Below, piece after piece: positions 1 through 64,000 of a DNA stretch of 64,000 nt; position 1 is the first letter of the stretch; each line of letters begins with the position of its first letter. The notes beneath the pieces are model-generated. The model searched no databases and was not told where the DNA came from. It saw only the letters and a list, made by a program, of their open reading frames with translations. Both the position numbers and the translations under genes were made by a program. Source of the DNA: Cyanobium sp. M30B3 (lineage in GTDB: Bacteria > Cyanobacteriota > Cyanobacteriia > PCC-6307 > Cyanobiaceae); contig CP073761.1 in NCBI GenBank assembly GCA_018399015.1, positions 1,798,001 through 1,862,000 of the forward strand, read 5' to 3'.

Positions 1-1
1 G

Positions 2-1135
2 GAGTGGGGCACCCTGATCTTCAACTACAGCCGCAACGAGGTGCGCAACTTCCTGGTGGCCAACCTCGTGTACTGGTTCGAGGAGTTCCATATCGATGGC
101 ATCCGCGTCGATGCGGTGGCCTCGATGCTCTACCGCGACTACCTGCGCCCCGACGGCGAATGGCTGGCCAACGAGCACGGCGGCCGCGAGAACACCGAGG
201 CCGTGCATTTTCTGCAGCAGGCCAACCACGTGCTGTTCCAGCACTTCCCCGGCGCCCTCTCGATCGCCGAGGAATCCACCACCTGGCCGATGGTCACCCA
301 GCCCACCCACATCGGTGGCCTCGGTTTCAACCTCAAGTGGAACATGGGCTGGATGCACGACATGCTCGATTACTTCGAGCTGGATCCCTGGTTCCGCCAG
401 TTCCACCAGAACAATGTGACGTTCTCGATCTGGTACGCCTTCACCGAGAACTTCATGCTCGCCCTCAGCCACGATGAGGTGGTGCACGGCAAGAGCCACC
501 TGCTGCACAAGATGCCCGGCGATGACTGGCAGAAGTTCGCCAATGTGCGGGCCCTGCTGGCCTACATGTGGACCCACCCCGGCAAGAAGACGATCTTCAT
601 GGGGATGGAGTTCGGCCAGCGGGCCGAGTGGAACGTGTGGGGCGACCTGCAGTGGGAGCTGCTCCAGCACGCACCGCATCAGGGCCTGCAGCACCTGGTC
701 GACGATCTCAATACCTTCTACAAGTCGGAGCGGGCGCTCTGGGGCGACGACTTCAGCGAGTACGGCTTCCAGTGGATCGACTGCAATGACAACCGCCACT
801 CGGTGATCAGCTTCATGCGCCGCGAGAGTGCCACCGGCCGCTGGCTGGTGGTGGTGGCCAACTTCACCCCCCAGAGTCACTCCCACTACCGGGTGGGCGT
901 TCCGCTGGAGGGCTTCTACGAGGAGGTGTTCAACACCGATGCCGAGCGCTACGGCGGCAGCAACCTCGGCAACCTGGGCGGCAAGTTCACCGACCAGTGG
1001 TCCATTCATGGCTACGGCAACTCGCTCGATCTCTGCCTGCCACCGCTGAGCGTTCTGGTGTTCCGGCGCGATCCGATCCGCAGCCAGCCACCCAGCGGAG
1101 CAGGGCTGAACACACCCCCACTCACCACGCCCTGA
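2..1135 (+). CDS. glgB: 1,4-alpha-glucan branching enzyme, C-terminal part
   Basis: Forms alpha-1,6 branches in glycogen by cutting and re-joining alpha-1,4 glucan chains in the cytoplasm. Only the last 377 residues are in the window; the frame is open to the left edge, so the start is outside. GH13 landmarks are visible: [10 protein letters not shown] with the nucleophile Asp at residue 37 of the visible part, AEES with the acid/base Glu at 90, and SHDEVVHGK with the transition-state Asp at 158. The all-beta C-terminal domain follows, with a short proline-rich tail. The next gene is convergent, six bases away. The identification is secure; the partial state is only the window edge. Confidence 0.97.
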
Positions 1136-1141
1136 CGGCCC

Positions 1142-2380
1142 TCAGCTCGAACCCTCCGGTGGGACCGGGGCGTCCACCGGGGCGTCCTCCCCTGCCGGTG
1201 CGGTGAGGATGCCCCTCGCTTCAAAGCGCTTCCAGATCTCCAGCAGCAGGCCGGCTGTGATGCGCGAAGCCCTGAGCGGATCGGCGATGGTGTAGCTGAG
1301 GCCATAGCGGTTCATCTCCGGCCCGAACTCCACCAGCCGGGCGGTGGCCGGTGGCTGGAGCAGCACATCGGGCTCAGCCGCGGCGATCTCCACCAGCAGG
1401 GCAATGATCTGCACGGGTGGCCAGCTCGCGGCCGCCTGGATCTCCAGCCGGCAGCGACGGGTGCGGTCGCTGCGGGTGTAGGTGGTGGTGGTGTGGGTGA
1501 AGAAGGTCTGGTTGGGTACCACCAGTTCGGCGTTGTCGCTGCCGCGCCAGAGGGTGGCGGCCCGCAGCCCCAGGCGCCGCACCTCGCAGGCCTCACCCTC
1601 GTGCATCAGCACCTCACCGGGACGCACCGACCCCTCGAACAGCAGCCACAGGCCGGAGATGAAGTTGGAGAACACCTCCTTGATGCCGAAACCCAGACCC
1701 ACCGAGAGGCCACCGGCCACGGCCAGCAGTCCGGTCTGGTTGATGCCCAGGGCATTGAAGGCCCACAGCACCCCGAGCGACACCAGCACGTAGCGGATCA
1801 CCAGTTCCAGGGCCCGGCGGCCGCCATCGCCGAGCTGGAGACCGCGCTGGGCGAGCCAGCTCAACCAGGCCGCCGGCAGGGCTGAACCCATCACCACCAG
1901 ATAGAGCAGGGCAGACACCCAGGCCAGTTGCCCCAGCTGAATCGAACTGCCCAGCCACACCCCCAGGGGCAGATCCGCCACCGTCTGCAGGCTGTCGAGG
2001 GCATCGAGGGCCACCAGCCCAACGCCCAGCAGAAACAGGGGGCGCAGGATGCGGCTCACCAGCACGCCATACAGCTCCGGCGGCAGCAGCCGCCCCAGGA
2101 TCTGGGTCTCGAGCAGGCGCAACCCCAGCCAGGCCAGCAGCAGCTCCGCCACCAGCCACACCAGCCCCCAGCGCTGGCCCGCCAGGGCCAACCCCCAGCC
2201 GAGCAGGGCCAGGGCGGGCAGAAGCGGGATCCCCCAGGGCAGACGCCGCAAGCGCAGCGAACGGCGGCGCAGCGGCAGATAGGCCAGCACCAGCACGGCG
2301 ATCGGCAGCAGCTGCAGCAGCACCGCGGGCCGGCTCAGCAGGGCGAACCAGGCCAGGGGTTCCAGGATGAAGCCGCTCAT
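1142..2380 (-). CDS. MscS-family mechanosensitive ion channel
   Basis: Inner-membrane channel of 412 residues, expected to open under membrane tension and release small solutes. Several hydrophobic segments fill the first half. The pore-lining region near residues 215-255 is Gly/Ala rich (GGLSVGLGFGIKEVFSNF) and runs into the beta domain with VPNQTFFTHTTTTY, as in MscS. The start ATG overlaps the stop of the upstream solute-binding lipoprotein gene by four bases (ATGA), so the two are probably co-transcribed and translationally coupled. That pairing is unusual and may indicate an osmolyte-related role, which is inference. Family assignment is firm, substrate unknown. Confidence 0.9.
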   Translation of the reverse strand: MSGFILEPLAWFALLSRPAVLLQLLPIAVLVLAYLPLRRRSLRLRRLPWGIPLLPALALLGWGLALAGQRWGLVWLVAELLLAWLGLRLLETQILGRLLPPELYGVLVSRILRPLFLLGVGLVALDALDSLQTVADLPLGVWLGSSIQLGQLAWVSALLYLVVMGSALPAAWLSWLAQRGLQLGDGGRRALELVIRYVLVSLGVLWAFNALGINQTGLLAVAGGLSVGLGFGIKEVFSNFISGLWLLFEGSVRPGEVLMHEGEACEVRRLGLRAATLWRGSDNAELVVPNQTFFTHTTTTYTRSDRTRRCRLEIQAAASWPPVQIIALLVEIAAAEPDVLLQPPATARLVEFGPEMNRYGLSYTIADPLRASRITAGLLLEIWKRFEARGILTAPAGEDAPVDAPVPPEGSS

Positions 2381-3729
2381 GGCCTGCCCTCCAGCTGCAA
2401 CAGGGCCTCGGCCCCCTGCCGGGGGCTGAACACCCCGGTGACCACCTCATACACCAACTCCTCGATGCGGGGGAGCATGGCCTCCAGCCGGTCGGCTGAA
2501 AACGGCAGAGCGAGCACTTTGCGGTTGACCAGCACCTGCTGCTGGGCCTGGCCCAGGGCCGCCAGCCTTCCGGAGTCGGCAAAGGGGATCGACACCAGCC
2601 CGTTCACCGGCAGGGTGGACTGGTTGGAGAGGGTGATCTGGCGCTGCAGCATCGGATTGAGGGTGAGCAGCGCCAGCTCCTCCGCCAGCCGGCGCTGGCG
2701 GGGGGAGGAATCGCGGCCGAAGGCCCAACCCCGCACAGCCATGTACGGACTGGCCGGTCCTGCCGGTCCAGCGGGGAGGGCGCCCACCCCGAGTCGATCC
2801 CCCATCTTCTGTTCCAGGCTCAGGAGGTAGGGGCTGTAGCAGGGCACCCAGGCGAGGCGCCCGGCGATCAGACCGCTGAGCAGTTCATCCTGATCGCTGG
2901 CGACGTCCACCCGGCTCTGCAGGGCCGCCTGGCGCAACCATTCCAGCCAGGGTTCCAGGGATCTGGGGGTGGGCTGGGCCGTCACCATGCTGCCGCTGCC
3001 GGCCCCTGCGCCGCCGTAGAGCAAGGGCCCCACGGCATCAGTGGCACCGAAGGCGCCGACGGTCCACCACAGACCGATCGGATCGAGGGCCAGACCCATG
3101 GTGGCGCCGGAGGCCGCCAGGGCAAGCAGCTGGTCAACGGTCTGGGGCGGGGCACTGACACGCTCGCGGTCGTAGCAGGCCAGGGTCACCTCACTGGCCA
3201 CCGGCAACGCCACCAGGGCGCCCCGATCGCGCACGTGCTCCAGGATCTGGGGCAGGATGCTCGCTTGCCGCCTGCGGAACGCAACGGTGGGGGGCACGGG
3301 ATCGATCAGCCCCTTGCGATGCAGGGCGATGGCGCGTGAACTGCGCAGCAGCAGGAGATCGGGACCGAGGCCGCGGTGATGCCCCTGGCGCAGATGGTCC
3401 TCCAGCTGGTGTTCATGGACCACCTGCACGTGCAGGTCCACCGTGGGATGGAGGCGCCTGAAGGCCCTGATCACCGGCGCAGCAAGCTGCCTGCTGTCAT
3501 CCAGGCCCATCCCCGAGAGGGTGGAGGAGGCCGGGACGAGATAGATGTGCAGCACCTCGCGGGACAGCTGCTGGCAGCCCTGCAGCAGCGCCAGCACCAC
3601 CAACGACAGGGGAAGCGGGGCCAGGCACGGCCGACATCTGCGCAGCAGGCCAGGCAGGGGGAAAGGCAACCAGGACGCCCGGGGGGCTTCCATTCTTGCG
3701 CCGTTGCCCGCTGGCGCATCCGCAGGCAC
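2377..3729 (-). CDS. Extracellular solute-binding lipoprotein (ABC type, family 1-like)
   Basis: Predicted 450-residue periplasmic substrate-binding lipoprotein. A hydrophobic stretch ends in a lipobox, LLQGC, with the acylated Cys at about residue 52, which is late; a second Met at residue 13 (position 3693) may be the true start and would give a more normal signal peptide. The body ([14 protein letters not shown], then regions resembling carbohydrate-type family 1 binding proteins) suggests sugar or osmolyte binding, but the substrate cannot be read from the sequence. No permease or ATPase is adjacent. It is divergent from hemE with about 45 bases between them and overlaps the mscS-like gene by four bases. 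Confidence 0.75.
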
Positions 3730-3774
3730 AAGGGCTGCTCTCGGCTAGGTTTCCGGATCGTCCCCACCCCCTCC

Positions 3775-4833
3775 ATGGCCGAAACCGCTCCCCTGCTGCT
3801 GCGCGCCGCCCGAGGTGAGCAGGTGGAGCGGCCGCCGGTGTGGATGATGCGCCAGGCGGGCCGCTATATGAAGGTGTATCGCGACCTGCGCGACCGCCAC
3901 CCTGGCTTCCGCGAGCGCTCGGAAATCCCCGATCTCTCCTTTGAGATCTCGATGCAGCCCTTCGAGGCCTTCAGGCCCGACGGCGTGATCCTCTTCTCCG
4001 ACATCCTCACGCCGCTGCCGGGCATGGGGATCGACTTCGACATCGTCGAGAGCAAGGGCCCCCTGATCCAGGACCCGATCCGTTCCCTGGCCCAGGTGGA
4101 GGCGCTGCGCCCCCTGCAGCCGGCCGAATCCATGCCCTTCGTGGGCGAGGTGCTCACCCGTCTGCGCCAGGCCGTGGGCAACGAAGCCGCCGTGCTCGGT
4201 TTCGTGGGTGCCCCCTGGACCCTGGCCGCCTACGTGGTGGAGGGCAAGAGCTCCAAGAACTACGCGGTGATCAAGGCCATGGCCTTCCGCGAGCCCGAGC
4301 TGCTGCACAGGCTGCTCGACCACTTCGCCGAATCGATTGCCGCCTACCTGCGCTACCAGATCGATTCCGGCGCCCAGGTGGTGCAGATGTTCGACTCCTG
4401 GGCCGGCCAGCTCAGCCCGATCGACTACGACACCTTCGCCGCGCCCTACCAGAAGAAGGTGGTGGATCTGGTGAAGCAGACCCACCCCGACACCCCCTTC
4501 ATCCTCTACATCTCCGGCAGCGCCGGCGTGATCGAGCGCATGGCGGCCACCGGCGTGGACATCGTGTCGCTCGACTGGACCGTGGACATGGCCGAGGGCC
4601 TGGCCCGCCTGCCCGAGCACGTGGGCGTGCAGGGCAACGTGGACCCCGGCCTGCTGTTCGGCACCCCCGAAGCCATCCAGGCCCGCATTGACGACACCGT
4701 GCGCAAGGCCCGCGGCCGCAAGCACATCCTCAACCTGGGCCACGGCATCCTGCCCGGCACCCCCGAGGAGAACGGCGCCTTCTTCTTCCAGGCCGGCAAG
4801 AGCGTGATGGATCGGCTCGGAGCGACGGCTTGA
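3775..4833 (+). CDS. hemE: Uroporphyrinogen III decarboxylase
   Basis: Converts uroporphyrinogen III to coproporphyrinogen III on the shared heme and chlorophyll route in the cytosol. The 352-residue product has the usual family length and its signatures: [14 protein letters not shown] near the N-terminus, the substrate Asp region [19 protein letters not shown], and [14 protein letters not shown] near the C-terminus. The ATG at 3775 ([15 protein letters not shown]) was chosen because it gives the family length; the frame continues upstream without homology. The stop overlaps the TTG start of the next gene by four bases, so the two form an operon. Confidence 0.97.
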
Positions 4834-5855
4834 GCCAGCGGATCCTGATCACCGGGGCTTCGGGGTGCGTGGGTCAGCACATCGCCGCGCTGCTGCTGCG
4901 CGAGAGCGACGCCGAGCTGCTGCTGCTGCTGCGCGATCCAGCCAAACTCACCGCTGTGCCGGCCGATCACCCGCGCATCACCGTGCTGGTGGGCGATCTG
5001 CGGGATCTCGCCCCCCACGCCGGCGCCATCGCCAGCGCCACCCGCATCGTGCACACCGCCACCGCCTGGGGGGACCCGGAGCGCGCCATGGCCGTGAACG
5101 TGGTGGCGGTGAAGCAGCTGCTGGCGTTCACCAGCCCCGAGTGGCTGGAGCAGGTGCTCTACTTCTCCACGGCCTCGGTGCTGGATCGCCAGCTGCGGCT
5201 GCTGCCCGAGGCGGCCAGCGAGGGCACGGAATACATCCAGACCAAGGCGCTCTGCCTGCAGCAGCTGGAGGAGCACCCCCTGGCGGAACGAATCGTGGCC
5301 CTGTTCCCCACCCTGGTGTTCGGCGGCCGGGTGGATGGCAGCGGGCCCTTCCCCACCAGCTATCTCACCGCCGGCCTGGCCGAGGCCAGCCGCTGGCGCT
5401 GGCTGGCCAAGTGGCTGCGGGTGGACGCCAGCTTCCACTTCATTCACGCGGCCGACATCGCCCGGGTGTGCCTGCACCTGCTCTCGGCGCCCCAGGGCCC
5501 CAACCCCGAACCCGGCCAGGAGCGGGTGCGCCGGCTGGTGCTGGGCCAGCCGGCGGTGAGCGTGAACCACACCGTGCGGCGACTGCTGCGCTGGTGTGGG
5601 GGCTGGATGCCACCGGCGGGGGTGGCCATCACCCCCAGGCTGGTGGAGGCCCTGATCCGGCTGCTGCGGCTGGAGGTCACCGCCTGGGACCGCTTCTCGA
5701 TCCGCCAGCGCCACTTCGTGCACGAGCCGATCAGCCCGCCGGAGCGCTTCGGGCTGGTGAGCCATGCCGCCACGCTGGAGGCGGTGTTCGCCGATGCCGG
5801 CCTGAAGCGCCGGCGGGGGCTCGCGCAGCGGATGTTGCAAATGTTTCGAAGCTGA
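4830..5855 (+). CDS. NAD-dependent epimerase/dehydratase family protein
   Basis: Extended short-chain dehydrogenase of 341 residues with an N-terminal Rossmann fold ([15 protein letters not shown], a GxxGxxG type) and an Asp-Leu stretch after strand 3 ([10 protein letters not shown]). STASV and YIQTKALC fit the Ser/Tyr/Lys catalytic triad. The start is a TTG at 4830 overlapping the hemE stop (TTGA), which predicts translational coupling. This family sits beside hemE in related cyanobacteria, as far as I recall; the substrate is unknown. The last residues are basic. Function beyond nucleotide-sugar or steroid-like reductase chemistry is not supported. Confidence 0.8.
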
Positions 5856-5921
5856 GCAGCCTCAAGCACCTGGCGCCAGCAAACCACTAAGTTTTTCCAG
5901 ACTGTGCTTTGAGCGCCTTCC

Positions 5922-6263
5922 ATGCGCCGACTCCTCTCCCTGATCGCTCTCTGCCTGGCGCTGGTGCTGGGCGCCACCCCCAGCTACGCCGCTGACGTGG
6001 CCCACGGCGGCCAGATCTTCTCCGCCAACTGCGCGGCCTGCCACATGGGCGGTGGCAACGTGGTGAACGCCGAGCGCACCCTCAAGCAGGACGCCCTCGA
6101 GTCGTATCTCGCCAACTACAGCAGCGACCATGAGGCCGCCATCGCCTACCAGGTGACCAACGGCAAGAACGCCATGCCGGCCTTCGGCGGCAAGCTCAGC
6201 GAAGGCGACATCGCCGACGTGGCTGCCTACGTGGAAGACATGGCCGCCAAGGGCTGGGCCTGA
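5922..6263 (+). CDS. petJ: Cytochrome c6
   Basis: Soluble lumenal cytochrome carrying electrons from cytochrome b6f to photosystem I, alternative to plastocyanin. The precursor is 113 residues: a signal peptide (MRRLLSLIALCLALVLGATPSYA) with an AYA-type cleavage site, then the mature domain beginning ADVAHGGQIF. The heme-binding motif CAACH is at about residues 37-41, and the axial Met lies in NAMPAFGG. The C-terminal helix VAAYVEDMAAKGW is typical. It is followed at once by a strong intrinsic terminator. Confidence 0.96.
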   Translation: MRRLLSLIALCLALVLGATPSYAADVAHGGQIFSANCAACHMGGGNVVNAERTLKQDALESYLANYSSDHEAAIAYQVTNGKNAMPAFGGKLSEGDIADVAAYVEDMAAKGWA

Positions 6264-6294
6264 TCCAGCATTGCACCGGACGTTTGTCCACCAT

Positions 6295-6319
6295 GCCCCG
6301 GCTGCGGCCGGGGCTTTTT
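6295..6319 (+). terminator. Intrinsic terminator after petJ
   Basis: Perfect GC-rich stem GCCCCGGC / GCCGGGGC with a four-base loop, followed directly by a run of five T. It lies 32 bases past the cytochrome c6 stop on the same strand. Confidence 0.9.
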
Positions 6320-6378
6320 CATGGGTGCAACCTGGAGCGCAGGCGATCCACAGCACACGGCAGCCTGGGCCGACCCGC

Positions 6379-6612
6379 TCAGGTCGGTGACTGGTCTTGC
6401 CTGCGAGCCGCCAGCACCGCCAGATAGAGCTCCTCGGGCACATCGCGGATGTCGTACTCGCTCGGCAACACGCCATGCACATGGCGATGCACCGCCAGCC
6501 AGCAGTTGCGCTCAGGATCGGCACTTGTGGCATCGAAGTCGCGCGAGGCTTCAGCAAGCTGCTGCACGAGCTCGGGGGAAGCCTGGTGAGGAGCGGCGGA
6601 CGACGCATCCAT
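6379..6612 (-). CDS. Small hypothetical protein
   Basis: Predicted 77-residue soluble protein starting MDASSAAPHQ. The frame continues 26 codons upstream in low-complexity sequence, so the ATG at 6612 was chosen. The central part (NCWLAVHRHVHGVLPSEYDI followed by a Leu-rich helix) looks like a real folded domain and not a shadow of another frame. I do not recognise the family. It is convergent with petJ and divergent from the small secreted protein at 6678. Confidence 0.55.
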   Translation of the reverse strand: MDASSAAPHQASPELVQQLAEASRDFDATSADPERNCWLAVHRHVHGVLPSEYDIRDVPEELYLAVLAARRQDQSPT

Positions 6613-6677
6613 GGGGGTCGATGGGGAGAGGGAGTGACGGGGCGGGCAGACTGGGCGGACGAGCGCGCCCGACCGGC

Positions 6678-6959
6678 ATGATGCCCGCAACTCCAGCTGC
6701 CCTGTCGACCCTTATGAGCCTGGCGCTGCTGGCCACTCCAGCCCTGGCCCAGACGCGACCCGGCAATGGTTGCCCGCTGATCGTGCCCGTCAGCCAGGCG
6801 GAACTGCAGCCCCTGCGCATCCGCCGCGACCAGGTGGCGGGCAAGAACGCCAGGGGCTGTCTCTCACCCGCCGATGCGATCTACGGGCCGGACGGTTGCC
6901 CCCAGCGGCTCTGCGGCGGGAACGCCGGCGTGATTCAGCTGCCGCCGCCGCTGCCGTAG
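6678..6959 (+). CDS. Small secreted protein, unknown function
   Basis: About 93 residues with a clear Sec signal peptide (hydrophobic core LMSLALLATPALAQ, cleavage after ALA). The mature part has four Cys (NGCPLI, RGCLSP, DGCPQR, LCGGN), suggesting two disulfides in the periplasm or lumen, and includes LQPLRIRRDQVAGKNARGC. It is comparable in size and Cys pattern to the secreted protein at 14936 but not obviously homologous. Its 3' end overlaps the 3' end of the convergent Gly-rich gene by 25 bases. Two ATGs in tandem (6678, 6681) make the exact start uncertain. Confidence 0.65.
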   Translation: MMPATPAALSTLMSLALLATPALAQTRPGNGCPLIVPVSQAELQPLRIRRDQVAGKNARGCLSPADAIYGPDGCPQRLCGGNAGVIQLPPPLP

Positions 6960-7624
6960 GCCACCTGGCACACGGCGTTGAGCAGCTGGGCCTGGTCGGC
7001 ATTGCTGGGCACCTGGCCGTTGAGCAGGCCGTCCTGGCAGTTGGCGGCCCCCATCAGATCGGTGTTGCCCACGCCGTAGTTGAAGCTCACGCCGGCCGTG
7101 CCAACCGACTCGACGCTGCCGAAGTTGAGCTGGTAGCTGGTCTGCGGCACCACGATCACGGTGGACTGCTGGTTGGCCGCCTCGTTCACCAGGCCGGTGA
7201 TCGCAGCGCCGGTGGCCAGGCCGGCCACGCCCCAGGCGGCGGCGCTGGCACCCCACCAGCCCCAGCCACCCCAGCCGCGATACCAGCCGGCATTCCAGGG
7301 CCGGGCACCCCAGTAGCCGCCATTGCGCCAGCCCTCGTGCCAGCCGCCGTAGCCGCGGTTGTAGAAGTTGTTATGAACATTGATGCGGTCGTTGTTGAAG
7401 CTGCCGCGCACCCCACCCCCGTACATCGGGTGATCGCCGGCGCGGCCGTTGTGGTAGCCACCGGCACGGCCACCGCCGTGAAAGCCGCCACCGCCACCGC
7501 CACGGGCCATCGCGGGCTGCACGGCCAGCGGACTCAGCAGCAGCAGGGCGGTGCACGCCAGTGCCGACCAACGACGGGACGGGCGCGCCAGCAAGGAGCG
7601 GGAATGGGAACGGGCCAGAGTCAT
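6935..7624 (-). CDS. Secreted Gly/Tyr/Trp-rich protein
   Basis: 229-residue exported protein of unknown function. A twin-arginine-like basic N-terminus (RPSRRWSAL) precedes a hydrophobic core and an AMA cleavage site. Then comes a low-complexity region of Gly, Trp, Tyr, Asn and Arg (about residues 40-115: GGGGGGFHGGGRAGG and repeated WR/GW units), a short Ala/Gly hydrophobic segment (AAAWGVAGLATGAAITGL), and a C-terminal domain with two Cys (ANCQDGL, NAVCQVAYG). This suggests an envelope protein. The ATG at 7624 was preferred to an upstream in-frame start because it places the signal peptide normally. Confidence 0.7.
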   Translation of the reverse strand: MTLARSHSRSLLARPSRRWSALACTALLLLSPLAVQPAMARGGGGGGFHGGGRAGGYHNGRAGDHPMYGGGVRGSFNNDRINVHNNFYNRGYGGWHEGWRNGGYWGARPWNAGWYRGWGGWGWWGASAAAWGVAGLATGAAITGLVNEAANQQSTVIVVPQTSYQLNFGSVESVGTAGVSFNYGVGNTDLMGAANCQDGLLNGQVPSNADQAQLLNAVCQVAYGSGGGS

Positions 7625-7914
7625 GGAAACAAGCGGCGCAGAGGGCGCCCTCACATTGGTTTGATAGCCGAAGCGTCCATCGCTGCGGCGGCCAGGCATC
7701 AAACGCAACAATTCCAGCGCAAACTTCAGGCGCAAGAACCCGATCGATCAACCCCTGCCGGGGCCCCGCCTGGATGGGGGTTAACCGACTGCGGCGATCG
7801 GCCGTCCCACCCCCTGGGCGGAGGACCGACCCAATCCCGACGGCCCTCCCCTCTGCCGTGCCGGGTAAACGGCCATACGGTGCGAACAGCTGATCAAACC
7901 CGGGAGTCACCCTG

Positions 7915-10551
<2,637 letters not shown>

Positions 10552-10572
10552 GCATGGTGGCCCCGGCGCGGC

Positions 10573-11346
10573 TCAGCGTGCCAGGGCCTCGCGGATGGCC
10601 GGGGTGTCGGCCCAGCTCCAGGGCCCCTCGCGCACCGGCGTGATGCCGAGCTCGGCCCGCAGCTCCTCGAGGTTCTGCTCAAAGCGGTCCTCCCAGAGCA
10701 CCGGGAACAGGGGCTGGGCGGCCGCGCCCATCTCCAGGCCCTGGCTGATCATCCGCAGGGAATAGGCGGTGGTGCGGGCCTGTTCCGCCGGACTCTCCAG
10801 CTCATCGATCGGCGTGTCGGTTCGCAGCCAGCTCATCAGCAGGGCGATCAAATCGGTGAAGGCCAGGCCGGGATGGCTGAACTGGGCCACGCTGATGCTG
10901 ATCACCCCCAGCTCGCCGAAGTTGTCGAGGCTGAATCCGCTCACGATGTGGTGAATATCGTGGGTGGCATACACCCGGTAATTGATGTAGTCGGCGTCTT
11001 CCTCCAGGTTGTTGTAGTAGGAGGGTTCGGGGAAGAAGTTGATGTCGTAGCCCATCGCCTGCAAGGCGGTGGCATAGGTGTGGCCCAGGCTGCCCCGCGG
11101 CATCGCCAACAACTGCTCACTGTTGTAGGGCCCGCAGAGGCGCCGCTCCTCGATCAGGGCCTGGCAGGCGGGATTGCGGGCCAGGCGCTTGCGGCAGTGC
11201 TGCATCGGCCGGGAGTCGCGCAGCCGGTGGGAGAGCAGAAACACGTTCTCCGCCGACTGGCCCGCCCCCAGGGCCAGATCCGCCAGTTCCAGGAACTGCT
11301 GCACGTTCTCGGCGGTGGCGATCTGATCGAGATAGCGAAAGCCCAT
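10573..11346 (-). CDS. COQ4-like protein
   Basis: 257-residue protein with the COQ4 metal motif HDxxH-x11-E: HDIHH at residues 129-133 and Glu at 145. In eukaryotes COQ4 serves ubiquinone biosynthesis; cyanobacteria make plastoquinone, so the cyanobacterial role is open. Most of the product is helical and soluble. It is convergent with clpB, 21 bases away, and its start is about 95 bases from a 15-bp tandem repeat on the far side. Family call is good, function is inference. Confidence 0.8.
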   Translation of the reverse strand: MGFRYLDQIATAENVQQFLELADLALGAGQSAENVFLLSHRLRDSRPMQHCRKRLARNPACQALIEERRLCGPYNSEQLLAMPRGSLGHTYATALQAMGYDINFFPEPSYYNNLEEDADYINYRVYATHDIHHIVSGFSLDNFGELGVISISVAQFSHPGLAFTDLIALLMSWLRTDTPIDELESPAEQARTTAYSLRMISQGLEMGAAAQPLFPVLWEDRFEQNLEELRAELGITPVREGPWSWADTPAIREALAR

Positions 11347-11441
11347 ACCAAATGCAATGGCCGCACCACGACCCTAACCAGCGCCACCACCATGAACACA
11401 ACAGCTTCACCCTGGTCCCGGATCGAGGAGGAGGTTTGCCG

Positions 11442-11531
11442 CCGTGGTTCCAGATGCCGTGGTTCCAGATGCCGTGGTTCCAGATGCCGTGGTTCCAGAT
11501 GCCGTGGTTCCAGATGCCGTGGTTCCAGATG
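11442..11531. repeat. 15-bp tandem repeat, six perfect copies
   Basis: Six uninterrupted identical copies of CCGTGGTTCCAGATG. Because 15 is a multiple of three, each frame stays open. A small plus-strand frame starting ATG at 11392 would read through it and end at 11532 as a 46-residue peptide (MNTTASPWSRIEEEV then RCRGS repeats), but there is no sign that it is translated. The array lies between the COQ4-like gene start and the DUF2721 gene end. Confidence 0.95.
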
Positions 11532-11552
11532 AAGAGGAACTGTTGCAGAGGC

Positions 11553-12011
11553 TCAGAAGTTGCTGGCGATGCGACTGCCCAGCCTGATCTCCAGCACCAG
11601 CGTCAGCACCGCGGCCATCAACAGGCCCATGGCCAGCATGAACAGAACCGCCACCAGAGGCGAGAGATCAAACCGCGTCACCACCCCCACGAACAACAGC
11701 ATCACCAGGCTGGCCACTGTGAGGAAACTGAGGGTGGCCAAGGTGATCGCGGCGATACTCAGACGCAGACGCCGGCGCTGCAGCTGCAGTTCGATCCGCA
11801 ACGCAGGTGGAATTTCCGGGGCATGGCCCAGCAGGCGCTCCTGGGCGTCATGGTCACGGCGGTGCTGCAGAAGCCGATCCACCACACGGCTGAGGCGAGT
11901 GGTGAGCACTCCCAGCAAGCCGCTGATGCCGGCCAGCAGGAACACCGGTGACACGGACAACTGAATCGCCCGGGCCAGCGACTCCACGCCAGGTTCACAG
12001 CCCAGGCTCAT
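11553..12011 (-). CDS. DUF2721 family membrane protein
   Basis: 152-residue integral membrane protein. A helix near the N-terminus (SVSPVFLLAGISGLLGVLTTRL) is followed by a basic cytoplasmic stretch with conserved-looking RVVDRLLQHRR, then two long C-terminal hydrophobic segments. This matches DUF2721, common in cyanobacteria and proteobacteria, with no known function. The ATG at 12011 (MSLGCEPGVESLARAIQLSV) was chosen. It lies ten bases downstream of the pterin dehydratase gene, in the same direction. Confidence 0.75.
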   Translation of the reverse strand: MSLGCEPGVESLARAIQLSVSPVFLLAGISGLLGVLTTRLSRVVDRLLQHRRDHDAQERLLGHAPEIPPALRIELQLQRRRLRLSIAAITLATLSFLTVASLVMLLFVGVVTRFDLSPLVAVLFMLAMGLLMAAVLTLVLEIRLGSRIASNF

Positions 12012-12021
12012 GGATCCGACC

Positions 12022-12306
12022 TCAGAGCAGTTGCTCGATGCGGCGAGCCAGCTCCACATCCAAGCTGGAGAGGCCGCCGGTGTCGTGGGTGGTGAGGGCG
12101 ATCGTCACCCGGTTCCACACGTTGCTCCACTCGGGATGATGGCCCAGGGCCTCGGCCGCCAGGGCCACCCGGGCCATGAAGCCGAAGGCAGCGGAGAAGT
12201 CTGCGAAGCGCAGCTCGCGCTGCAGCTTGCCGTTCTCCAGCTGCCAGCCTGGAAGTTCGGCCGGCAGGGCATTGATCTGCTCAGGCGTGAGGGGAATGGC
12301 GGCCAT
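12022..12306 (-). CDS. 4a-hydroxytetrahydrobiopterin dehydratase (pterin carbinolamine dehydratase)
   Basis: 94-residue enzyme that dehydrates pterin-4a-carbinolamine. The family core is visible: [17 protein letters not shown], then [32 protein letters not shown], with the active-site His pair (GHHPEW) and His in TTHD. In cyanobacteria, which generally lack phenylalanine hydroxylase, the protein may act in other pterin chemistry or as an assembly factor. It is part of a minus-strand run with HIT, YjbQ and DUF2721 genes. Confidence 0.92.
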
Positions 12307-12328
12307 GGGGAAGGGGCGGCAGGTGCCT

Positions 12329-12832
12329 TCATGCGTTGCCTTCATGCTTACGCATGGCGCGATCAGGCAGGGGGTTCGCGGCCAGCAGCTGCCGGCCCCG
12401 GGCCACCAGCGCCGTGATCCTGGCCGGATCGGCCGCAGGTCGCTCGCCGCGCTCCACTGCCCTGTAGAGGTCGGCCACGGCCCAGGCGGCACTGGCCGGA
12501 TCGGCCGCAAAGCGCGGAATCAGATGCAGGTGCAGATGGGGCGCTCCCTCGCCGAAGGCAATCGCGTACACGCGATCGCAACCGCTCAACTCCCGCACCA
12601 GTTGGCTGGCGGCCCGCACCGCCACACCCCAGCTGGCCGCCTCCTGATCCGTGAAGTCCAGCGGTCCACCCAGATGCCGGCGGGCATCCAGAAGCAGCCA
12701 ACCTTCCACAGGGGCAGGCAGGGGGTGGTGGCGCAGCAGCCAGAGGTCGCTGCGGGCGATCTCCAACGCCGAGGCCAGGGCGACGTCACCGTGGAGGCGG
12801 CAGATTGAACAGGACGTTGGGTCCGTGGCCAT
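12329..12832 (-). CDS. HIT family protein
   Basis: 167-residue histidine-triad nucleotide hydrolase or transferase family member. The triad is HLHLHLIPR near residues 104-112. An N-terminal CSICRLH (two Cys) could bind zinc, as in several HIT subfamilies. Likely acts on nucleoside phosphoramidates or dinucleotides, but the substrate is unknown. It lies three bases from the upstream YjbQ gene and is probably in one transcript with it. It is unrelated in layout to the HNH-HIT fusion at 57056. Confidence 0.88.
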
Positions 12833-12834
12833 GC

Positions 12835-13293
12835 CTACTCGCCGATCAGGTGCAGGCTGAGGCGGCGCTGACTGCCCAGCCGCCGGTGCTCCCAGAGATA
12901 CACCGCCTGCCAGGTGCCCAGCAGCAACCGCCCGCGCTCGAAGCTCAGCTGCAGGCTGGTGGCGGTGAGGGCGGTGCGGATGTGGGCGGGCATGTCGTCG
13001 GGCCCCTCGTCGTCATGCAGGTAGGCGCGGCGCTCACCGCTGGGCACCAGCTCGTCTAGGAACGTGGCCAGGTCCTGCAGCACCCGCGGGTCGGCGTTCT
13101 CGTTCACCATGAGGCTGCAGCTGGTGTGCAGGCACACCAGGGTGGCCACCCCCTGGCGCAGGCCACTGGCGGCGATCTCGCTGTTGAGGGCGGCGGTGAT
13201 GGCGATGAAACCGGCGCCGCTGGTGCTGAGGCTGAGCACCTGCAGGTGTTGGCGCAGCACAGACGAACCGCAGGCGATAGGCCTCACTAGCAT
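12835..13293 (-). CDS. YjbQ family protein (UPF0047)
   Basis: 152-residue protein with the YjbQ core: GVATLVCLHTSCSLMVNENADP, DLATFLDELVP, HDDEGPDDMPAHIRTALTATSLQLSFERGRLLLGTWQAVYLWEHR. Members have weak thiamine-phosphate synthase activity when tested; their main role is unsettled. The His and Glu residues in HTSCS, NENAD and DMPAH fit the metal site of the family. The start at 13293 gives family length; the same frame continues upstream without homology. It is divergent from the flavoprotein gene at 13318 with only 24 bases between, so promoters overlap the coding starts. Confidence 0.9.
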   Translation of the reverse strand: MLVRPIACGSSVLRQHLQVLSLSTSGAGFIAITAALNSEIAASGLRQGVATLVCLHTSCSLMVNENADPRVLQDLATFLDELVPSGERRAYLHDDEGPDDMPAHIRTALTATSLQLSFERGRLLLGTWQAVYLWEHRRLGSQRRLSLHLIGE

Positions 13294-13317
13294 CGCGCCA
13301 GTGCGGCTCCACGCCAG

Positions 13318-14910
13318 ATGGCCAAGGACGGCGGCAGGCCGGATCTGGGCGCGCCCGATCTGATCGTGGTGGGCAGCGGCCTGGGCGGCCTCTGCGCCGG
13401 GGCGATCGCCGCCCGCCATGGCCTGGAGGTGCTGGTGTTGGAGGCCCACAGCCAGCCCGGCGGGGCCGCCCATGGCTTTGAACGCCGCGGCTTCCAATTC
13501 GAATCAGGTCCTTCGCTGTGGTCGGGGCTGGGCCGCTGGCCCAGCAGCAACCCGCTCACCCAGGTGCTCGCGGCGGTCGGCGAGACGCTGCCGGTGGCCA
13601 CGTATCACGATTGGGGCCTGCTGCTGCCGGAGGGGCGGTTGCGGGTGGGGGTGGGTCTGGAGCCCTTCCTGGCGATGCTGCGGGAGCTGCGCGGCGGGGC
13701 CGTGGCCGACGAATGGGCCGCCTTCATGGCCTGGCTGGAGCCCAGCTGCCGGGCGGCCCGCTCCCTGCCGCTGCTGGCGCTGCGGCCCGGGCTGGGGCTG
13801 GCCAGCACCCTCGGCGGCCAGGCCCTGGGGCTGCTCAGCCAGGCCCCGAGGCTCGCGGCCCTGGGGGGCAGCTTCGGGCCGATGGCCCGGCGCCATCTGC
13901 GCGATCCCTTCCTGCTGCACTGGGTGGAGCTGCTCAGCTTTCTGATCTCCGGACTGCCGCTGGATCAGACCAGCGCGGCGGCGATGGCCACCCTGTTCGG
14001 CGAGTGGTTCGAACCCGGCGCCTGCCTCGACTATCCGATCGGCGGCAGCGCCGCCGTGGCTGCCGCCCTGGTGCGCGGCCTGGAGCGCCACGGCGGCCGA
14101 CTGCGCACCGGCGCGGCGGTGGAACAGGTGCTGGTGGAGGGCGGCAGGGCCAGCGGCGTGCGGCTGGTGGGAGGGGAAACCATCCAGGCCCGCCGCGGCG
14201 TGATCGCCAACACCAGCCCCTGGGATCTGCTCAACCTGCTGCCCGCCGGCGTGGTGCCCGAGCGCTGGCGGCGCCAGCAGGCGGCCACCCCGGCCTGCGC
14301 CAGCTTCCTGCACTGGCACCTGGGCCTGAGAGGCGACAGCGATCTGGCCGATCTGCCGGTGCATCACGTGTGGGTGGGCGACTGGCAGCGGGGGATCACG
14401 GCCGAGCGCAACGTGGTGGTGCTGTCGATGCCATCACTGCTCGACCCAGCCATGGCGCCGACAGGGCACCAGGTGCTGCACGGCTACACGCCGGCCAACG
14501 AACCCTGGGAGCTGTGGCGGGATCTGGACCAGGGCAGCCCCGCCTACGCCGCCCTGAAGGCCGAGCGCTGCGGCATCTTTCAGCAGGTGCTCGATCCGCT
14601 GATCCCTGACTGGCGCGACCGACTGGTGCTGGAACTGCAGGGCACGCCGCTCACCCACCGCCAGTACCTGCGGGTGCACCAGGGCAGCTACGGCCCCGCC
14701 TGGCCGGCGGATCGGGGGCCGTTTCCCGGTGGCCAGACGCCGGTCGCCAACCTGGTGCTCTGCGGCGCCGGCAGCTTTCCGGGCATCGGTGTTCCGCCAG
14801 TGGCGGTGAGCGGGGCCATGGCCGCCCACCGCTTTGTGGCGGCCCGGCAGCAGCGCCAGCTGCTCGCCGAGCTACAGCTGGGGCTGGGTGGGCCGGCTGC
14901 CTCTGCCTAG
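13318..14910 (+). CDS. Carotene isomerase / phytoene desaturase-like flavoprotein
   Basis: 530-residue FAD-dependent oxidoreductase of the CrtISO/CrtI superfamily. The N-terminal dinucleotide fold reads DLIVVGSGLGGLCAGAIAARHGLEVLVLEAHSQPGGAAH, the classical GxGxxG followed by E and the PGG motif. The C-terminal FAD-contact region is VLCGAGSFPGIGVPPVAVSGAMAAHRF. The size suits a carotene cis-trans isomerase or a related ketolase or desaturase. The genome probably also has a main crtISO elsewhere, so I leave the gene symbol blank. Start ATG at 13318; the next gene begins 25 bases downstream. Confidence 0.8.
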   Translation: MAKDGGRPDLGAPDLIVVGSGLGGLCAGAIAARHGLEVLVLEAHSQPGGAAHGFERRGFQFESGPSLWSGLGRWPSSNPLTQVLAAVGETLPVATYHDWGLLLPEGRLRVGVGLEPFLAMLRELRGGAVADEWAAFMAWLEPSCRAARSLPLLALRPGLGLASTLGGQALGLLSQAPRLAALGGSFGPMARRHLRDPFLLHWVELLSFLISGLPLDQTSAAAMATLFGEWFEPGACLDYPIGGSAAVAAALVRGLERHGGRLRTGAAVEQVLVEGGRASGVRLVGGETIQARRGVIANTSPWDLLNLLPAGVVPERWRRQQAATPACASFLHWHLGLRGDSDLADLPVHHVWVGDWQRGITAERNVVVLSMPSLLDPAMAPTGHQVLHGYTPANEPWELWRDLDQGSPAYAALKAERCGIFQQVLDPLIPDWRDRLVLELQGTPLTHRQYLRVHQGSYGPAWPADRGPFPGGQTPVANLVLCGAGSFPGIGVPPVAVSGAMAAHRFVAARQQRQLLAELQLGLGGPAASA

Positions 14911-14935
14911 CATCTCCAGAGACCACCGCCGCGCC

Positions 14936-15232
14936 ATGCCTGTTGCTCGCCGTCTTCAGCAGCTGATCCAGCCCCTCACAACACCGCTGGTCGCCCGGGT
15001 AGGGCTGGCCGGCTGCGGCCTGGCCGCCCTGGTGCTGGCCACGGCCCAACCGGCCCTGGCCCAGCGGGTGGTGCCCAAGATCGGCTCGATCTGCCCCATG
15101 GGCTACGTGGATCTGTTCAACGGCACCTGCAGCACCCTGGGCCTGATGACCTACACCCTGCGCCCCACCGAAGGCGAGGCCTGCCTGGAGGGCTGGATGA
15201 ACGTGGGCGGCGGCTACTGCCGCAAGAAGTGA
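14936..15232 (+). CDS. Small secreted Cys-containing protein
   Basis: 98 residues. A long signal peptide (basic MPVARRLQQL, hydrophobic CGLAALVLATAQPALA, cleavage after ALA) precedes a mature domain of about 55 residues with four Cys (SICPMGYVD, GTCSTLG, GEACLEGW, GYCRKK) and repeated Gly-Tyr/Trp units. Likely two disulfides and an extracytoplasmic location. Function unknown. The stop overlaps the ATG of the downstream DCC-family gene by one base, implying coupling; DCC proteins belong to the thiol-oxidoreductase clan, which fits a Cys-containing secreted partner, but this is inference. Confidence 0.65.
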   Translation: MPVARRLQQLIQPLTTPLVARVGLAGCGLAALVLATAQPALAQRVVPKIGSICPMGYVDLFNGTCSTLGLMTYTLRPTEGEACLEGWMNVGGGYCRKK

Positions 15233-15666
15233 TGGCGGCCTGCACCCAGGTGTCCCAGGCCGAGCTCACCGTGCTCTACGACGGGGCCTGCCCGCTCTGC
15301 TGCCGCGAGGTGCGTCTGCTGCGCCGCCGCGACCAGCAGCACAACGGCAACAGCCCACGCCTGGCCTTCGTGGACATCGACGCCGCCGACTACGTGCCGG
15401 CCGACTACGCCGGCATCGACTACCGCCAGGCCATGGGCCGGATCCATGCGATCGGCTCCACTGGCGAAGTGGTGAGGGACCTGGCGGTGTTCCGACAGGC
15501 CTATGCCCTGGTGGGACTGGGCTGGCTGCTCGCCCCCAGTGGCTGGCCGCTGCTCAATCGCCTGGCCGATGCTCTCTATGGCCTCTGGGCCCTCTGGCGA
15601 CTGCCGATCACAGGCCGGGGCAACCTGGAGCAGCTCTGCCAGCAGCGCTGCCGCCTGCCGGGTTGA
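15232..15666 (+). CDS. DCC family thiol-disulfide oxidoreductase-like protein (DUF393)
   Basis: 144-residue protein with the family hallmark DGACPLCCREV near residue 18, a DxxCxxC motif, and the downstream FVDIDAADY and GRIHAIGSTGEVVRDLAVF. Members are thioredoxin-fold proteins of mostly untested function. ATG at 15232 overlaps the previous stop; a GTG three bases upstream is the alternative. Coupled to the small secreted protein before it and convergent with the photolyase gene 12 bases later. Confidence 0.85.
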   Translation: MAACTQVSQAELTVLYDGACPLCCREVRLLRRRDQQHNGNSPRLAFVDIDAADYVPADYAGIDYRQAMGRIHAIGSTGEVVRDLAVFRQAYALVGLGWLLAPSGWPLLNRLADALYGLWALWRLPITGRGNLEQLCQQRCRLPG

Positions 15667-15678
15667 AGGCGAAAGCCC

Positions 15679-17238
15679 TCAACACTCCAGGTCGAGCTGC
15701 AGCTGGCCGGGGGCTCCAACGTCCCGGCTGCGCCGGCGCCGGTGCGGGCCGGAACCCGTGGCCGGCAGCCCGGCGCGCCGGGAACCATGGCGCTGCTGGA
15801 TGGCATCGGCCAGGGCCGCGAAGCCCAGCTCCTGGCGGCGGGCATGGATGCGCTCGCGCGCCTGGCGGGCCGCTTCGTCCGGCTCCACGATCGGTGCCGG
15901 ATAGTCGCGGCCCAGCTGCCAGCCCAGCTGGCGCTGCAGCAGGGGATCGAGCAGCCAGGGCTGGTGCAGGAACACCGCCGGCAGGGGCGCCAGCTCCGGC
16001 AGCCAGCGGCGAATGAATTGGCCGTCGGGGTCGTGGTCGAGGCCCTGCTTGATCGGGTTGTAGATGCGCACGGTGTTGATGCCGGTGGTGCCGGACTGCA
16101 TCTGGCACTGGCTCCAGTGGATGCCGGGCTCGTAGTCCACAAACCGCCGCGCCAGCACCAGGCCGGTGGCGCGCCAGGGCAGCCAGAGGTGGTAGCTCGC
16201 CACCGACATCACCATGGCGCGCATGCGGAAGTTGAGCCAGCCCGTGGCGGCCAGGGCGCGCATGCAGGCATCCACGAAGGGCAGGCCGGTGCGCCCCTCG
16301 CTCCAGGCGGCCAGCCGCTCGGCCTGGGGCAGGGCCAGCCAGTCGGCTTCGCCGTCGCGCAGGCCGGTGGTGAGCGGGTGCAGCTCGCGAAACTCCAGAT
16401 CGGGCTGGCTCTCCAGTTTCTGAATGAAGTGGCAGTGCCAGTGCAGGCGCTCATCGAAGGCGCGGCGGCTGCGGCGCGGCATGGCCTGGGCCGAGCGGCA
16501 GGCCTGCACCACCTCCCGCAGCGACAGGCTGCCCCAGGCCAGGTGGGGCGAGAGGCGCGAGCAGCTGCGGAAGGCCGTGTTGGGGCTGGACAGTTCGCGC
16601 TGATAGGCCTGGCCCCGCTCCACCAGGAAACTCTCCAGCAGGGCCAGGCCGCGGCAGCGGCCGCCCCGCTGGCGCTGGGGGCAGGGGTCGGCGGCCAGGC
16701 CCAGCTCCGCCGCGGTGGGGAGGTGTCCCGGATCCACAGGGGGCAAGGGGTGCAGCGCCGTCGGGGGCGGGCTGGGGGGGTCGGCCATCTGCGACTCCCA
16801 ACGCCGGGCCCAGCCGTCGCGGCTGGCCAGCCGGCGCACCACGCCGAACTGGGGCAGCTCACACCAGGGGATGCCATGGGCCCGGGCCCAGGCCGCCACC
16901 CGCCGGTCGCGGCCGTAGGTCCAGCCGTTGCCGGTTTCCTCGTGGCTCCACAGCCCGGCCACCCCCAGCTGGCGCCGGGCGCGCTCCAGCACGGCCACCA
17001 CGTCCCCGCAGCGCACCACCAGGGGCTGGCCCAGGGCGGCCAGGGCCGCGCGCAACTCCTCGGCACACTCGGCGGCAAAGGCCCACTGGCGCGCCGAGGC
17101 GTCCGGCTGGCGCCACAACTCCGGCTCCACCACCAGCAGCGGCAGCACCGGCCCGCGGGCACTGGCCTGCAGCAGCGGCCGGTGGTCGCTCACCCGCAGG
17201 TCGCGCTTGAACCACACCACCTGCACGCCGTCCATCAT
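15679..17238 (-). CDS. Cryptochrome / deoxyribodipyrimidine photolyase family protein
   Basis: 519-residue flavoprotein. The N-terminal alpha/beta antenna domain begins VQVVWFKRDLRVSDHRPL; the C-terminal FAD domain includes AWGSLSLREVVQACR, GLPFVDACMRALAATGWLNFRMR, and SQCQMQSGTTGINTVRIYNP with the FAD-loop Asp in DHDPDGQFIRRWLPEL. Repairs UV pyrimidine dimers with blue light, or acts as a photoreceptor; sequence alone does not settle which. The two Met codons at 17238 and 17235 are good starts because VWFKRDLR is normally within the first ten residues. Confidence 0.9.
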   Translation of the reverse strand: MMDGVQVVWFKRDLRVSDHRPLLQASARGPVLPLLVVEPELWRQPDASARQWAFAAECAEELRAALAALGQPLVVRCGDVVAVLERARRQLGVAGLWSHEETGNGWTYGRDRRVAAWARAHGIPWCELPQFGVVRRLASRDGWARRWESQMADPPSPPPTALHPLPPVDPGHLPTAAELGLAADPCPQRQRGGRCRGLALLESFLVERGQAYQRELSSPNTAFRSCSRLSPHLAWGSLSLREVVQACRSAQAMPRRSRRAFDERLHWHCHFIQKLESQPDLEFRELHPLTTGLRDGEADWLALPQAERLAAWSEGRTGLPFVDACMRALAATGWLNFRMRAMVMSVASYHLWLPWRATGLVLARRFVDYEPGIHWSQCQMQSGTTGINTVRIYNPIKQGLDHDPDGQFIRRWLPELAPLPAVFLHQPWLLDPLLQRQLGWQLGRDYPAPIVEPDEAARQARERIHARRQELGFAALADAIQQRHGSRRAGLPATGSGPHRRRRSRDVGAPGQLQLDLEC

Positions 17239-17303
17239 CGCCCGCCAACGCGGTGCCCTCGCCAGTGCACCTGGAGCCATCCTGGCGCCATAGCATCTGG
17301 GCC

Positions 17304-17861
17304 ATGGGTTTCCGCTTCCGCCGCTCCAGCCGTCTGGGCCCCGTGCGGCTCAACTTCAGCAAGAACGGGCTGAGCTCAATCAGCCTGGGCGGCCGTGGCG
17401 CATCCCTGAACATTCCGGTGAATCGCCGCGGCGGCACCCGCACCACCGTGGGCCTGCCCGGCACCGGCCTGAGCTGGAGCTGGGAGCAGGAGGGCCCCGC
17501 CCGCCAGCCCGCCGGCCCCGCGGAGGGGCTGCCCAACAGCCGCCGCCTGCGGCCAGGGCAGCTGGAGGCGTTCAAGCAGTCGGTGCTGGCCCTGCTCAAC
17601 GGGCAGCTGTTCGGCAGCGGCTGCCTGGGCGAGGCGCTCTGGCAACAGGGGCTGGTGGGCAAGCTGCTGGGCGAGGCCCAGCTCGGTGGTCGCCTGCGGG
17701 AGCAGCTGGGGGTGATCGAAAGCCCCCAGGCACTGGAGCGTTATCTGCTGCGCGCCCAGAGCCAGGACGACACCAAACGCCGTGCCCAGCGCGCCGTGGC
17801 GGCGGTGCGCGAGGCCAGCCGCCTGGCGCGGGAGCGGGGCTGGCAGCCGGCTGCGGATTGA
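17304..17861 (+). CDS. DUF4236 domain protein
   Basis: 185 residues. The N-terminus MGFRFRRSSRLGPVRLNFSKNGLSSISLGGRGASLNI matches DUF4236, a short beta-rich N-terminal domain of unknown role, including its Gly-Thr-Gly-Leu end (VGLPGTGLSWSW). The C-terminal two thirds is a Gln/Leu/Arg-rich helical region with no recognisable family. Overlaps the following SDR gene at TGATG, so the two are likely coupled. Confidence 0.75.
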   Translation: MGFRFRRSSRLGPVRLNFSKNGLSSISLGGRGASLNIPVNRRGGTRTTVGLPGTGLSWSWEQEGPARQPAGPAEGLPNSRRLRPGQLEAFKQSVLALLNGQLFGSGCLGEALWQQGLVGKLLGEAQLGGRLREQLGVIESPQALERYLLRAQSQDDTKRRAQRAVAAVREASRLARERGWQPAAD

Positions 17862-18844
17862 TGCAGAGCCGCCACATCCTGATCACCGGTGCCAGTTCCG
17901 GCATCGGCCTGGCGGCTGCCCGGCAGCTGGCCAGGGCCGGCCACCGCCTCACCCTGCCCTGCCGCAGCCAGACCAGGGTCGACGCCCTGGCCGAGGTGAT
18001 GGCCAAGGACGGGGGGATCGCCCAGGTGAGCTCACCCCTCGGCGATCTGGCCGACCTGGCCAGCGTGGAGACCCTGGCGGCCGGGCTGCTGCAGGACGGC
18101 AGACCGATCGACACCCTGGTGCTCAATGCCGGCCTGCAGTACAGCGGTGCCAGCGCACCGCGCTGGTCGCCCCAGGGCTTCGAGCTCACCCTGGCGGTGA
18201 ACCACCTGGCCCACCAATCCCTGCTGCAGCGGCTGCTGCCCCTGGTGCTGGCCAGCCCCCGGCCCCGGGTGGTGGTCACCGCCTCGGAGGTGCACGACCC
18301 CACCACCCCCGGCGGCCGGGTGGGCCTGGCGGCGGGCGTCGGCACTCTGGAGGGACTGCGCCAGGGACCCGGGGCGGCGATGGTGAATGGCACAAGCCCC
18401 TTCAACGCCGAGAAGGCCTACAAGGACAGCAAGCTCTGCAACCTGCTGATGGCCCGCGCCCTGGCCAACCAGCACCGGCAACTTCCAGTGCTGGCCTGGA
18501 GCCCCGGCCTGGTGATTCCCCGCGGCGGCGGTGGTTTCTTTCGCTACAGCCGCGAGCACAATCCCCTCGGCCAGGCCCTGTTTGCTCTGCTGGCCCGCGA
18601 CCTGCTGCGGCTCAGCGAAACCCCGGCCCGCGCCGGTGCCCTCCTGGCCGGCCTGGCCGCTGATCAGGCGCCGGCGACCGGGTTCAGCTACCGCAGCAAT
18701 CGCCTGGTGGGCCCGGGCCAGCTGCGCTTCGAAGAGCGTGAACCCAGTGCCGAAGCCAGTGACGACGCCCTGGCCGCGCAACTCTGGCAGCTCAGTGCAG
18801 CATTGGTGGGCCTGCAGGCCGATCAGACCCTGAACCGCCACTGA
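17861..18844 (+). CDS. POR-like short-chain dehydrogenase/reductase
   Basis: 327-residue SDR resembling light-dependent protochlorophyllide reductase. The nucleotide motif is ILITGASSGIGLAAARQL; the catalytic Tyr and Lys sit in AYKDSKLCNLLM, nearly the POR signature. The C-terminus (LWQLSAALVGLQ) is also POR-like. The POR active-site Cys, usual in a PGC motif, is replaced: here the segment reads AWSPGLVIPRGGG. It is therefore probably a paralogue and not the main chlorophyll enzyme. A TTG three bases upstream of the chosen ATG is possible. In an operon with the DUF4236 gene. Confidence 0.75.
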   Translation: MQSRHILITGASSGIGLAAARQLARAGHRLTLPCRSQTRVDALAEVMAKDGGIAQVSSPLGDLADLASVETLAAGLLQDGRPIDTLVLNAGLQYSGASAPRWSPQGFELTLAVNHLAHQSLLQRLLPLVLASPRPRVVVTASEVHDPTTPGGRVGLAAGVGTLEGLRQGPGAAMVNGTSPFNAEKAYKDSKLCNLLMARALANQHRQLPVLAWSPGLVIPRGGGGFFRYSREHNPLGQALFALLARDLLRLSETPARAGALLAGLAADQAPATGFSYRSNRLVGPGQLRFEEREPSAEASDDALAAQLWQLSAALVGLQADQTLNRH

Positions 18845-19026
18845 GTCTGAATGGCCCGCCAATTCACCCACCCTGAGGGTGCGCTCCCCTGCCGATTGAC
18901 AGGTCAGTGCCAGTCACGGTGACCCTCAGGTGTTAGCCGATACTCAACTGATCCAGCCGCAGCGGGATTGGGGCTTGCACTTAGATCTTCACTTGCTAAG
19001 GTGTAGGCAGATCTATATCTCACATC

Positions 19027-19392
19027 ATGCTGACTGGTTCCGAACTCCTGGCCAAGGTCAAGGAGCTGGGAGATGCCTCCAAATCTGAACTGGTGCGCGA
19101 GTGCGGCTATGTGAGCACCAAGAAGGATGGCAGTGAGCGCCTCAACTTCACCGCCTTCTATGAAGCCCTGCTGGAGGCCAAAGGCCTCAGCCTGGGGAGC
19201 GAAGCATCGGCTCGCGGCAAGGGCGGGCGCAAGCTCAGCTATGTGGCCACCGTGCAGGGCAACGGCAACCTGCTGGTGGGGAAGGCCTACACGGCCATGC
19301 TGGGGCTCGAACCCGGCCATGAGTTCGAGATCAAGCTGGGCCGCAAGCAGATCAAGCTCATCCCAGTGGGCGGCAGCGAAGAGGAGGAGTGA
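19027..19392 (+). CDS. Cyanobacterial AbrB-like regulator, copy 1
   Basis: 121-residue DNA-binding protein of the cyAbrB type, in which the AbrB-like domain is C-terminal. MLTGSELLAKVKELGDASKSELVRECGYVS and FTAFYEALLEAKG form the N-terminal part; the beta domain is KLSYVATVQGNGNLLVGKAYTAMLGLEPGHEFEIKLGRKQIKL. Family members regulate nitrogen and carbon genes and hydrogenase in other cyanobacteria. Very close to copy 3 (32877) and more distant from copy 2 (30915). Upstream there is a TTGCAC box at 18975 and an AGATCTA motif 18 bases before the ATG, possible promoter or operator parts. Confidence 0.93.
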   Translation: MLTGSELLAKVKELGDASKSELVRECGYVSTKKDGSERLNFTAFYEALLEAKGLSLGSEASARGKGGRKLSYVATVQGNGNLLVGKAYTAMLGLEPGHEFEIKLGRKQIKLIPVGGSEEEE

Positions 19393-19497
19393 CGCGACCG
19401 ACGTCGGCCGGCGAACCCCATCGACAGGCGTCCAGCTGCAGGCCACCCCTGGCGGGGGAAGAGACAGGCAGCTGGTTTAAATGAGGCTGGATTCAAC

Positions 19498-19514
19498 GAC
19501 GCTTTGAAAGCGTC
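19498..19514. terminator. Perfect hairpin between convergent genes
   Basis: GACGCTTT-G-AAAGCGTC, an eight-base perfect stem with one central base, touching the stop of the minus-strand TM2 gene. It lacks a long T tract, so bidirectional termination is possible but not certain. Confidence 0.45.
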
Positions 19515-19938
19515 AATGAAGCTGGTACAGCACGGAACCGCTCTCACTGATGGTCTGCCTCAAGAGCCCCTGGGCCGCCATCTCCTCCACCACCCGGCGG
19601 ATCGTCTCTGAAGGCTCTCCGGTAGCCAGGATGAAGTGGGCCAGGGATGCGGGCTCATGCTCACAGCGCCTGAGAATCTGCTGTTCCAGTGTGAGCTCGG
19701 GCAGCGAAACACCCCTGGCCGGATTACTGCGCTCCACCAGTCCGGGAATCAGAAACAGGTCGATCAGCTGGGCCACGCCACAGAAACCGAAACTCAGCAG
19801 GTAGAGGGTTCCCACCAGCGTCTGTCCCAGGTAAAAGCGCTGCAGGCCGCACACCCCCAGCAGCGAAGCACACCACAGCAAGTAAGCCGTTCCCGTCTCC
19901 CGTCTGGCCATCCGACTCAGGCGACCGGCAAGGGTCAA
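19513..19938 (-). CDS. TM2 domain protein with C-terminal helical domain
   Basis: 141 residues. The TM2 domain spans about residues 14-70: LLWCASLLGVCGLQRFYLGQ, then YLLSFGFCGVAQLIDLFLIP, two membrane helices with the conserved GLxRFYLG turn. The C-terminal part (TLEQQILRRCEHEPASLAHFI to the end) looks like a winged-helix-type domain (SETIRRVVEEMAAQGLLRQ). Such domains are appended to cyanobacterial TM2 proteins; role unknown. Met10 (position 19911) is an alternative start. Convergent with copy 1 of cyAbrB. Confidence 0.75.
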   Translation of the reverse strand: MTLAGRLSRMARRETGTAYLLWCASLLGVCGLQRFYLGQTLVGTLYLLSFGFCGVAQLIDLFLIPGLVERSNPARGVSLPELTLEQQILRRCEHEPASLAHFILATGEPSETIRRVVEEMAAQGLLRQTISESGSVLYQLH

Positions 19939-20584
19939 TAGTTTAGGAGTTTGTGGCCGATAGGAGCCGCCTCGATCTCTGCCTCTCGGGCAGCTCAGCC
20001 ATTCGTCACTGCCGACTCGGCCGTCTGAGCAAGCTCGACCTGTTCAGCCACTGGTGCAGCCGCGTGCTCTGGGGCGTCAACGTTGGCTCGGGCCCCATCT
20101 CTCTCCTCCTGACGTTGACGTGTCGAAGCAGTGGAGGTGTCCAGGTCCATCTGCGTACCAGAAGACGGATCGAGAGCCTGAATCCGCCCTGTGCTTGCCG
20201 ATGACGCCCCCCTGAGTGGTTCAGCTGCCGCCGCATTTGTTTGCAGAAACTGGATCACGGATATCCAGTGGCTGAGGGGTGGGCAGGCAGGCCCCATTCC
20301 GGTATAGCTGGCCTCATGCAGCAAGACTGCAGCAGCCCCGCCGTAGAGGCACATCGGGAGCAACCGCACTTCAATGTGCTGAATAAGGTGCTGCTATCAA
20401 TCCTTTGACTGGGCAATGAGATCAGCAATGCTCCTGTTCGTGAGCATGATTCGACTTACAGCAGTTGCAAGCTGCGGCAGATGTTCGGTTGAGCTGCTGA
20501 ATGGTGGCACTGAACGCTGTTTGGAACCTAAAACGTGAACGGGCAGTTTGCACTGTCCATTCTCACATCTCTGGAGATCATTCC
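19939..20584. other. 646-bp intergenic region upstream of the peptide cluster
   Basis: No gene is supported here. A minus-strand open frame at 19995-20369 is Ala/Thr/Gln rich, without homology or a good ribosome site, and I do not call it. The composition is more AT-rich than the flanks. The last 150 bases before the first GG-leader peptide probably hold its promoter; a GAG-rich ribosome site (CTGGAGATCATTCC) precedes the ATG at 20585. A short imperfect inverted repeat TGCTC-n8-GAGCA lies near 20427. Confidence 0.5.
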
Positions 20585-20842
20585 ATGTCTTCTCTGACTC
20601 TTCTGGCTGATCTGGACGCTGAGCGGGTGAATGGGGGCTGGGGCAAACCCCGTCGTCAGCCCAATGGCTACAAAACCCGCAAGCCCAGCTACAGCAGCAG
20701 CACCGTCAAGACGGCGCGAACCAACCTGGCACAGGGCAACGTGTCCAACAACCTGGCCCTGGGCCTCGGCATCGGCGGCCTCGGCTTCGCCAACGCCAGC
20801 AGCTTCCAGGAGAACGTGGCCTTCATCGCCACTGTGGCCTGA
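20585..20842 (+). CDS. Double-glycine-leader secreted peptide 1
   Basis: 85-residue precursor. An 18-residue leader ends in a double Gly (MSSLTLLADLDAERVNGG), predicted to be cut by the C39 exporter encoded 1 kb downstream. The core starts basic and Ser/Tyr/Lys-rich (WGKPRRQPNGYKTRKPSY) and ends in a Gly/Ala/Asn-rich segment: NLAQGNVSNNLALGLG, then GFANASSFQENVAFIATVA. Peptide 2 repeats this C-terminal pattern. No Cys, so no disulfide or lanthionine chemistry is likely. Role unknown: bacteriocin-like, signal or matrix peptide are all possible. Confidence 0.85.
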   Translation: MSSLTLLADLDAERVNGGWGKPRRQPNGYKTRKPSYSSSTVKTARTNLAQGNVSNNLALGLGIGGLGFANASSFQENVAFIATVA

Positions 20843-20883
20843 GCGCTGATTCATCAACGCAGACCCACCTCTTTTCTTTCAAC

Positions 20884-21150
20884 ATGACAAGTTTCACCCG
20901 TCTCGATGACCGGCAGTGCCAAGCCCTTTCCGGTGGCAGCGGCATGCGCCCCATCTACAAATCCAAGGGCTGCCGCCCGAAGCGTCTGTCTTACCACGTG
21001 TCTACCAAGCACGTGTCCAAGGCCTCGACCAATCTCGCCCAAGGCAACTATGCCTCCAACACTGCACTTGGTCTGGGGCATCTGGTCGGCTTTGCCAACG
21101 CCGAGTCGTTCCAGAGCAACGTTGCCAGCATCATCACCATGGCGGGTTGA
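20884..21150 (+). CDS. Double-glycine-leader secreted peptide 2
   Basis: 88-residue precursor with leader MTSFTRLDDRQCQALSGG. The core (70 residues) is basic at first (MRPIYKSKGCRPKRLSYH) and then repeats the peptide 1 motif: NLAQGNYASNTALGLG and GFANAESFQSNVASIITMAG. One Cys is in the core, one in the leader. It is 41 bases downstream of peptide 1 and 6 upstream of peptide 3, so the genes are co-transcribed. Clearly a paralogue of peptide 1 from a local duplication. Confidence 0.85.
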   Translation: MTSFTRLDDRQCQALSGGSGMRPIYKSKGCRPKRLSYHVSTKHVSKASTNLAQGNYASNTALGLGHLVGFANAESFQSNVASIITMAG

Positions 21151-21156
21151 GGACGT

Positions 21157-21369
21157 ATGGAATTCATCACCGATACCCAGGCTGAATGCGTGCGAGGTGG
21201 GCGATTGTTCTCCATCACCGTGGCTCCAACCATCGTGGTGAGCAATGCCATCAGCACTGCCCTGCAGGGCAATGTTGGCAATGCCTTTGCCTTGACTGGC
21301 TTCGGCTCGTCTAATGCCGCTCTGGGCCAGCTCAACAGACTGCTGGGCTTCACTGCTTCAGCTGCCTGA
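21157..21369 (+). CDS. Double-glycine-leader secreted peptide 3
   Basis: 70-residue precursor with a 15-residue leader MEFITDTQAECVRGG. The 55-residue core lacks the basic spacer of peptides 1 and 2 and is more hydrophobic: RLFSITVAPTIVVSNAIS, then TALQGNVGNAFALTGFGSSNA. The ALQGNVGNAFAL stretch echoes LAQGNVSNNLAL of peptide 1, indicating shared ancestry of the core. Starts six bases after peptide 2. A stem-loop follows it. Confidence 0.8.
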   Translation: MEFITDTQAECVRGGRLFSITVAPTIVVSNAISTALQGNVGNAFALTGFGSSNAALGQLNRLLGFTASAA

Positions 21370-21379
21370 CAACCCTCGT

Positions 21380-21410
21380 GGCGCCGGCTGCTGTTGCGGC
21401 TGGCGCCTTT
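21380..21410 (+). terminator. Hairpin between peptides 3 and 4, attenuator-like
   Basis: GGCGCCGGC / GCTGGCGCC stem (eight of nine pairs) with a ten-base loop, followed by TTTCT. It begins 11 bases past the peptide 3 stop, upstream of peptide 4 and the exporter genes. A weak T tract suggests partial termination, which would give more peptide mRNA than exporter mRNA. Confidence 0.55.
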
Positions 21411-21488
21411 CTCGCCCTGCATCCTGTGCACCGCCTGATGGGCCTGGCATCTCGATCAGTTTTTGACTTCACATTCACGTTTGAAACC

Positions 21489-21752
21489 ATGCAGGTTCTC
21501 TCCGATCTCCAGGCCGAACAGCTCACTGGCGGTCGCCGGGGCTGGATGATGCCCCGCTTTGGCCGGCGGCACCTCAGCCCTGGCCGTGGTGCTGGCCATA
21601 GTTCGGTGTTTGCCGGTGCCAGCGGCATGTTCTCTATTCAGTCGATCCTCAACATCGTGAATCAGATCAACGTGTCTATCAATATCGCCTTCGGTGGCGG
21701 CAGCATCCACAACAGCCAGCTGAATGCTCTCACGATCCAATCGACCATGTGA
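21489..21752 (+). CDS. Double-glycine-leader secreted peptide 4
   Basis: 87-residue precursor with leader MQVLSDLQAEQLTGG, the cleanest match to the shared pattern L-x-D-x-Q-A-E-x-x-x-GG. The core begins with an Arg/Trp/His-rich region (RRGWMMPRFGRRHLSPGRG) and ends in a beta-prone Ile/Asn/Gln-rich stretch (FSIQSILNIVNQINVSINIAFGGGS). That composition resembles amyloid-forming or self-assembling segments; this is inference. The frame runs further upstream, but only this ATG places the GG leader. The C39 exporter follows after 66 bases. Confidence 0.82.
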   Translation: MQVLSDLQAEQLTGGRRGWMMPRFGRRHLSPGRGAGHSSVFAGASGMFSIQSILNIVNQINVSINIAFGGGSIHNSQLNALTIQSTM

Positions 21753-21818
21753 GCATCTGGGGTCCCTTCAGATTGATTGGCACCACCTAAAACTGGGCCA
21801 TACATACTGGGCCAACTG

Positions 21819-24119
21819 ATGCATTGGATCCCCTGGTTCATCGGGTCCACGGTCTCTCTTGCAATAGCAATTCCTCTGGTGATCGGTTCTTCTCTCCGGC
21901 GCCTGCCCTGGCGCTCCCTGTGGCGGCGGCTCCCAAACTGGTTTGGGCTTCCCCGGACCAATCCCTTCCCCTGCGTGCGCCAGCACAACGAGGAAGATTG
22001 TGGCGCTGCCTGCCTGGCCACGGTGTGTGCCCAGCACCGGGCCCAGGTTTCCCTGGGCTGGGTTCGCCATCTGGTGGGCACCTCCCGGGAGGGCACCACC
22101 CTGCTTGGGCTGAAGCGCGGGGCTGAAAAACTCGGCTTCCACGCCCAGGCCGCCAAGGCCGACCCCAATCTGCTCAATGACATTCAGGGCGTGCCGCTGC
22201 CGCTGGTGTGTCACTGGCAGGGCTGCCACTGGGTGGTGCTCCACGGCGAGCAGAACGGCGAGCTGCTGGTGGCCGATCCCGCCGTGGGGCTGCGGCGGCT
22301 GTCACACCAGGAGTTTCTGAGAGGCTGGTCCAACGGAGTGGTGCTGCTGCTGGAGCCGGATCCGACCCGCTTCCCGGTGAGCCACCACCAGAGCCAGCGC
22401 TGGCGCAGCGGCCAGGGGCTGGCGATTGTGCCCCGCTTGCTGCAGCCCTTCCGGGGCCTGTTGCTGCAGGCCTTCGGTCTGAACCTGGCCATCGGCGTCC
22501 TGGCCCTGGCCATGCCCCTGCTGATGCAGATCCTCACCGACGACGTGCTGGTGCGCGGCGACGGCGAGATGCTGCGCAGCCTGGCCATCGGCATCCTCCT
22601 GCTGTTCGTGTTCCGCGCCGTGCTCAACCTGCTGCAGGGGGTGCTGGTGGGCCATTTCGGCCAGAAACTGCAGCTGCAGATGGTGCTGCACTACGGCCAG
22701 CACCTGCTGCGCCTGCCCCTGAGCTATTTCGAAAGTCGGCGCAGCGGCGAGGTGGTGAGCCGCCTGGATGACATCCAGCACCTCAACGACCTGGTGGCCA
22801 ATGTCACCCTGGGATTGCCGGGCCAGTTCTGCATAGCCCTGGTGTCCCTGATCTGGATGTGGCAGTACAGCGGCTCCCTCACCGTGGCTGCCCTGGCCGG
22901 TTACGGGCTCGTGGTGGCCACCCAGCTGGCCGTGCTGCCGGCGCTGCACCGCCGCACCCAGCAGTTGCTGGTGCAGTCGGCCCACAACCAGGGATTTCTG
23001 GTGGAGCTGTTCAGCGGCCAGGCCCTGCTCAAGACCACCCAGGCCACGCCCCAGGCGTGGCACGAATTTCAGCGCAACCAGGGACGGATCGCCCGCCAGG
23101 CCTGGGGTGTTGGCTTGCTGGATCTACAGACCAGCACCGCCACCGGCTTCCTGGGCCAGGCCATCGGCATCGGGCTGCTCTGGTACGGCAGCATGTTCGT
23201 GCTGCAGCAGCAACTGAGCATCGGCCAGCTGCTGGCCTTCAACGGCATGGGCGCCAATGTGCTCGGCTTCCTGGCTGGCCTGGGCGGAGTGAGCCAGGAG
23301 CTGATCACCTCCCGGGTGGTGATGGCCCGGCTGGACGATGCCCTGCAGCACCCTGTGGAGACCGACACGGCCAAGGGAACACAGCAGGCCCTGATCCCCG
23401 CCGATGCCGACATCGTGTGCGAGGAGGTGAGCTTCCACCACCCAGGACGCGCGGCCCTGCTCGACCATCTCAACCTGCGCATTCCCGGTGGGCAGACCAC
23501 CGCTCTGATCGGGGAATCCGGGTGCGGCAAGAGCACCCTGAGCAAGATCATCGCCGGGCTGTACAACCTGGAGAGCGGCGCGATTCACTACGGCCCCTTC
23601 AGTGGCAAGGATCTCTGCCTGGAGAGCCTGCGCCAGCAGGTGGTGCTGCTGCCTCAGCAGGACACCTTTCTCAACCGCTCGATCCTCGAGAACTTCACCT
23701 TCGCCTATCCCCACCTGGGCTTTGCCGAGATCGTGGAGCTCTGCAGGCTCACCCTGGCCGACGAGTTCATCCGCGAACTGCCCGACAGTTACGGCACGGT
23801 GCTGGGGGAATTCGGCGCCAATCTCTCCGGCGGACAACGCCAGCGCCTGGCCCTGGCCAGGGCGCTGGCGGCGGACCCGCCGGTGCTGCTGCTGGATGAA
23901 TCCACCTCCGCCCTGGATCCAGTGCTGGAAGCCCGGCTGATGGACCGGCTGCTCGAGCACCGCAAGGGCAAGACCACGATCCTGGTGAGCCATCGCCCCT
24001 CGGTGATCCTGCGGGCGGACTGGGTGGTGTTCATGGAAAAGGGAGCGGTTCGCCAGCAGAGCCATCCCCGCGACCTGCGCGACCACCGCCAGGTGTCCCC
24101 CTACCTGCATGCCGCCTGA
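21819..24119 (+). CDS. Peptidase C39 domain ABC exporter (PCAT)
   Basis: 766-residue exporter-protease that cuts after the double Gly and moves the mature peptide across the inner membrane. An extra N-terminal hydrophobic helix (WIPWFIGSTVSLAIAIPLVIG) precedes the C39 domain. The catalytic Cys is in QHNEEDCGAACLA (residue 61), the His in GCHWVVLHG, the Asp in ADPAVGLRR. A six-helix membrane domain follows, then the ATPase: Walker A GESGCGKST, signature LSGGQRQRLALARAL, Walker B VLLLDESTSAL, switch His in VSHRPS. A TTG at 21777 would add 14 residues. Overlaps the HlyD gene start by one base. Confidence 0.95.
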   Translation: MHWIPWFIGSTVSLAIAIPLVIGSSLRRLPWRSLWRRLPNWFGLPRTNPFPCVRQHNEEDCGAACLATVCAQHRAQVSLGWVRHLVGTSREGTTLLGLKRGAEKLGFHAQAAKADPNLLNDIQGVPLPLVCHWQGCHWVVLHGEQNGELLVADPAVGLRRLSHQEFLRGWSNGVVLLLEPDPTRFPVSHHQSQRWRSGQGLAIVPRLLQPFRGLLLQAFGLNLAIGVLALAMPLLMQILTDDVLVRGDGEMLRSLAIGILLLFVFRAVLNLLQGVLVGHFGQKLQLQMVLHYGQHLLRLPLSYFESRRSGEVVSRLDDIQHLNDLVANVTLGLPGQFCIALVSLIWMWQYSGSLTVAALAGYGLVVATQLAVLPALHRRTQQLLVQSAHNQGFLVELFSGQALLKTTQATPQAWHEFQRNQGRIARQAWGVGLLDLQTSTATGFLGQAIGIGLLWYGSMFVLQQQLSIGQLLAFNGMGANVLGFLAGLGGVSQELITSRVVMARLDDALQHPVETDTAKGTQQALIPADADIVCEEVSFHHPGRAALLDHLNLRIPGGQTTALIGESGCGKSTLSKIIAGLYNLESGAIHYGPFSGKDLCLESLRQQVVLLPQQDTFLNRSILENFTFAYPHLGFAEIVELCRLTLADEFIRELPDSYGTVLGEFGANLSGGQRQRLALARALAADPPVLLLDESTSALDPVLEARLMDRLLEHRKGKTTILVSHRPSVILRADWVVFMEKGAVRQQSHPRDLRDHRQVSPYLHAA

Positions 24120-25351
24120 TGACACACCCGACAACAGCCAACACCCCTCCCGCCGGCAAGCTGAGCACAGCGGTGCTGCCGCCGTCCCTGATGGTGACAA
24201 CGGCCGACGACTTCCTGCCCCAACCTGGGCCCTGGGCCTCCAGGCTGGGCCGCTGGTTGCTGGCCCTGATGCTGCTCGGAGGGGGCGCGCTCAGCGTCTG
24301 GCCGATGCGCGAAACCGTGCGGGCCGATGGGGCCGTGCGGCCCAGCGGCGAAAACTCCGTGGTGCAGAGCGAGCAGGGGGGCACCCTGCAACGGGTGCTC
24401 GTGCAACCCAACCAGAGCGTGCGCGCCGGCAGTCTGCTGGCGGAGTTCGACAACCGCTCCCTGCAGCTGGAGCGGCAGCAGCTGATGCAGGAGCAGGAAA
24501 CCCTGCGCCGCCAGCTGTCCATGGCACGCGGTGAACAGCAATCCCTGGCCGCCCAGGCCCAGGCCCTGCGGGACGTGAACCGGTCACTCACCCAGGCCTC
24601 GCGCCAGGGCGTTGCCCAGGCCCGCACCACCCTGGACTACGAGCGCGGTGAGCTGGAGCGCTACCGCTCCCTGGCCGCCGAAGGGGCAGTGCCCCGCAGC
24701 GTGGTGGAGGAGCGCCAGGCCCGGCGGATCGTGACGGAATCGGAAGTGCTCAAGGCCCTGCAGGGGGTGGCCGAGCAGGAAGCCCGCGGCGTGAGTGAAC
24801 TGGCGCGGCTGCGCCAGGCCGAATTTCAGGCGCGCTCGGCCGCCGATGAACTGCACAAGCAGGTGCTGCAGCGCCAGACGCGCCTCGGCCAGCTGGAGCG
24901 GGCAATCGCCCAGACCAGGGTTCTGGCGCCGATCGATGGCTCGGTGGTGAACACGGCCCTGCGCCATGCCGGCCAGGTGCTGCAGGCCGGTGAACCCCTG
25001 GCCGTGATCGCCCCGCAGACGGCCCCGCTGGACGTGCGCCTGCAGGTGCCGCCGGAATCGATCAGCCAGGTGAAACCGGGCCAGGCCGCCACGGTGCGGA
25101 TCTCGGCCTGCCCCACCGCTGAGTTCGGCGTGCTGCCGGCCCGGGTGGAGAGTGTGGCCGCCGACGTGCAACCCCGCCAGGAGGACAAGCCGAGCAGCTA
25201 CGCCGTGGTGCTGAGGCCCGAGCGGCGGGAACTGCAGGGGCGCAGCACGGCCTGCGCCCTGCGCCCGGGCATGGCGGTGGTGGCCGATGTGGTGACCCGG
25301 CGCAGCACGGTGCTGATGTTTCTGCTGAACAAACTGAGACTGGGCGGCTAA
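24119..25351 (+). CDS. HlyD-family membrane fusion protein
   Basis: 410-residue periplasmic adaptor that links the exporter to an outer-membrane channel. One N-terminal membrane helix (LGRWLLALMLLGGGALSVWP, about residues 40-60), then a half lipoyl motif (GTLQRVLVQPNQSVRAGSLLAEFD), a long coiled coil rich in Gln/Glu/Arg/Leu (about residues 115-270), the second lipoyl half (VLAPIDGSVVNTALRHAGQVLQAGEPLAVI), and a beta-barrel end. The start ATG overlaps the exporter stop (TGATG). No outer-membrane TolC-type gene is adjacent; that partner must be elsewhere. Confidence 0.93.
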   Translation: MTHPTTANTPPAGKLSTAVLPPSLMVTTADDFLPQPGPWASRLGRWLLALMLLGGGALSVWPMRETVRADGAVRPSGENSVVQSEQGGTLQRVLVQPNQSVRAGSLLAEFDNRSLQLERQQLMQEQETLRRQLSMARGEQQSLAAQAQALRDVNRSLTQASRQGVAQARTTLDYERGELERYRSLAAEGAVPRSVVEERQARRIVTESEVLKALQGVAEQEARGVSELARLRQAEFQARSAADELHKQVLQRQTRLGQLERAIAQTRVLAPIDGSVVNTALRHAGQVLQAGEPLAVIAPQTAPLDVRLQVPPESISQVKPGQAATVRISACPTAEFGVLPARVESVAADVQPRQEDKPSSYAVVLRPERRELQGRSTACALRPGMAVVADVVTRRSTVLMFLLNKLRLGG

Positions 25352-25491
25352 GCGGCAGGGCCGGGGCACTGCGGAGGCACAAAGGCGCAGTTGATCAAAA
25401 CGACGCACGATCACGGTGAATCCAGCCAGAACGGGCTCCAGAGCCAGACCGCGGCGGGCAGGATCGACTCACCGTCGATGGATGCAACGTG

Positions 25492-25764
25492 ATGGCCGAG
25501 GCCCATTCCGAACCCAGAAGCCTGCCCACCAACCGAGGAGGTCTGGTGTTCCGCAAACCCAGGCGGATCACGGTCACCGTGCCGGATCAGATCTACAGGA
25601 CGCTGCTGGAGCGCAGCACCCGGGAAGGACGCTCCATCTCCAACCTGGCCGCCTATCTGCTGGAGCGGGCCGTGGCCGGCGAAAAACCGGCGGATGAGAG
25701 CGTCGCCGAGCGGCCGATTCCGCAGCCCGTACCAGTCGCGGCAGATCGAAGGCTGATCACCTGA
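25492..25764 (+). CDS. Ribbon-helix-helix protein, copy 1
   Basis: 90-residue DNA-binding protein. The RHH fold is visible: beta strand RRITVTVPDQ, helix IYRTLLERSTREGRS, turn SISNLAAYLLERAVAG. The region resembles that of the minus-strand protein at 27575, including LLxRSxxEGRSxSNLxAxLLE. The C-terminal part is Pro/Ala rich and probably unstructured. A GTG at 25489 could also start it. It may be an antitoxin-like or general regulator; no toxin gene is adjacent. Just upstream of the small heat-shock gene, 65 bases away. Confidence 0.75.
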   Translation: MAEAHSEPRSLPTNRGGLVFRKPRRITVTVPDQIYRTLLERSTREGRSISNLAAYLLERAVAGEKPADESVAERPIPQPVPVAADRRLIT

Positions 25765-25829
25765 ATCGGCATCCCGGGCCAGGGCCTGTGCATACGGTGT
25801 GATTGACCACACCATCGCAGGACTGCGCC

Positions 25830-26264
25830 ATGAATCTCACACGCTGGGAGCCCCTCAATGAGATTGAATCGCTCATGGATCGGCTGCTGAACTGGCAGCA
25901 GATTCGTCCCCAGACATCGCTGTCGATGATAGCCCAGAGCCCCAAGCTCGACATCATTGAGGGAGAGGAGGGTTACGTCTTCAAGGTGGATGTGCCCGGC
26001 ATGGAAAAACAGGACCTGACGGTCTCCGTTGAGGGCAACATGCTCACGATCGCCGGCGAGCGCAAGCTCGAGCGCGAAGACAGCAAGCCCAAGTTCTACC
26101 GGGTGGAGCGCAGCTACGGACGCTTCAGCCGTTGTTTCTCCCTCCCCGACGACGCCGACGCCGGCTCCGTTCATGCCCACTGCGACAAAGGGGTCCTGAC
26201 GGTGGAGGTCGCCCGCAAGGACGGCGTGGCTGCTGCCCAGCCCACGGCCATCCCCGTGGAGTGA
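25830..26264 (+). CDS. Small heat-shock protein, Hsp20 family
   Basis: 144-residue ATP-independent chaperone. N-terminal region MNLTRWEPLNEIESLMDRLLN, then the alpha-crystallin domain: SPKLDIIEGEEGYVFKVDVPGMEKQDLTVSVEGNMLTIAGERK, and the A-x-x-x-x-G-V-L motif in AHCDKGVLTVEVARK. The C-terminal IxI/V-type motif is represented by TAIPVE. Sits between a ribbon-helix-helix gene and a Cys-rich small gene, close to a sigma factor, so the group may be stress responsive; that is inference. Confidence 0.95.
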   Translation: MNLTRWEPLNEIESLMDRLLNWQQIRPQTSLSMIAQSPKLDIIEGEEGYVFKVDVPGMEKQDLTVSVEGNMLTIAGERKLEREDSKPKFYRVERSYGRFSRCFSLPDDADAGSVHAHCDKGVLTVEVARKDGVAAAQPTAIPVE

Positions 26265-26268
26265 GCCG

Positions 26269-26589
26269 ATGAACACCCGCCATTGCCACACCTGCCACTA
26301 CTGGGACACCTCGCAACGGCTGGAGCGCACCAGCTTCGGCGATCTGGCGCCCTGCACCCGGTCTGCCCCCAGCCACTACAGCCTGGCCAGTGTGCTGCTG
26401 CACTGGACCTCGCAGATGGTGCGACAGCCGACACGCGGCAATCATGCTGCTGAAACAGCTGGTGAACTGAAGATACCGATCGCGATCTGGGCTTATACCG
26501 CTGCACATCAGGCCTGTGGTGATTACCATCCCTGCGACCTGGAAGAAAATGCACGCCGCAACAAGCTGCGTGCAGCACCGATTGCCTGA
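26269..26589 (+). CDS. Small Cys/His-rich hypothetical protein
   Basis: 106 residues, starting four bases after the hsp20 stop, so almost certainly in the same transcript. The N-terminus MNTRHCHTCHYWDTSQ has CxxC plus His, and further Cys occur in APCTRSAP, QACGDYHPCD. This could bind a metal ion. Family not recognised. The overall length and Cys/His spacing suggest a structured small protein, and the tight coupling to hsp20 makes a stress role plausible, without direct support. Confidence 0.6.
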   Translation: MNTRHCHTCHYWDTSQRLERTSFGDLAPCTRSAPSHYSLASVLLHWTSQMVRQPTRGNHAAETAGELKIPIAIWAYTAAHQACGDYHPCDLEENARRNKLRAAPIA

Positions 26590-26716
26590 GCCGAACTGCT
26601 GTGCTCATCTGTAGCGGAGCCGCCGCAGATTGCAGCAGAACAGATCTGATCACGCTGCAGCTCGATCAGGGAGCACCCTCATCCTGGAGCATGACATCGC
26701 CGCACAACAAGTCAGG

Positions 26717-27571
26717 ATGTCCGACGCATTGGGTGACTATCTCAACTCCATCAGCCGGGTGCCCCTGCTCACCAGCGAAGAAGAACTCCATCTCGGTCGG
26801 CTCGTTCGGGAATGGCAAGATCACGAGGATGCACCGGCCGCTGTCGCCCGCAGAGGCAAGCGCGCACTGGATCGAATCGTGTCCGCCAATCTTCGATTGG
26901 TGGTGAGTGTGGTAACCCGCTACCGGCGACGTTTCGCGCACCTGGCCATCGAACCGATCGACCTGGTCCAGGCCGGCAATATCGGCCTGATTCGGGCAGT
27001 GGAGAAATTCGACCCCAAGCGGGGCTATCGCTTTTCCACCTTTGCTTACTGGTGGATCCGCCAGGCGGTGAGCCGGCACATCCAGGAAGTTCACCCCACC
27101 GTGCGCGTGCCGGTGGCGCTGGTGAACCTGATGAGCAAGATCGAGGGCCTCTGCGAAAGCAACGGCAAACCCCTGGCCGTGGACGATCTGTCCCGTCGCC
27201 TGGAGGAATCGCCGCGCCGGATTGAACTGGCCCTGTCGATCCGGCAACTGAACTGCCTGGTGTCCCTCGATCAGAGCCTGGGTTCAGCGGATGCCGGGGA
27301 TCTCACGCTCCTGGATACGGTGACGGATGGTCACAGGCCCGAGGCCGACGAGGACTACGCCTGGCTGCATGGACACCTCCACCAGCTTTCAGACCTCGAG
27401 CTCAATGTTCTGCAGCAGCGCTACCGGGAAGGGAGGGGGCAATCCCTGATGCAACTGGCCAGCCAGATCGGCAAGACCCGCTACCAGGTGCAGGTGATTG
27501 AGCAGCGCGCACTCAAGAAGCTGCGCGCTGCTCTCACCCCCGCTCTCCATCCCTCACCGGGTTTCAGGTGA
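26717..27571 (+). CDS. RNA polymerase sigma-70 family factor, group 2-like
   Basis: 284-residue alternative sigma factor. Region 1.2 is DALGDYLNSISRVPLLTSEEE; region 2 is LRLVVSVVTRYRRR, then LIEPIDLVQAGNIGLIRAVEKFDPKRGYRFSTFAYWWIRQAVSRHI, matching the -10 recognition helix; region 3 starts RVPVALVNLMSKI; region 4 ends with SLMQLASQIGKTRYQVQVIEQRALKKL, the -35 helix-turn-helix. It lacks the long region 1.1 of the primary factor. A TTG at 26630 would add 29 residues; the ATG chosen has the better fit. Convergent with the second ribbon-helix-helix gene. Confidence 0.93.
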   Translation: MSDALGDYLNSISRVPLLTSEEELHLGRLVREWQDHEDAPAAVARRGKRALDRIVSANLRLVVSVVTRYRRRFAHLAIEPIDLVQAGNIGLIRAVEKFDPKRGYRFSTFAYWWIRQAVSRHIQEVHPTVRVPVALVNLMSKIEGLCESNGKPLAVDDLSRRLEESPRRIELALSIRQLNCLVSLDQSLGSADAGDLTLLDTVTDGHRPEADEDYAWLHGHLHQLSDLELNVLQQRYREGRGQSLMQLASQIGKTRYQVQVIEQRALKKLRAALTPALHPSPGFR

Positions 27572-27574
27572 GGG

Positions 27575-27844
27575 TCAACGGTCGGGTTGCTGGGTCTGCA
27601 GCCGTGGTTTGAACGGCTGGTGACCGTTACCGGATGCAGGTGGCGCCAGCATCTGAGCAGGTGCTGGCGATCCCAGCCTGAATCCATCGTGTCGGAGGGC
27701 TTCCTCCAGGAGGAATGCACAGAGATTGGATACCGAGCGCCCCTCCTCCTCAGAGCGATTGAGCAGCGCTTCATGCACGTGATAGCTGAGAGTGATTGAA
27801 ATGCGTCTGGGCTGGCGTTGCAACACATGCAGACGGTCGTTCAT
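27575..27844 (-). CDS. Ribbon-helix-helix protein, copy 2
   Basis: 89-residue protein with RHH core PRRISITLSYHVHEALLNRSEEEGRSVSNLCAFLLEEALR, sharing the pattern RRIxxT-x8-LLxRSxxEGRSxSNLxAxLLE with the protein at 25492. The tail is Pro/Gln rich. The start at 27844 (MNDRLHVLQ) was chosen; a longer in-frame start at 27928 is possible. The stop lies three bases from the sigma factor stop, tail to tail. Confidence 0.75.
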   Translation of the reverse strand: MNDRLHVLQRQPRRISITLSYHVHEALLNRSEEEGRSVSNLCAFLLEEALRHDGFRLGSPAPAQMLAPPASGNGHQPFKPRLQTQQPDR

Positions 27845-28008
27845 GGATGTTCTCCAGCGGTACAGGCAGTTGAAAATGCTGGCCGTAGCCTTCATAGCCA
27901 CCTGCAGCGGTCGTCGATGAATACGCAAAATCTCTACGTCGCATCTGCAGCAACTAGCAGCAAGTGATGCGTATGATCGCTGATCTGCTGATCGATTCGG
28001 GCATTTTT

Positions 28009-28130
28009 TGCGGGATTCAAGTGACCATCAAAGCCATATCACGGGCACCGATATGGAGGCAGAAAGGCGGGCTTCAGGGATAAGGTTTCCAATCGCCAAT
28101 GCAGCCATCATCGAAGTGCGAATCCCGCAA
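28009..28130. repeat. Inverted repeat in the 27845-28151 gap
   Basis: The arm TTGCGGGATTC (28009-28019) is exactly repeated in reverse complement at 28120-28130 (GAATCCCGCAA), and a partial third arm, CCAATCCCGCC, follows at 28134. The arms are 100 bases apart in an AT-richer gap with no gene. A run of six T precedes the first arm. Purpose unknown; could bracket a small mobile remnant or an RNA hairpin. Confidence 0.6.
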
Positions 28131-28151
28131 GTGCCAATCCCGCCCTGCTGA

Positions 28152-29297
28152 TCAGAACCACTCCAGCTGCGCCTGCTCGCGGCTGTTCACGCGGGCCTCC
28201 GGGGTCTGGCGCTGGACCTCCAGGCGGATGGAGCGCTCCTGCTCGCCATCGGCGGCCACGGCCCGGACCGGGTAGGCCTGATCGCCATCGGCGAAAGGCA
28301 CATGCAGGTGGAAGGTGCCGTCGGCCTGCAGCGGCACCTGGCGATCGCCGATGGTGAGGGTGGCGCTGGGTTCGGTGGCGCCGTAGACGATCAGTTCGGC
28401 GTCAGCCACCAGCCAGAACGAGCGGGCCCGGGCCAGGCCGGAGCCTGACGCGCTGCGGCCACTGGCCCAGACGCCGGCTCCTGAGGCCTGGGTCGGCTGG
28501 CCGCCGTTGTCCTCCAGGCCCTGGGTGTGGTCGTGAAAGGCTTCCGAACCCACCCGCAGGCGCCGGGGGCTGGCGGCCATCGCCTGCTGGTAGAAGCGCT
28601 CGTGATCCACGCCGCCGCTGCGCACCGGCACCGGCATTTCGGCCTGATGGGCTGGCACGGGGTCGATTGAAAAGGGTGCAAAGCCAGCGTTGAAGCCCGA
28701 TGCGGGCGTGTCGGCCGGCACCCGGGCCACGGCCGAGAACGCCAGCGACAGCCAGCCCGAGCCTGCCAGGCGGTACCCCAGTTCCACCCGGTAGTCGCGA
28801 TCGCTGAGCGGCACCGGCAGGTACCACGCAGTGGCGCCGTCATCCACCACCACCTCCTGCAGGGTGTGGGGGTGGCTGGCGCCGTCGCTCAGGCCGGTGA
28901 CGTCCGCCAGCCGCAGGCAGAGCTGCTGGGCTCCGGCGGCCCTGGCACGCTGGCTGTCGGCGCCGCCCAGGTGCCAGAGCACCGAAGCCCACTGGGGATC
29001 CCGCGGCAGAACGCTCACCCAGCTGGGTGACTCGGGCGCGGGGGCCGGCATGGCAGCCGTGACTGGAGCATCGGCCTTCGCGTGCTCTGGTTGCAAACCG
29101 GGAGCCCCAGCCGGTGCCGGTGCCGGTTGAGCCTCTGAGCCCAGCAACTGCTGCAGGGCATCGAGCAACTGGGAGCGGCTCATGGCGCTGTAGGAGCCGC
29201 CCAGTCGACGCTGGCGAGCCAGTTCACGCAACTGGACCATCGTCCTGGATGCCAGGGAGAGCAGGGTCTGCTCGGCGACGCTCTGATCGACTGACAT
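28152..29297 (-). CDS. DUF4912 domain protein
   Basis: 381 residues. N-terminal helical segment (TMVQLRELARQRRLGGSYSAMSRSQLLDALQQLLG) looks like a Rho N-terminal/SAP-type nucleic-acid-binding motif. After an Ala/Pro-rich linker come DUF4912-type sequences with WASVLWHLGG and LCLRLADVTG, repeated beta-rich units and a C-terminal segment ending in LEWF. DUF4912 proteins are widespread in cyanobacteria and of unknown function. Its start is divergent from the NDH-2 gene. Confidence 0.8.
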   Translation of the reverse strand: MSVDQSVAEQTLLSLASRTMVQLRELARQRRLGGSYSAMSRSQLLDALQQLLGSEAQPAPAPAGAPGLQPEHAKADAPVTAAMPAPAPESPSWVSVLPRDPQWASVLWHLGGADSQRARAAGAQQLCLRLADVTGLSDGASHPHTLQEVVVDDGATAWYLPVPLSDRDYRVELGYRLAGSGWLSLAFSAVARVPADTPASGFNAGFAPFSIDPVPAHQAEMPVPVRSGGVDHERFYQQAMAASPRRLRVGSEAFHDHTQGLEDNGGQPTQASGAGVWASGRSASGSGLARARSFWLVADAELIVYGATEPSATLTIGDRQVPLQADGTFHLHVPFADGDQAYPVRAVAADGEQERSIRLEVQRQTPEARVNSREQAQLEWF

Positions 29298-29524
29298 GGA
29301 CGTAACCGGCTGCAATTGTGAAGAAATAATCCCGCAACAGGCTCAATCCCGGCCTTGTCTGTCAGGGGACACCCATTCCCCCACCCTGTTGGATCCGTTA
29401 CCCACGCAGGGGCCGCCGGCCCATAGGGTTCGGGAAAGGGGGCATCTGCGGTGCCCCTCCCCAGCGTCCAGCTGGCCTCCTCGCAGCGAACGTCCTCCCG
29501 CCAGAACATCCTCCCGAAGATCCT

Positions 29525-30913
29525 GTGGAACGCTTCTTTCTGGAACTGGATCCGCCCGAGGAGGCCATGCGCAGCTGGCCCCATGTGGTGGTGGTGGGCG
29601 GTGGCTTCGCCGGCCTGAAGCTCTGCCATGGCCTGGCCCGCCAGCCGGTGCGGGTGACGCTGATCGACAAGCGCAACTTCAACCTGTTTCAGCCGCTGCT
29701 GTACCAGGTGGCGTCCGGCCTGGTGTCGGAGGCGGACGTGGCCTCGCCACTGCGGCAGATGGTGGGCAGCGCGCCCAACATCCAGATCCTGCTGGGGGAG
29801 GTCACCGACATCCTCCCGGAGGAGCGCCAGCTGGTGTTCAACGGCCAGCACTTCAGCTACGACCAGCTGGTGCTGGCCAGCGGATCCGGCAGCAGCTACT
29901 TCGGCCGGGAGGAGTGGCGGCCCCTGGCTCCGCCGATGAAGATCCTTGAGCACGCCGACGAGATCCGCCGGCGGTTGCTGATGGCCCTGGAGGAGGCCGA
30001 GCAGACCTGCGATCCCGTGCAGCGGGCCTTCCTGCAGACCGTGGTGGTGGTGGGGGCCGGTCCGGCCGGGTGTGAGCTGGCCGGCTCGCTGATCGAACTG
30101 ATGCACCGCGCCGTGCAGCGCGACTTCAAACAGCTGCGCCGGCAGGACTGCCGCGTGGTGTTGGTGGACCTGGTGGACCGGGTGCTGCCCACGATGGCGG
30201 AACCCCTGGCCGCCGCCGCCGCCGCCCACCTGGAAGGCGCTGGCGTGGAGCTCCAGCTCGGCCTCAGGGTGGAAGGGATCGCCCCGGGGCGCGTGAGCCT
30301 CAGCGGCTCCACAGGCACGCAGCAACTGGAGGCGGCCACCATCTGCTGGACCGCCGGGGTGCGCGCCTCCCGCCTGGGCCGCCTGCTCAGCGAGCGCACC
30401 GGCTGCAGCGTGGACCGGGGCGGCCGCCTGGTGGTGGAACCGGACTTCTCCATCCCAGGCCATCCGGAGATCCGCGCGGTGGGCGACCTCTGCTGCTACA
30501 GCCACACCGCCGACGGCACCCCACTGCCTGGCATGGCAGGCCCGGCGGTGCAGGCCGGCGGTTGGGTGGCCCGCGACATCGTGGCCCGCCAGCGGAGCGA
30601 CACGCTGGAGCCCTTCCGCTGGCTGGATCTGGGCAGCATGGCGGTGATCGGACCCTGGTACGCCGTGGCCGACCTGCGCGGGCTGCACCTCACGGGGCTG
30701 GCCGGCTGGCTGGTGTGGGCCCTGGCCCACCTGGCCTTCATTCCCGACACCGAAAACCGGATCGCCCTGTTCAGCAAGTGGATGTGGCAGATCGCCACCC
30801 GCCAGCGCACCGCCCTGCTGATCACCGGCCGACCCGACCAGCACCTGGGGGTGGATGTGGGCCTGTTCCGGGCCGAGCGACCTGCAGCCCCAGCGGTCGG
30901 CGAGGCCGCCTGA
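29525..30913 (+). CDS. Type II NADH dehydrogenase (NDH-2)
   Basis: 462-residue single-subunit flavoenzyme oxidising NAD(P)H and passing electrons to quinone, without pumping protons. Two dinucleotide folds are visible: HVVVVGGGFAGLKLCHGLA (FAD) and TVVVVGAGPAGCELAGSLIEL (NAD). AVGDLCCY is the FAD-closing motif. The C-terminal amphipathic region (FSKWMWQIATRQRTALLI) is thought to attach the protein to the membrane. GTG start at 29525; the ATG at 29567 is also plausible. Cyanobacteria carry several NDH-2 genes, some with a proposed redox-sensing role. Convergent with cyAbrB copy 2, one base between stops. Confidence 0.9.
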   Translation: MERFFLELDPPEEAMRSWPHVVVVGGGFAGLKLCHGLARQPVRVTLIDKRNFNLFQPLLYQVASGLVSEADVASPLRQMVGSAPNIQILLGEVTDILPEERQLVFNGQHFSYDQLVLASGSGSSYFGREEWRPLAPPMKILEHADEIRRRLLMALEEAEQTCDPVQRAFLQTVVVVGAGPAGCELAGSLIELMHRAVQRDFKQLRRQDCRVVLVDLVDRVLPTMAEPLAAAAAAHLEGAGVELQLGLRVEGIAPGRVSLSGSTGTQQLEAATICWTAGVRASRLGRLLSERTGCSVDRGGRLVVEPDFSIPGHPEIRAVGDLCCYSHTADGTPLPGMAGPAVQAGGWVARDIVARQRSDTLEPFRWLDLGSMAVIGPWYAVADLRGLHLTGLAGWLVWALAHLAFIPDTENRIALFSKWMWQIATRQRTALLITGRPDQHLGVDVGLFRAERPAAPAVGEAA

Positions 30914-30914
30914 A

Positions 30915-31277
30915 TCAGGCGTCGCCGGGGTGACCGATCGGGTCGAGGGTGATCTGCCTGCGGCCCAGTTTGATCTCGAACTGGTCGCCGGGCTGGAGAC
31001 CGAGCTGGGCGGTGTAGGCGCTGCCCACCATCAGGTTGCCGTTGAACTGCACCTTGGTGAAGTAGCTGAGTTTGCGACCGGCCTGGCCCCGCCCCCGGCC
31101 GGCGCCACCGAGATCCATGCCCTTGGCCTCGAGGAGCGCCTCATAGAAGGCGGTGAAATTGAGACGCTCGGTGCCGTCCTTCTTACTGCTCACATAGCCG
31201 CAGGCCTTGACCAGTTCTGACTTGGAGGCATCGCCGAGTTCCTTGACCCTGGCAAGCAGGTCGGGGCCGGTGAGCAT
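30915..31277 (-). CDS. Cyanobacterial AbrB-like regulator, copy 2
   Basis: 120-residue cyAbrB. Same architecture as copies 1 and 3 but clearly more divergent: MLTGPDLLARVKELGDASKSELVKACGYVSSKKDGTERLNF, and a DNA-binding domain KLSYFTKVQFNGNLMVGSAYTAQLGLQPGDQFEIKLGRRQITL. The linker (GRGRGQAGRK) is Gly/Arg rich. It may represent the second standard cyanobacterial cyAbrB type. Its stop is one base from the NDH-2 stop. Confidence 0.92.
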   Translation of the reverse strand: MLTGPDLLARVKELGDASKSELVKACGYVSSKKDGTERLNFTAFYEALLEAKGMDLGGAGRGRGQAGRKLSYFTKVQFNGNLMVGSAYTAQLGLQPGDQFEIKLGRRQITLDPIGHPGDA

Positions 31278-31468
31278 TGCTTTCAACTCGAAATGGTTAT
31301 GACAACAACTTAACCTCCCTGTCCAGCCGCCAGCATGGCGAAAGTGTTGCCTGTATTCGCTTTTGCAGCGCTGGCGGGGTGACATCACAGCGGGAGAGAG
31401 GCCCATCTGCAGCAGGCGGAACCTCCCACGGGTCATCTGGAACCAGCATCCGGCCGGCGTCGGCGTGG

Positions 31469-32425
31469 CTAGGAACCGGCCGGATTGAGGCCCCGCTTGA
31501 TCAGATCGGCGTTGTGGCGCAGCAGTTCGATGTAGCTCGGAGCCAGGCCATCGAGGCCCGAGAGCGAGTCGGTGAACAGCGTGCCGCCGAAACGCGCCCC
31601 GGCCTTGCGGGCCACCTGCCGTTGCTGACGATCGGCAAAGGTGCTCTCACAGAACACGGCGGGAAGTCGGCGCTGGCGCACCTCGGCGGCGATGGCATCG
31701 AGGCGGGCGGGCTCCACCTGGGGATGGGCCTGGGACGGCCAGAGATAGATCTGCTCCAGCTTGTAGTCGCCCGCGAGGTAGGCGAGGGAGCCCTCACAAC
31801 TGATCAGCACCCGCTGGGCGGCGGGAATCGGCTGCAGGCGTTGCCGCAGTTGCTGATCCAGCCTGACCAGATCGGCGCGAAAGCGGGCCGCACAGGATTG
31901 GTAGGTGCTGGCGTTAGCGGGGTCGAGGGCGATGAAGGCATCGCGGATGTTGTCCACATAGGTGAGGGCCTGGCGGGGGGACATCCAGGCGTGGGGATCG
32001 GGCCTGCCCGCCCGCGGACCCGTGGGAATGGCCAGGGGCCGGACCCCAGCCGTCACATCGGCGGTGGGCAAGGCGGGCCGACCCTCCAGCAGGGGAGCGA
32101 GCCAGGGCTGCAGGCCCAGGCCGTGCACCAGCACGAGATCGGCCTGGCCGAGCCAGATGCGCTCCCTCTCTCCCGGCCGATGGGCATGGATCTCCTCACC
32201 CGGTGCCAGCAGCGATTCCACCTGCAGCCGGCCACAGGCCACGGCCTCCGCCATGGAACGCACCACCGTGAAGCCGGTGAGCACCAACGGCCGGCCATCG
32301 CGCTTGAGTGGGGTCGCGGGTTGGGCGCCGAGCTGACGCCAGGGCTGGGAAGGCAAAGCCGCGCAGCCCGCGAGCAACGCTGCCAGCAGCGGGACATGGG
32401 CCAACCTGTGGATCAGGCCTCGCAC
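31469..32425 (-). CDS. Metal ABC transporter substrate-binding lipoprotein (cluster A-I, ZnuA/MntC-like)
   Basis: 318 residues. A lipobox AALLAGC places the lipidated Cys at about residue 21. The metal-binding positions of the family are visible: IHAHRPG, DPHAWMSP, CESTF and FTDSLSG correspond to the usual His, His, Glu, Asp. The first ligand region differs from the EPHxYEP seen in most relatives. Probably binds zinc or manganese in the periplasm. No permease or ATPase gene is adjacent, so it works with a transporter elsewhere or as an auxiliary chaperone. Confidence 0.85.
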   Translation of the reverse strand: MRGLIHRLAHVPLLAALLAGCAALPSQPWRQLGAQPATPLKRDGRPLVLTGFTVVRSMAEAVACGRLQVESLLAPGEEIHAHRPGERERIWLGQADLVLVHGLGLQPWLAPLLEGRPALPTADVTAGVRPLAIPTGPRAGRPDPHAWMSPRQALTYVDNIRDAFIALDPANASTYQSCAARFRADLVRLDQQLRQRLQPIPAAQRVLISCEGSLAYLAGDYKLEQIYLWPSQAHPQVEPARLDAIAAEVRQRRLPAVFCESTFADRQQRQVARKAGARFGGTLFTDSLSGLDGLAPSYIELLRHNADLIKRGLNPAGS

Positions 32426-32510
32426 CGGTCATGGGCCAATGGACGCGAGGATTCTGGCGGTTGTTCCATGGTCCCGGGCAGAGGTCCCGGGCAGACGGTG
32501 GGTCGATCGG

Positions 32511-32738
32511 CTACCAGCTGCTGGTGCGGTACAGACAGTGCCCCTGCGGTCGTGGGGACGGATGGGCGTGAGCCTGGGCTGGAATGCCCTCTGCGGTGGC
32601 CTGCTGATAGTGATGAAGCCCACCCTCTGTCAGCTCGGGGTGCAGCAGGGAAGCCCAGGCCATGCTTTCCAGGGCGATCAGATCCGCCGGGTGCAGTGGT
32701 ACGTGGAGGGATGCAGGGTGAAGCGGGGCTATGGCCAT
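32511..32738 (-). CDS. Small hypothetical protein, His-rich
   Basis: 75 residues (MAIAPLHPASLHVPLHPADLIALE, then EGGLHHYQQATAEGIPAQAHAHPSP). The N-terminal half is amphipathic, the C-terminal half rich in His and Pro. I do not recognise it. The coding case is weak, resting on composition and a clean start; the rest of 32426-32876 has no other gene. Listed with low confidence. Confidence 0.35.
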   Translation of the reverse strand: MAIAPLHPASLHVPLHPADLIALESMAWASLLHPELTEGGLHHYQQATAEGIPAQAHAHPSPRPQGHCLYRTSSW

Positions 32739-32876
32739 GACGACGACGTTCTTTTTTCAGGCTACGCCGCCCCCTGCCCCGCCTGTCCTCCCGGCATCGA
32801 GGCATCAAAAAGCTCCCGGTGACCAGCACACGGGAGCAGGACATCCGCTGAACCGAACGGCGTAGTGCCGCTCAGA

Positions 32877-33239
32877 TCACTCCTCCTCGGCGGAACCGGC
32901 GGGGATCAGCTTGATCTGCTTGCGGCCCAGCTTGATCTCAAACTCATCACCCGGCCTCAGATCAAGCATGGCCGTGTAGGCCTTGCCCACCAGCAGGTTG
33001 CCGTTGCCCTGCACGGTGGCCACGTAGCTGAGCTTGCGGCCGCCCTTGCCGCGACCTGCCCCATCGTTACCCAGGCTGAGACCCTTGGCCTCCAGCAGGG
33101 CTTCGTAGAAGGCGGTGAAGTTGAGGCGCTCACTGCCATCCTTCTTGGTGCTCACATAGCCGCACTCGCGCACCAGTTCAGACTTGGAGGCGTCTCCCAG
33201 CTCCTTGACCTTGGCCAGCAGTTCAGATCCGGTGAGCAT
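32877..33239 (-). CDS. Cyanobacterial AbrB-like regulator, copy 3
   Basis: 120-residue cyAbrB almost identical to copy 1: they differ mainly in a short linker (NDGAGR against SEASAR), DLRPGD against GLEPGH, and the acidic tail. This points to a recent duplication or gene conversion between the two loci. The DNA-binding region (KLSYVATVQGNGNLLVGKAYTAML) is unchanged. Upstream, the minus strand has AGATCTA about 22 bases before the ATG, like copy 1. Confidence 0.93.
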   Translation of the reverse strand: MLTGSELLAKVKELGDASKSELVRECGYVSTKKDGSERLNFTAFYEALLEAKGLSLGNDGAGRGKGGRKLSYVATVQGNGNLLVGKAYTAMLDLRPGDEFEIKLGRKQIKLIPAGSAEEE

Positions 33240-33581
33240 TTTTTCGAGCTCGACTTCCCGTAGATCTTAGACGATCGTTGGCCATTGAAAAGCCATCGCT
33301 TCCAAGCCGATCCCCGGCCATGGTGTAGCTGAACCCCCCCAACAACCCGCGAGCAGCCTCCACGCGAGAGCGCACAGGCCGATCCGCGGGGCTGCTGCTG
33401 CTGGCCAGGGCTGGGTGCATCAGAGACAGCCGCATCGCTGCCAGGCCGCATCCCCAGCGGCGCCAGGTTGAGCTGTGTGCTCCCCCACACCTTGGGGCGT
33501 TGATGCTGGCCAGCGGCTCACAGGTACTGCAGGGTTGAGACAACGGCTGTGCTCAACGGGCAGCCCAAGCCAATCCCCACC
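33240..33581. other. Intergenic region, no gene seen
   Basis: 342 bases between divergent genes. It should hold the promoters of cyAbrB copy 3 (minus strand) and the small protein at 33582 (plus strand). Minus-strand AGATCTA at 33261-33267 is the only motif I can relate to another site (copy 1 of cyAbrB). Nothing else is supportable. Confidence 0.5.
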
Positions 33582-33884
33582 ATGAGCGACGCCAGGCAAG
33601 CCATCACCCCCCAACCTCTGGTGCCCGATCACCTGGGCTCAGGCTCCAGTGAGGAGAGCCGTGCAGGAACCGTGAACCCAGCACTGCGGGACGAGCTGCA
33701 CTACCGCCAGCTGGAGCGCACCTATTACCAATCCAGGCAATACGCCGCCATGGTGGAGCGTTATCCACTGCTGCGCAGCAGCATCGCCGCCTGCCGTTCC
33801 ATGGCCTTGATCAGCGATGCCCCACCGCAGGCTGCCAGGGTGGCTGCGCTTCTGCACTGGGAGCGCAGCCATGGTGAAGCCTGA
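33582..33884 (+). CDS. Small hypothetical protein
   Basis: 100 residues: MSDARQAITPQPLVPDHLG, then a charged helical part ELHYRQLERTYYQSRQYAAMVERYPLLRSSIAACRSMALI. The Tyr/Arg-rich helix suggests a folded helical domain. I do not recognise the family. The ATG was chosen over a GTG at 33549. Followed by a membrane protein gene 71 bases away. Confidence 0.55.
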   Translation: MSDARQAITPQPLVPDHLGSGSSEESRAGTVNPALRDELHYRQLERTYYQSRQYAAMVERYPLLRSSIAACRSMALISDAPPQAARVAALLHWERSHGEA

Positions 33885-33955
33885 GCGCGGATTCCCGGCC
33901 AGGGCCGAAACACCAGCTGGATCTCTCTAGAACGGCAGCATCAGCACCGCCTGAG

Positions 33956-34393
33956 ATGGCCGAGGCCGCAGCGATTGCCCATCCCGTGCGTCTCGCCGGA
34001 CTCTGGGGCGCCTGGTTGCTGGTGATGTTGTTCCACGTGGAGCTGGGCCTGATGCCGCTCTTCCACGGGCTCTCCGTGGAGATCAAGAGCCAGGTGGCGC
34101 CAGGCCGGCTGCCGCGGTTGTTCCTGGCGATGCTCTTCTACTTCCTGCTGCCGGTGGCCGCCCTGCTGGTGGCGGTGCACGCGATCGCCGATCCAGGCGG
34201 CTGGAGTGCCAGCGTCCCCTGGCGTGCCGCCATGTTCTGGTTCAGCCTGATCTACACGGTGAGCAATGTGATCCACCTGATCGCCGATATCCGCATCCCC
34301 GATTCCCGCTCCGATCAGGTGTTGTTGATGACGGCCCTCACCCTGGTGGGCCTGCTGATCAACCAGCAGGCCCTGGCGTGGTGGCAGAGCTGA
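33956..34393 (+). CDS. Small integral membrane protein, unknown function
   Basis: 145 residues with four predicted membrane helices: LWGAWLLVMLFHVELGLMP, LFLAMLFYFLLPVAALLVAVH, FWFSLIYTVSNVIHLIADI and VLLMTALTLVGLLINQQ. His residues sit in or near helices (MLFHVE, VHAIAD, NVIHLIA), which might bind a metal or cofactor. The 3' end overlaps the GTG start of the ZIP transporter gene by 16 bases, so the two are likely co-expressed. A role tied to metal transport is inference from this coupling. Confidence 0.7.
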   Translation: MAEAAAIAHPVRLAGLWGAWLLVMLFHVELGLMPLFHGLSVEIKSQVAPGRLPRLFLAMLFYFLLPVAALLVAVHAIADPGGWSASVPWRAAMFWFSLIYTVSNVIHLIADIRIPDSRSDQVLLMTALTLVGLLINQQALAWWQS

Positions 34394-35160
34394 GCAGCCT
34401 GGGCTGGATCCTGGCGGGCGGGCTGCTGATGAGCATGGTGGCGATGGTGGGAGCACTCACCCTGCTGCTGCCGGCCAGGGCATTGCAGCGGCTGCTGATG
34501 CCACTGGTGTCGCTGGCGGCGGGTTCGCTGCTGGGGGGAGCTCTGTTTCACATGCTGCCGGAGGGGATGGGCGCGATCGGCGCCCGCGCCGGCAGTCCCT
34601 ATGTGGCCGCTGGTTTCAGCGCCTTCCTGGCCCTGGAACTGTTTCTGCAGTGGCATCATTCCCACCGCAATCCCGCGGCGGGTGGACCCTCCGGCCCAGG
34701 GCCTGAACGACGACCACTGGCCGTTCTCATCCTGCTCGGCGATGCCCTGCACAACTTCATCGGCGGGCTGGGAATCGCCAGCACCTTTGTGCTGAATCCT
34801 GCGGCGGGGGTGGCGGCCTGGTGTGCGGCCCTGGCCCATGAAATCCCCCAGGAACTGGGCGACTTCGGGATCCTGCTGCACAGCGGCTGGACGCCGCGGG
34901 CGGCCCTCCGCTGGAATTTCATCTCCGCCCTCACCTTTCCCCTGGGGGCCCTGTTGGCCTGGCTGCTGGCCCAGTCACTCTCGGTGGCGGGCCTGGCGCT
35001 GTTTGCCAGCGGCAACTTTCTCTACATCGCCGCCTCCGACCTGGTTCCGGAGATCAAGTCCAGCAGCAGCCTTCGCTCCGGCGCGATCCGCTTCGGCTGG
35101 TTCAGCGCCGGCCTGCTGCTGATGCTGGTGCTGGCGCGGTGCGTCCCGGTTCCCGCCTGA
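34378..35160 (+). CDS. ZIP family divalent metal transporter
   Basis: 260-residue membrane protein moving Zn or related metals. The ZIP signature helices are clear: GDALHNFIGGLGIAS (helix IV) and ALAHEIPQELGDFGILL (helix V), with their His/Asn/Glu metal-binding residues. A loop of His and acidic or basic residues (QWHHSHRNPAAGG) lies between helices III and IV, as in many ZIPs. GTG start at 34378, overlapping the preceding gene; an ATG at 34429 would remove the first helix and seems less likely. Confidence 0.92.
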   Translation: MVAELSSLGWILAGGLLMSMVAMVGALTLLLPARALQRLLMPLVSLAAGSLLGGALFHMLPEGMGAIGARAGSPYVAAGFSAFLALELFLQWHHSHRNPAAGGPSGPGPERRPLAVLILLGDALHNFIGGLGIASTFVLNPAAGVAAWCAALAHEIPQELGDFGILLHSGWTPRAALRWNFISALTFPLGALLAWLLAQSLSVAGLALFASGNFLYIAASDLVPEIKSSSSLRSGAIRFGWFSAGLLLMLVLARCVPVPA

Positions 35161-35240
35161 GCGGCCGGGGTGTGGGGGATACAACAAGAGGTTGCCAGCG
35201 CTGGATGCGGCGCCGATGGTGAAGGGCAGGGGAAAACTCC

Positions 35241-36170
35241 ATGCTGTTTCAGATCCGCCATGCCCTGCGCTACGCCTATGCGCGGGGTGTGTTCCTCGAG
35301 CCCACCATCCTGCGGCTCACCCCCCGCAGCGACCCTGCCCAGCAGGTGATCCACCACGTGCTGACCGTCACTCCGCAAGCGAGCGGCAGCTCCCGGGTGC
35401 TGGAGGCCAACGGCGGCGAAGCGGTGATCCTGTGGTTCGACGCCCTGCAGGATTCCCTCAGCATCGAGGTGGACCTGGTGGTGCGCACCCTGCGCGTCAA
35501 CCCCTTCGACTGGATCGTGACCGCCCCGGCGGCCCGGCGCCTGCCGGCCACCTATCCCACCAGCGAATCCCGCTCGCTGGCCCCCTGCCTGGCGGGCAGC
35601 GAGCCGATTGCCGGGTCGGTGGGCCGCTGGGCGGCGGATCTGGCGGCGGAGGTGGGGGGCAGCACCACCCGGTTTCTCAGCCATCTGGCCGACACCATCC
35701 ACCATGGCTTCCACCACATCGGCCGGCCGGACGGCGAGCCGCTGGCCGCCGACGACACCCTGGCCAGCCGCACCGGCGCCTGCCGCGACACCGCCATGCT
35801 CTACGTGCAGGCCTGCCGCAGCCTGGGGCTGGCGGCCCGCTTCGTGAGCGGCTACTCGATGCACCACCCCGAGGAGGTGAGCGAACACGAACTGCACGCC
35901 TGGGCCGAGGTGTACCTGCCGGGCGGTGGCTGGCGGGGTTACGACCCCAGCCTGGGCCTGGCCGTGGCCGACGGCCACGTGGTGCTCACCGCCGCCCCCG
36001 ACCACCAGCTGGCGGCACCGGTGAGCGGCAGCTACCGGGGCACGGGGGTGGACTCCTCCATGCACTACGCGGTGGAGGTGCGCAGCGCCGAGAGCCTGGA
36101 GGCGCTTCAGGCTCTCGAGCGGGACCGTCCCCTGCAGCTGCCGGCAGCGGAGGCATGGCTCAGGGGCTGA
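35241..36170 (+). CDS. Transglutaminase-like family protein
   Basis: 309 residues with the catalytic triad of the transglutaminase/cysteine-protease fold: Cys in RTGACRDTAMLYVQ, His in HELHAWAEVYLPGG, Asp in WRGYDPSLG. The N-terminal part (MLFQIRHALRYAYARGVFLEPTILRLTPRSD) is the bacterial transglutaminase-like N-domain. Bacterial members mostly act as proteases or amidases; substrate unknown. Start ATG 80 bases after the ZIP stop. Confidence 0.88.
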   Translation: MLFQIRHALRYAYARGVFLEPTILRLTPRSDPAQQVIHHVLTVTPQASGSSRVLEANGGEAVILWFDALQDSLSIEVDLVVRTLRVNPFDWIVTAPAARRLPATYPTSESRSLAPCLAGSEPIAGSVGRWAADLAAEVGGSTTRFLSHLADTIHHGFHHIGRPDGEPLAADDTLASRTGACRDTAMLYVQACRSLGLAARFVSGYSMHHPEEVSEHELHAWAEVYLPGGGWRGYDPSLGLAVADGHVVLTAAPDHQLAAPVSGSYRGTGVDSSMHYAVEVRSAESLEALQALERDRPLQLPAAEAWLRG

Positions 36171-36390
36171 ACCTGCAGCCTGTGCTCACCCGGCCCAGAG
36201 CATGGCTTCTGCGCCTGCATGGAACCCACAGGTCTGCAGCTCGGGCAGGCGCGGCTGGCCATTGAGCTGGCCATTGAACTGCTGCTCCTGCACCAGCACG
36301 CCGGCGTTGAAGACCCTCCCCCCACCCCGCCGCCCGGGCCGTCCGGATTTTCCTAACGTCAGGACTGCCCAAAAGGCCGTCACCCCGGCA

Positions 36391-37110
36391 ATGACCACCG
36401 TCGACTGGCTCTGGCTGCTGCATCCCGCCCTGGCCGTGGCCCTGGTGTACCCCCTGCTTGGCACCACCGTGCAGCTGGCCCTGCAGACCCGCCGCCGCCG
36501 TCTCAACCAGAGCAAGGGCCCCGTGACCGTGGCAGCCGAGCACACCACCCTGGGCCGCTGGCTCACGGCGGCGGTGGTGACAATCCAGCTGATCGCCTAT
36601 GCGGTGGTGATCCTCACCGCCCAGCCCAGCCAGCTGAATCCGGCCCGCTCCGGCCTGCTGCTGCTGGTGCTGGCCGGCAGCGTGCTCGCCCTGGTGTCCC
36701 TCTGGCGGGTCCGACAGGCCGCCTATCGGGCCAGTTTCGCCCTGCTCTGCTGGATCGGCGTGATCGGTCTGGGGATGCAGCCCGAGGTGTGGCGCCTGAG
36801 CGACAACCCCCTCGATCCGGCCTTCTGGCAGTCGCACTTCTGGGGGGGCATGGGGCTCACCGGCCTGCTGCTCTTTTCCCTCGCCGCCCAGCCCGAGATT
36901 CAGCGCCAGCTGCGCTGGCGGCGGCTGCACCTCAGCGCCAATGCCCTGGCGGCGCTGATCTTCATCACCCAGGGCATCACCGGCCCCCGCGACCTGCTGG
37001 AGATCCCCCTGAGCTGGCAGAAACCCACCATCTGGGGCTGCAACTTCGAGCAGCGGGTGTGCCCGCCGTTCGCCCCGCCCCCGGCAGCCGCCCCCCAGCC
37101 GCCCAGCTGA
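36391..37110 (+). CDS. DUF4079 family membrane protein
   Basis: 239 residues with several membrane helices, starting MTTVDWLWLLHPALAVALVYPLLGTTVQLALQTR. The His near the N-terminus and another in AEHTTLGRW fit the cyanobacterial DUF4079 family, cytochrome b561-like and possibly heme binding. HFWGGMGLTGLLL also matches. The tail is Pro/Ala rich (CPPFAPPPAAAPQPPS). The stop overlaps the glycosyltransferase ATG by one base (TGATG), an unusual pairing. Confidence 0.75.
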   Translation: MTTVDWLWLLHPALAVALVYPLLGTTVQLALQTRRRRLNQSKGPVTVAAEHTTLGRWLTAAVVTIQLIAYAVVILTAQPSQLNPARSGLLLLVLAGSVLALVSLWRVRQAAYRASFALLCWIGVIGLGMQPEVWRLSDNPLDPAFWQSHFWGGMGLTGLLLFSLAAQPEIQRQLRWRRLHLSANALAALIFITQGITGPRDLLEIPLSWQKPTIWGCNFEQRVCPPFAPPPAAAPQPPS

Positions 37111-39113
37111 TGCGCCTCCCCTGGGCCGTGCTGCTGCTGGCCCTGCTCACGGCCCGCTACCTGCACTGGCGGGTCACAGCCACCCTCAACCTGGACACGC
37201 CCCTGGCGGCCAGCCTGAGCGTGCTGTTGCTGCTGGCCGAACTCTGGCTCCTGGCCCATGGCTTCCTGCAGCTCCTGTTCAGCCTGGCGCCGGAGGCCGG
37301 CGGCACTCCGGACAGGGAAGCGGGCGGTGATCAGGCCCATCCCGGGGCCCTGCCCTGGGTGGATGTGCTGGTGCCCAGCTACGGCGAACCGCTGGAGGTG
37401 GTGGAGCGCTGCCTGCGCGGCTGCCGCTCGCTCAGCTACCCCCACGCGCGGGTGTGGCTGCTCGATGACGCAGGCCGCTCCGAACTGGCAGCACTGGCCG
37501 GGCGGCTGGGTTGCCTCTACAGCAGCCGCGAACAGCGCGACCACGCCAAGGCCGGCAATCTCAACCATGTGCTGCCCCGGCTGGAGGGGGAGCTGATCGC
37601 CGTGTTCGATGCGGACGTGGTGCCCGTGCAGCCGTTTCTGGAGCGGACGGTACCCCCCTTCGACGATCCGCAGGTGGGGCTGGTGCAGACACCCCAGACC
37701 TACATGAATGCCGACCCGGTGATCCGCAACCTGGGGCTGGAGCGCTGGCTCATGGCGGACGAGGAGAGCTTCTACCGCTGGATCGAGCCGGTGCGCCAGC
37801 GGCTGGGGGCGGTGGTCTGTGCCGGCACCTCGTTCGTGGTGCGGCGGCAGGCGCTGCTGGCGGTGGGAGGCTTCGAGACGGGCACCCCGTCGGAAGATCT
37901 CGCCACCGGCATCCGGCTCACGGCCGCCGGCTGGCGCCTGCTGTTCCTGCCCGAGAAGCTCAGTGCCGGCCTCGCCCCGCTCACCCTGGCGGCCCTGGCC
38001 CGCCAGCGCTGCCGCTGGGCCAGCGGCACCCTGCACACCCTGCGCACCGGCGCCAACCCGCTGCGGATCCCGGGCCTGAATCCCCTGCAGCGGCTGGCTT
38101 TTCTTGAGGGCATCCTGCACTGGCTGAACGTGCTGCCCCAGCTGGTGCTGGTGCTGATGCCCCTGAGCCTGGGGGTGCTGGGGGTGGCGCCCCTGCGGGT
38201 GAGCGGCGCGGGGCTGCTCACGATGGCCCTGCCGCTGGTGCTGGCCCAGCTGCTGCTGGCCCGCTGGTTCAGCGCCCACAGCCGCACCGCCCTGATGCCG
38301 GAGCTCTACCGCTGGGTGGTGCTGGTGCCGCTCACCTGGACCGTGGTCTCCACCCTGCTGGGGCGGACGCAGCCATTCCGGGTCACGCCGAAAGACCTGC
38401 CCAGCCGCCGGGGCAGCGGGGCGGAACAGCGCTTGCTGCTGCCCCTGCTGGGGCTGCTCAGCCTGCAGGGCATGGCTCTGCTGAACCTGGTGCCCCTGGT
38501 GCGGGGCACGGCCCGGATCAGCCTGGCGCCGGTCTCGGCGAGCACTCTGGCGGTGGGCATGAGCTGGGCCCTGCTCAATGCCCTGCTGCTGCTGGCAGCC
38601 CTGCGTTGCTGCCGCGACCGTCCCCGCAGCAGCGCCACCCCCTGGCTGGCCTGGCGCCAGCCGGTGCTGCTGAACGGCCAACCGGCCGAACTCAGCGCCA
38701 TCAGCGAGGAGGGCCTGGAGCTGCGGCTGGGGGGCGATCCCGCAGCCCGGCCCTGGGAGCCGGAGGGCACGGAGCTCCAGCTCAGCCTGGCCCACCGCAA
38801 CTGGCCCGTGCGGGTCGCCGCCCGCTCCGGCTCACGCCTGGGCTGCGCCTGGGGCACGTTGGATGAACACCAGCAACGGCGGCTGCATCAGCTGCTCTAC
38901 CAGCGCAGCGGTCAGTGGCCCCGCCGCCGGGCACCCGCCGAGCCGCTGGCCCTGGCGGCCACCGTGCTGCGACTGCTGCGGCCGATGCCCCCGGAGACCT
39001 GGTTTCAGCGCAGCCTGATGCCGGTTCTGGGGCCGAGCGGCACTGATCAACCAAGCCGTATGGGCCTGATCAGAGTGGGCTCAGCATCCCCTTGCGATCG
39101 GCCATGTTCCTGA
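37110..39113 (+). CDS. Cellulose-synthase-like family 2 glycosyltransferase with PilZ-type end
   Basis: 667-residue processive beta-glycosyltransferase. Membrane helices at the N-terminus (LLLALLTARYLHWRV, LSVLLLLAELWLLAHGFLQ), then the GT-A domain: VPSYGEPLEVVERCL, LLDDAGRSEL, AKAGNLNHVL, FDADVVP (the DxD), TPSEDLATG (the catalytic TED-like Asp) and QRCRWASGTLH (the QxxRW acceptor motif). More helices follow, then a beta-rich end with LNGQPAELSAISEEGLELRL like a PilZ domain. Its polymer is probably a cellulose-like glucan, but accessory bcs genes are not nearby. Its end overlaps a small downstream gene. Confidence 0.9.
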   Translation: MRLPWAVLLLALLTARYLHWRVTATLNLDTPLAASLSVLLLLAELWLLAHGFLQLLFSLAPEAGGTPDREAGGDQAHPGALPWVDVLVPSYGEPLEVVERCLRGCRSLSYPHARVWLLDDAGRSELAALAGRLGCLYSSREQRDHAKAGNLNHVLPRLEGELIAVFDADVVPVQPFLERTVPPFDDPQVGLVQTPQTYMNADPVIRNLGLERWLMADEESFYRWIEPVRQRLGAVVCAGTSFVVRRQALLAVGGFETGTPSEDLATGIRLTAAGWRLLFLPEKLSAGLAPLTLAALARQRCRWASGTLHTLRTGANPLRIPGLNPLQRLAFLEGILHWLNVLPQLVLVLMPLSLGVLGVAPLRVSGAGLLTMALPLVLAQLLLARWFSAHSRTALMPELYRWVVLVPLTWTVVSTLLGRTQPFRVTPKDLPSRRGSGAEQRLLLPLLGLLSLQGMALLNLVPLVRGTARISLAPVSASTLAVGMSWALLNALLLLAALRCCRDRPRSSATPWLAWRQPVLLNGQPAELSAISEEGLELRLGGDPAARPWEPEGTELQLSLAHRNWPVRVAARSGSRLGCAWGTLDEHQQRRLHQLLYQRSGQWPRRRAPAEPLALAATVLRLLRPMPPETWFQRSLMPVLGPSGTDQPSRMGLIRVGSASPCDRPCS

Positions 39114-39316
39114 AAATCCGCCACGACGACGACACCAGCCTGGTGGAGGTGCTCAGCCTGCAGCAGCTGTTTGACCCCTTCGCCGCCAGCGTGCAGGGCC
39201 GGCTGCATGCGGGTGAGGAACTCCAGGATCCGGCCGCCCTCAACAAGGCGGAACTGATCTTTCCCTCGGGCGAGCCCCTGCCCCGCTGCTGGCTGGATCC
39301 GCACTACGGCTCCTGA
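39104..39316 (+). CDS. Small conserved-type hypothetical protein
   Basis: 70 residues (MFLKIRHDDDTSLVEVLSLQQLFDPFAASVQGRLHAGEELQDPA to CWLDPHYGS). Soluble, with acidic and aromatic residues spread through it, which looks like a genuine fold. Start overlaps the end of the glycosyltransferase gene by ten bases, and its stop overlaps the convergent CNNM gene by 13 bases. Function unknown. Confidence 0.65.
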   Translation: MFLKIRHDDDTSLVEVLSLQQLFDPFAASVQGRLHAGEELQDPAALNKAELIFPSGEPLPRCWLDPHYGS

Positions 39317-40620
39317 GCGCTGGCCATGGGCCGCACCAGCAGCTTGTCCACCCGGTTGCCGTCCATGTCCACCACCTCGAAGCAATAGCCCTGCCACTCC
39401 AGTTGATCGGCTTCCCGCGGAATGCGCTCGAGGCGATGCATCACAAAGCCAGCCAGGGTGTGGTAGCTGCCCTGGGCATCCGCCCCGAAGATGTCACGGC
39501 CGATCAGATCGGTGAAGGCATCGAGGTCCAGCCCGCCATCCACAAGCCACGATCCATCCTCCCGGGTGGCGATCTGGGGCTTGTCCTGCTCCTCCACGGA
39601 GGGAAGGTCGCCCACGATCCCCTCCATCAGGTTGTTGAGGGTGACCAGACCCTCCACCCCGCCGAATTCATCGCTCACAAGGGCAATGTGCACCCCCGTG
39701 CGCTTGAACTGCTCGAGCACGGCCAGGGCCCTGGCGGTTTCGGCCACATGGAGCGGTGGCTGCACCAGCTGGCGCAGGTCCACCGGGCCGCCGGCGATCC
39801 TGGCTGCCAGCAGGTTGCGCACGCTCACCACGCCGAGGCATTGGTCGAGGCTGCCGTCGCCCACGGGAAAACGGCTGTGGGGGCTGGCCAGCGCCGCCTG
39901 CAGGCTCTGCTCCAGGGGATCCTCCAGATCCAGCCAGCGGATGGCCGTGCGCGGCGTCATCAGGCTCTTGATCGTGCGATCACCGAGGCGCAGCACCCGT
40001 TGCACCATGTCGTGTTCCGCCGCCTCGAACACGCCCGTGTCCGCCCCCTGGCGGATCATCGCCCTGATCTCGTCCTCGGTGATGGTGGGCTCGCCGCTGC
40101 CGCTCACCCCCAGCAGCGCCAGGAAGGCATCGGTGGAGCTGCTCAGCAGATGCACCAGGGGGGCGCTGCCGCGGGAGATGGCGGCCATCAGGGGGGCCAT
40201 GGCACAGGCCAGGCGCTCCGGGTTGGCCAGGGCCAGACGCTTGGGCACCAGCTCGCCGATCACCACCGAGAGAAAGGTGATTCCAGCCACCACCAGGGCG
40301 AAACTGAGGGCTTCGCTGTAGCCCGCCAGCACGGGCAACCGGCTGAACAGCCCATCCAGCCGATCGGCGATGGTGGCGCCACCGACGGCACCGGTGAGGA
40401 TGCCGATCAGGGTGATGCCGATCTGCACAGTGGAGAGGAACTGGTTGGGCGATTCCGCCAGCCGCAGGGCCACCCGGGCCGAGCGCCGTCCCTGCTGGGC
40501 GAACTGCTCCAGTCGGTGACGGCGGGCGGAAACGATCGCCAGTTCCGTGCCGGAGAACAGACCATTGGCCAGGATCAACACCAAGATGATGAGAATGTCC
40601 TGCAGCAACGGAATGGGCAT
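39304..40620 (-). CDS. CNNM/CorC-type membrane protein (hemolysin family)
   Basis: 438 residues: a DUF21/CNNM membrane domain (ILIILVLILANGLFSGTELAIVSARRHRLEQF, then GITLIGILTGAVGG), two CBS domains (MTPRTAIRWLDLED and later VHIALVSDEFGGVEGLVTLNNLME), and a C-terminal CorC_HlyC domain (DGLDLDAFTDLIGR to the end). CNNM proteins export or sense Mg/Co; the hemolysin name is historical. It is divergent from the plus-strand neighbour on the right and minus-strand like the antiporter gene after it. Confidence 0.93.
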   Translation of the reverse strand: MPIPLLQDILIILVLILANGLFSGTELAIVSARRHRLEQFAQQGRRSARVALRLAESPNQFLSTVQIGITLIGILTGAVGGATIADRLDGLFSRLPVLAGYSEALSFALVVAGITFLSVVIGELVPKRLALANPERLACAMAPLMAAISRGSAPLVHLLSSSTDAFLALLGVSGSGEPTITEDEIRAMIRQGADTGVFEAAEHDMVQRVLRLGDRTIKSLMTPRTAIRWLDLEDPLEQSLQAALASPHSRFPVGDGSLDQCLGVVSVRNLLAARIAGGPVDLRQLVQPPLHVAETARALAVLEQFKRTGVHIALVSDEFGGVEGLVTLNNLMEGIVGDLPSVEEQDKPQIATREDGSWLVDGGLDLDAFTDLIGRDIFGADAQGSYHTLAGFVMHRLERIPREADQLEWQGYCFEVVDMDGNRVDKLLVRPMASAQEP

Positions 40621-40738
40621 GTTCGAGGTCTGCCCACGATAGGAGAACGTTTCTCCTGCATTCCTGAGCCGCCTGCTTGCCGCACAGGTTGGCCCAATCG
40701 CCTGGGCGTCTCACGGCGCGCTTTCCCAGTCCCCTGGC

Positions 40739-41833
40739 TCAGGCGCGCTGCCTGTGTTCACGCCAGGCCAGCATCTGCCAGACCAGAAAGATCAACACCG
40801 CCGGCGCTACAACAACCAGGGCAATAAGGCGGAACTCATCAGAGAGATCGGGCACCACGTTGAGAAGAAGCTGCTCCATCAGATAGGCCGCGTAGAGGAA
40901 CAGGAGCAACCCGCCCTCCTGGCGTGTGATCACCCCACCGGTCCAGAAGATCGGCAGGCAGGCCAGGGTGGTGAGCACCATGATCGGCAGATCGCGCTGG
41001 ATCATCACCGCATCCACGCCCAGGCCGCGACCTCCGGAAACGGTGGCACACAGGCCCAGAATCAGCAGCTGGTTGAGCAGATTGCTGCCGATCACGTTGC
41101 CGATCGCCAGATCCGCCTTGCCCCGATAGGCCGCCACCACGGAGGTGATCAGCTCCGGCATCGAGGTGCCCGCCGACACAATCGTGAGCCCGATCACGGT
41201 GGTGCTCACCCCCAGCGCCAGGGCCGCGCTGGTGGCGCCCTGCACGAGCAGCTGGGAGCCGCCCACCAGCAACCCCAGGCCGGCCGCCAGCTTGAGGGCG
41301 GCCACCGGAGGGGATGCGGCCCCATCCGTGTCGATCTCGTTGCCCTCCTCCTCGGGATTCTCCCGGGCGGTGCGCAGCTCCCACAGCACAGTCATCACCA
41401 GCACCAGGAGCAGGGCTGCGCCCGACTGCCAGGTGACCCGGCCGCTGGAGGCCATCCCCCACACCACCATCGACACGCCCAGCAGCAGGGGCACATCCCG
41501 CCGCACCAGGCGGCTCAGCACCCGCAGGGGCACCACCAGGGCACAGAGCCCCAGCACCACGAGCACATTGAAGATGTTGCTCCCCACCACGTTGCTCACC
41601 GCCAGGTTGTCCGCGCCAGCCAGGCCGACGTTGCCCTGAATCGTGGAGATCAGGCTCACGAACAGCTCAGGCGCGCTGGTGCCGAGCGACACCACCGTGA
41701 GGCCGATCACGATCTGGGGGATGCCGAACATCAGCGAGAGGGCCACGGACCCGGCCACAAACAGCTCTCCACCGCCGAACAGCAGGGCGATGCCGACCAG
41801 GATCTGGAGGGCACTGACAAGAGAAGGCGCCAT
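40739..41833 (-). CDS. Calcium/sodium antiporter, CaCA family
   Basis: 364-residue transporter. The two inverted alpha repeats are visible: VIGLTVVSLGTSAPELFVSLIS with VVGSNIFNVLVVLGLCA, and VIGLTIVSAGTSMPELITSVVAAYRG with VIGSNLLNQLLILGLCA. The acidic central loop (RENPEEEGNEIDTDG) is cytoplasmic. The Glu in PEL of each repeat binds the ion. Start at 41833 gives the first helix intact. Exports Ca in exchange for Na or H. Confidence 0.94.
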   Translation of the reverse strand: MAPSLVSALQILVGIALLFGGGELFVAGSVALSLMFGIPQIVIGLTVVSLGTSAPELFVSLISTIQGNVGLAGADNLAVSNVVGSNIFNVLVVLGLCALVVPLRVLSRLVRRDVPLLLGVSMVVWGMASSGRVTWQSGAALLLVLVMTVLWELRTARENPEEEGNEIDTDGAASPPVAALKLAAGLGLLVGGSQLLVQGATSAALALGVSTTVIGLTIVSAGTSMPELITSVVAAYRGKADLAIGNVIGSNLLNQLLILGLCATVSGGRGLGVDAVMIQRDLPIMVLTTLACLPIFWTGGVITRQEGGLLLFLYAAYLMEQLLLNVVPDLSDEFRLIALVVVAPAVLIFLVWQMLAWREHRQRA

Positions 41834-41981
41834 GGACACGGGCCGCACTGGTGCGCAAGTCTGAAGCCCCAGCCATCCGGCGCCTGGCGGCGGTCCTGGA
41901 GCTGGCACCCGTCCCGGCCAGCTGGCTTGGCTGGATGCTGCCCGTGCCCCTGCAGGTGGTGCTGGCCGACGCCGCCCGCAG

Positions 41982-42629
41982 TCAGCGGTGTTCGATCAGG
42001 TCGCTGGCGGGATAGCGCACCTTGGCCAGGGTGGCGTACTTGTCGTCGGCGGCGCGGTAACCGCAGGCGCACACCACCCGGCTGCGGTAGGGGCTGCCCT
42101 CGAGGCCGAGGATGCGGTCGTACTCGGCCGGCGAGAAGCCCTCGATCGGGCAGGTGTCAATGCCGAGCAGGGCGGCGGAGGTCATCAGGTTGCCCAGGGC
42201 GATGTAGAGCTGGTTGCTGGCCCAGCGCTCGATCTCGGCGGCTCGGGGGCCATCGATCAGGTCCACCTGGATCATCTGGCGGTAGGTGTCCAGGCTGGAG
42301 AGCTCCTGGCCGCGGGCAGCGGCTGTTGCGGCCACGAAGCGGTCGGCATCGGCGGCGGTGATCGTGCGCTGGGCCAGCAGCACCACCAGGTGGGAGCAGT
42401 CGGTGATCTGGCTCTGGTTCCAGGAGTGGGGGCGCAGCTCCTGGCGCAGGGCCGGATCGTCGATCACCAGGAACTTCCACGGCTGCAGCCCGTAGGAGGA
42501 AGGGCTGAGCACCAGGCAGTCCTCCAAGGCCTGCCACTGAGCGGCGGGGATTCGGCGACTGGCATCAAAAGTCTTGGTGGCGTAGCGCCAGCGCTGGGCG
42601 GCGAGCAGCTCCTGAACCGCGATCGGCAT
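41982..42629 (-). CDS. NAD(P)H-dependent nitroreductase family oxidoreductase
   Basis: 215-residue FMN enzyme. RRYATKTFDASRRIPAAQW, SPSSYGLQPWKFLVIDD, ALGNLMTSAALLGIDTCPIEGF and VVCACGYRAADDKYATLAKVRYP match the NfsB/nitroreductase fold. It may reduce quinones, nitro compounds or flavins. The chosen ATG at 42629 fits the family N-terminus. Upstream, 228 bases separate it from the RNA-binding protein gene on the other strand. Confidence 0.88.
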   Translation of the reverse strand: MPIAVQELLAAQRWRYATKTFDASRRIPAAQWQALEDCLVLSPSSYGLQPWKFLVIDDPALRQELRPHSWNQSQITDCSHLVVLLAQRTITAADADRFVAATAAARGQELSSLDTYRQMIQVDLIDGPRAAEIERWASNQLYIALGNLMTSAALLGIDTCPIEGFSPAEYDRILGLEGSPYRSRVVCACGYRAADDKYATLAKVRYPASDLIEHR

Positions 42630-42857
42630 CGAGAGGGAACACAACGGCTGCCCAGTCAACCGGATGGCCAGGGCAGGAGTCAGTCGCGGGAGTGTCCCAA
42701 TCGGTGGTGTATGGTTGCTCTGATTCAACGATCACTCTCCAGCAGGTTTTCTTCCAGGCGGCGGGCACCAAGGGTTTCACAATCCGGCTTTTCTCCACTC
42801 GGCCAGCAACTTTCTTCAGGGCATTCAACGAATCGCGTTCATAAGTTCGTTCATTTC

Positions 42858-43130
42858 ATGACCATTTACGTGGGCAACCTCTCCTTCGATGCCGAAGTGG
42901 AGGACCTTCAGCAACTGTTCGCCGAGTACGGCTCGGTGCGCAAGTGCACCCTCCCCCTCGACCGGGAAACCGGCCGCAAGCGCGGCTTCGCCTTCATCGA
43001 AATGGCGGAAGCCAACGATGAAACCAAGGCCATCGACGACCTCCAGGACGTCGAGTGGATGGGCCGGATGATCCGGGTGAACAAGGCCGAGCCCCGTCCG
43101 GCCTCCGGCGGCGGTGGCGGTCGCTGGTAA
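42858..43130 (+). CDS. RRM-type RNA-binding protein
   Basis: 90-residue glycine-tailed RNA-binding protein of the cyanobacterial Rbp type. RNP2 is IYVGNLSF at residue 3; RNP1 is RKRGFAFIEM near residue 43. The tail is Gly-rich (ASGGGGGRW), usual for the cold-induced Rbp proteins. A long AT-richer leader lies before it, as is typical for cold-regulated members. Followed 20 bases later by a strong terminator. Confidence 0.96.
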   Translation: MTIYVGNLSFDAEVEDLQQLFAEYGSVRKCTLPLDRETGRKRGFAFIEMAEANDETKAIDDLQDVEWMGRMIRVNKAEPRPASGGGGGRW

Positions 43131-43150
43131 CCCCTTACCGTTGCACCAAA

Positions 43151-43175
43151 GCCGCCCCTCCCGGGCGGCTTTTTT
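43151..43175 (+). terminator. Intrinsic terminator after the RNA-binding protein gene
   Basis: Perfect stem GCCGCCC / GGGCGGC with a five-base loop, followed by TTTTTT. On the plus strand, 20 bases after the Rbp stop. Confidence 0.92.
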
Positions 43176-43199
43176 GATGGGGCTGGCACGCTCACCCAG

Positions 43200-43219
43200 G
43201 CCGTTACAAGCCGTTACAA
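43200..43219. repeat. Tandem 10-bp repeat upstream of the small membrane peptide gene
   Basis: GCCGTTACAA occurs twice in a row, followed by TGTCAGC. It is about 75 bases before the ATG at 43293. Possible promoter or operator; the TTACAAT at its end resembles a -10 box, but no matching -35 is convincing. Confidence 0.5.
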
Positions 43220-43292
43220 TGTCAGCACCGGTTCGCTTTCGAGCGGCTGGATCCTTGCCCCGCTTCCCGGCGGGGGTTCTGCACTGATCACC

Positions 43293-43412
43293 ATGCAAAC
43301 CGACTACACCGCCGCCATCGCCGGCGTCACCGCCCTGGTGATCGTGCTCACGGCCATGACGGTGTTCGTGCTCAGCCGCCCCAGCGACCTGGCACCCCGC
43401 TCGCCGCGCTGA
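43293..43412 (+). CDS. 39-residue single-pass membrane peptide
   Basis: Reads MQTDYTAAIAGVTALVIV, then LTAMTVFVLSRP and a short basic tail (SDLAPRSPR). One membrane helix of about 20 residues with an N-terminal outside/lumenal or cytoplasmic segment, similar in size and layout to small photosystem or b6f subunits. I cannot match it to a specific one (not PsbX, PsbY, PetG or PsaM as I know them). It is too short for most gene callers. Convergent with nothing; followed by frmA 178 bases later. Confidence 0.6.
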   Translation: MQTDYTAAIAGVTALVIVLTAMTVFVLSRPSDLAPRSPR

Positions 43413-43557
43413 TCGGCGCCAGTGCCCCCTCTGGCCAGGCTTGCTTGGGCTCAGCACCTGGCCGGTGACTGCAGGAGTGTTGCGGAACGGTGAACTGCTG
43501 GAGAGCATCAAGGTGGGCGGTAAGGGGCAGGTGGTGCCTGCCATCGGCTATGGATGA

Positions 43558-44703
<1,146 letters not shown>

Positions 44704-44764
44704 TCGCTGCTGATCGCTGCTGATCGCCCCCTTGTTCGTTCCACCGCAAGCCCGGCCTCACACC

Positions 44765-45646
44765 ATGGAGCTGCTCACGGAATCCCGCTGCTTCGGCGGC
44801 CTCAACCGCCGCTACCGCTTCCGTTCCGAAGCCCTGGCGGGCGACACCACGGTGGGCGTGTTCCTGCCGCCCCAGGCCCTGGAGGGCCAGCCGGTGCCCG
44901 CGCTGTACTGGCTATCGGGCCTCACCTGCACGGACGAGAACTTCCTGCAGAAGGCGGGCGCCCAGCGGCTGGCCGCCGCGCTGGGGCTGGCCCTGGTGGC
45001 CCCGGACACCAGCCCCCGCGGCGCCGACGTACCGGGCGACCCGGAGGGAAGCTGGGACTTCGGCCACGGCGCCGGCTTCTACGTGGATGCCAGCGAGGCG
45101 CCCTGGAGCCGCCACTACCGGATGCAGAGCTACGTGGCCGTGGAGCTGCCGGAGCTGCTGGAGGCCCAGCTGCCCCTGGATCCCACCCGGCGCGGCATCA
45201 GCGGCCACTCGATGGGGGGCCATGGCGCCCTGGTCACGGCGATGCGCCATCCGGGACGCTACCGCTCGGTGTCGGCCTTCGCACCGATCGCCAACCCCAC
45301 GCGCTGCCCCTGGGGCCGCAAGGCGTTCGGCTATCTGCTCGGCGGCGACGGCCAGGGCTGGCAGGCCTGGGATGCCAGCGCCCTGCTGGCCGCCGGCCGG
45401 GGGCCCCAGGGCCCCGATGGCGAGCTGCTGTTCGTGCTGGTGGACCAGGGCAGCGCCGACGACTTCCTGGAGACCCAGCTGCACCCCCATGCCCTGGAAG
45501 CAGCCGCCGCTGCCAGTGGCCATCCCCTGCTGCTGCGCCGCCAGCCGGGCTACGACCACAGCTATTTCTTCGTAGCCAGCTTCATCGACGACCATCTGCG
45601 CCACCACGCCGCCGGTGCCCGGATCAACCCGGCCGCCGAAACCTGA
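44765..45646 (+). CDS. S-formylglutathione hydrolase
   Basis: 293-residue esterase-fold hydrolase releasing formate and glutathione, second step after frmA. The nucleophile Ser149 sits in GISGHSMGGHGALVT; the catalytic Asp and His are in FVLVDQGSADDFLE and GYDHSYFFVASFI. MELLTESRCFGGLNRRYRFRSE is the family N-terminus. The gene is 61 bases after frmA and in the same direction, so likely one operon. Its 3' end overlaps the convergent gene by 23 bases. A short TGATCGCTGC direct repeat lies just upstream, at 44703-44722. Confidence 0.96.
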   Translation: MELLTESRCFGGLNRRYRFRSEALAGDTTVGVFLPPQALEGQPVPALYWLSGLTCTDENFLQKAGAQRLAAALGLALVAPDTSPRGADVPGDPEGSWDFGHGAGFYVDASEAPWSRHYRMQSYVAVELPELLEAQLPLDPTRRGISGHSMGGHGALVTAMRHPGRYRSVSAFAPIANPTRCPWGRKAFGYLLGGDGQGWQAWDASALLAAGRGPQGPDGELLFVLVDQGSADDFLETQLHPHALEAAAAASGHPLLLRRQPGYDHSYFFVASFIDDHLRHHAAGARINPAAET

Positions 45647-46025
45647 GGCCGGCGAGCTGCAGGCTGGGCCCGAACAGATAGCCGTCCATGCTGCTGCAGC
45701 GCACGGGGCGGTGCTGGCATCCGGCCCCGTGGGCGTGGGTGGAGAGATCGCCCTGCTTGCCAGGGCACAGCGGCCACTCCAGCCCGCACACGATCTCCAC
45801 TCCTTCACAGCGGAAAGCGGTGAGAATCACTGGAAAGATCGGAGCCGGCTCACCAGCCAGCTGCAGCCAACCATCCATCGGCCAGGCGTCACTCCAGGGG
45901 CCGATCTCCGCCCAGGCAGCGCGATAGCGCTGCCACAGCCGCTCCAGGGCATCCAGATCCTGGGGCATCCCAACCGGCCGGGGGCGACTGCTGGTTGTGT
46001 TGAAAACTGGTGACCGGTACTGCAT
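45624..46025 (-). CDS. Hypothetical protein
   Basis: 133 residues: MQYRSPVFNTTSSRPRPVGMPQDLDALERLWQRYRAAW, then EIGPWSDAWPMDGWLQLAGEPAPIFPVILTAFRCEGVEIVCGLEWPLCPG. Cys and His in PLCPGKQGDLSTHAHGAGCQHRPVRC near the end might bind a metal. Family not recognised. A longer start at 46097 adds a hydrophobic segment (VVVVVVLVV) and is possible. Tail-to-tail overlap of 23 bases with the formylglutathione hydrolase gene. Confidence 0.55.
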   Translation of the reverse strand: MQYRSPVFNTTSSRPRPVGMPQDLDALERLWQRYRAAWAEIGPWSDAWPMDGWLQLAGEPAPIFPVILTAFRCEGVEIVCGLEWPLCPGKQGDLSTHAHGAGCQHRPVRCSSMDGYLFGPSLQLAGLRFRRPG

Positions 46026-48584
<2,559 letters not shown>

Positions 48585-48623
48585 GGGTGGAGTTCCGTGC
48601 GCGATGAACTCGCGTTAGCTCGT

Positions 48624-49880
48624 TTAATTCACAGGCAAGCTAGCCTCCACTCTCTTTTGAAGAGGGCCATAGACGGCCTTATTCGACTCAGCTTCGACGA
48701 CCGGAGCGCTCTTGAAGTCGAAGATCGACTGGCCTGCGAAAACAAGGCCGGGGATCACGAAGAAAACACCAAGAATGTACCCGGGTACAACCAGAGGGGA
48801 ACGCCTGGCGCCATCGGCCAAAGCCTGAGCTGATCGCATCGGCAACCGATACAGGGGAGGAATCGCAGCGAAGAGTGCCACCCCCAAGCCATTGTAGAGA
48901 AAGTGAACGATGGCCACTTGAAGGGCAACGATTTGATAGGGCCCGGTAATCGCTGTGGCCGACATCAGCGCTGTGATCGGCGTACCAATATTGGCACCCA
49001 GAGTGAATGGATAGACTTGCGCCAGGGTAAAGATCCCTGCACCAGCCATGGGCACAATCAGAACCGTCGTGAGGGTTGATGACTGGACAATCAACGTGGT
49101 GATCAAACCAGACAACATGGCCAACGCCTTATTTCTGCCAATGGCTGCGTTGAAGAGACGGTGAGCCCGGCCAGTGACAACCTGGGCCAACAGCTGATTA
49201 AGGCCATAAATCACCCCCAGCACAGCCGCAATGCCAACCAAAATCATGACCACACCATCAACACCACCAGGCAAGAGACGAATCAGGTCGCGAATTTGAT
49301 TGATCAGTGGTCGCGTCAGTGCACGGATGAAGTCAAATTGAGAGACGGATACGTCCTCTGAGCCCTGAAATAACCGTGCCAGCAAACCCGACATCAGCTC
49401 CAGCGGGTGGAACAACAACTCCAACGGCAGGAAGATTAAAATCGTAAACAGATTAAAAAAATCATGAACGGTTGCAGCTGAGAAAGAACGATTGAACGCT
49501 TCGCCATCATTCACACTTCCCATGGCGGCCAAGGTATTGGTAACAGTTGTACCCATGTTGGAGCCCATGATCATCGGGATGGCGATGGCAATCGGCAATC
49601 CGCCCCCCACCAGGCCAACAATCACTGAAGTCACGGCACTGGATGATTGCACCAAAGCGGTTGCCAAAACGCCCAGGATCACTGCCACCAAAGGATTATT
49701 GGCAAACTCAAAGATTGCCTCTGCACCATCGGAGCCACCGGAAATAGCTCTGAAGCCTTGGCTGAGAACCCCAACCGCCACCATCAGAAGATACACCAAC
49801 AAAACAATGGCTAGCCATTGCAACCAATTTGATCGGCCTGGATCATGCAAGCTCTGTTCGCTGGTTGCATGCATAGACAT
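48624..49880 (-). CDS. Na/Pi cotransporter family protein
   Basis: 418-residue membrane protein of the NptA/PhoU-type family (SLC34-like). The two QSSS repeats are seen: ALVQSSSAVTSVIVGLVGGGLPIAIAIPMIMGSNMGTTVTN and LIVQSSTLTTVLIVPMAGAG with GANIGTPITALMSATAITG. It should import phosphate with sodium. Composition and codon use are visibly more AT-rich than flanking genes such as katG, possibly indicating transfer. Convergent with katG, 39 bases apart. Confidence 0.92.
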   Translation of the reverse strand: MSMHATSEQSLHDPGRSNWLQWLAIVLLVYLLMVAVGVLSQGFRAISGGSDGAEAIFEFANNPLVAVILGVLATALVQSSSAVTSVIVGLVGGGLPIAIAIPMIMGSNMGTTVTNTLAAMGSVNDGEAFNRSFSAATVHDFFNLFTILIFLPLELLFHPLELMSGLLARLFQGSEDVSVSQFDFIRALTRPLINQIRDLIRLLPGGVDGVVMILVGIAAVLGVIYGLNQLLAQVVTGRAHRLFNAAIGRNKALAMLSGLITTLIVQSSTLTTVLIVPMAGAGIFTLAQVYPFTLGANIGTPITALMSATAITGPYQIVALQVAIVHFLYNGLGVALFAAIPPLYRLPMRSAQALADGARRSPLVVPGYILGVFFVIPGLVFAGQSIFDFKSAPVVEAESNKAVYGPLQKRVEASLPVN

Positions 49881-50112
49881 TGGTCTGCACGAAAAGACTA
49901 TCTTTATTTAGCCAGTCGGCCAGGGACTAAGGTTAAGATTCAAGACCAGTCTTAGATCTCCGCAGTATCCGGGAATTCATAAGCTCCGCTATCACGGCAA
50001 CACCTCTTCTCAATCCATCCCCAACCACAACCCCCCAATGTGTTGACGGGCTGACCGTGGCAGGTCCGTCCAGGGGAGGGCCGATGATGGGCTGATTCGA
50101 TGCAGTGAACGG

Positions 50113-51393
50113 ATGGCAGCGCCGGCAGCAGCGCCAAGAGACAAGCAAGACATCCTGATTCTGGCAATTGTGGCCGGCTATGCAGTGGCGTTCATCCTTA
50201 CAGGCGTCGCCTGGGCTGATCACAAAACAGTCCTCAATGGCATTACCGCCATCCTCAGCTCGCGCGATACTCTGCTAACCGATTATTTTGGAATTGCCGG
50301 TATTGGCGCCAGTCTTGTGCATACGGGCATCCTCACGTTGCTGGCTTGCGCAACCTACTACCAAACGCAAGCTCGGATCACAGGTGCGTCGCTGGCCTGT
50401 CTCTTCCTGTTGCTGGGCTTTGGTTTGTTTGGCAAGAACTTGTTGAATGTATGGTTCATCGTGATAGGGGTATGGAGCTACGCACGCTATCGAAGAGAAC
50501 CTTTCAGAGATCATATCAATACTGCGTTCTTTGGCGCCGCCTTGGCTCCTGTGGTCACCGAGATCATGTTCAGTTCCACGCTATCCGCCTCCTTTCGGGT
50601 GCCGCTTGCACTGGTGGTGGGTCTGGTGATCAGCTTTAGCCTCCCAGCAGTGGCAGCCCATCTCTTCCAAGCCCATCAAGGCTATTCGCTGTACAACGTG
50701 GGCTTCTGCGCCGGTGTGATCGGCATCCTGGTTGTGGCGATCCTCACCTCCTATGGGCTCGTACCTGAACCCGTCTTCATCTGGACAAGTGGTGACAACC
50801 TGCGCATGGGCAGCATGATGGGCTTGATGTTCAGCTCACTGATGACGCTGGGCCTGGGCCTGGACAGGCGAGCCATGGCGAAATTGGGCACACTCCGGCG
50901 CTGCACCGGCCAAGCACCCAGCGATTTCATCGCCCTGGCCGGACTGGGTGCCACACTGGTGAACATCGGGCTGATCGGGTTAATCGCCCTCGTTTATATT
51001 CTGGCTATCGGCGGTGATGTCAATGGACCTGTGATGGCAGGATGTCTTTCAGTGGCAGGTTTTGGCGCCTTCGGCAAGCACCCCTTCAACATCACACCTG
51101 TGATGCTCGGTGTGGTGCTGGGTTCCCTGGGCAAGCCATGGGGGCTCAATGATCCAGCGATTCAGCTGGCGGCACTGTTCTCAACCAATCTGGCCCCAAT
51201 CGCTGGACAGTTCGGCTGGCGTTGGGGAACAGTGGCCGGCTTCATTCATTCATCTGTGGCGCTGTCGGTGGTGGGCGTGCACGGAGGGCTCAATCTCTAT
51301 AACAACGGTTTTGCCGCTGGGCTGGTGGCCTGCGTGCTGGTGCCAGTGATCCGCTCCATGAAGGAAGGCGGCAGCGGCAGAGAAGAGTCCTGA
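50113..51393 (+). CDS. DUF1576 family membrane protein
   Basis: 426 residues with about ten membrane helices. Two half-repeats can be recognised: the first near FGIAGIGASLVHTGILTLL with FGLFGKNLLNVWF, the second near LAGLGATLVNIGLIGLI with FGAFGKHPFNITPVMLGVVLGS. The tail VVGVHGGLNLYNNGFAAGLVACVL is also typical of DUF1576. Function unknown; the repeat layout suggests a transporter or channel. Like the Na/Pi gene upstream, more AT-rich than the average of the window. Confidence 0.85.
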   Translation: MAAPAAAPRDKQDILILAIVAGYAVAFILTGVAWADHKTVLNGITAILSSRDTLLTDYFGIAGIGASLVHTGILTLLACATYYQTQARITGASLACLFLLLGFGLFGKNLLNVWFIVIGVWSYARYRREPFRDHINTAFFGAALAPVVTEIMFSSTLSASFRVPLALVVGLVISFSLPAVAAHLFQAHQGYSLYNVGFCAGVIGILVVAILTSYGLVPEPVFIWTSGDNLRMGSMMGLMFSSLMTLGLGLDRRAMAKLGTLRRCTGQAPSDFIALAGLGATLVNIGLIGLIALVYILAIGGDVNGPVMAGCLSVAGFGAFGKHPFNITPVMLGVVLGSLGKPWGLNDPAIQLAALFSTNLAPIAGQFGWRWGTVAGFIHSSVALSVVGVHGGLNLYNNGFAAGLVACVLVPVIRSMKEGGSGREES

Positions 51394-51721
51394 ACGCCGT
51401 TGCGCTGCCCCAAGCGTTCAGGCACTGAGCAGGGGCTCGGCCGCGTGGGCCATCAGGTTCCGAGCCACGTCCAAGGCCCTCGGGCAGAAGCTTCGGGCAC
51501 TGCAGATATCACTTCAACAAGTATCGCCAAACACAAAGCCTTGGTAGCCCGCGCAGGGATAGGCCTGTGTTCGCAGCAGCAGGCAATGCTCTGTCTTGGG
51601 TACCACACCGCAACCGGTGTCACAGGCGACCGCAGCACAGACGGAGCAGCGCTGCAATGGACAGTTGTGGGTTGAACCCATCAATGTTGACTGTGTATTG
51701 GATCAGATCACCAATGATCTG
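51394..51721. other. Intergenic region, no gene seen
   Basis: 328 bases, no supported gene. A minus-strand open stretch near 51420-51500 could be a decayed coding end, but nothing identifies it. The second half probably contains the start region of the coiled-coil gene. Confidence 0.45.
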
Positions 51722-52243
51722 ATGGACCAGCTCAAGCAGCAGATTGCTGCCCTGCTGCAGGAGGCGCAGAGCAGGATCGAACAGCTGCAATCGGAGCTCC
51801 AGACGGAACAGAAGCGCCGCCTCGCCGCTGAGCAGCAGCTGGAGACCCTGCAAGGGGAGTTGGCGCTCGAGCGGCAGCTGTGCGCTGCAGCCCAGGCGGA
51901 TGTGGCGCAGATTCACAGCGCGATTGCCGAACAGCTGGAGATTGCCGAGGCTGAGCACGAAGCCGAACAGGCCGCTCAGGCTGAGCAACAACGCCACTGG
52001 GTCGAGCAGATCGATGATCTGAAGGCCGAGCGGGACGTCCTCCAGGACGAACTGAGACAGGAGAGGTTCTGGCGTGAACAGCTCCAGAAGCGGATCGAAG
52101 CTCTCCGCCTCGCAGCGCTGAACTTGTTCGGAGGAGAACTGGTAAGGCCGCCGGCCCCCGGTGCCATGGCCGTTCCCAACTCCGTGGACGCGCTTCTGGT
52201 GACAGCGGGGCAGACCGGGAGGAAGTACTCCATACCGAACTGA
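51722..52243 (+). CDS. Coiled-coil protein, unknown function
   Basis: 173 residues dominated by a Gln/Glu/Arg/Leu/Ala heptad-type coiled coil from residue 3 to about 135 (MDQLKQQIAALLQEAQSRIEQL and following), then a non-coiled tail (PPAPGAMAVPNSVDALLVTAGQTGRKYSIPN). No signal peptide. The ATG at 51722 is one of several possible starts in the same frame. Position between the transporters and the accessory island marks the last core-like gene. Function not predictable. Confidence 0.65.
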   Translation: MDQLKQQIAALLQEAQSRIEQLQSELQTEQKRRLAAEQQLETLQGELALERQLCAAAQADVAQIHSAIAEQLEIAEAEHEAEQAAQAEQQRHWVEQIDDLKAERDVLQDELRQERFWREQLQKRIEALRLAALNLFGGELVRPPAPGAMAVPNSVDALLVTAGQTGRKYSIPN

Positions 52244-52268
52244 CCGCTACCGAGAGGATTCCGTTCAC

Positions 52269-52553
52269 TCAGGCCAGGATCGGGAAGCAGCCCTGCAGGC
52301 CTGTGACCAGAATCTGCACCACCACGGCGGTGATCAACAGACCCATCAGCCGCTGGAGCACCTGCTCCAGGGAGTCGCCCAGCCATCCCCGCAACTGCGG
52401 CGTGGCTAGCAAGAAGAGGTAAAAAGCCAGAGCCATCACCCCAATGATCAGGCTCACCAGCAGTCGGCCCCCCCCAAGAGGCGGGGGCCTCTGCCACCAC
52501 GGCGGCATCATGGGCGATTGCGCTGGCGGGCAGGGGCAGGTTCCCATCACCAA
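52269..52553 (-). pseudogene. MarC-family C-terminal remnant
   Basis: The last 60 or so residues read VSLIIGVMALAFYLFLLATPQL and EQVLQRLMGLLITAVVVQILVTGLQG, matching the C-terminal helices of MarC-family membrane proteins (RLMGLILAAIAVQ-type end). The first 30 residues (GTCPCPPAQSPMMPPWW) do not fit; in another frame the same DNA reads more like a MarC helix. This suggests a frameshift with the 5' part lost. Full-length MarC is about 200 residues; no intact copy is nearby. Moderate confidence in the family, lower in the details of decay. Confidence 0.45.
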
Positions 52554-52677
52554 GTGCAGACGAGAACCACTCCGTAGGTGAGAGCCACCACGCGGCTGAT
52601 CCGGCGCAGCCGTTCCCGGCTCCCCGCTCCGGCCTGGCCCACCACGCTGAGCTGGCCCACGGTGAGCGCGGCCACGT

Positions 52678-52875
52678 TCATGGCGTTCGGCCGGGGAGAC
52701 CCATGGCCTGAGCCCCGTAATGGCGCGTCATGTCGGCCTGCATGTGCCAGGCGCTCAGCAGGGTTTTGGCGATACGGCGCAGCTCGGCCGGATCATCACA
52801 GGCGTCAATGGCCCGGGTCTGGGTTTCCAGCGTGAACCGGCGGCTGAGGGAAAGGTCGAAATCAGTGCTGGCCAC
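52678..52875 (-). CDS. Small conserved-type hypothetical protein
   Basis: 65 residues: MASTDFDLSLSRRFTLETQTRAIDACDDPAELRRIAKTLLSAWHMQADMTRHYGAQAMG. A helical protein with a conserved-looking centre (DPAELRRIAKTLL). I recall similar small proteins in marine picocyanobacteria but cannot name the family. Good coding feel: acidic-basic balance and a clean ATG. Divergent from nothing; 58 bases from the dcd gene, same strand. Confidence 0.6.
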   Translation of the reverse strand: MASTDFDLSLSRRFTLETQTRAIDACDDPAELRRIAKTLLSAWHMQADMTRHYGAQAMGLPGRTP

Positions 52876-52933
52876 CGCAATGCTCCAAACACTACAAAAC
52901 GTAACAAGAGTGACACTGTTGCCGTAGGCGGGT

Positions 52934-53458
52934 TCAGAAGCTGAGGTGGGTCTGGCCGGCGAAGCGGCCGGCGTAGCGCTCGCTGCCCTCCAGCTTCTGG
53001 AACACGAACTGGCAGATCGGCAGCCCCGGAGCCACGGCCAGGGGCGCCGGGCCGAAATTGCTCATCTCCAGCACCTGCTGGCTGTCGATGCCGGGCCCCA
53101 TGAACGGGGCGCTGATGTGCACCATCAGGCCGAGGCGGGCAAAGCGGCTGCGACCCTCCAGCCAGCCACAGATCCCGGGCCCGAGGGTGAGCCGCTCGCG
53201 GGTGATGCCCAGCACGGTTTCGCCGGGCATGATCAGGATGCTGCCCCCCTGTTCCACCTCGATCTTGTCGGTGAAGGCGCGGTAGTCGGTGTCGTCGCCC
53301 ACCTCGATCACCTGGTGCACCTTGCGGAACACGCGAAAGGTGCTGGCCAGGGTGAGATCCACGGAGGCTGGCCCAACCCGTTCCGCGCAGAACGGGGAGA
53401 TGGTGATGGCCCCCTCGGCAATGGCGGCGAGGATGGCCTGTTTGCCGAGAACGGACAT
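52934..53458 (-). CDS. dcd: dCTP deaminase family protein (dUTPase fold)
   Basis: 174 residues. Deaminates dCTP to dUTP, or in bifunctional forms on to dUMP, feeding thymidylate synthesis. GPASVDLTLASTFRVF, IMPGETVLGITRERLTLGPGICGWLEGRSRFARLGLMVHISA and PICQFVFQKLEGSERYAGRFAGQTHLSF carry the family motifs, with SRFARLG the nucleotide loop. MSVLGKQAILAAIAEGAI is the normal N-terminus. Upstream sequence carries a piece of the HNH-HIT gene. The right end of the core chromosome may lie here. Confidence 0.93.
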   Translation of the reverse strand: MSVLGKQAILAAIAEGAITISPFCAERVGPASVDLTLASTFRVFRKVHQVIEVGDDTDYRAFTDKIEVEQGGSILIMPGETVLGITRERLTLGPGICGWLEGRSRFARLGLMVHISAPFMGPGIDSQQVLEMSNFGPAPLAVAPGLPICQFVFQKLEGSERYAGRFAGQTHLSF

Positions 53459-53518
53459 GGTGCGGCATACCGGGCTGAAACCGTAGTCGGCAGCCAGCAC
53501 GACCAGGCCCACCCCAGT

Positions 53519-53584
53519 TCCGGCCCGGCGCAGGACGCGGGCCGCCGGATCCTGGGGGAAGACGTGACCCAGGTCGCTACACCA
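53519..53584 (+). pseudogene. HNH-HIT gene fragment A
   Basis: About 65 bases nearly identical to the segment coding PAQDVARRILGEDVTQ in the intact gene at 57056 (equivalent to about 57175-57240), with a few substitutions and small gaps. No open frame. It sits in the upstream region of dcd. First of four fragments; see findings. Confidence 0.75.
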
Positions 53585-53646
53585 CCAACCCAAGGATCTG
53601 TCCCCCAATCGCCATCACCTCCTCCAGTTGGGAGTGGAGCCCACGT

Positions 53647-53895
53647 TCAGGCAGGCAGCACGATCTGGTGCAGGCCCACAAAGTCACTCGCCAGCGCAGG
53701 GTCGCCGTCTTCCAGCAGCATGGCGATCACCTCTTGGAGGTTGGCCTGCAGTTCATCGAGGGTCTCGCCCTGGCTGTGAGCACCCGGGAATCCCGGAACG
53801 TGGCCAACGAGCAGACCGGTTTCTGTACAGCGCTCGATCACGGCAGGGAAGGAACGCCCAGCCCTATCTGGTTTGTGTGCGCTCACCGTAGACAT
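53647..53895 (-). CDS. HicB-like antitoxin
   Basis: 82 residues with the HicB core: FPAVIERCTETGLLVGHVPGFPGAHSQGETLDELQANLQEVIAMLLEDGD. This is the partial RNase-H-like fold that binds HicA; no extra C-terminal DNA-binding domain is present, as in short HicB proteins. Starts MSTVSAH. The hicA gene usually precedes hicB; here a broken hicA lies at 53943-54139 on the same strand. With its toxin damaged, the antitoxin is likely an orphan. Confidence 0.8.
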   Translation of the reverse strand: MSTVSAHKPDRAGRSFPAVIERCTETGLLVGHVPGFPGAHSQGETLDELQANLQEVIAMLLEDGDPALASDFVGLHQIVLPA

Positions 53896-53942
53896 TCCCT
53901 CTGGACTGGCTGATGGGGAGGGGAAGGGCATGGAGACACTCT

Positions 53943-54139
53943 CTACAAGCCGCCCACGCAGAGCTCCAGGCTGCCGATGAGTGCTTCGATCGAGCAGCCC
54001 AGCTGGCTGGCCACATCCTTGAGGATCTGCCGCAAGGTGCCGACCCTCAGGGGCTTGTGGGCAGGAATGGTGAGGTGCTACTGCGGCGCCGCAGGCGCAC
54101 GGCCAGGAGCTGGCCGTTGACGTCCCGCGGAATCCTCAC
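53943..54139 (-). pseudogene. HicA toxin remnant with internal deletion
   Basis: Read on the minus strand, it begins VRIPRDVNGQLLAVRLRRR, a HicA N-terminus (mRNA interferase, YcfA family), and ends LTIPAHKPLRVGTLRQILKDV, then ASQLGCSIEALIGSL, the HicA C-terminus. The middle, which should hold the catalytic His in RxxGSH, is missing and an in-frame TAG sits at the join. The toxin cannot be functional. Located upstream of hicB in the expected order. Identified by motif comparison only. Confidence 0.6.
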
Positions 54140-54190
54140 GGCGCCAGCAGTTCCTGCCGCAGGTGATGGAGGCGGATCAGGGGCGGCGCC

Positions 54191-54219
54191 TCGCCGATGC
54201 CTACCCGGTGACGCCGGGC
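54191..54219 (+). pseudogene. HNH-HIT gene fragment E
   Basis: 29 consecutive bases identical to 57753-57781 of the intact gene, the segment coding ADAYPVTPG at the start of the HIT domain. The flanks do not match. Too long for chance in a window of this size, though short. Confidence 0.65.
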
Positions 54220-54257
54220 GATGAAGGCGATGAACGTCATGGGATCGATTGATCAGT

Positions 54258-54923
54258 TCATGTCTTCTCCCAGATGCTCTCCAGCTCAAGCACCAATCCC
54301 GGCAACATGTCGCCGCCCTCCAGACGCAGGGCGTTCTCCAGCCGCTGCGGTGCCGTTGGCACGCCGGCTTCGGGGCGGGCCGGCCAGATCTCCACGGCCC
54401 GCTGCTCCGGGAACAGCAGCCAACCCAGCTGGGCCCCATTGGCTTGGTAGACCTCCATCTTGCGGCGCAGGGCATCGGCGCCGCGGGGGCCTGCGTCGCT
54501 GGCACTGGCCAGCTCGATCACCAGATCGGGGCAGAGGGGTGGGAACGTGCGGCGTTGCTCAGGAGTGAGCGCCTGCCAGCGCTCCCGGCGCACCACGGCG
54601 GCATCAGGGCTGAGCACTGAACCATCAGCGAGGCGAAAGCCGGTGGAGCTGTCGAACACCTCCCAGCATCCCCTCAGATCAGCCAAGGACTGGAGCCGAG
54701 TCAGCAGGCGTGTGTTGCGGCGACCGGTCTCGCCTCCGGTAGGGGTCATCGTGATCAGCTGGCCATCGGCAGCGAGTTCCAGCACTGCGTCAGGGTTGGC
54801 CTCGCACACCTGCGCGAACTGCTCCGGGGACAGCCGCAGATCGTGCGGCAGCAGCAAGGGCGCCAAGCCGGAAACGGCAGCTTCGGGCGCGGCTGGAGCG
54901 GCAGCAGGTGGAGCGAACGTCAT
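54258..54923 (-). CDS. Uma2 family (DUF820) predicted endonuclease
   Basis: 221 residues. The family core is visible: LELAADGQLITMTPTGGETGRRNTRLLTRLQS, STGFRLADGSVLSPDAAVVRRERW, PLCPDLVIELASASDAG and LRRKMEVYQANGAQLGWLLFPEQRAVEIW. The PD-(D/E)XK catalytic residues are the Asp in SPDAAV and the Glu/Lys of IELASAS and RRKMEVY. Uma2 proteins are numerous in cyanobacteria, role unknown, and often near transposons or toxin-antitoxin genes. Start at 54923 chosen for the family N-terminus, following an Ala/Pro-rich tail. Confidence 0.85.
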   Translation of the reverse strand: MTFAPPAAAPAAPEAAVSGLAPLLLPHDLRLSPEQFAQVCEANPDAVLELAADGQLITMTPTGGETGRRNTRLLTRLQSLADLRGCWEVFDSSTGFRLADGSVLSPDAAVVRRERWQALTPEQRRTFPPLCPDLVIELASASDAGPRGADALRRKMEVYQANGAQLGWLLFPEQRAVEIWPARPEAGVPTAPQRLENALRLEGGDMLPGLVLELESIWEKT

Positions 54924-55046
54924 CTCCCCTGGGTGGCGGATCCTCAGCTTAAGCCGGCTCACGCCGCCGAACGTTTGTTCAAGCGCGGCCAGCCGCCGCC
55001 CTCCCGGCGGAACAGCAAGGCGTCGTCGTCGAGGGCGTCGCGATCC

Positions 55047-55445
55047 AGGTTCACCTTCAACGGCATCACCCGCTGCGAGAAGGGCAGCTACGCCCTGGTG
55101 GGCGGCGAGGAGCTGAGCGACGCCGAGCGCGACCAGCTGCTGGCGCTGTGCCGCCAGCGCCTGGGTGCTTTCCGCGATGACGCCGATCAGCGGCTCGATC
55201 AAAGTCCGGGTGTTCACCCGCGCCAGGGGCCGCTGCGAGTGCTGCGGCGCCGGCTGTTGCTCAGCAGACTCCGCACCAGCGGGCCCTGGAGGTGGACCAC
55301 ATCGTGCCCAGCAACCAGGGCGGCACAGGCGACCTCAGCAACCTGCAGGCCCTGTGCTTTCGCTGCAATGCCGGCAAGCGCGAGACGGGCTGTGTGTTCT
55401 ACGCGCTGGAGGGCAGCGGCCGGGTGCTGCTGGAAAACGAGCTGA
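55047..55445 (+). pseudogene. HNH-HIT gene fragment B
   Basis: Homologous to about 57270-57740 of the intact gene but with two internal deletions and at least two frameshifts: it covers NGITRCEKGSYALVGGEELSDAERDQLL, then RARGRCECCGA of the HNH domain, VDHIVP, SNLQALCFRCNAGKRE and finally GCVFYALEGSGRVLLENE. The linker before the HNH domain and the linker after it are lost. Not translatable as one protein. Confidence 0.8.
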
Positions 55446-55448
55446 GGA

Positions 55449-55718
55449 TCAGAGCCTGACAACCAATGCCTTCCGACTCAACTCAATGAGGACGTGACTT
55501 TCGAACAGGTGGATCAGCTCCGGCAGAGCACGAAGCAGCAACGCAGTGAGATCCGGATTGAAGACAACACGTTGATCACGATCCGCGATGGCGGAAATCA
55601 CCTGATCGGAGCTGCGATTGCCTGCTGGTAGATCAAGGGTATGCTGAACATCGCATCCCAATACCTCCAGAGGCCGAACGAGAGATCGAGGCAGCTGGGC
55701 ATCCAGCAGGATTCTCAT
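55449..55718 (-). CDS. DUF5615 PIN-like toxin, probably internally deleted
   Basis: 89 residues. The N-terminus MRILLDAQLPRSLVRPLEVLGCDVQHTLDLPAGNRSSDQVI is typical of DUF5615 PIN-like proteins with the first catalytic Asp in LLDAQLP. After RDQRVVF the usual TKDxDF region, with the second acidic residues, is missing, and the sequence resumes as NPDLTALLLRALPELIHLFESHVLIELS, a normal C-terminus. About 25-30 residues appear lost in frame. Partner of the DUF433 gene just upstream (overlap four bases). Likely inactive as a nuclease. Confidence 0.7.
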   Translation of the reverse strand: MRILLDAQLPRSLVRPLEVLGCDVQHTLDLPAGNRSSDQVISAIADRDQRVVFNPDLTALLLRALPELIHLFESHVLIELSRKALVVRL

Positions 55719-55948
55719 GCAGAGAGAAGTTCAATGCGCTGAACTCGTGAAAGCTGAGTTGCGTACTCCAGCACTGCTGTGATGTCGCCAGACTCAAGAT
55801 CAGGGTAATCGGCAAGAATTTCCGACGCACTCATTCCTGCAGACAGCAATTCAAGTATCATCTCCACGGGATAACGCAAACCGCGGATCGTTGGCTTCCC
55901 GTGACAGATCTCAGGATCGATGGTGATGCGACCAAGCTGGTCTGTCAT
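55715..55948 (-). CDS. DUF433 antitoxin
   Basis: 77 residues: LGRITIDPEICHGKPTIRGLRYPVEMILELLSAGMSASEILADYPDLESGDITAVLEYA is the DUF433 domain, a MerR-like winged helix used as antitoxin for DUF5615 PIN-like toxins. The start at 55948 gives the family N-terminus. Overlaps the DUF5615 gene by four bases, as is usual for such pairs. Confidence 0.9.
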   Translation of the reverse strand: MTDQLGRITIDPEICHGKPTIRGLRYPVEMILELLSAGMSASEILADYPDLESGDITAVLEYATQLSRVQRIELLSA

Positions 55949-56046
55949 GGCGGTTCCCTGGCTTTTCCAGCCTAAGCGGCACAGAGGCTCATGACGATCA
56001 GCTGGATTTGGCGCTGACATGGGGGTCCTTGGTGGGTCTCCCCTTA

Positions 56047-56446
56047 CAAGTTCCACCCGCGTCACACCCCACACCAGCCCTCTCCTCCCAGGCCAGGATC
56101 CCCCCATGCCCCCGCCCCCCTCCGCCACCTACGAGCGCCTGCGGCACTACATCGCCGAACGCATGCGCATGAGCCACATCTACCAACCGCTGATGCTCGT
56201 GGAGCTGCTCGGGCGCCGCAGCCCGGCCCCGGCGCAGGACGTGGCCCGCCGGATCCTGGGCGAGGACGTGACCCAGATCGAGTACTACACCGAGCGCGTG
56301 AAGCGGATGGTGGGCAAGGTGCTCACCGGTAACGGCATCACCCGCTGCGAGCGGGGCACCTACGCCCTGGTGGGCGGCGAGGAGCTGAGCGACGCCGAGC
56401 GCGACCAGCTGCTGGAGGTCTGCCGCCAGCGCCTCGATGCCTTCCG
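56047..56446 (+). repeat. Direct repeat copy 1 (HNH-HIT 5' region)
   Basis: About 400 bases, near-identical to 56995-57396. It includes the upstream flank (ACAAGTTCCACCCGCGTCAC), the start codon and the first 110 or so codons of the HNH-HIT gene. The two copies flank the BrnT/BrnA pair. Confidence 0.85.
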
Positions 56447-56501
56447 CGGGCTACGCGCACAGAATGTCACCGACAGGGTCAGGAACCGTGAAGTGGCTTG
56501 A
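56106..56501 (+). pseudogene. HNH-HIT gene fragment C (N-terminal 113 residues)
   Basis: Starts with the same MPPPPSATYERLRHYIAER as the intact gene and matches it to RLDAFR (residue 113), then diverges into an unrelated 18-residue tail ending at 56501. Could still be translated as a 131-residue truncated protein, since its start and upstream sequence are intact. Lacks both the HNH and HIT domains. Confidence 0.75.
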
Positions 56502-56685
56502 CCCCAAAAGGTTGATCAGGCAGGCCAGGGCGTCTGATCACGCCATTGGCAAAGTCTTCTTCAGTGAGCTCCGGGATCTCTTCATATTCCTCGGGCTGAA
56601 TCTCATGCGCATCAACGCGCTCTAGATCAGAGTGGATCTCCCGATGAGCGGAGGTGCGGGAGAAAACGACGTTGTTCTCGGTCAT
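56479..56685 (-). CDS. BrnA-like antitoxin, C-terminally truncated
   Basis: 68 residues. VDAHEIQPEEYEEIPELTEEDFANGVIRR is the BrnA signature. Full BrnA ends in a ribbon-helix-helix domain (SIRLDxxVLxxFR type); here the sequence stops after GLPDQPFGVKPLHGS at the edge of fragment C. The DNA-binding part is therefore gone. Overlaps the BrnT gene 3' end by 59 bases, with the toxin upstream, as expected for a brnTA operon. Confidence 0.75.
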   Translation of the reverse strand: MTENNVVFSRTSAHREIHSDLERVDAHEIQPEEYEEIPELTEEDFANGVIRRPGLPDQPFGVKPLHGS

Positions 56686-56917
56686 TTGCCTTACGCATGG
56701 AGATGATGTGCTTGATGCCGTTGCGCTCCGTATAGACCACGATCACAGCGCGACCTCGAAGCAATCCAAAACAAACGATCCTCTCCTCACCATAGTCTCT
56801 CCTGCGATCGGGGGCTTGGATGGTGGGACCAGCACAAACGCTCTCCGCATCGAGAAAGTCGAGGCCGCGCTCCTCAAGGGTGCGCAGCCGCTTGCGCGGA
56901 TCAAAGCGGATCCTCAT
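56627..56917 (-). CDS. BrnT-like toxin
   Basis: 96 residues with the BrnT core: RIRFDPRKRLRTLEERGLDFLDAESVCAG, DRRRDYGEERIVCFGLLRGRAVIVVYTERNGIKHIISMRKANDREQRRF. BrnT is a RelE-fold ribonuclease, and the RIISxRKA-type end with Arg/Lys/His residues is intact here. With the antitoxin truncated, free toxin control would be altered; whether the toxin is active is unknown. Confidence 0.85.
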   Translation of the reverse strand: MRIRFDPRKRLRTLEERGLDFLDAESVCAGPTIQAPDRRRDYGEERIVCFGLLRGRAVIVVYTERNGIKHIISMRKANDREQRRFLPHLRSSGDPL

Positions 56918-56994
56918 GCGGGGTGGCTTGGGCCGGGCAGGCAGCGTGACCAGTCAGAGCGGATCAGCATGGCTATGAGGAAAGGTTGCAAGGG

Positions 56995-57396
56995 ACAAGT
57001 TCCACCCGCGTCACACCCCGCACCAGCCCTGGCTTGACGGCGCCAGGATCCCCCCATGCCCCCGCCCCCCTCCGCCACCTACCAGCGCCTGCGGCTCTAC
57101 ATCGCCGAACGCATGCGCATGAGCCACATCTACCAACCGCTCATGCTGATGGAGCTCCTCGGCCGCCGCAGCCCGGCCCCAGCGCAGGACGTGGCCCGCC
57201 GGATCCTGGGGGAGGACGTGACCCAAATCGATTACTACACAGAGCGCGTCAAGCGCATGGTGGGCAAGGTGCTCACGGGCAACGGCATCACCCGCTGTGA
57301 GCAGGGCACCTACGCCCTGGTGGGCGGCGACGAGCTGAGCGACGCCGAGCGCGACCAGCTGCTGCAGCTCTGCCGCCAGCGCCTCGATGCCTTCCG
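56995..57396 (+). repeat. Direct repeat copy 2 (HNH-HIT 5' region)
   Basis: Second copy of the roughly 400-base repeat, near-identical to 56047-56446, here continuing into the intact gene. Differences are mainly synonymous or in the untranslated part. Confidence 0.85.
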
Positions 57397-58057
57397 AGAG
57401 CAACGGGGCGAGGGGGTGTTTGCCCACCGCAGCCGCCACCGCACCCCGATCAGCGGCTCGATCAAATACCGGGTGCTCACCCGCGCCCGAGGCCGCTGCG
57501 AGTGCTGCGGCGCCCATGAGCACCAGAGGGCCCTGGAGGTGGACCACATCGTGCCGAAGAACCACGGCGGCTCCGACGACCTCAGCAACCTGCAGGCCCT
57601 CTGCTTCCGCTGCAACGCCGGCAAGCGCGACACCGACTCCACCGACTTCCGCGGCCTGCAGGCCAGCTACGCCAGGCGCGAGGCAGGCTGTGTGTTCTGC
57701 GCTCTGGAGGGCAGCGGCCGGGTGCTGCTGGAGAACGAACTGGCGCTCTGCATCGCCGATGCCTACCCGGTGACGCCGGGCCACAGCCTGGTGATCCCCC
57801 GACGCCATGTGGCCGACGGGCTTGCGCTGCACCAGCCGGAGTGGAACGCGGTGGTGGAGCTGCTGAAGCAGCGGCGGGAGCAGCTCAGCGCTGCGGACAC
57901 CACGATCAGCGGCTGGAATGTGGGGTTGAACTCAGGCGAGGCGGCGGGGCAGACGGTGTTTCATGCGCACTGGCATCTGATTCCGAGGCGGGAGGGGGAT
58001 TGCGAGGAGCCTCGGGGTGGGGTGCGGGGGGTGATTGGTGAGAAGCAGGGATATTGA
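57056..58057 (+). CDS. HNH endonuclease-HIT domain fusion protein
   Basis: 333 residues, intact. Residues 1-120 form an N-terminal helical domain of winged-helix type (YIAERMRMSHIYQPLMLMELLGRR). Residues 140-200 are an HNH nuclease: RARGRCECCGA, EVDHIVPKNHGGSDDLSNLQALCFRCN, with two CxxC zinc pairs and the DH catalytic pair. Residues 210-320 are a HIT domain: GCVFCALEGSGRVLLENELA, YPVTPGHSLVIPRRH, FHAHWHLIPRRE with the His triad. The fusion recurs in bacteria and probably acts on nucleic acid or nucleotide ends; function unproven. The stop is five bases before the attC-like site. Four broken relatives lie upstream. Confidence 0.9.
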   Translation: MPPPPSATYQRLRLYIAERMRMSHIYQPLMLMELLGRRSPAPAQDVARRILGEDVTQIDYYTERVKRMVGKVLTGNGITRCEQGTYALVGGDELSDAERDQLLQLCRQRLDAFREQRGEGVFAHRSRHRTPISGSIKYRVLTRARGRCECCGAHEHQRALEVDHIVPKNHGGSDDLSNLQALCFRCNAGKRDTDSTDFRGLQASYARREAGCVFCALEGSGRVLLENELALCIADAYPVTPGHSLVIPRRHVADGLALHQPEWNAVVELLKQRREQLSAADTTISGWNVGLNSGEAAGQTVFHAHWHLIPRREGDCEEPRGGVRGVIGEKQGY

Positions 58058-58061
58058 TTGC

Positions 58062-58156
58062 GCTCTAACGCTCAAGATCAGCGGCGGGCCAGAATGGCAA
58101 GCTTGATACCAGATCCTGATATCCCGACCGCTGCATTCTGATGTTCGGCGGGTGTC
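58062..58156 (+). other. attC-like recombination site 1
   Basis: Imperfect palindrome just after the HNH-HIT stop. CTCTAACGCTCAAGATCAG at the left pairs partly with CTGATGTTCGGCG at the right, giving the R-L-L-R layout of integron attC. The left arm shares AACGCTCAAGATCAG with site 2 (60256). The right core GTTCGGC departs from the GTTRRRY consensus at one base, so the site may be degenerate. Placement right after a gene stop is typical of a cassette. Confidence 0.55.
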
Positions 58157-58202
58157 CGAGATAAGATCTTAAGTTGCCGTGGCAGGAAGCCAGGGTAGAG
58201 GC

Positions 58203-58946
58203 CTACACACACCGCAGTACGAGCCGGGCTGAGGCAGAGTGGAGTTCTTCAAGTTGCTCATTCCACAATTCTAATCTGATCAGTTCGGAACGCATATCGG
58301 GATAGCGCTGGTCGCTGTGTAATACTGTTGCACTGGTTGCAGAGTAATCAGAGCTGGGCTGACACTCATGTAGCAGACCACGAAGATGCGACAGGAGTAC
58401 GTTCCGCCGGCGCGTGGTCTGCTGCTCGGTGTAGCGCTCAAGCTTCTCCACCGCTTGAGAAAGCGATGATTGGATCGCCTCGCCTATTTCAAAGCGTACC
58501 TTGACCACACGTTCTGAGTCATTTAGATCAAGGACCTCTAAGGTTGCTCTACCCTTTCCTGAAGCCGGACGCAGTTGGTAAAGGCGGAACGTCAGATGAT
58601 CCGCTGGGTCGTCGATGTACGGATTGACGATCGGCTCAACCCCGACGTCATGGCCGCTCTTGGCACCATTGCAGCGCTTGCATGAGGGAAGAAGGTTTTC
58701 CCATTCAACGACTTGCTGAGCGTACAAACTTTTGCAGAAAAAGTGCTCAACTTCAACGTATTTACTCTCCTCTGATAAACGACATTCACAGTAGGCGCAC
58801 TTGCCATAACTAGTCCGAAGAAGAGCCCCTTTCAAGTCATCAAAGTTCCAGACCGAGGTGCCATTGGCAATATACTGTGCGGTTAAGTCTGTGACTCGGC
58901 TCGGTGCAAGACAGAGGGGAGTAAAAATTCGTTCAAGCCTAATCAT
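58203..58946 (-). CDS. HNH nuclease, Septu PtuB-like
   Basis: 247 residues. HNH motif: CAYCECRLSEESKYVEVEHFFCK, NLLPSCKRCNGAKSGHDV, with two CxxC zinc pairs and the EH catalytic element. The C-terminus is helical (EKLERYTEQQTTRRRNVLLSHLRGLL). It directly follows an ABC-type ATPase gene with an 8-base overlap. ATPase plus HNH is the PtuA/PtuB layout of the Septu antiphage system. Start at 58946 (MIRLERIFTPLCLAPSRV) was chosen. More AT-rich than the core genome, so probably acquired. Named by layout, not by full-length comparison. Confidence 0.8.
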   Translation of the reverse strand: MIRLERIFTPLCLAPSRVTDLTAQYIANGTSVWNFDDLKGALLRTSYGKCAYCECRLSEESKYVEVEHFFCKSLYAQQVVEWENLLPSCKRCNGAKSGHDVGVEPIVNPYIDDPADHLTFRLYQLRPASGKGRATLEVLDLNDSERVVKVRFEIGEAIQSSLSQAVEKLERYTEQQTTRRRNVLLSHLRGLLHECQPSSDYSATSATVLHSDQRYPDMRSELIRLELWNEQLEELHSASARLVLRCV

Positions 58947-60126
58947 ATTCGACCGGCGTGATGGAGTTAAGCTGTAGGCGAAGCAACTTGCGGATGTGAT
59001 TCTCCGGATGTAATGAACGATCAAGTTCACCGAAGACTTCCTCCGCCTTTGTGTAGTTGTCCTCAGCTACTGCTTGAGAAAAAGCATCCAGAAGATCACG
59101 TAGCACCTCCGTCCGTGTGTCGTGCATACCCATCACGTCTGTAAGTACCTCATCAAGAGTCCAGCCCTTGAATCCAAGTGGAGTTTTAGGAAGCGGACGC
59201 AAAGCTACCGTCCGATCGCGAAACTCCAGTGCGATGATTTGATTCGGCTCCGCCGCTTGGATGATGTGAGGACTGTGTGTGGTTACTATGAATTGGATCA
59301 TAGGAAAGATTCTTGTAAGCACTCCTGCGATACGAGCTTGCCATTCCGGATGCAGATGCAATTCCAATTCGTCAATCAAGACAACACCTGCAAAATCCTC
59401 GACCCGGCTAGGAACTCCTGTAAATCGGAACTCCACTTCCTTGATGATTCCGAACAGTATGGACAAACACGACTTGAAGCCAGAAGAGAGATATTCGTAG
59501 TAGATATTTCCTGCAGGAGTAGATACAAGAATTTCATTTGTTGTCGCATCTACATGCGAAAAAGTGTAATCCGGATTCAACTCGGCAAAGCAGCGCTTCG
59601 CAAGTGCGAAGTTGGCAAGCTTCTCAGGCGTTAACGCTCGTTCGTGCGCTGAGTATAAATATCGGTTTACGAACCAATTCTTTACGTCATCAAGGATGAC
59701 CCCCGTCTTTGCCTCCTGATAGAGGTTCCTTTGATTCTTTTCGGTATCGCGACTGACCGAATTAAGCGGTGTGTAAACAAACGTACGAGTCGTCTTCAGC
59801 GACAGTAGGAAAGGTGACCAGTCGTGCTTTCCAGATATTTGTGCGCGCTGTGAGGGCTCGAACTCTGCGAAGCCGTAAGCAACCTCGGTGCACAGGTCCT
59901 CATGTTCCACAGTAGCCGTGACTGTGCTGCGTTCGTGTCCAACATGGCGCTTCAAGATCGATGTTTCTCCAGCAGCAAAACAGTGCGCCACAGATTCCAA
60001 TACCGTGGTTTTGCCAATACCATTTGGCCCACACAGGATGTTCATGCTGGGGTCGAAGAGTATTCGGAGGTACTCAATGCCGCCGACTGCTGTGATCTCG
60101 ATTGTCTCTATTTTCACGGGATACAC
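58939..60126 (-). CDS. AAA/ABC-type ATPase, Septu PtuA-like
   Basis: 395 residues. Walker A CGPNGIGKTTVLES at residues 33-41; an ABC signature-like LSSGFKSCLSILFGI; Walker B VVLIDELELHLHPEWQ; the D-loop/H region TTHSPHIIQAAEPNQII. The RecF/SMC-like AAA_21 or OLD-type head, without a Toprim domain. Upstream of PtuB and in the same operon. In Septu the ATPase senses phage and triggers the HNH nuclease; the specific target here is unknown. No reverse transcriptase is nearby, so not a retron. Confidence 0.85.
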   Translation of the reverse strand: MYPVKIETIEITAVGGIEYLRILFDPSMNILCGPNGIGKTTVLESVAHCFAAGETSILKRHVGHERSTVTATVEHEDLCTEVAYGFAEFEPSQRAQISGKHDWSPFLLSLKTTRTFVYTPLNSVSRDTEKNQRNLYQEAKTGVILDDVKNWFVNRYLYSAHERALTPEKLANFALAKRCFAELNPDYTFSHVDATTNEILVSTPAGNIYYEYLSSGFKSCLSILFGIIKEVEFRFTGVPSRVEDFAGVVLIDELELHLHPEWQARIAGVLTRIFPMIQFIVTTHSPHIIQAAEPNQIIALEFRDRTVALRPLPKTPLGFKGWTLDEVLTDVMGMHDTRTEVLRDLLDAFSQAVAEDNYTKAEEVFGELDRSLHPENHIRKLLRLQLNSITPVEYD

Positions 60127-60251
60127 CTCACAGCTTGTGGCAATGCCATAGCGAGAATTGGGAAGGCTGCTGTCGGCAACAGTAGGATAAGTACGCGCAA
60201 GAGTTCAGAATAACCGCAGAGCAGCTTGACTCGGCGACATGGGGGGACTCC

Positions 60252-60343
60252 ACCGAACGCTCAAGATCAGAAGCGGGCGGCAAGCTCGGCAAAGCCAGAT
60301 ACTTATGCTCCCGTCTTCTGAATCTTGATGTTATGCGGTGTCT
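60252..60343 (+). other. attC-like recombination site 2
   Basis: Left arm ACCGAACGCTCAAGATCAGAAGCGGG pairs with right arm CCCGTCTTCTGAATCTTGATGTTATGC, giving a stem of about 17 pairs with two extrahelical bases in the right arm, the structural hallmark of attC. The right core GTTATGC is one base from GTTRRRY. Lies downstream of the Septu-like genes. The better of the two sites. Confidence 0.65.
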
Positions 60344-60634
60344 TCTTGAAGCACAGTATGCCATCAAGCCATACCGGTCAGCCGAGGCAACGTACCAGTG
60401 CTTCTCTGGAAGCTAGCTGTAACCTCATCTTGTGGACAGGCTACAACATTACGACGAGTAAAGCACGTTCTCTGCTTTTCTATTAGGATATGAGAGTACT
60501 AACTCGCTTTCGCCCCTCCCCAAGGCCAGTAACAACGGCCACATCTAGACAGGGTAACCCAACTGTCACTCGCACCACTTGACAATTCGCCAAGGCATGC
60601 GAGAAAACTCACTGATCTTTACCAAGAGCTAGCC

Positions 60635-60862
60635 ATGCGTACAACCCAAGCCGAGTTTGAGCGGATCGCTCGTCGTGTGATCTCTTTCATCGAAGATAAG
60701 CATGCGCCTGTGCCTCTAAATGAAATAGAGCAGTTTTTCGCTCATGAGAAACTATCAATCTCAGTGGGCAGAGTTATCTTGCAGTTGCTTGCGGATCGAA
60801 AGCTGTATTTAACCGAAGACAGGAAGGTTATGGTAGCCAGTCAGCAGATGGCATTGGCTTGA
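60635..60862 (+). CDS. Small winged-helix-like protein upstream of the dGTPase
   Basis: 75 residues: MRTTQAEFERIARRVISFIEDKHAPVPLNEIEQFFAHEKLSISVGRVILQLLADRKLYLTEDRKVMVAS. Predicted winged-helix fold (helix, helix, beta-wing LYLTEDRKVMVA). Its stop is nine bases from the GTG of the dGTPase gene, so both form an operon. Could be a regulator or sensor partner of the HD hydrolase. AT-rich compared with the core genome. Family not known to me. Confidence 0.7.
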   Translation: MRTTQAEFERIARRVISFIEDKHAPVPLNEIEQFFAHEKLSISVGRVILQLLADRKLYLTEDRKVMVASQQMALA

Positions 60863-60871
60863 TTTCTCCAA

Positions 60872-62197
60872 GTGACGCCATCACGAGAACAACGGCAGAG
60901 TGAAGAGTCTGTATTCGAAAGAACTCCTTTTGAGGTCGATCGGGATAGAGTACTTTACTCCTATGAATTTAGACGCTTAGCAGGAGTCACGCAAGCCGCA
61001 AACGCTTCTGAAGGGCCAAACTTGCACAATCGTTTGACACATAGCCTTAAGGTTGCCCAGGTTGGACGCAGATTAGCCCAATATCTTAAGTTGCGCTTTC
61101 CTGTCGAGGTTGATCAATGTGGTGGTCTTGATGTTGATGTTGTCGAGTGCGCGTGCTTGGCTCATGACCTAGGCCACCCACCTTTTGGCCACGCAGCCGA
61201 AGATGTATTAAATCGGTGCCTTGAAGCCATTGACCCCGACCTGGGATTTGAGGGAAATGCTCAGTCGTTCAGAGTTGTCATAAATAGGTCCATTAGGCGG
61301 ACAAGCAGTGATGGTCTGAATTTAACTTCTGCTACGCTTAACGCGATTCTCAAGTATCCTTGGGCCCAGGCAGACGAAAAGGGCAAGTTGAAACACAAAT
61401 GGGGATATTATCCAGAAGAGACTGAAGCATTCAAGTTTGCTCGAATGCATGTTCCTGATAGCCGCAAGAATTCTCAGACTCTTGAGGCAGCAGCCATGGA
61501 TTTGGCTGATGACATTGCCTATTCCGTGCATGATGTAGATGACTTCTACCGAACTGGGATGATTCCACTTGATCAACTGATCAGTGGAACTGAAGCCCGA
61601 ATCCACTTTTTGGAATGGGTTTGTTGCCATCCAAAGGCTGATGCGTTGGGCATTTCACGCTTAGATATAAGCACTAAGGGCAATGAATATTTTGAAAGTT
61701 TGAAAGCCGCCGTTTCGCTTAGAGCGCCATTTGCCAATACCCGTGAGCAGCTACAAGATCTCCATACGCTAACTTCCAGCCATATAACACGGTTCCTAGG
61801 CTGCCACAAAGAGCTTCCTGCCATTGAACTTGACCCAGCTGCTGATACCCAGATTGTTCGCCCTCAATGGCTCAGTTTCGAAATTATGATCTTAAAACTG
61901 CTAATGCAGCGATATGTCTATCAGGACAACAGCCTGCTTGCGCAACAACATGGACATAAGCGATTAATCGAAGAAGTCTTTCACACTTTGGTGGAATCAA
62001 TAATGGTCCATGGCAGTGATGGAATGGTGCCAAGAAGATTTGAGCTTGAAGCACAAGAAGCAAAAGGAGAGAAGCTACTCGCTGGTCGACTTGCAGCGGA
62101 TATCGTCTGCTCCATGGACGAGCCGCAGATTCTAATGCTCTATCAGAGACTTTTAGGTATACGGCCCGGAATTCTTGCGGAACGGCTCATCCACTAG
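60872..62197 (+). CDS. dGTPase-like HD-domain triphosphohydrolase
   Basis: 441 residues. The HD metal site reads NRLTHSLKVAQ (His57), CLAHDLGHPPFGHAAED (His98, Asp99) and LADDIAYSVHDVDD (second Asp). This is the dGTP triphosphohydrolase (Dgt) family, which hydrolyses dNTPs to nucleoside and triphosphate; related enzymes defend against phage by emptying the dNTP pool. The start is GTG (MTPSREQRQSEESVF). Strongly AT-rich compared with the core genes and followed by about 300 AT-rich bases. Defence role is inferred from family and context. Confidence 0.85.
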   Translation: MTPSREQRQSEESVFERTPFEVDRDRVLYSYEFRRLAGVTQAANASEGPNLHNRLTHSLKVAQVGRRLAQYLKLRFPVEVDQCGGLDVDVVECACLAHDLGHPPFGHAAEDVLNRCLEAIDPDLGFEGNAQSFRVVINRSIRRTSSDGLNLTSATLNAILKYPWAQADEKGKLKHKWGYYPEETEAFKFARMHVPDSRKNSQTLEAAAMDLADDIAYSVHDVDDFYRTGMIPLDQLISGTEARIHFLEWVCCHPKADALGISRLDISTKGNEYFESLKAAVSLRAPFANTREQLQDLHTLTSSHITRFLGCHKELPAIELDPAADTQIVRPQWLSFEIMILKLLMQRYVYQDNSLLAQQHGHKRLIEEVFHTLVESIMVHGSDGMVPRRFELEAQEAKGEKLLAGRLAADIVCSMDEPQILMLYQRLLGIRPGILAERLIH

Positions 62198-62345
62198 TAT
62201 TGAAATGTGTATTAGTTATTGGCCTTAGTCCTCCTGCTTGCTCAATTAGGATCGGGTTAGGTATATCTAATGCAGGGCCAATATTTTCTTGAGGAGCATA
62301 GGAAGGATAGATGCCTGGATAGCCGCATAACTCTTTATTGGACGG

Positions 62346-62488
62346 TTCCGTGAACCAGGGCTGTTGCCTCTAGGCCTTCCGTGAACCAAGCAGGGGTGCT
62401 ATCCGGTTGGTTTGGAGAATCCAGTGCTGGCATGGCCTCGAGGCTATATGTGCCTACCCATAGCTCTGGTTCACGGGTCTGTGAACCA
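62346..62488. repeat. Short direct and inverted 10-12 bp repeats next to the integrase relic
   Basis: TTCCGTGAACCA at 62346-62357 and again at 62377-62388, its inverse TGGTTCACGG at 62467-62476, and a partial third copy (CTGTGAACCA) at 62479-62488. They lie just past the 3' end of the integrase relic; the rest of 62198-62501 holds no gene. Possible recombination or protein-binding sites. Confidence 0.6.
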
Positions 62489-62501
62489 CCTGTTCAGATT
62501 G

Positions 62502-63105
62502 CTACACAAGGTCTGCAGGGCTGCGCACTCCGAGTGGGCCGCGGTTGAGCACATGGGTATAGATCATGGTGGTGCTCACATCCTTGTGGCCCAGGAGCTC
62601 CTGGATGGTGCGGATGTCCTGTCCCCGTTCCAGTAGGTGTGTTGCAAAGGAGTGGCGGAACGTATGGCAACTGGCGGCCTTGCTCACTCCGGCTTCCATC
62701 ACGGCGTGTTTCACCGCCTTCTGCACCACGCTTGGATCCAGATGATGGCGGCCTTGGGCACCTGATTCCCTGTCGTGCCAGCGATGCTGCTGGGGGAACA
62801 CCCATTGCCAGCCCCATTCCCGGCTGGCGTTTGGGACTTTCCGCGCCAGTGCGTAGGGCATTACCACGCTTCCCCACCCAGCGGCCAGGTCGCCATGGTG
62901 CAGGCTGCGCACCCTCAGCAGGTGCTCCTGCAGAGCCGGCACCAGGCTCTGGGGCAGCAGGGTGAGCCTGGCGCATGCGGTGAAATCGGAGAAAGCGGCG
63001 CAGCCACTGCTCGTAGGTCTTCACCGTGCGGCGGGCGTAATGGCGGGTTTGCAGCAGTTCGCGATAGCGCTGGATCAGACCGGGTGGCTTGCTTTCTACA
63101 GCCAT
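62502..63105 (-). pseudogene. Integron integrase (IntI-like) with internal deletion and frameshift
   Basis: Tyrosine recombinase relic of about 200 residues; IntI is normally about 320. The N-terminal part, [42 protein letters not shown], is the SAM-like domain. It then jumps, with a frame change near 62975, to [26 protein letters not shown] and WQWVFPQQ. The C-terminus is intact: [47 protein letters not shown], with the HxxR, H and Tyr residues. The middle third, including the first catalytic Arg, is missing, so no activity is expected. [10 protein letters not shown] and GVRSP mark integron integrases over phage ones. Confidence 0.8.
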
Positions 63106-63188
63106 GGCATCAAAAGGAGGGGAATGCCCTACAGAGTTGCCCAACGGATTTGCTACGAATGGTGCAGCGTCCTGCCGGTGCCCCAGCC

Positions 63189-64000
63189 ATGCCTCCGCAG
63201 GATCTCTCTCCCGGCCTATACGACCACCCCCTCAGCGCTGCAGTTCATCAGGCCCTGGCTGGCAGCGAGGACTCCCTGCACCAGCTCCAACCCCTCGACC
63301 CCGCCGAAGCCCCACAGCGTCTGGCCCGCTACCTCCAACAACTGAGCGAGACCGCCCTGGCCTCGTTGCCGGAAGCCCAGCGTCAGCAACAGCAGTTGGC
63401 CCTGGTGAACCAGATCGTGGCCCTGCTCCAGCAGCAAGCACCCAACGCCATCAGCTCGGGCGACCAGCTCCACCCCAGCGCGCGGCTTTTGCAGGAGCTG
63501 CGAGCCGCGCCCCTCCTGCCCAATGAGCCACCGCTGGTCCGCCCCCTGATCCCCCTGGCCGACGGCACCCTGCTGATCAATGCCCCCAGTGAGCCCAGCA
63601 TCGGTCTAGCCCTGCAGGCGGAATGCCCGTCAGCCGATCGCATCGACCTCCTCTGCGCTTTCATCAAGTGGAGCGGGCTGCGCCTGCTGCAGGAGTCGCT
63701 GGCGGCGCACCTGGCGGCCGGCCGGCCCTTGCGGGTGCTCACCACCGTGTACATGGGCGCCACCGACCGCAAGGCGCTCGACTGGCTGGTGGAGCGCGGT
63801 GCCCAGCTGCGCGTCAGCACCGACACGCGCCGCACCCGCCTCCATGCCAAGGCCTGGCTGTTCCACCGCGCCAGCGGCACCAGCACGGCCTACATCGGCT
63901 CGTCGAACCTCTCCTCCGCGGCCCTGGTGGACGGGCTGGAGTGGAACGTACGCCTGGCGGCCCTGGAAACGCCGGCGATGCTGGCCAAGTTCCAGTCCAC
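63189..64000 (+). CDS. Phospholipase D-like domain protein, N-terminal part (helicase-associated)
   Basis: The first 270 residues of a protein running off the right edge. Start ATG reads MPPQDLSPGLYDHPLS. After a helical N-terminal region comes a PLD-like nuclease domain: VRPLIPLADGTLLINAPSEPSIG, IDLLCAFIKWSGLRLL, LTTVYMGATDRKALDWL, and the HKD motif RLHAKAWLFHRASG with the usual GSSNLSSAALVDGLEWNVR. This arrangement matches the front of the PLD-DEAD helicase-DUF3427 family; only the first part is seen. It is divergent from the integrase relic, 83 bases apart. Such helicases often accompany HNH-HIT genes, from memory. Confidence 0.75.
   Translation, partial: MPPQDLSPGLYDHPLSAAVHQALAGSEDSLHQLQPLDPAEAPQRLARYLQQLSETALASLPEAQRQQQQLALVNQIVALLQQQAPNAISSGDQLHPSARLLQELRAAPLLPNEPPLVRPLIPLADGTLLINAPSEPSIGLALQAECPSADRIDLLCAFIKWSGLRLLQESLAAHLAAGRPLRVLTTVYMGATDRKALDWLVERGAQLRVSTDTRRTRLHAKAWLFHRASGTSTAYIGSSNLSSAALVDGLEWNVRLAALETPAMLAKFQS

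Follow-up and report, generated by a model that had tools for sequence, protein, structure and literature searches.

What do two overlapping minus-strand open reading frames (60126-58939 and 58946-58203) encode at positions 58203-60126 of a 64-kb stretch of the Cyanobium sp. M30B3 genome (the window, analysed whole), and how did they come to lie there? The sequence-only reading took them for an AT-rich, Septu-like PtuA/PtuB pair in a cyanobacterium, flanked by attC-like sites that linked a defence system to integron mobility. Septu itself was reportedly first described among the Doron systems. We are confident that the pair is a Septu type I system captured as a gene cassette in a cyanobacterial inverted integron, where it sits beside a second defence cassette. 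The genome carries photosystem reaction-centre genes, which confirm a cyanobacterial host, and the features of the locus are collected in Table 1.

Table 1. Predicted features of the Septu cassette locus, in window coordinates.
Feature	Position	Strand	Basis and remarks
attC of ptuAB cassette	58063..58149	-	R''=GCCGAAC, R'=GTTAGAG; covariance model R1 E=3.2e-18
Cassette 2: ptuA-ptuB + attC, 2.19 kb	58069..60257	-	Crossover to crossover
ptuB, HNH nuclease of Septu, 247 aa	58203..58946	-	PADLOC PtuB1 match and motifs
ptuA, SMC/ABC-like ATPase of Septu, 392 aa	58939..60117	-	GTG start; alternative GTG at 60126; PADLOC PtuA1 match
attC of dGTPase cassette	60252..60336	-	R''=GCATAAC, R'=GTTCGGT; R1 E=4.7e-21
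Cassette 1: dGTPase + 75-aa ORF (both antisense to cassette) + attC	60258..62330	-	5' end/R'' complement
75-aa ORF upstream of dGTPase	60635..60862	+	Within stretch conserved in G006, another genome of the genus
dGTP triphosphohydrolase, HD family, candidate anti-phage dGTPase, 441 aa	60872..62197	+	PADLOC PDLC02374, TIGR01353
attI region, crossover between G62331 and T62330	62331..62501	-	Homology to the same genome's intact integron
Integron integrase pseudogene	62502..63084	-	TIGR02249 in two frames; nucleotide comparison with intact copy

The profile search by which the sequence-only reading had proposed to check its assignment, run here with PADLOC, places both proteins in Septu and not in another ATPase/HNH family. 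PtuA matches the PtuA1 profile PDLC00305 over its full length (E=3.1e-147, 489 bits, profile positions 2-390 of 392), as does PtuB the PtuB1 profile PDLC00342 (E=2.9e-93, 310 bits, positions 1-246 of 247). The overlapping ATPase-HNH layout also holds, as an 8-bp overlap of the ptuA stop (TATGATTAG) with the ptuB ATG. Translation of ptuA probably starts at the GTG at 60117 rather than at that at 60126, since the PADLOC profile is likewise 392 residues long and its match begins at residue 5 of the longer frame. By inspection, PtuA carries a Walker A motif (GPNGIGKT), an LSSG signature, a Walker B motif (VVLIDE) and a THSPH H-loop, and PtuB carries CAYC, EVEHF and WENLLPSCKRCN, with the H-N-H residues present; the ATPase and HNH motifs thus look intact. 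As a system ptuAB is an ordinary Septu, with no protein feature that marks a new type.

Homologous ATPase and HNH proteins serve as retron effectors, and the pair could in principle be a retron type I-A effector module that lost the retron part by which it is normally held in check (reverse transcriptase and msDNA). The retron I-A models in PADLOC do match both proteins, and the PDB matches comprise Septu PtuA (8ee4) and retron PtuA/PtuB entries, with most of the solved relatives being retron effectors and the closest solved PtuA and PtuB both distant from the pair. Those retron I-A matches reach only 151 bits for the ATPase and 64 bits for the HNH protein, however, against 489 and 310 bits for the Septu models, and the NCBIfam retron Ec78 PtuA and PtuB models score far under their cut-offs. 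A search for reverse transcriptase (PF00078, RVT_1) found none in the whole 3.18-Mb single-contig genome, where an E. coli control gives one. The cassette borders allow for a leader of only about 140 bp, in which we recognised no remains of a retron, and Rfam gave no match between 45000 and 64000. We therefore reject the retron origin, which we consider extremely improbable, on the genome-wide absence of reverse transcriptase and the poor retron-model scores; the high Septu scores, together with a genome lacking detectable reverse transcriptase, assign ptuAB by sequence to Septu type I.

To locate the recombination sites we used a covariance model, R1, built from 10 attC sites of the same type at other loci (nine from the family's other genomes, one from elsewhere in this genome), with the window's two sites left out. 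R1 finds nine matches in the whole genome and exactly two in the 64-kb window, both on the minus strand and bracketing ptuAB, so the attC-like flanks noticed earlier are recovered by a model that had not been trained on them. The two sites have AACGCTCAAGATCAG in common. The site at 60252 folds far better than its shuffles (z about -5, 0/200 shuffles). The site at 58063, the more diverged of the two, is not far better than shuffles when taken alone (z -1.0 to -1.7); because it is weak as a free-standing fold, its identification rests on the R1 match and the R-box match. On these sequence features both attC sites are genuine, each with its R and L boxes and a predicted hairpin. No third attC was found leftward, and GTTAGAG, the expected R-box complement, is absent between 45000 and 58063.

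Beyond what the sequence-only reading had proposed, the locus also contains a broken integrase, an attI and a second cassette. The integron-specific profile TIGR02249 matches the pseudogene in the window and an intact intI in the same genome (G000:326590-327522). Compared with the latter, the pseudogene has an internal deletion of about 370 bp and a frameshift near 62968. The larger of its aligned blocks extends into attI and shows 88% nucleotide identity. This homology continues past the intI stop and through a non-coding stretch to end at AAAGAG/TTA, a G/TT crossover. Within the attI region lie repeated TGGTTCAC...GTGAACCA palindromes, common to the intact integron, that are possible IntI-binding repeats or a hairpin. 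In the intact integron (L028:11578-17694; G000:321577-327693), cassette genes follow the 3' end of intI and share its orientation; the window array has the same polarity, its attI likewise 3' of intI and its cassettes running in the intI direction. By this arrangement, the window locus is an 'inverted' integron whose own integrase is dead.

Reading from attI, cassette 1 is followed directly by cassette 2, with borders defined to the nucleotide (Table 1). The 5' end of cassette 1, TTATGC, exactly complements the R'' of its own attC (GCATAAC), and that of cassette 2, TTCGGT, complements its own R'' (GCCGAAC) with one G-T pair. Between the ptuB stop and its attC are 53 bp, as expected for a sense cassette gene. 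The AT-richness of the pair is confirmed at the level of the cassette, whose GC content is 0.506 versus 0.657 for the window.

The first cassette encodes a dGTPase (PADLOC PDLC02374, E=2.5e-83; TIGR01353 over its cut-off) and a 75-aa ORF that has no family match and might regulate the dGTPase or act together with it. This dGTPase occurs in two of 13 genus genomes. The second of these, G006, has the same cassette at 79% nucleotide identity, with an identical start at G/TTATGCGGCTA and a same-type attC at its end (R1 E=2.5e-23); there too the dGTPase runs antisense to the attC, indicating that its orientation belongs to the cassette. Its upstream neighbour in G006 is an attC-like site, versus attI here. 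The same 5' border at the crossover next to a different neighbour indicates that cassettes in these genomes move, and this one cassette in two contexts lends comparative support to cassette excision or integration by IntI. For ptuAB we searched 388 genomes of the class and found no second cassette copy at E<=1e-30, and its own mobility is therefore inferred from its borders. The closest relatives found for it come from a Methylococcaceae MAG and from Pseudomonas sp. TNT3 (57-65% identity for both proteins); a scan and R1, a lineage-specific model, found no attC around either.

The cassettes could also be drawn on the plus strand, with an HNH-HIT gene (57056-58057) and the dGTPase as sense genes and ptuAB as a reversed passenger. 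The dGTPase is indeed on the plus strand, and the HNH-HIT gene ends only a few bp from the attC at 58063. Yet the strand of the R1 matches, the position of attI and the polarity of the intact integron all indicate the minus strand, and the G006 dGTPase is also antisense to its attC. The HNH-HIT gene, for its part, looks like resident DNA, given its GC content of 0.69 and its relatives, often fragments, in eight of 13 genus genomes. We regard this arrangement as very improbable, and reject it on attI, the attC strand and the G006 arrangement. Ahead of the HNH-HIT gene lie truncated near-copies of it, at about 56019-56501 and 54843-55490; a search for a named family matching the fusion found none, and HNH-HIT-like fragments recur in the same 8/13 genomes.

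Whether the minus-strand array is of any use to its host is a separate matter. It may be a decayed, silent island, its ptuAB and dGTPase genes stranded behind a dead integrase, promoterless and non-protective. The broken intI fits such a state, as do the second place of ptuAB in the array and a promoter scan in which nothing promoter-like rose above shuffles; that scan, on the other hand, does not cover all cyanobacterial promoter types. Against decay, both ptu frames and the dGTPase extend over their full length and keep their motifs, and any use of the dGTPase, which runs against the array, would require a promoter of its own. We consider a silent island unlikely, though it carries real weight.

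We propose that IntI captured the ptuAB cassette at attI, and that later capture of the dGTPase cassette displaced it to second place. Since the local integrase has been lost, the array would now stay as it is unless mobilised in trans by the intact IntI; the proposed link to integron mobility stands with the caveat that movement today would need this integrase elsewhere in the genome. By analogy with studied relatives, PtuA and PtuB would form one complex, in which the ATPase part would sense infection and the HNH part would then cut nucleic acid, halting phage production. In studied Septu relatives the ATPase and HNH sites are both needed for defence, and an E. coli system cuts host tRNA-Tyr in the variable loop and shows abortive-infection behaviour (PMC13096335); for another Septu, the reported target, in a passage citing that work in PMC11555353, is nicked phage DNA. 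Putative defence by ptuAB is, on this analogy, probably abortive infection.

To the right of the intI pseudogene is an ORF of about 1,100 aa (63123-64000, on to L033:14357) whose PADLOC match is to a type IV methyl-directed restriction enzyme (PDLC03659, E=6e-270), with a partial copy of its C-terminus at L033:15240-15790; its presence makes the locus part of a wider defence neighbourhood.

Elsewhere in the genome, the intact integron holds a fused PARIS AriAB (E=4e-201), a DndB/DpdB-like DGQHR protein and two further genes (317 and 234 aa) that are candidate new defence genes. Genes adjoining attC sites at other loci encode BstA (E=3e-122), AbiTii (E=6e-42) and a HicB-like protein. Two attC-flanked arrays (L091:4190-7413 and L032:8140-11310) contain AbiTii, a STAND-like ATPase, BstA and a 296-aa gene. 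The remaining cassettes of this genome have no PADLOC match. In another genus member a gene adjoining the integron resembles PifA/KAP, and for most sampled cassette genes there PADLOC matches are absent or weak. A PADLOC match denotes sequence similarity and not function, and the defence content given here is a gene listing. With Septu, the dGTPase, PARIS, BstA and AbiTii as the defence cassettes in mind, we tentatively suggest, at somewhat less than even chances, that chromosomal inverted integrons of this genus are dispersed defence libraries, in which a single intact integrase serves several small arrays in trans, including some whose own integrases are dead.

Neither Septu nor the idea of integrons as defence libraries is new, and the cyanobacterial inverted-integron setting is a modest extension. 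Work on defence cassettes in integrons has so far dealt mainly with Vibrio and with mobile integrons; the present locus adds a complete cyanobacterial case, in which a two-gene defence system is matched to exact cassette borders and a neighbouring defence cassette has moved between genus genomes. It makes testable the idea that one intact integrase serves several decayed arrays, and, with cyanophages in view, it points to integrons as an entry route for defence genes into these genomes.

Compared with known systems, the pair shares with Septu type I (PtuA1/PtuB1) the two-gene operon of ATPase then HNH, overlapping frames, full-length matches and no reverse transcriptase, but falls in the PDLC00305/PDLC00342 branch, distant from the solved E. 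coli proteins. The effectors of retron type I-A (Ec78/Eco7), which also go by the name Septu type II, are homologous ATPase and HNH proteins; here the pair comes without reverse transcriptase and with much lower scores to their profiles. The inverted integrons of Treponema have an atypical intI/attI arrangement, with an intI branch that clusters with a Synechococcus intI (PMC3607928). Like the locus described here, they have intI transcribed toward attI and in the cassette direction (PMC3607928), whereas here two cassettes are left, the local intI is a pseudogene and an intact integrase lies elsewhere in the genome. Finally, recent work on Vibrio and on mobile integrons (Darracq 2025, Getz 2025, Kieffer 2025; reviewed in PMC12409362) describes integrons as defence libraries. 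Common to those libraries and to our case are phage-defence genes carried as attC cassettes; ours differs in its cyanobacterial host, its small dispersed arrays and its two-gene, 2.2-kb defence cassette.
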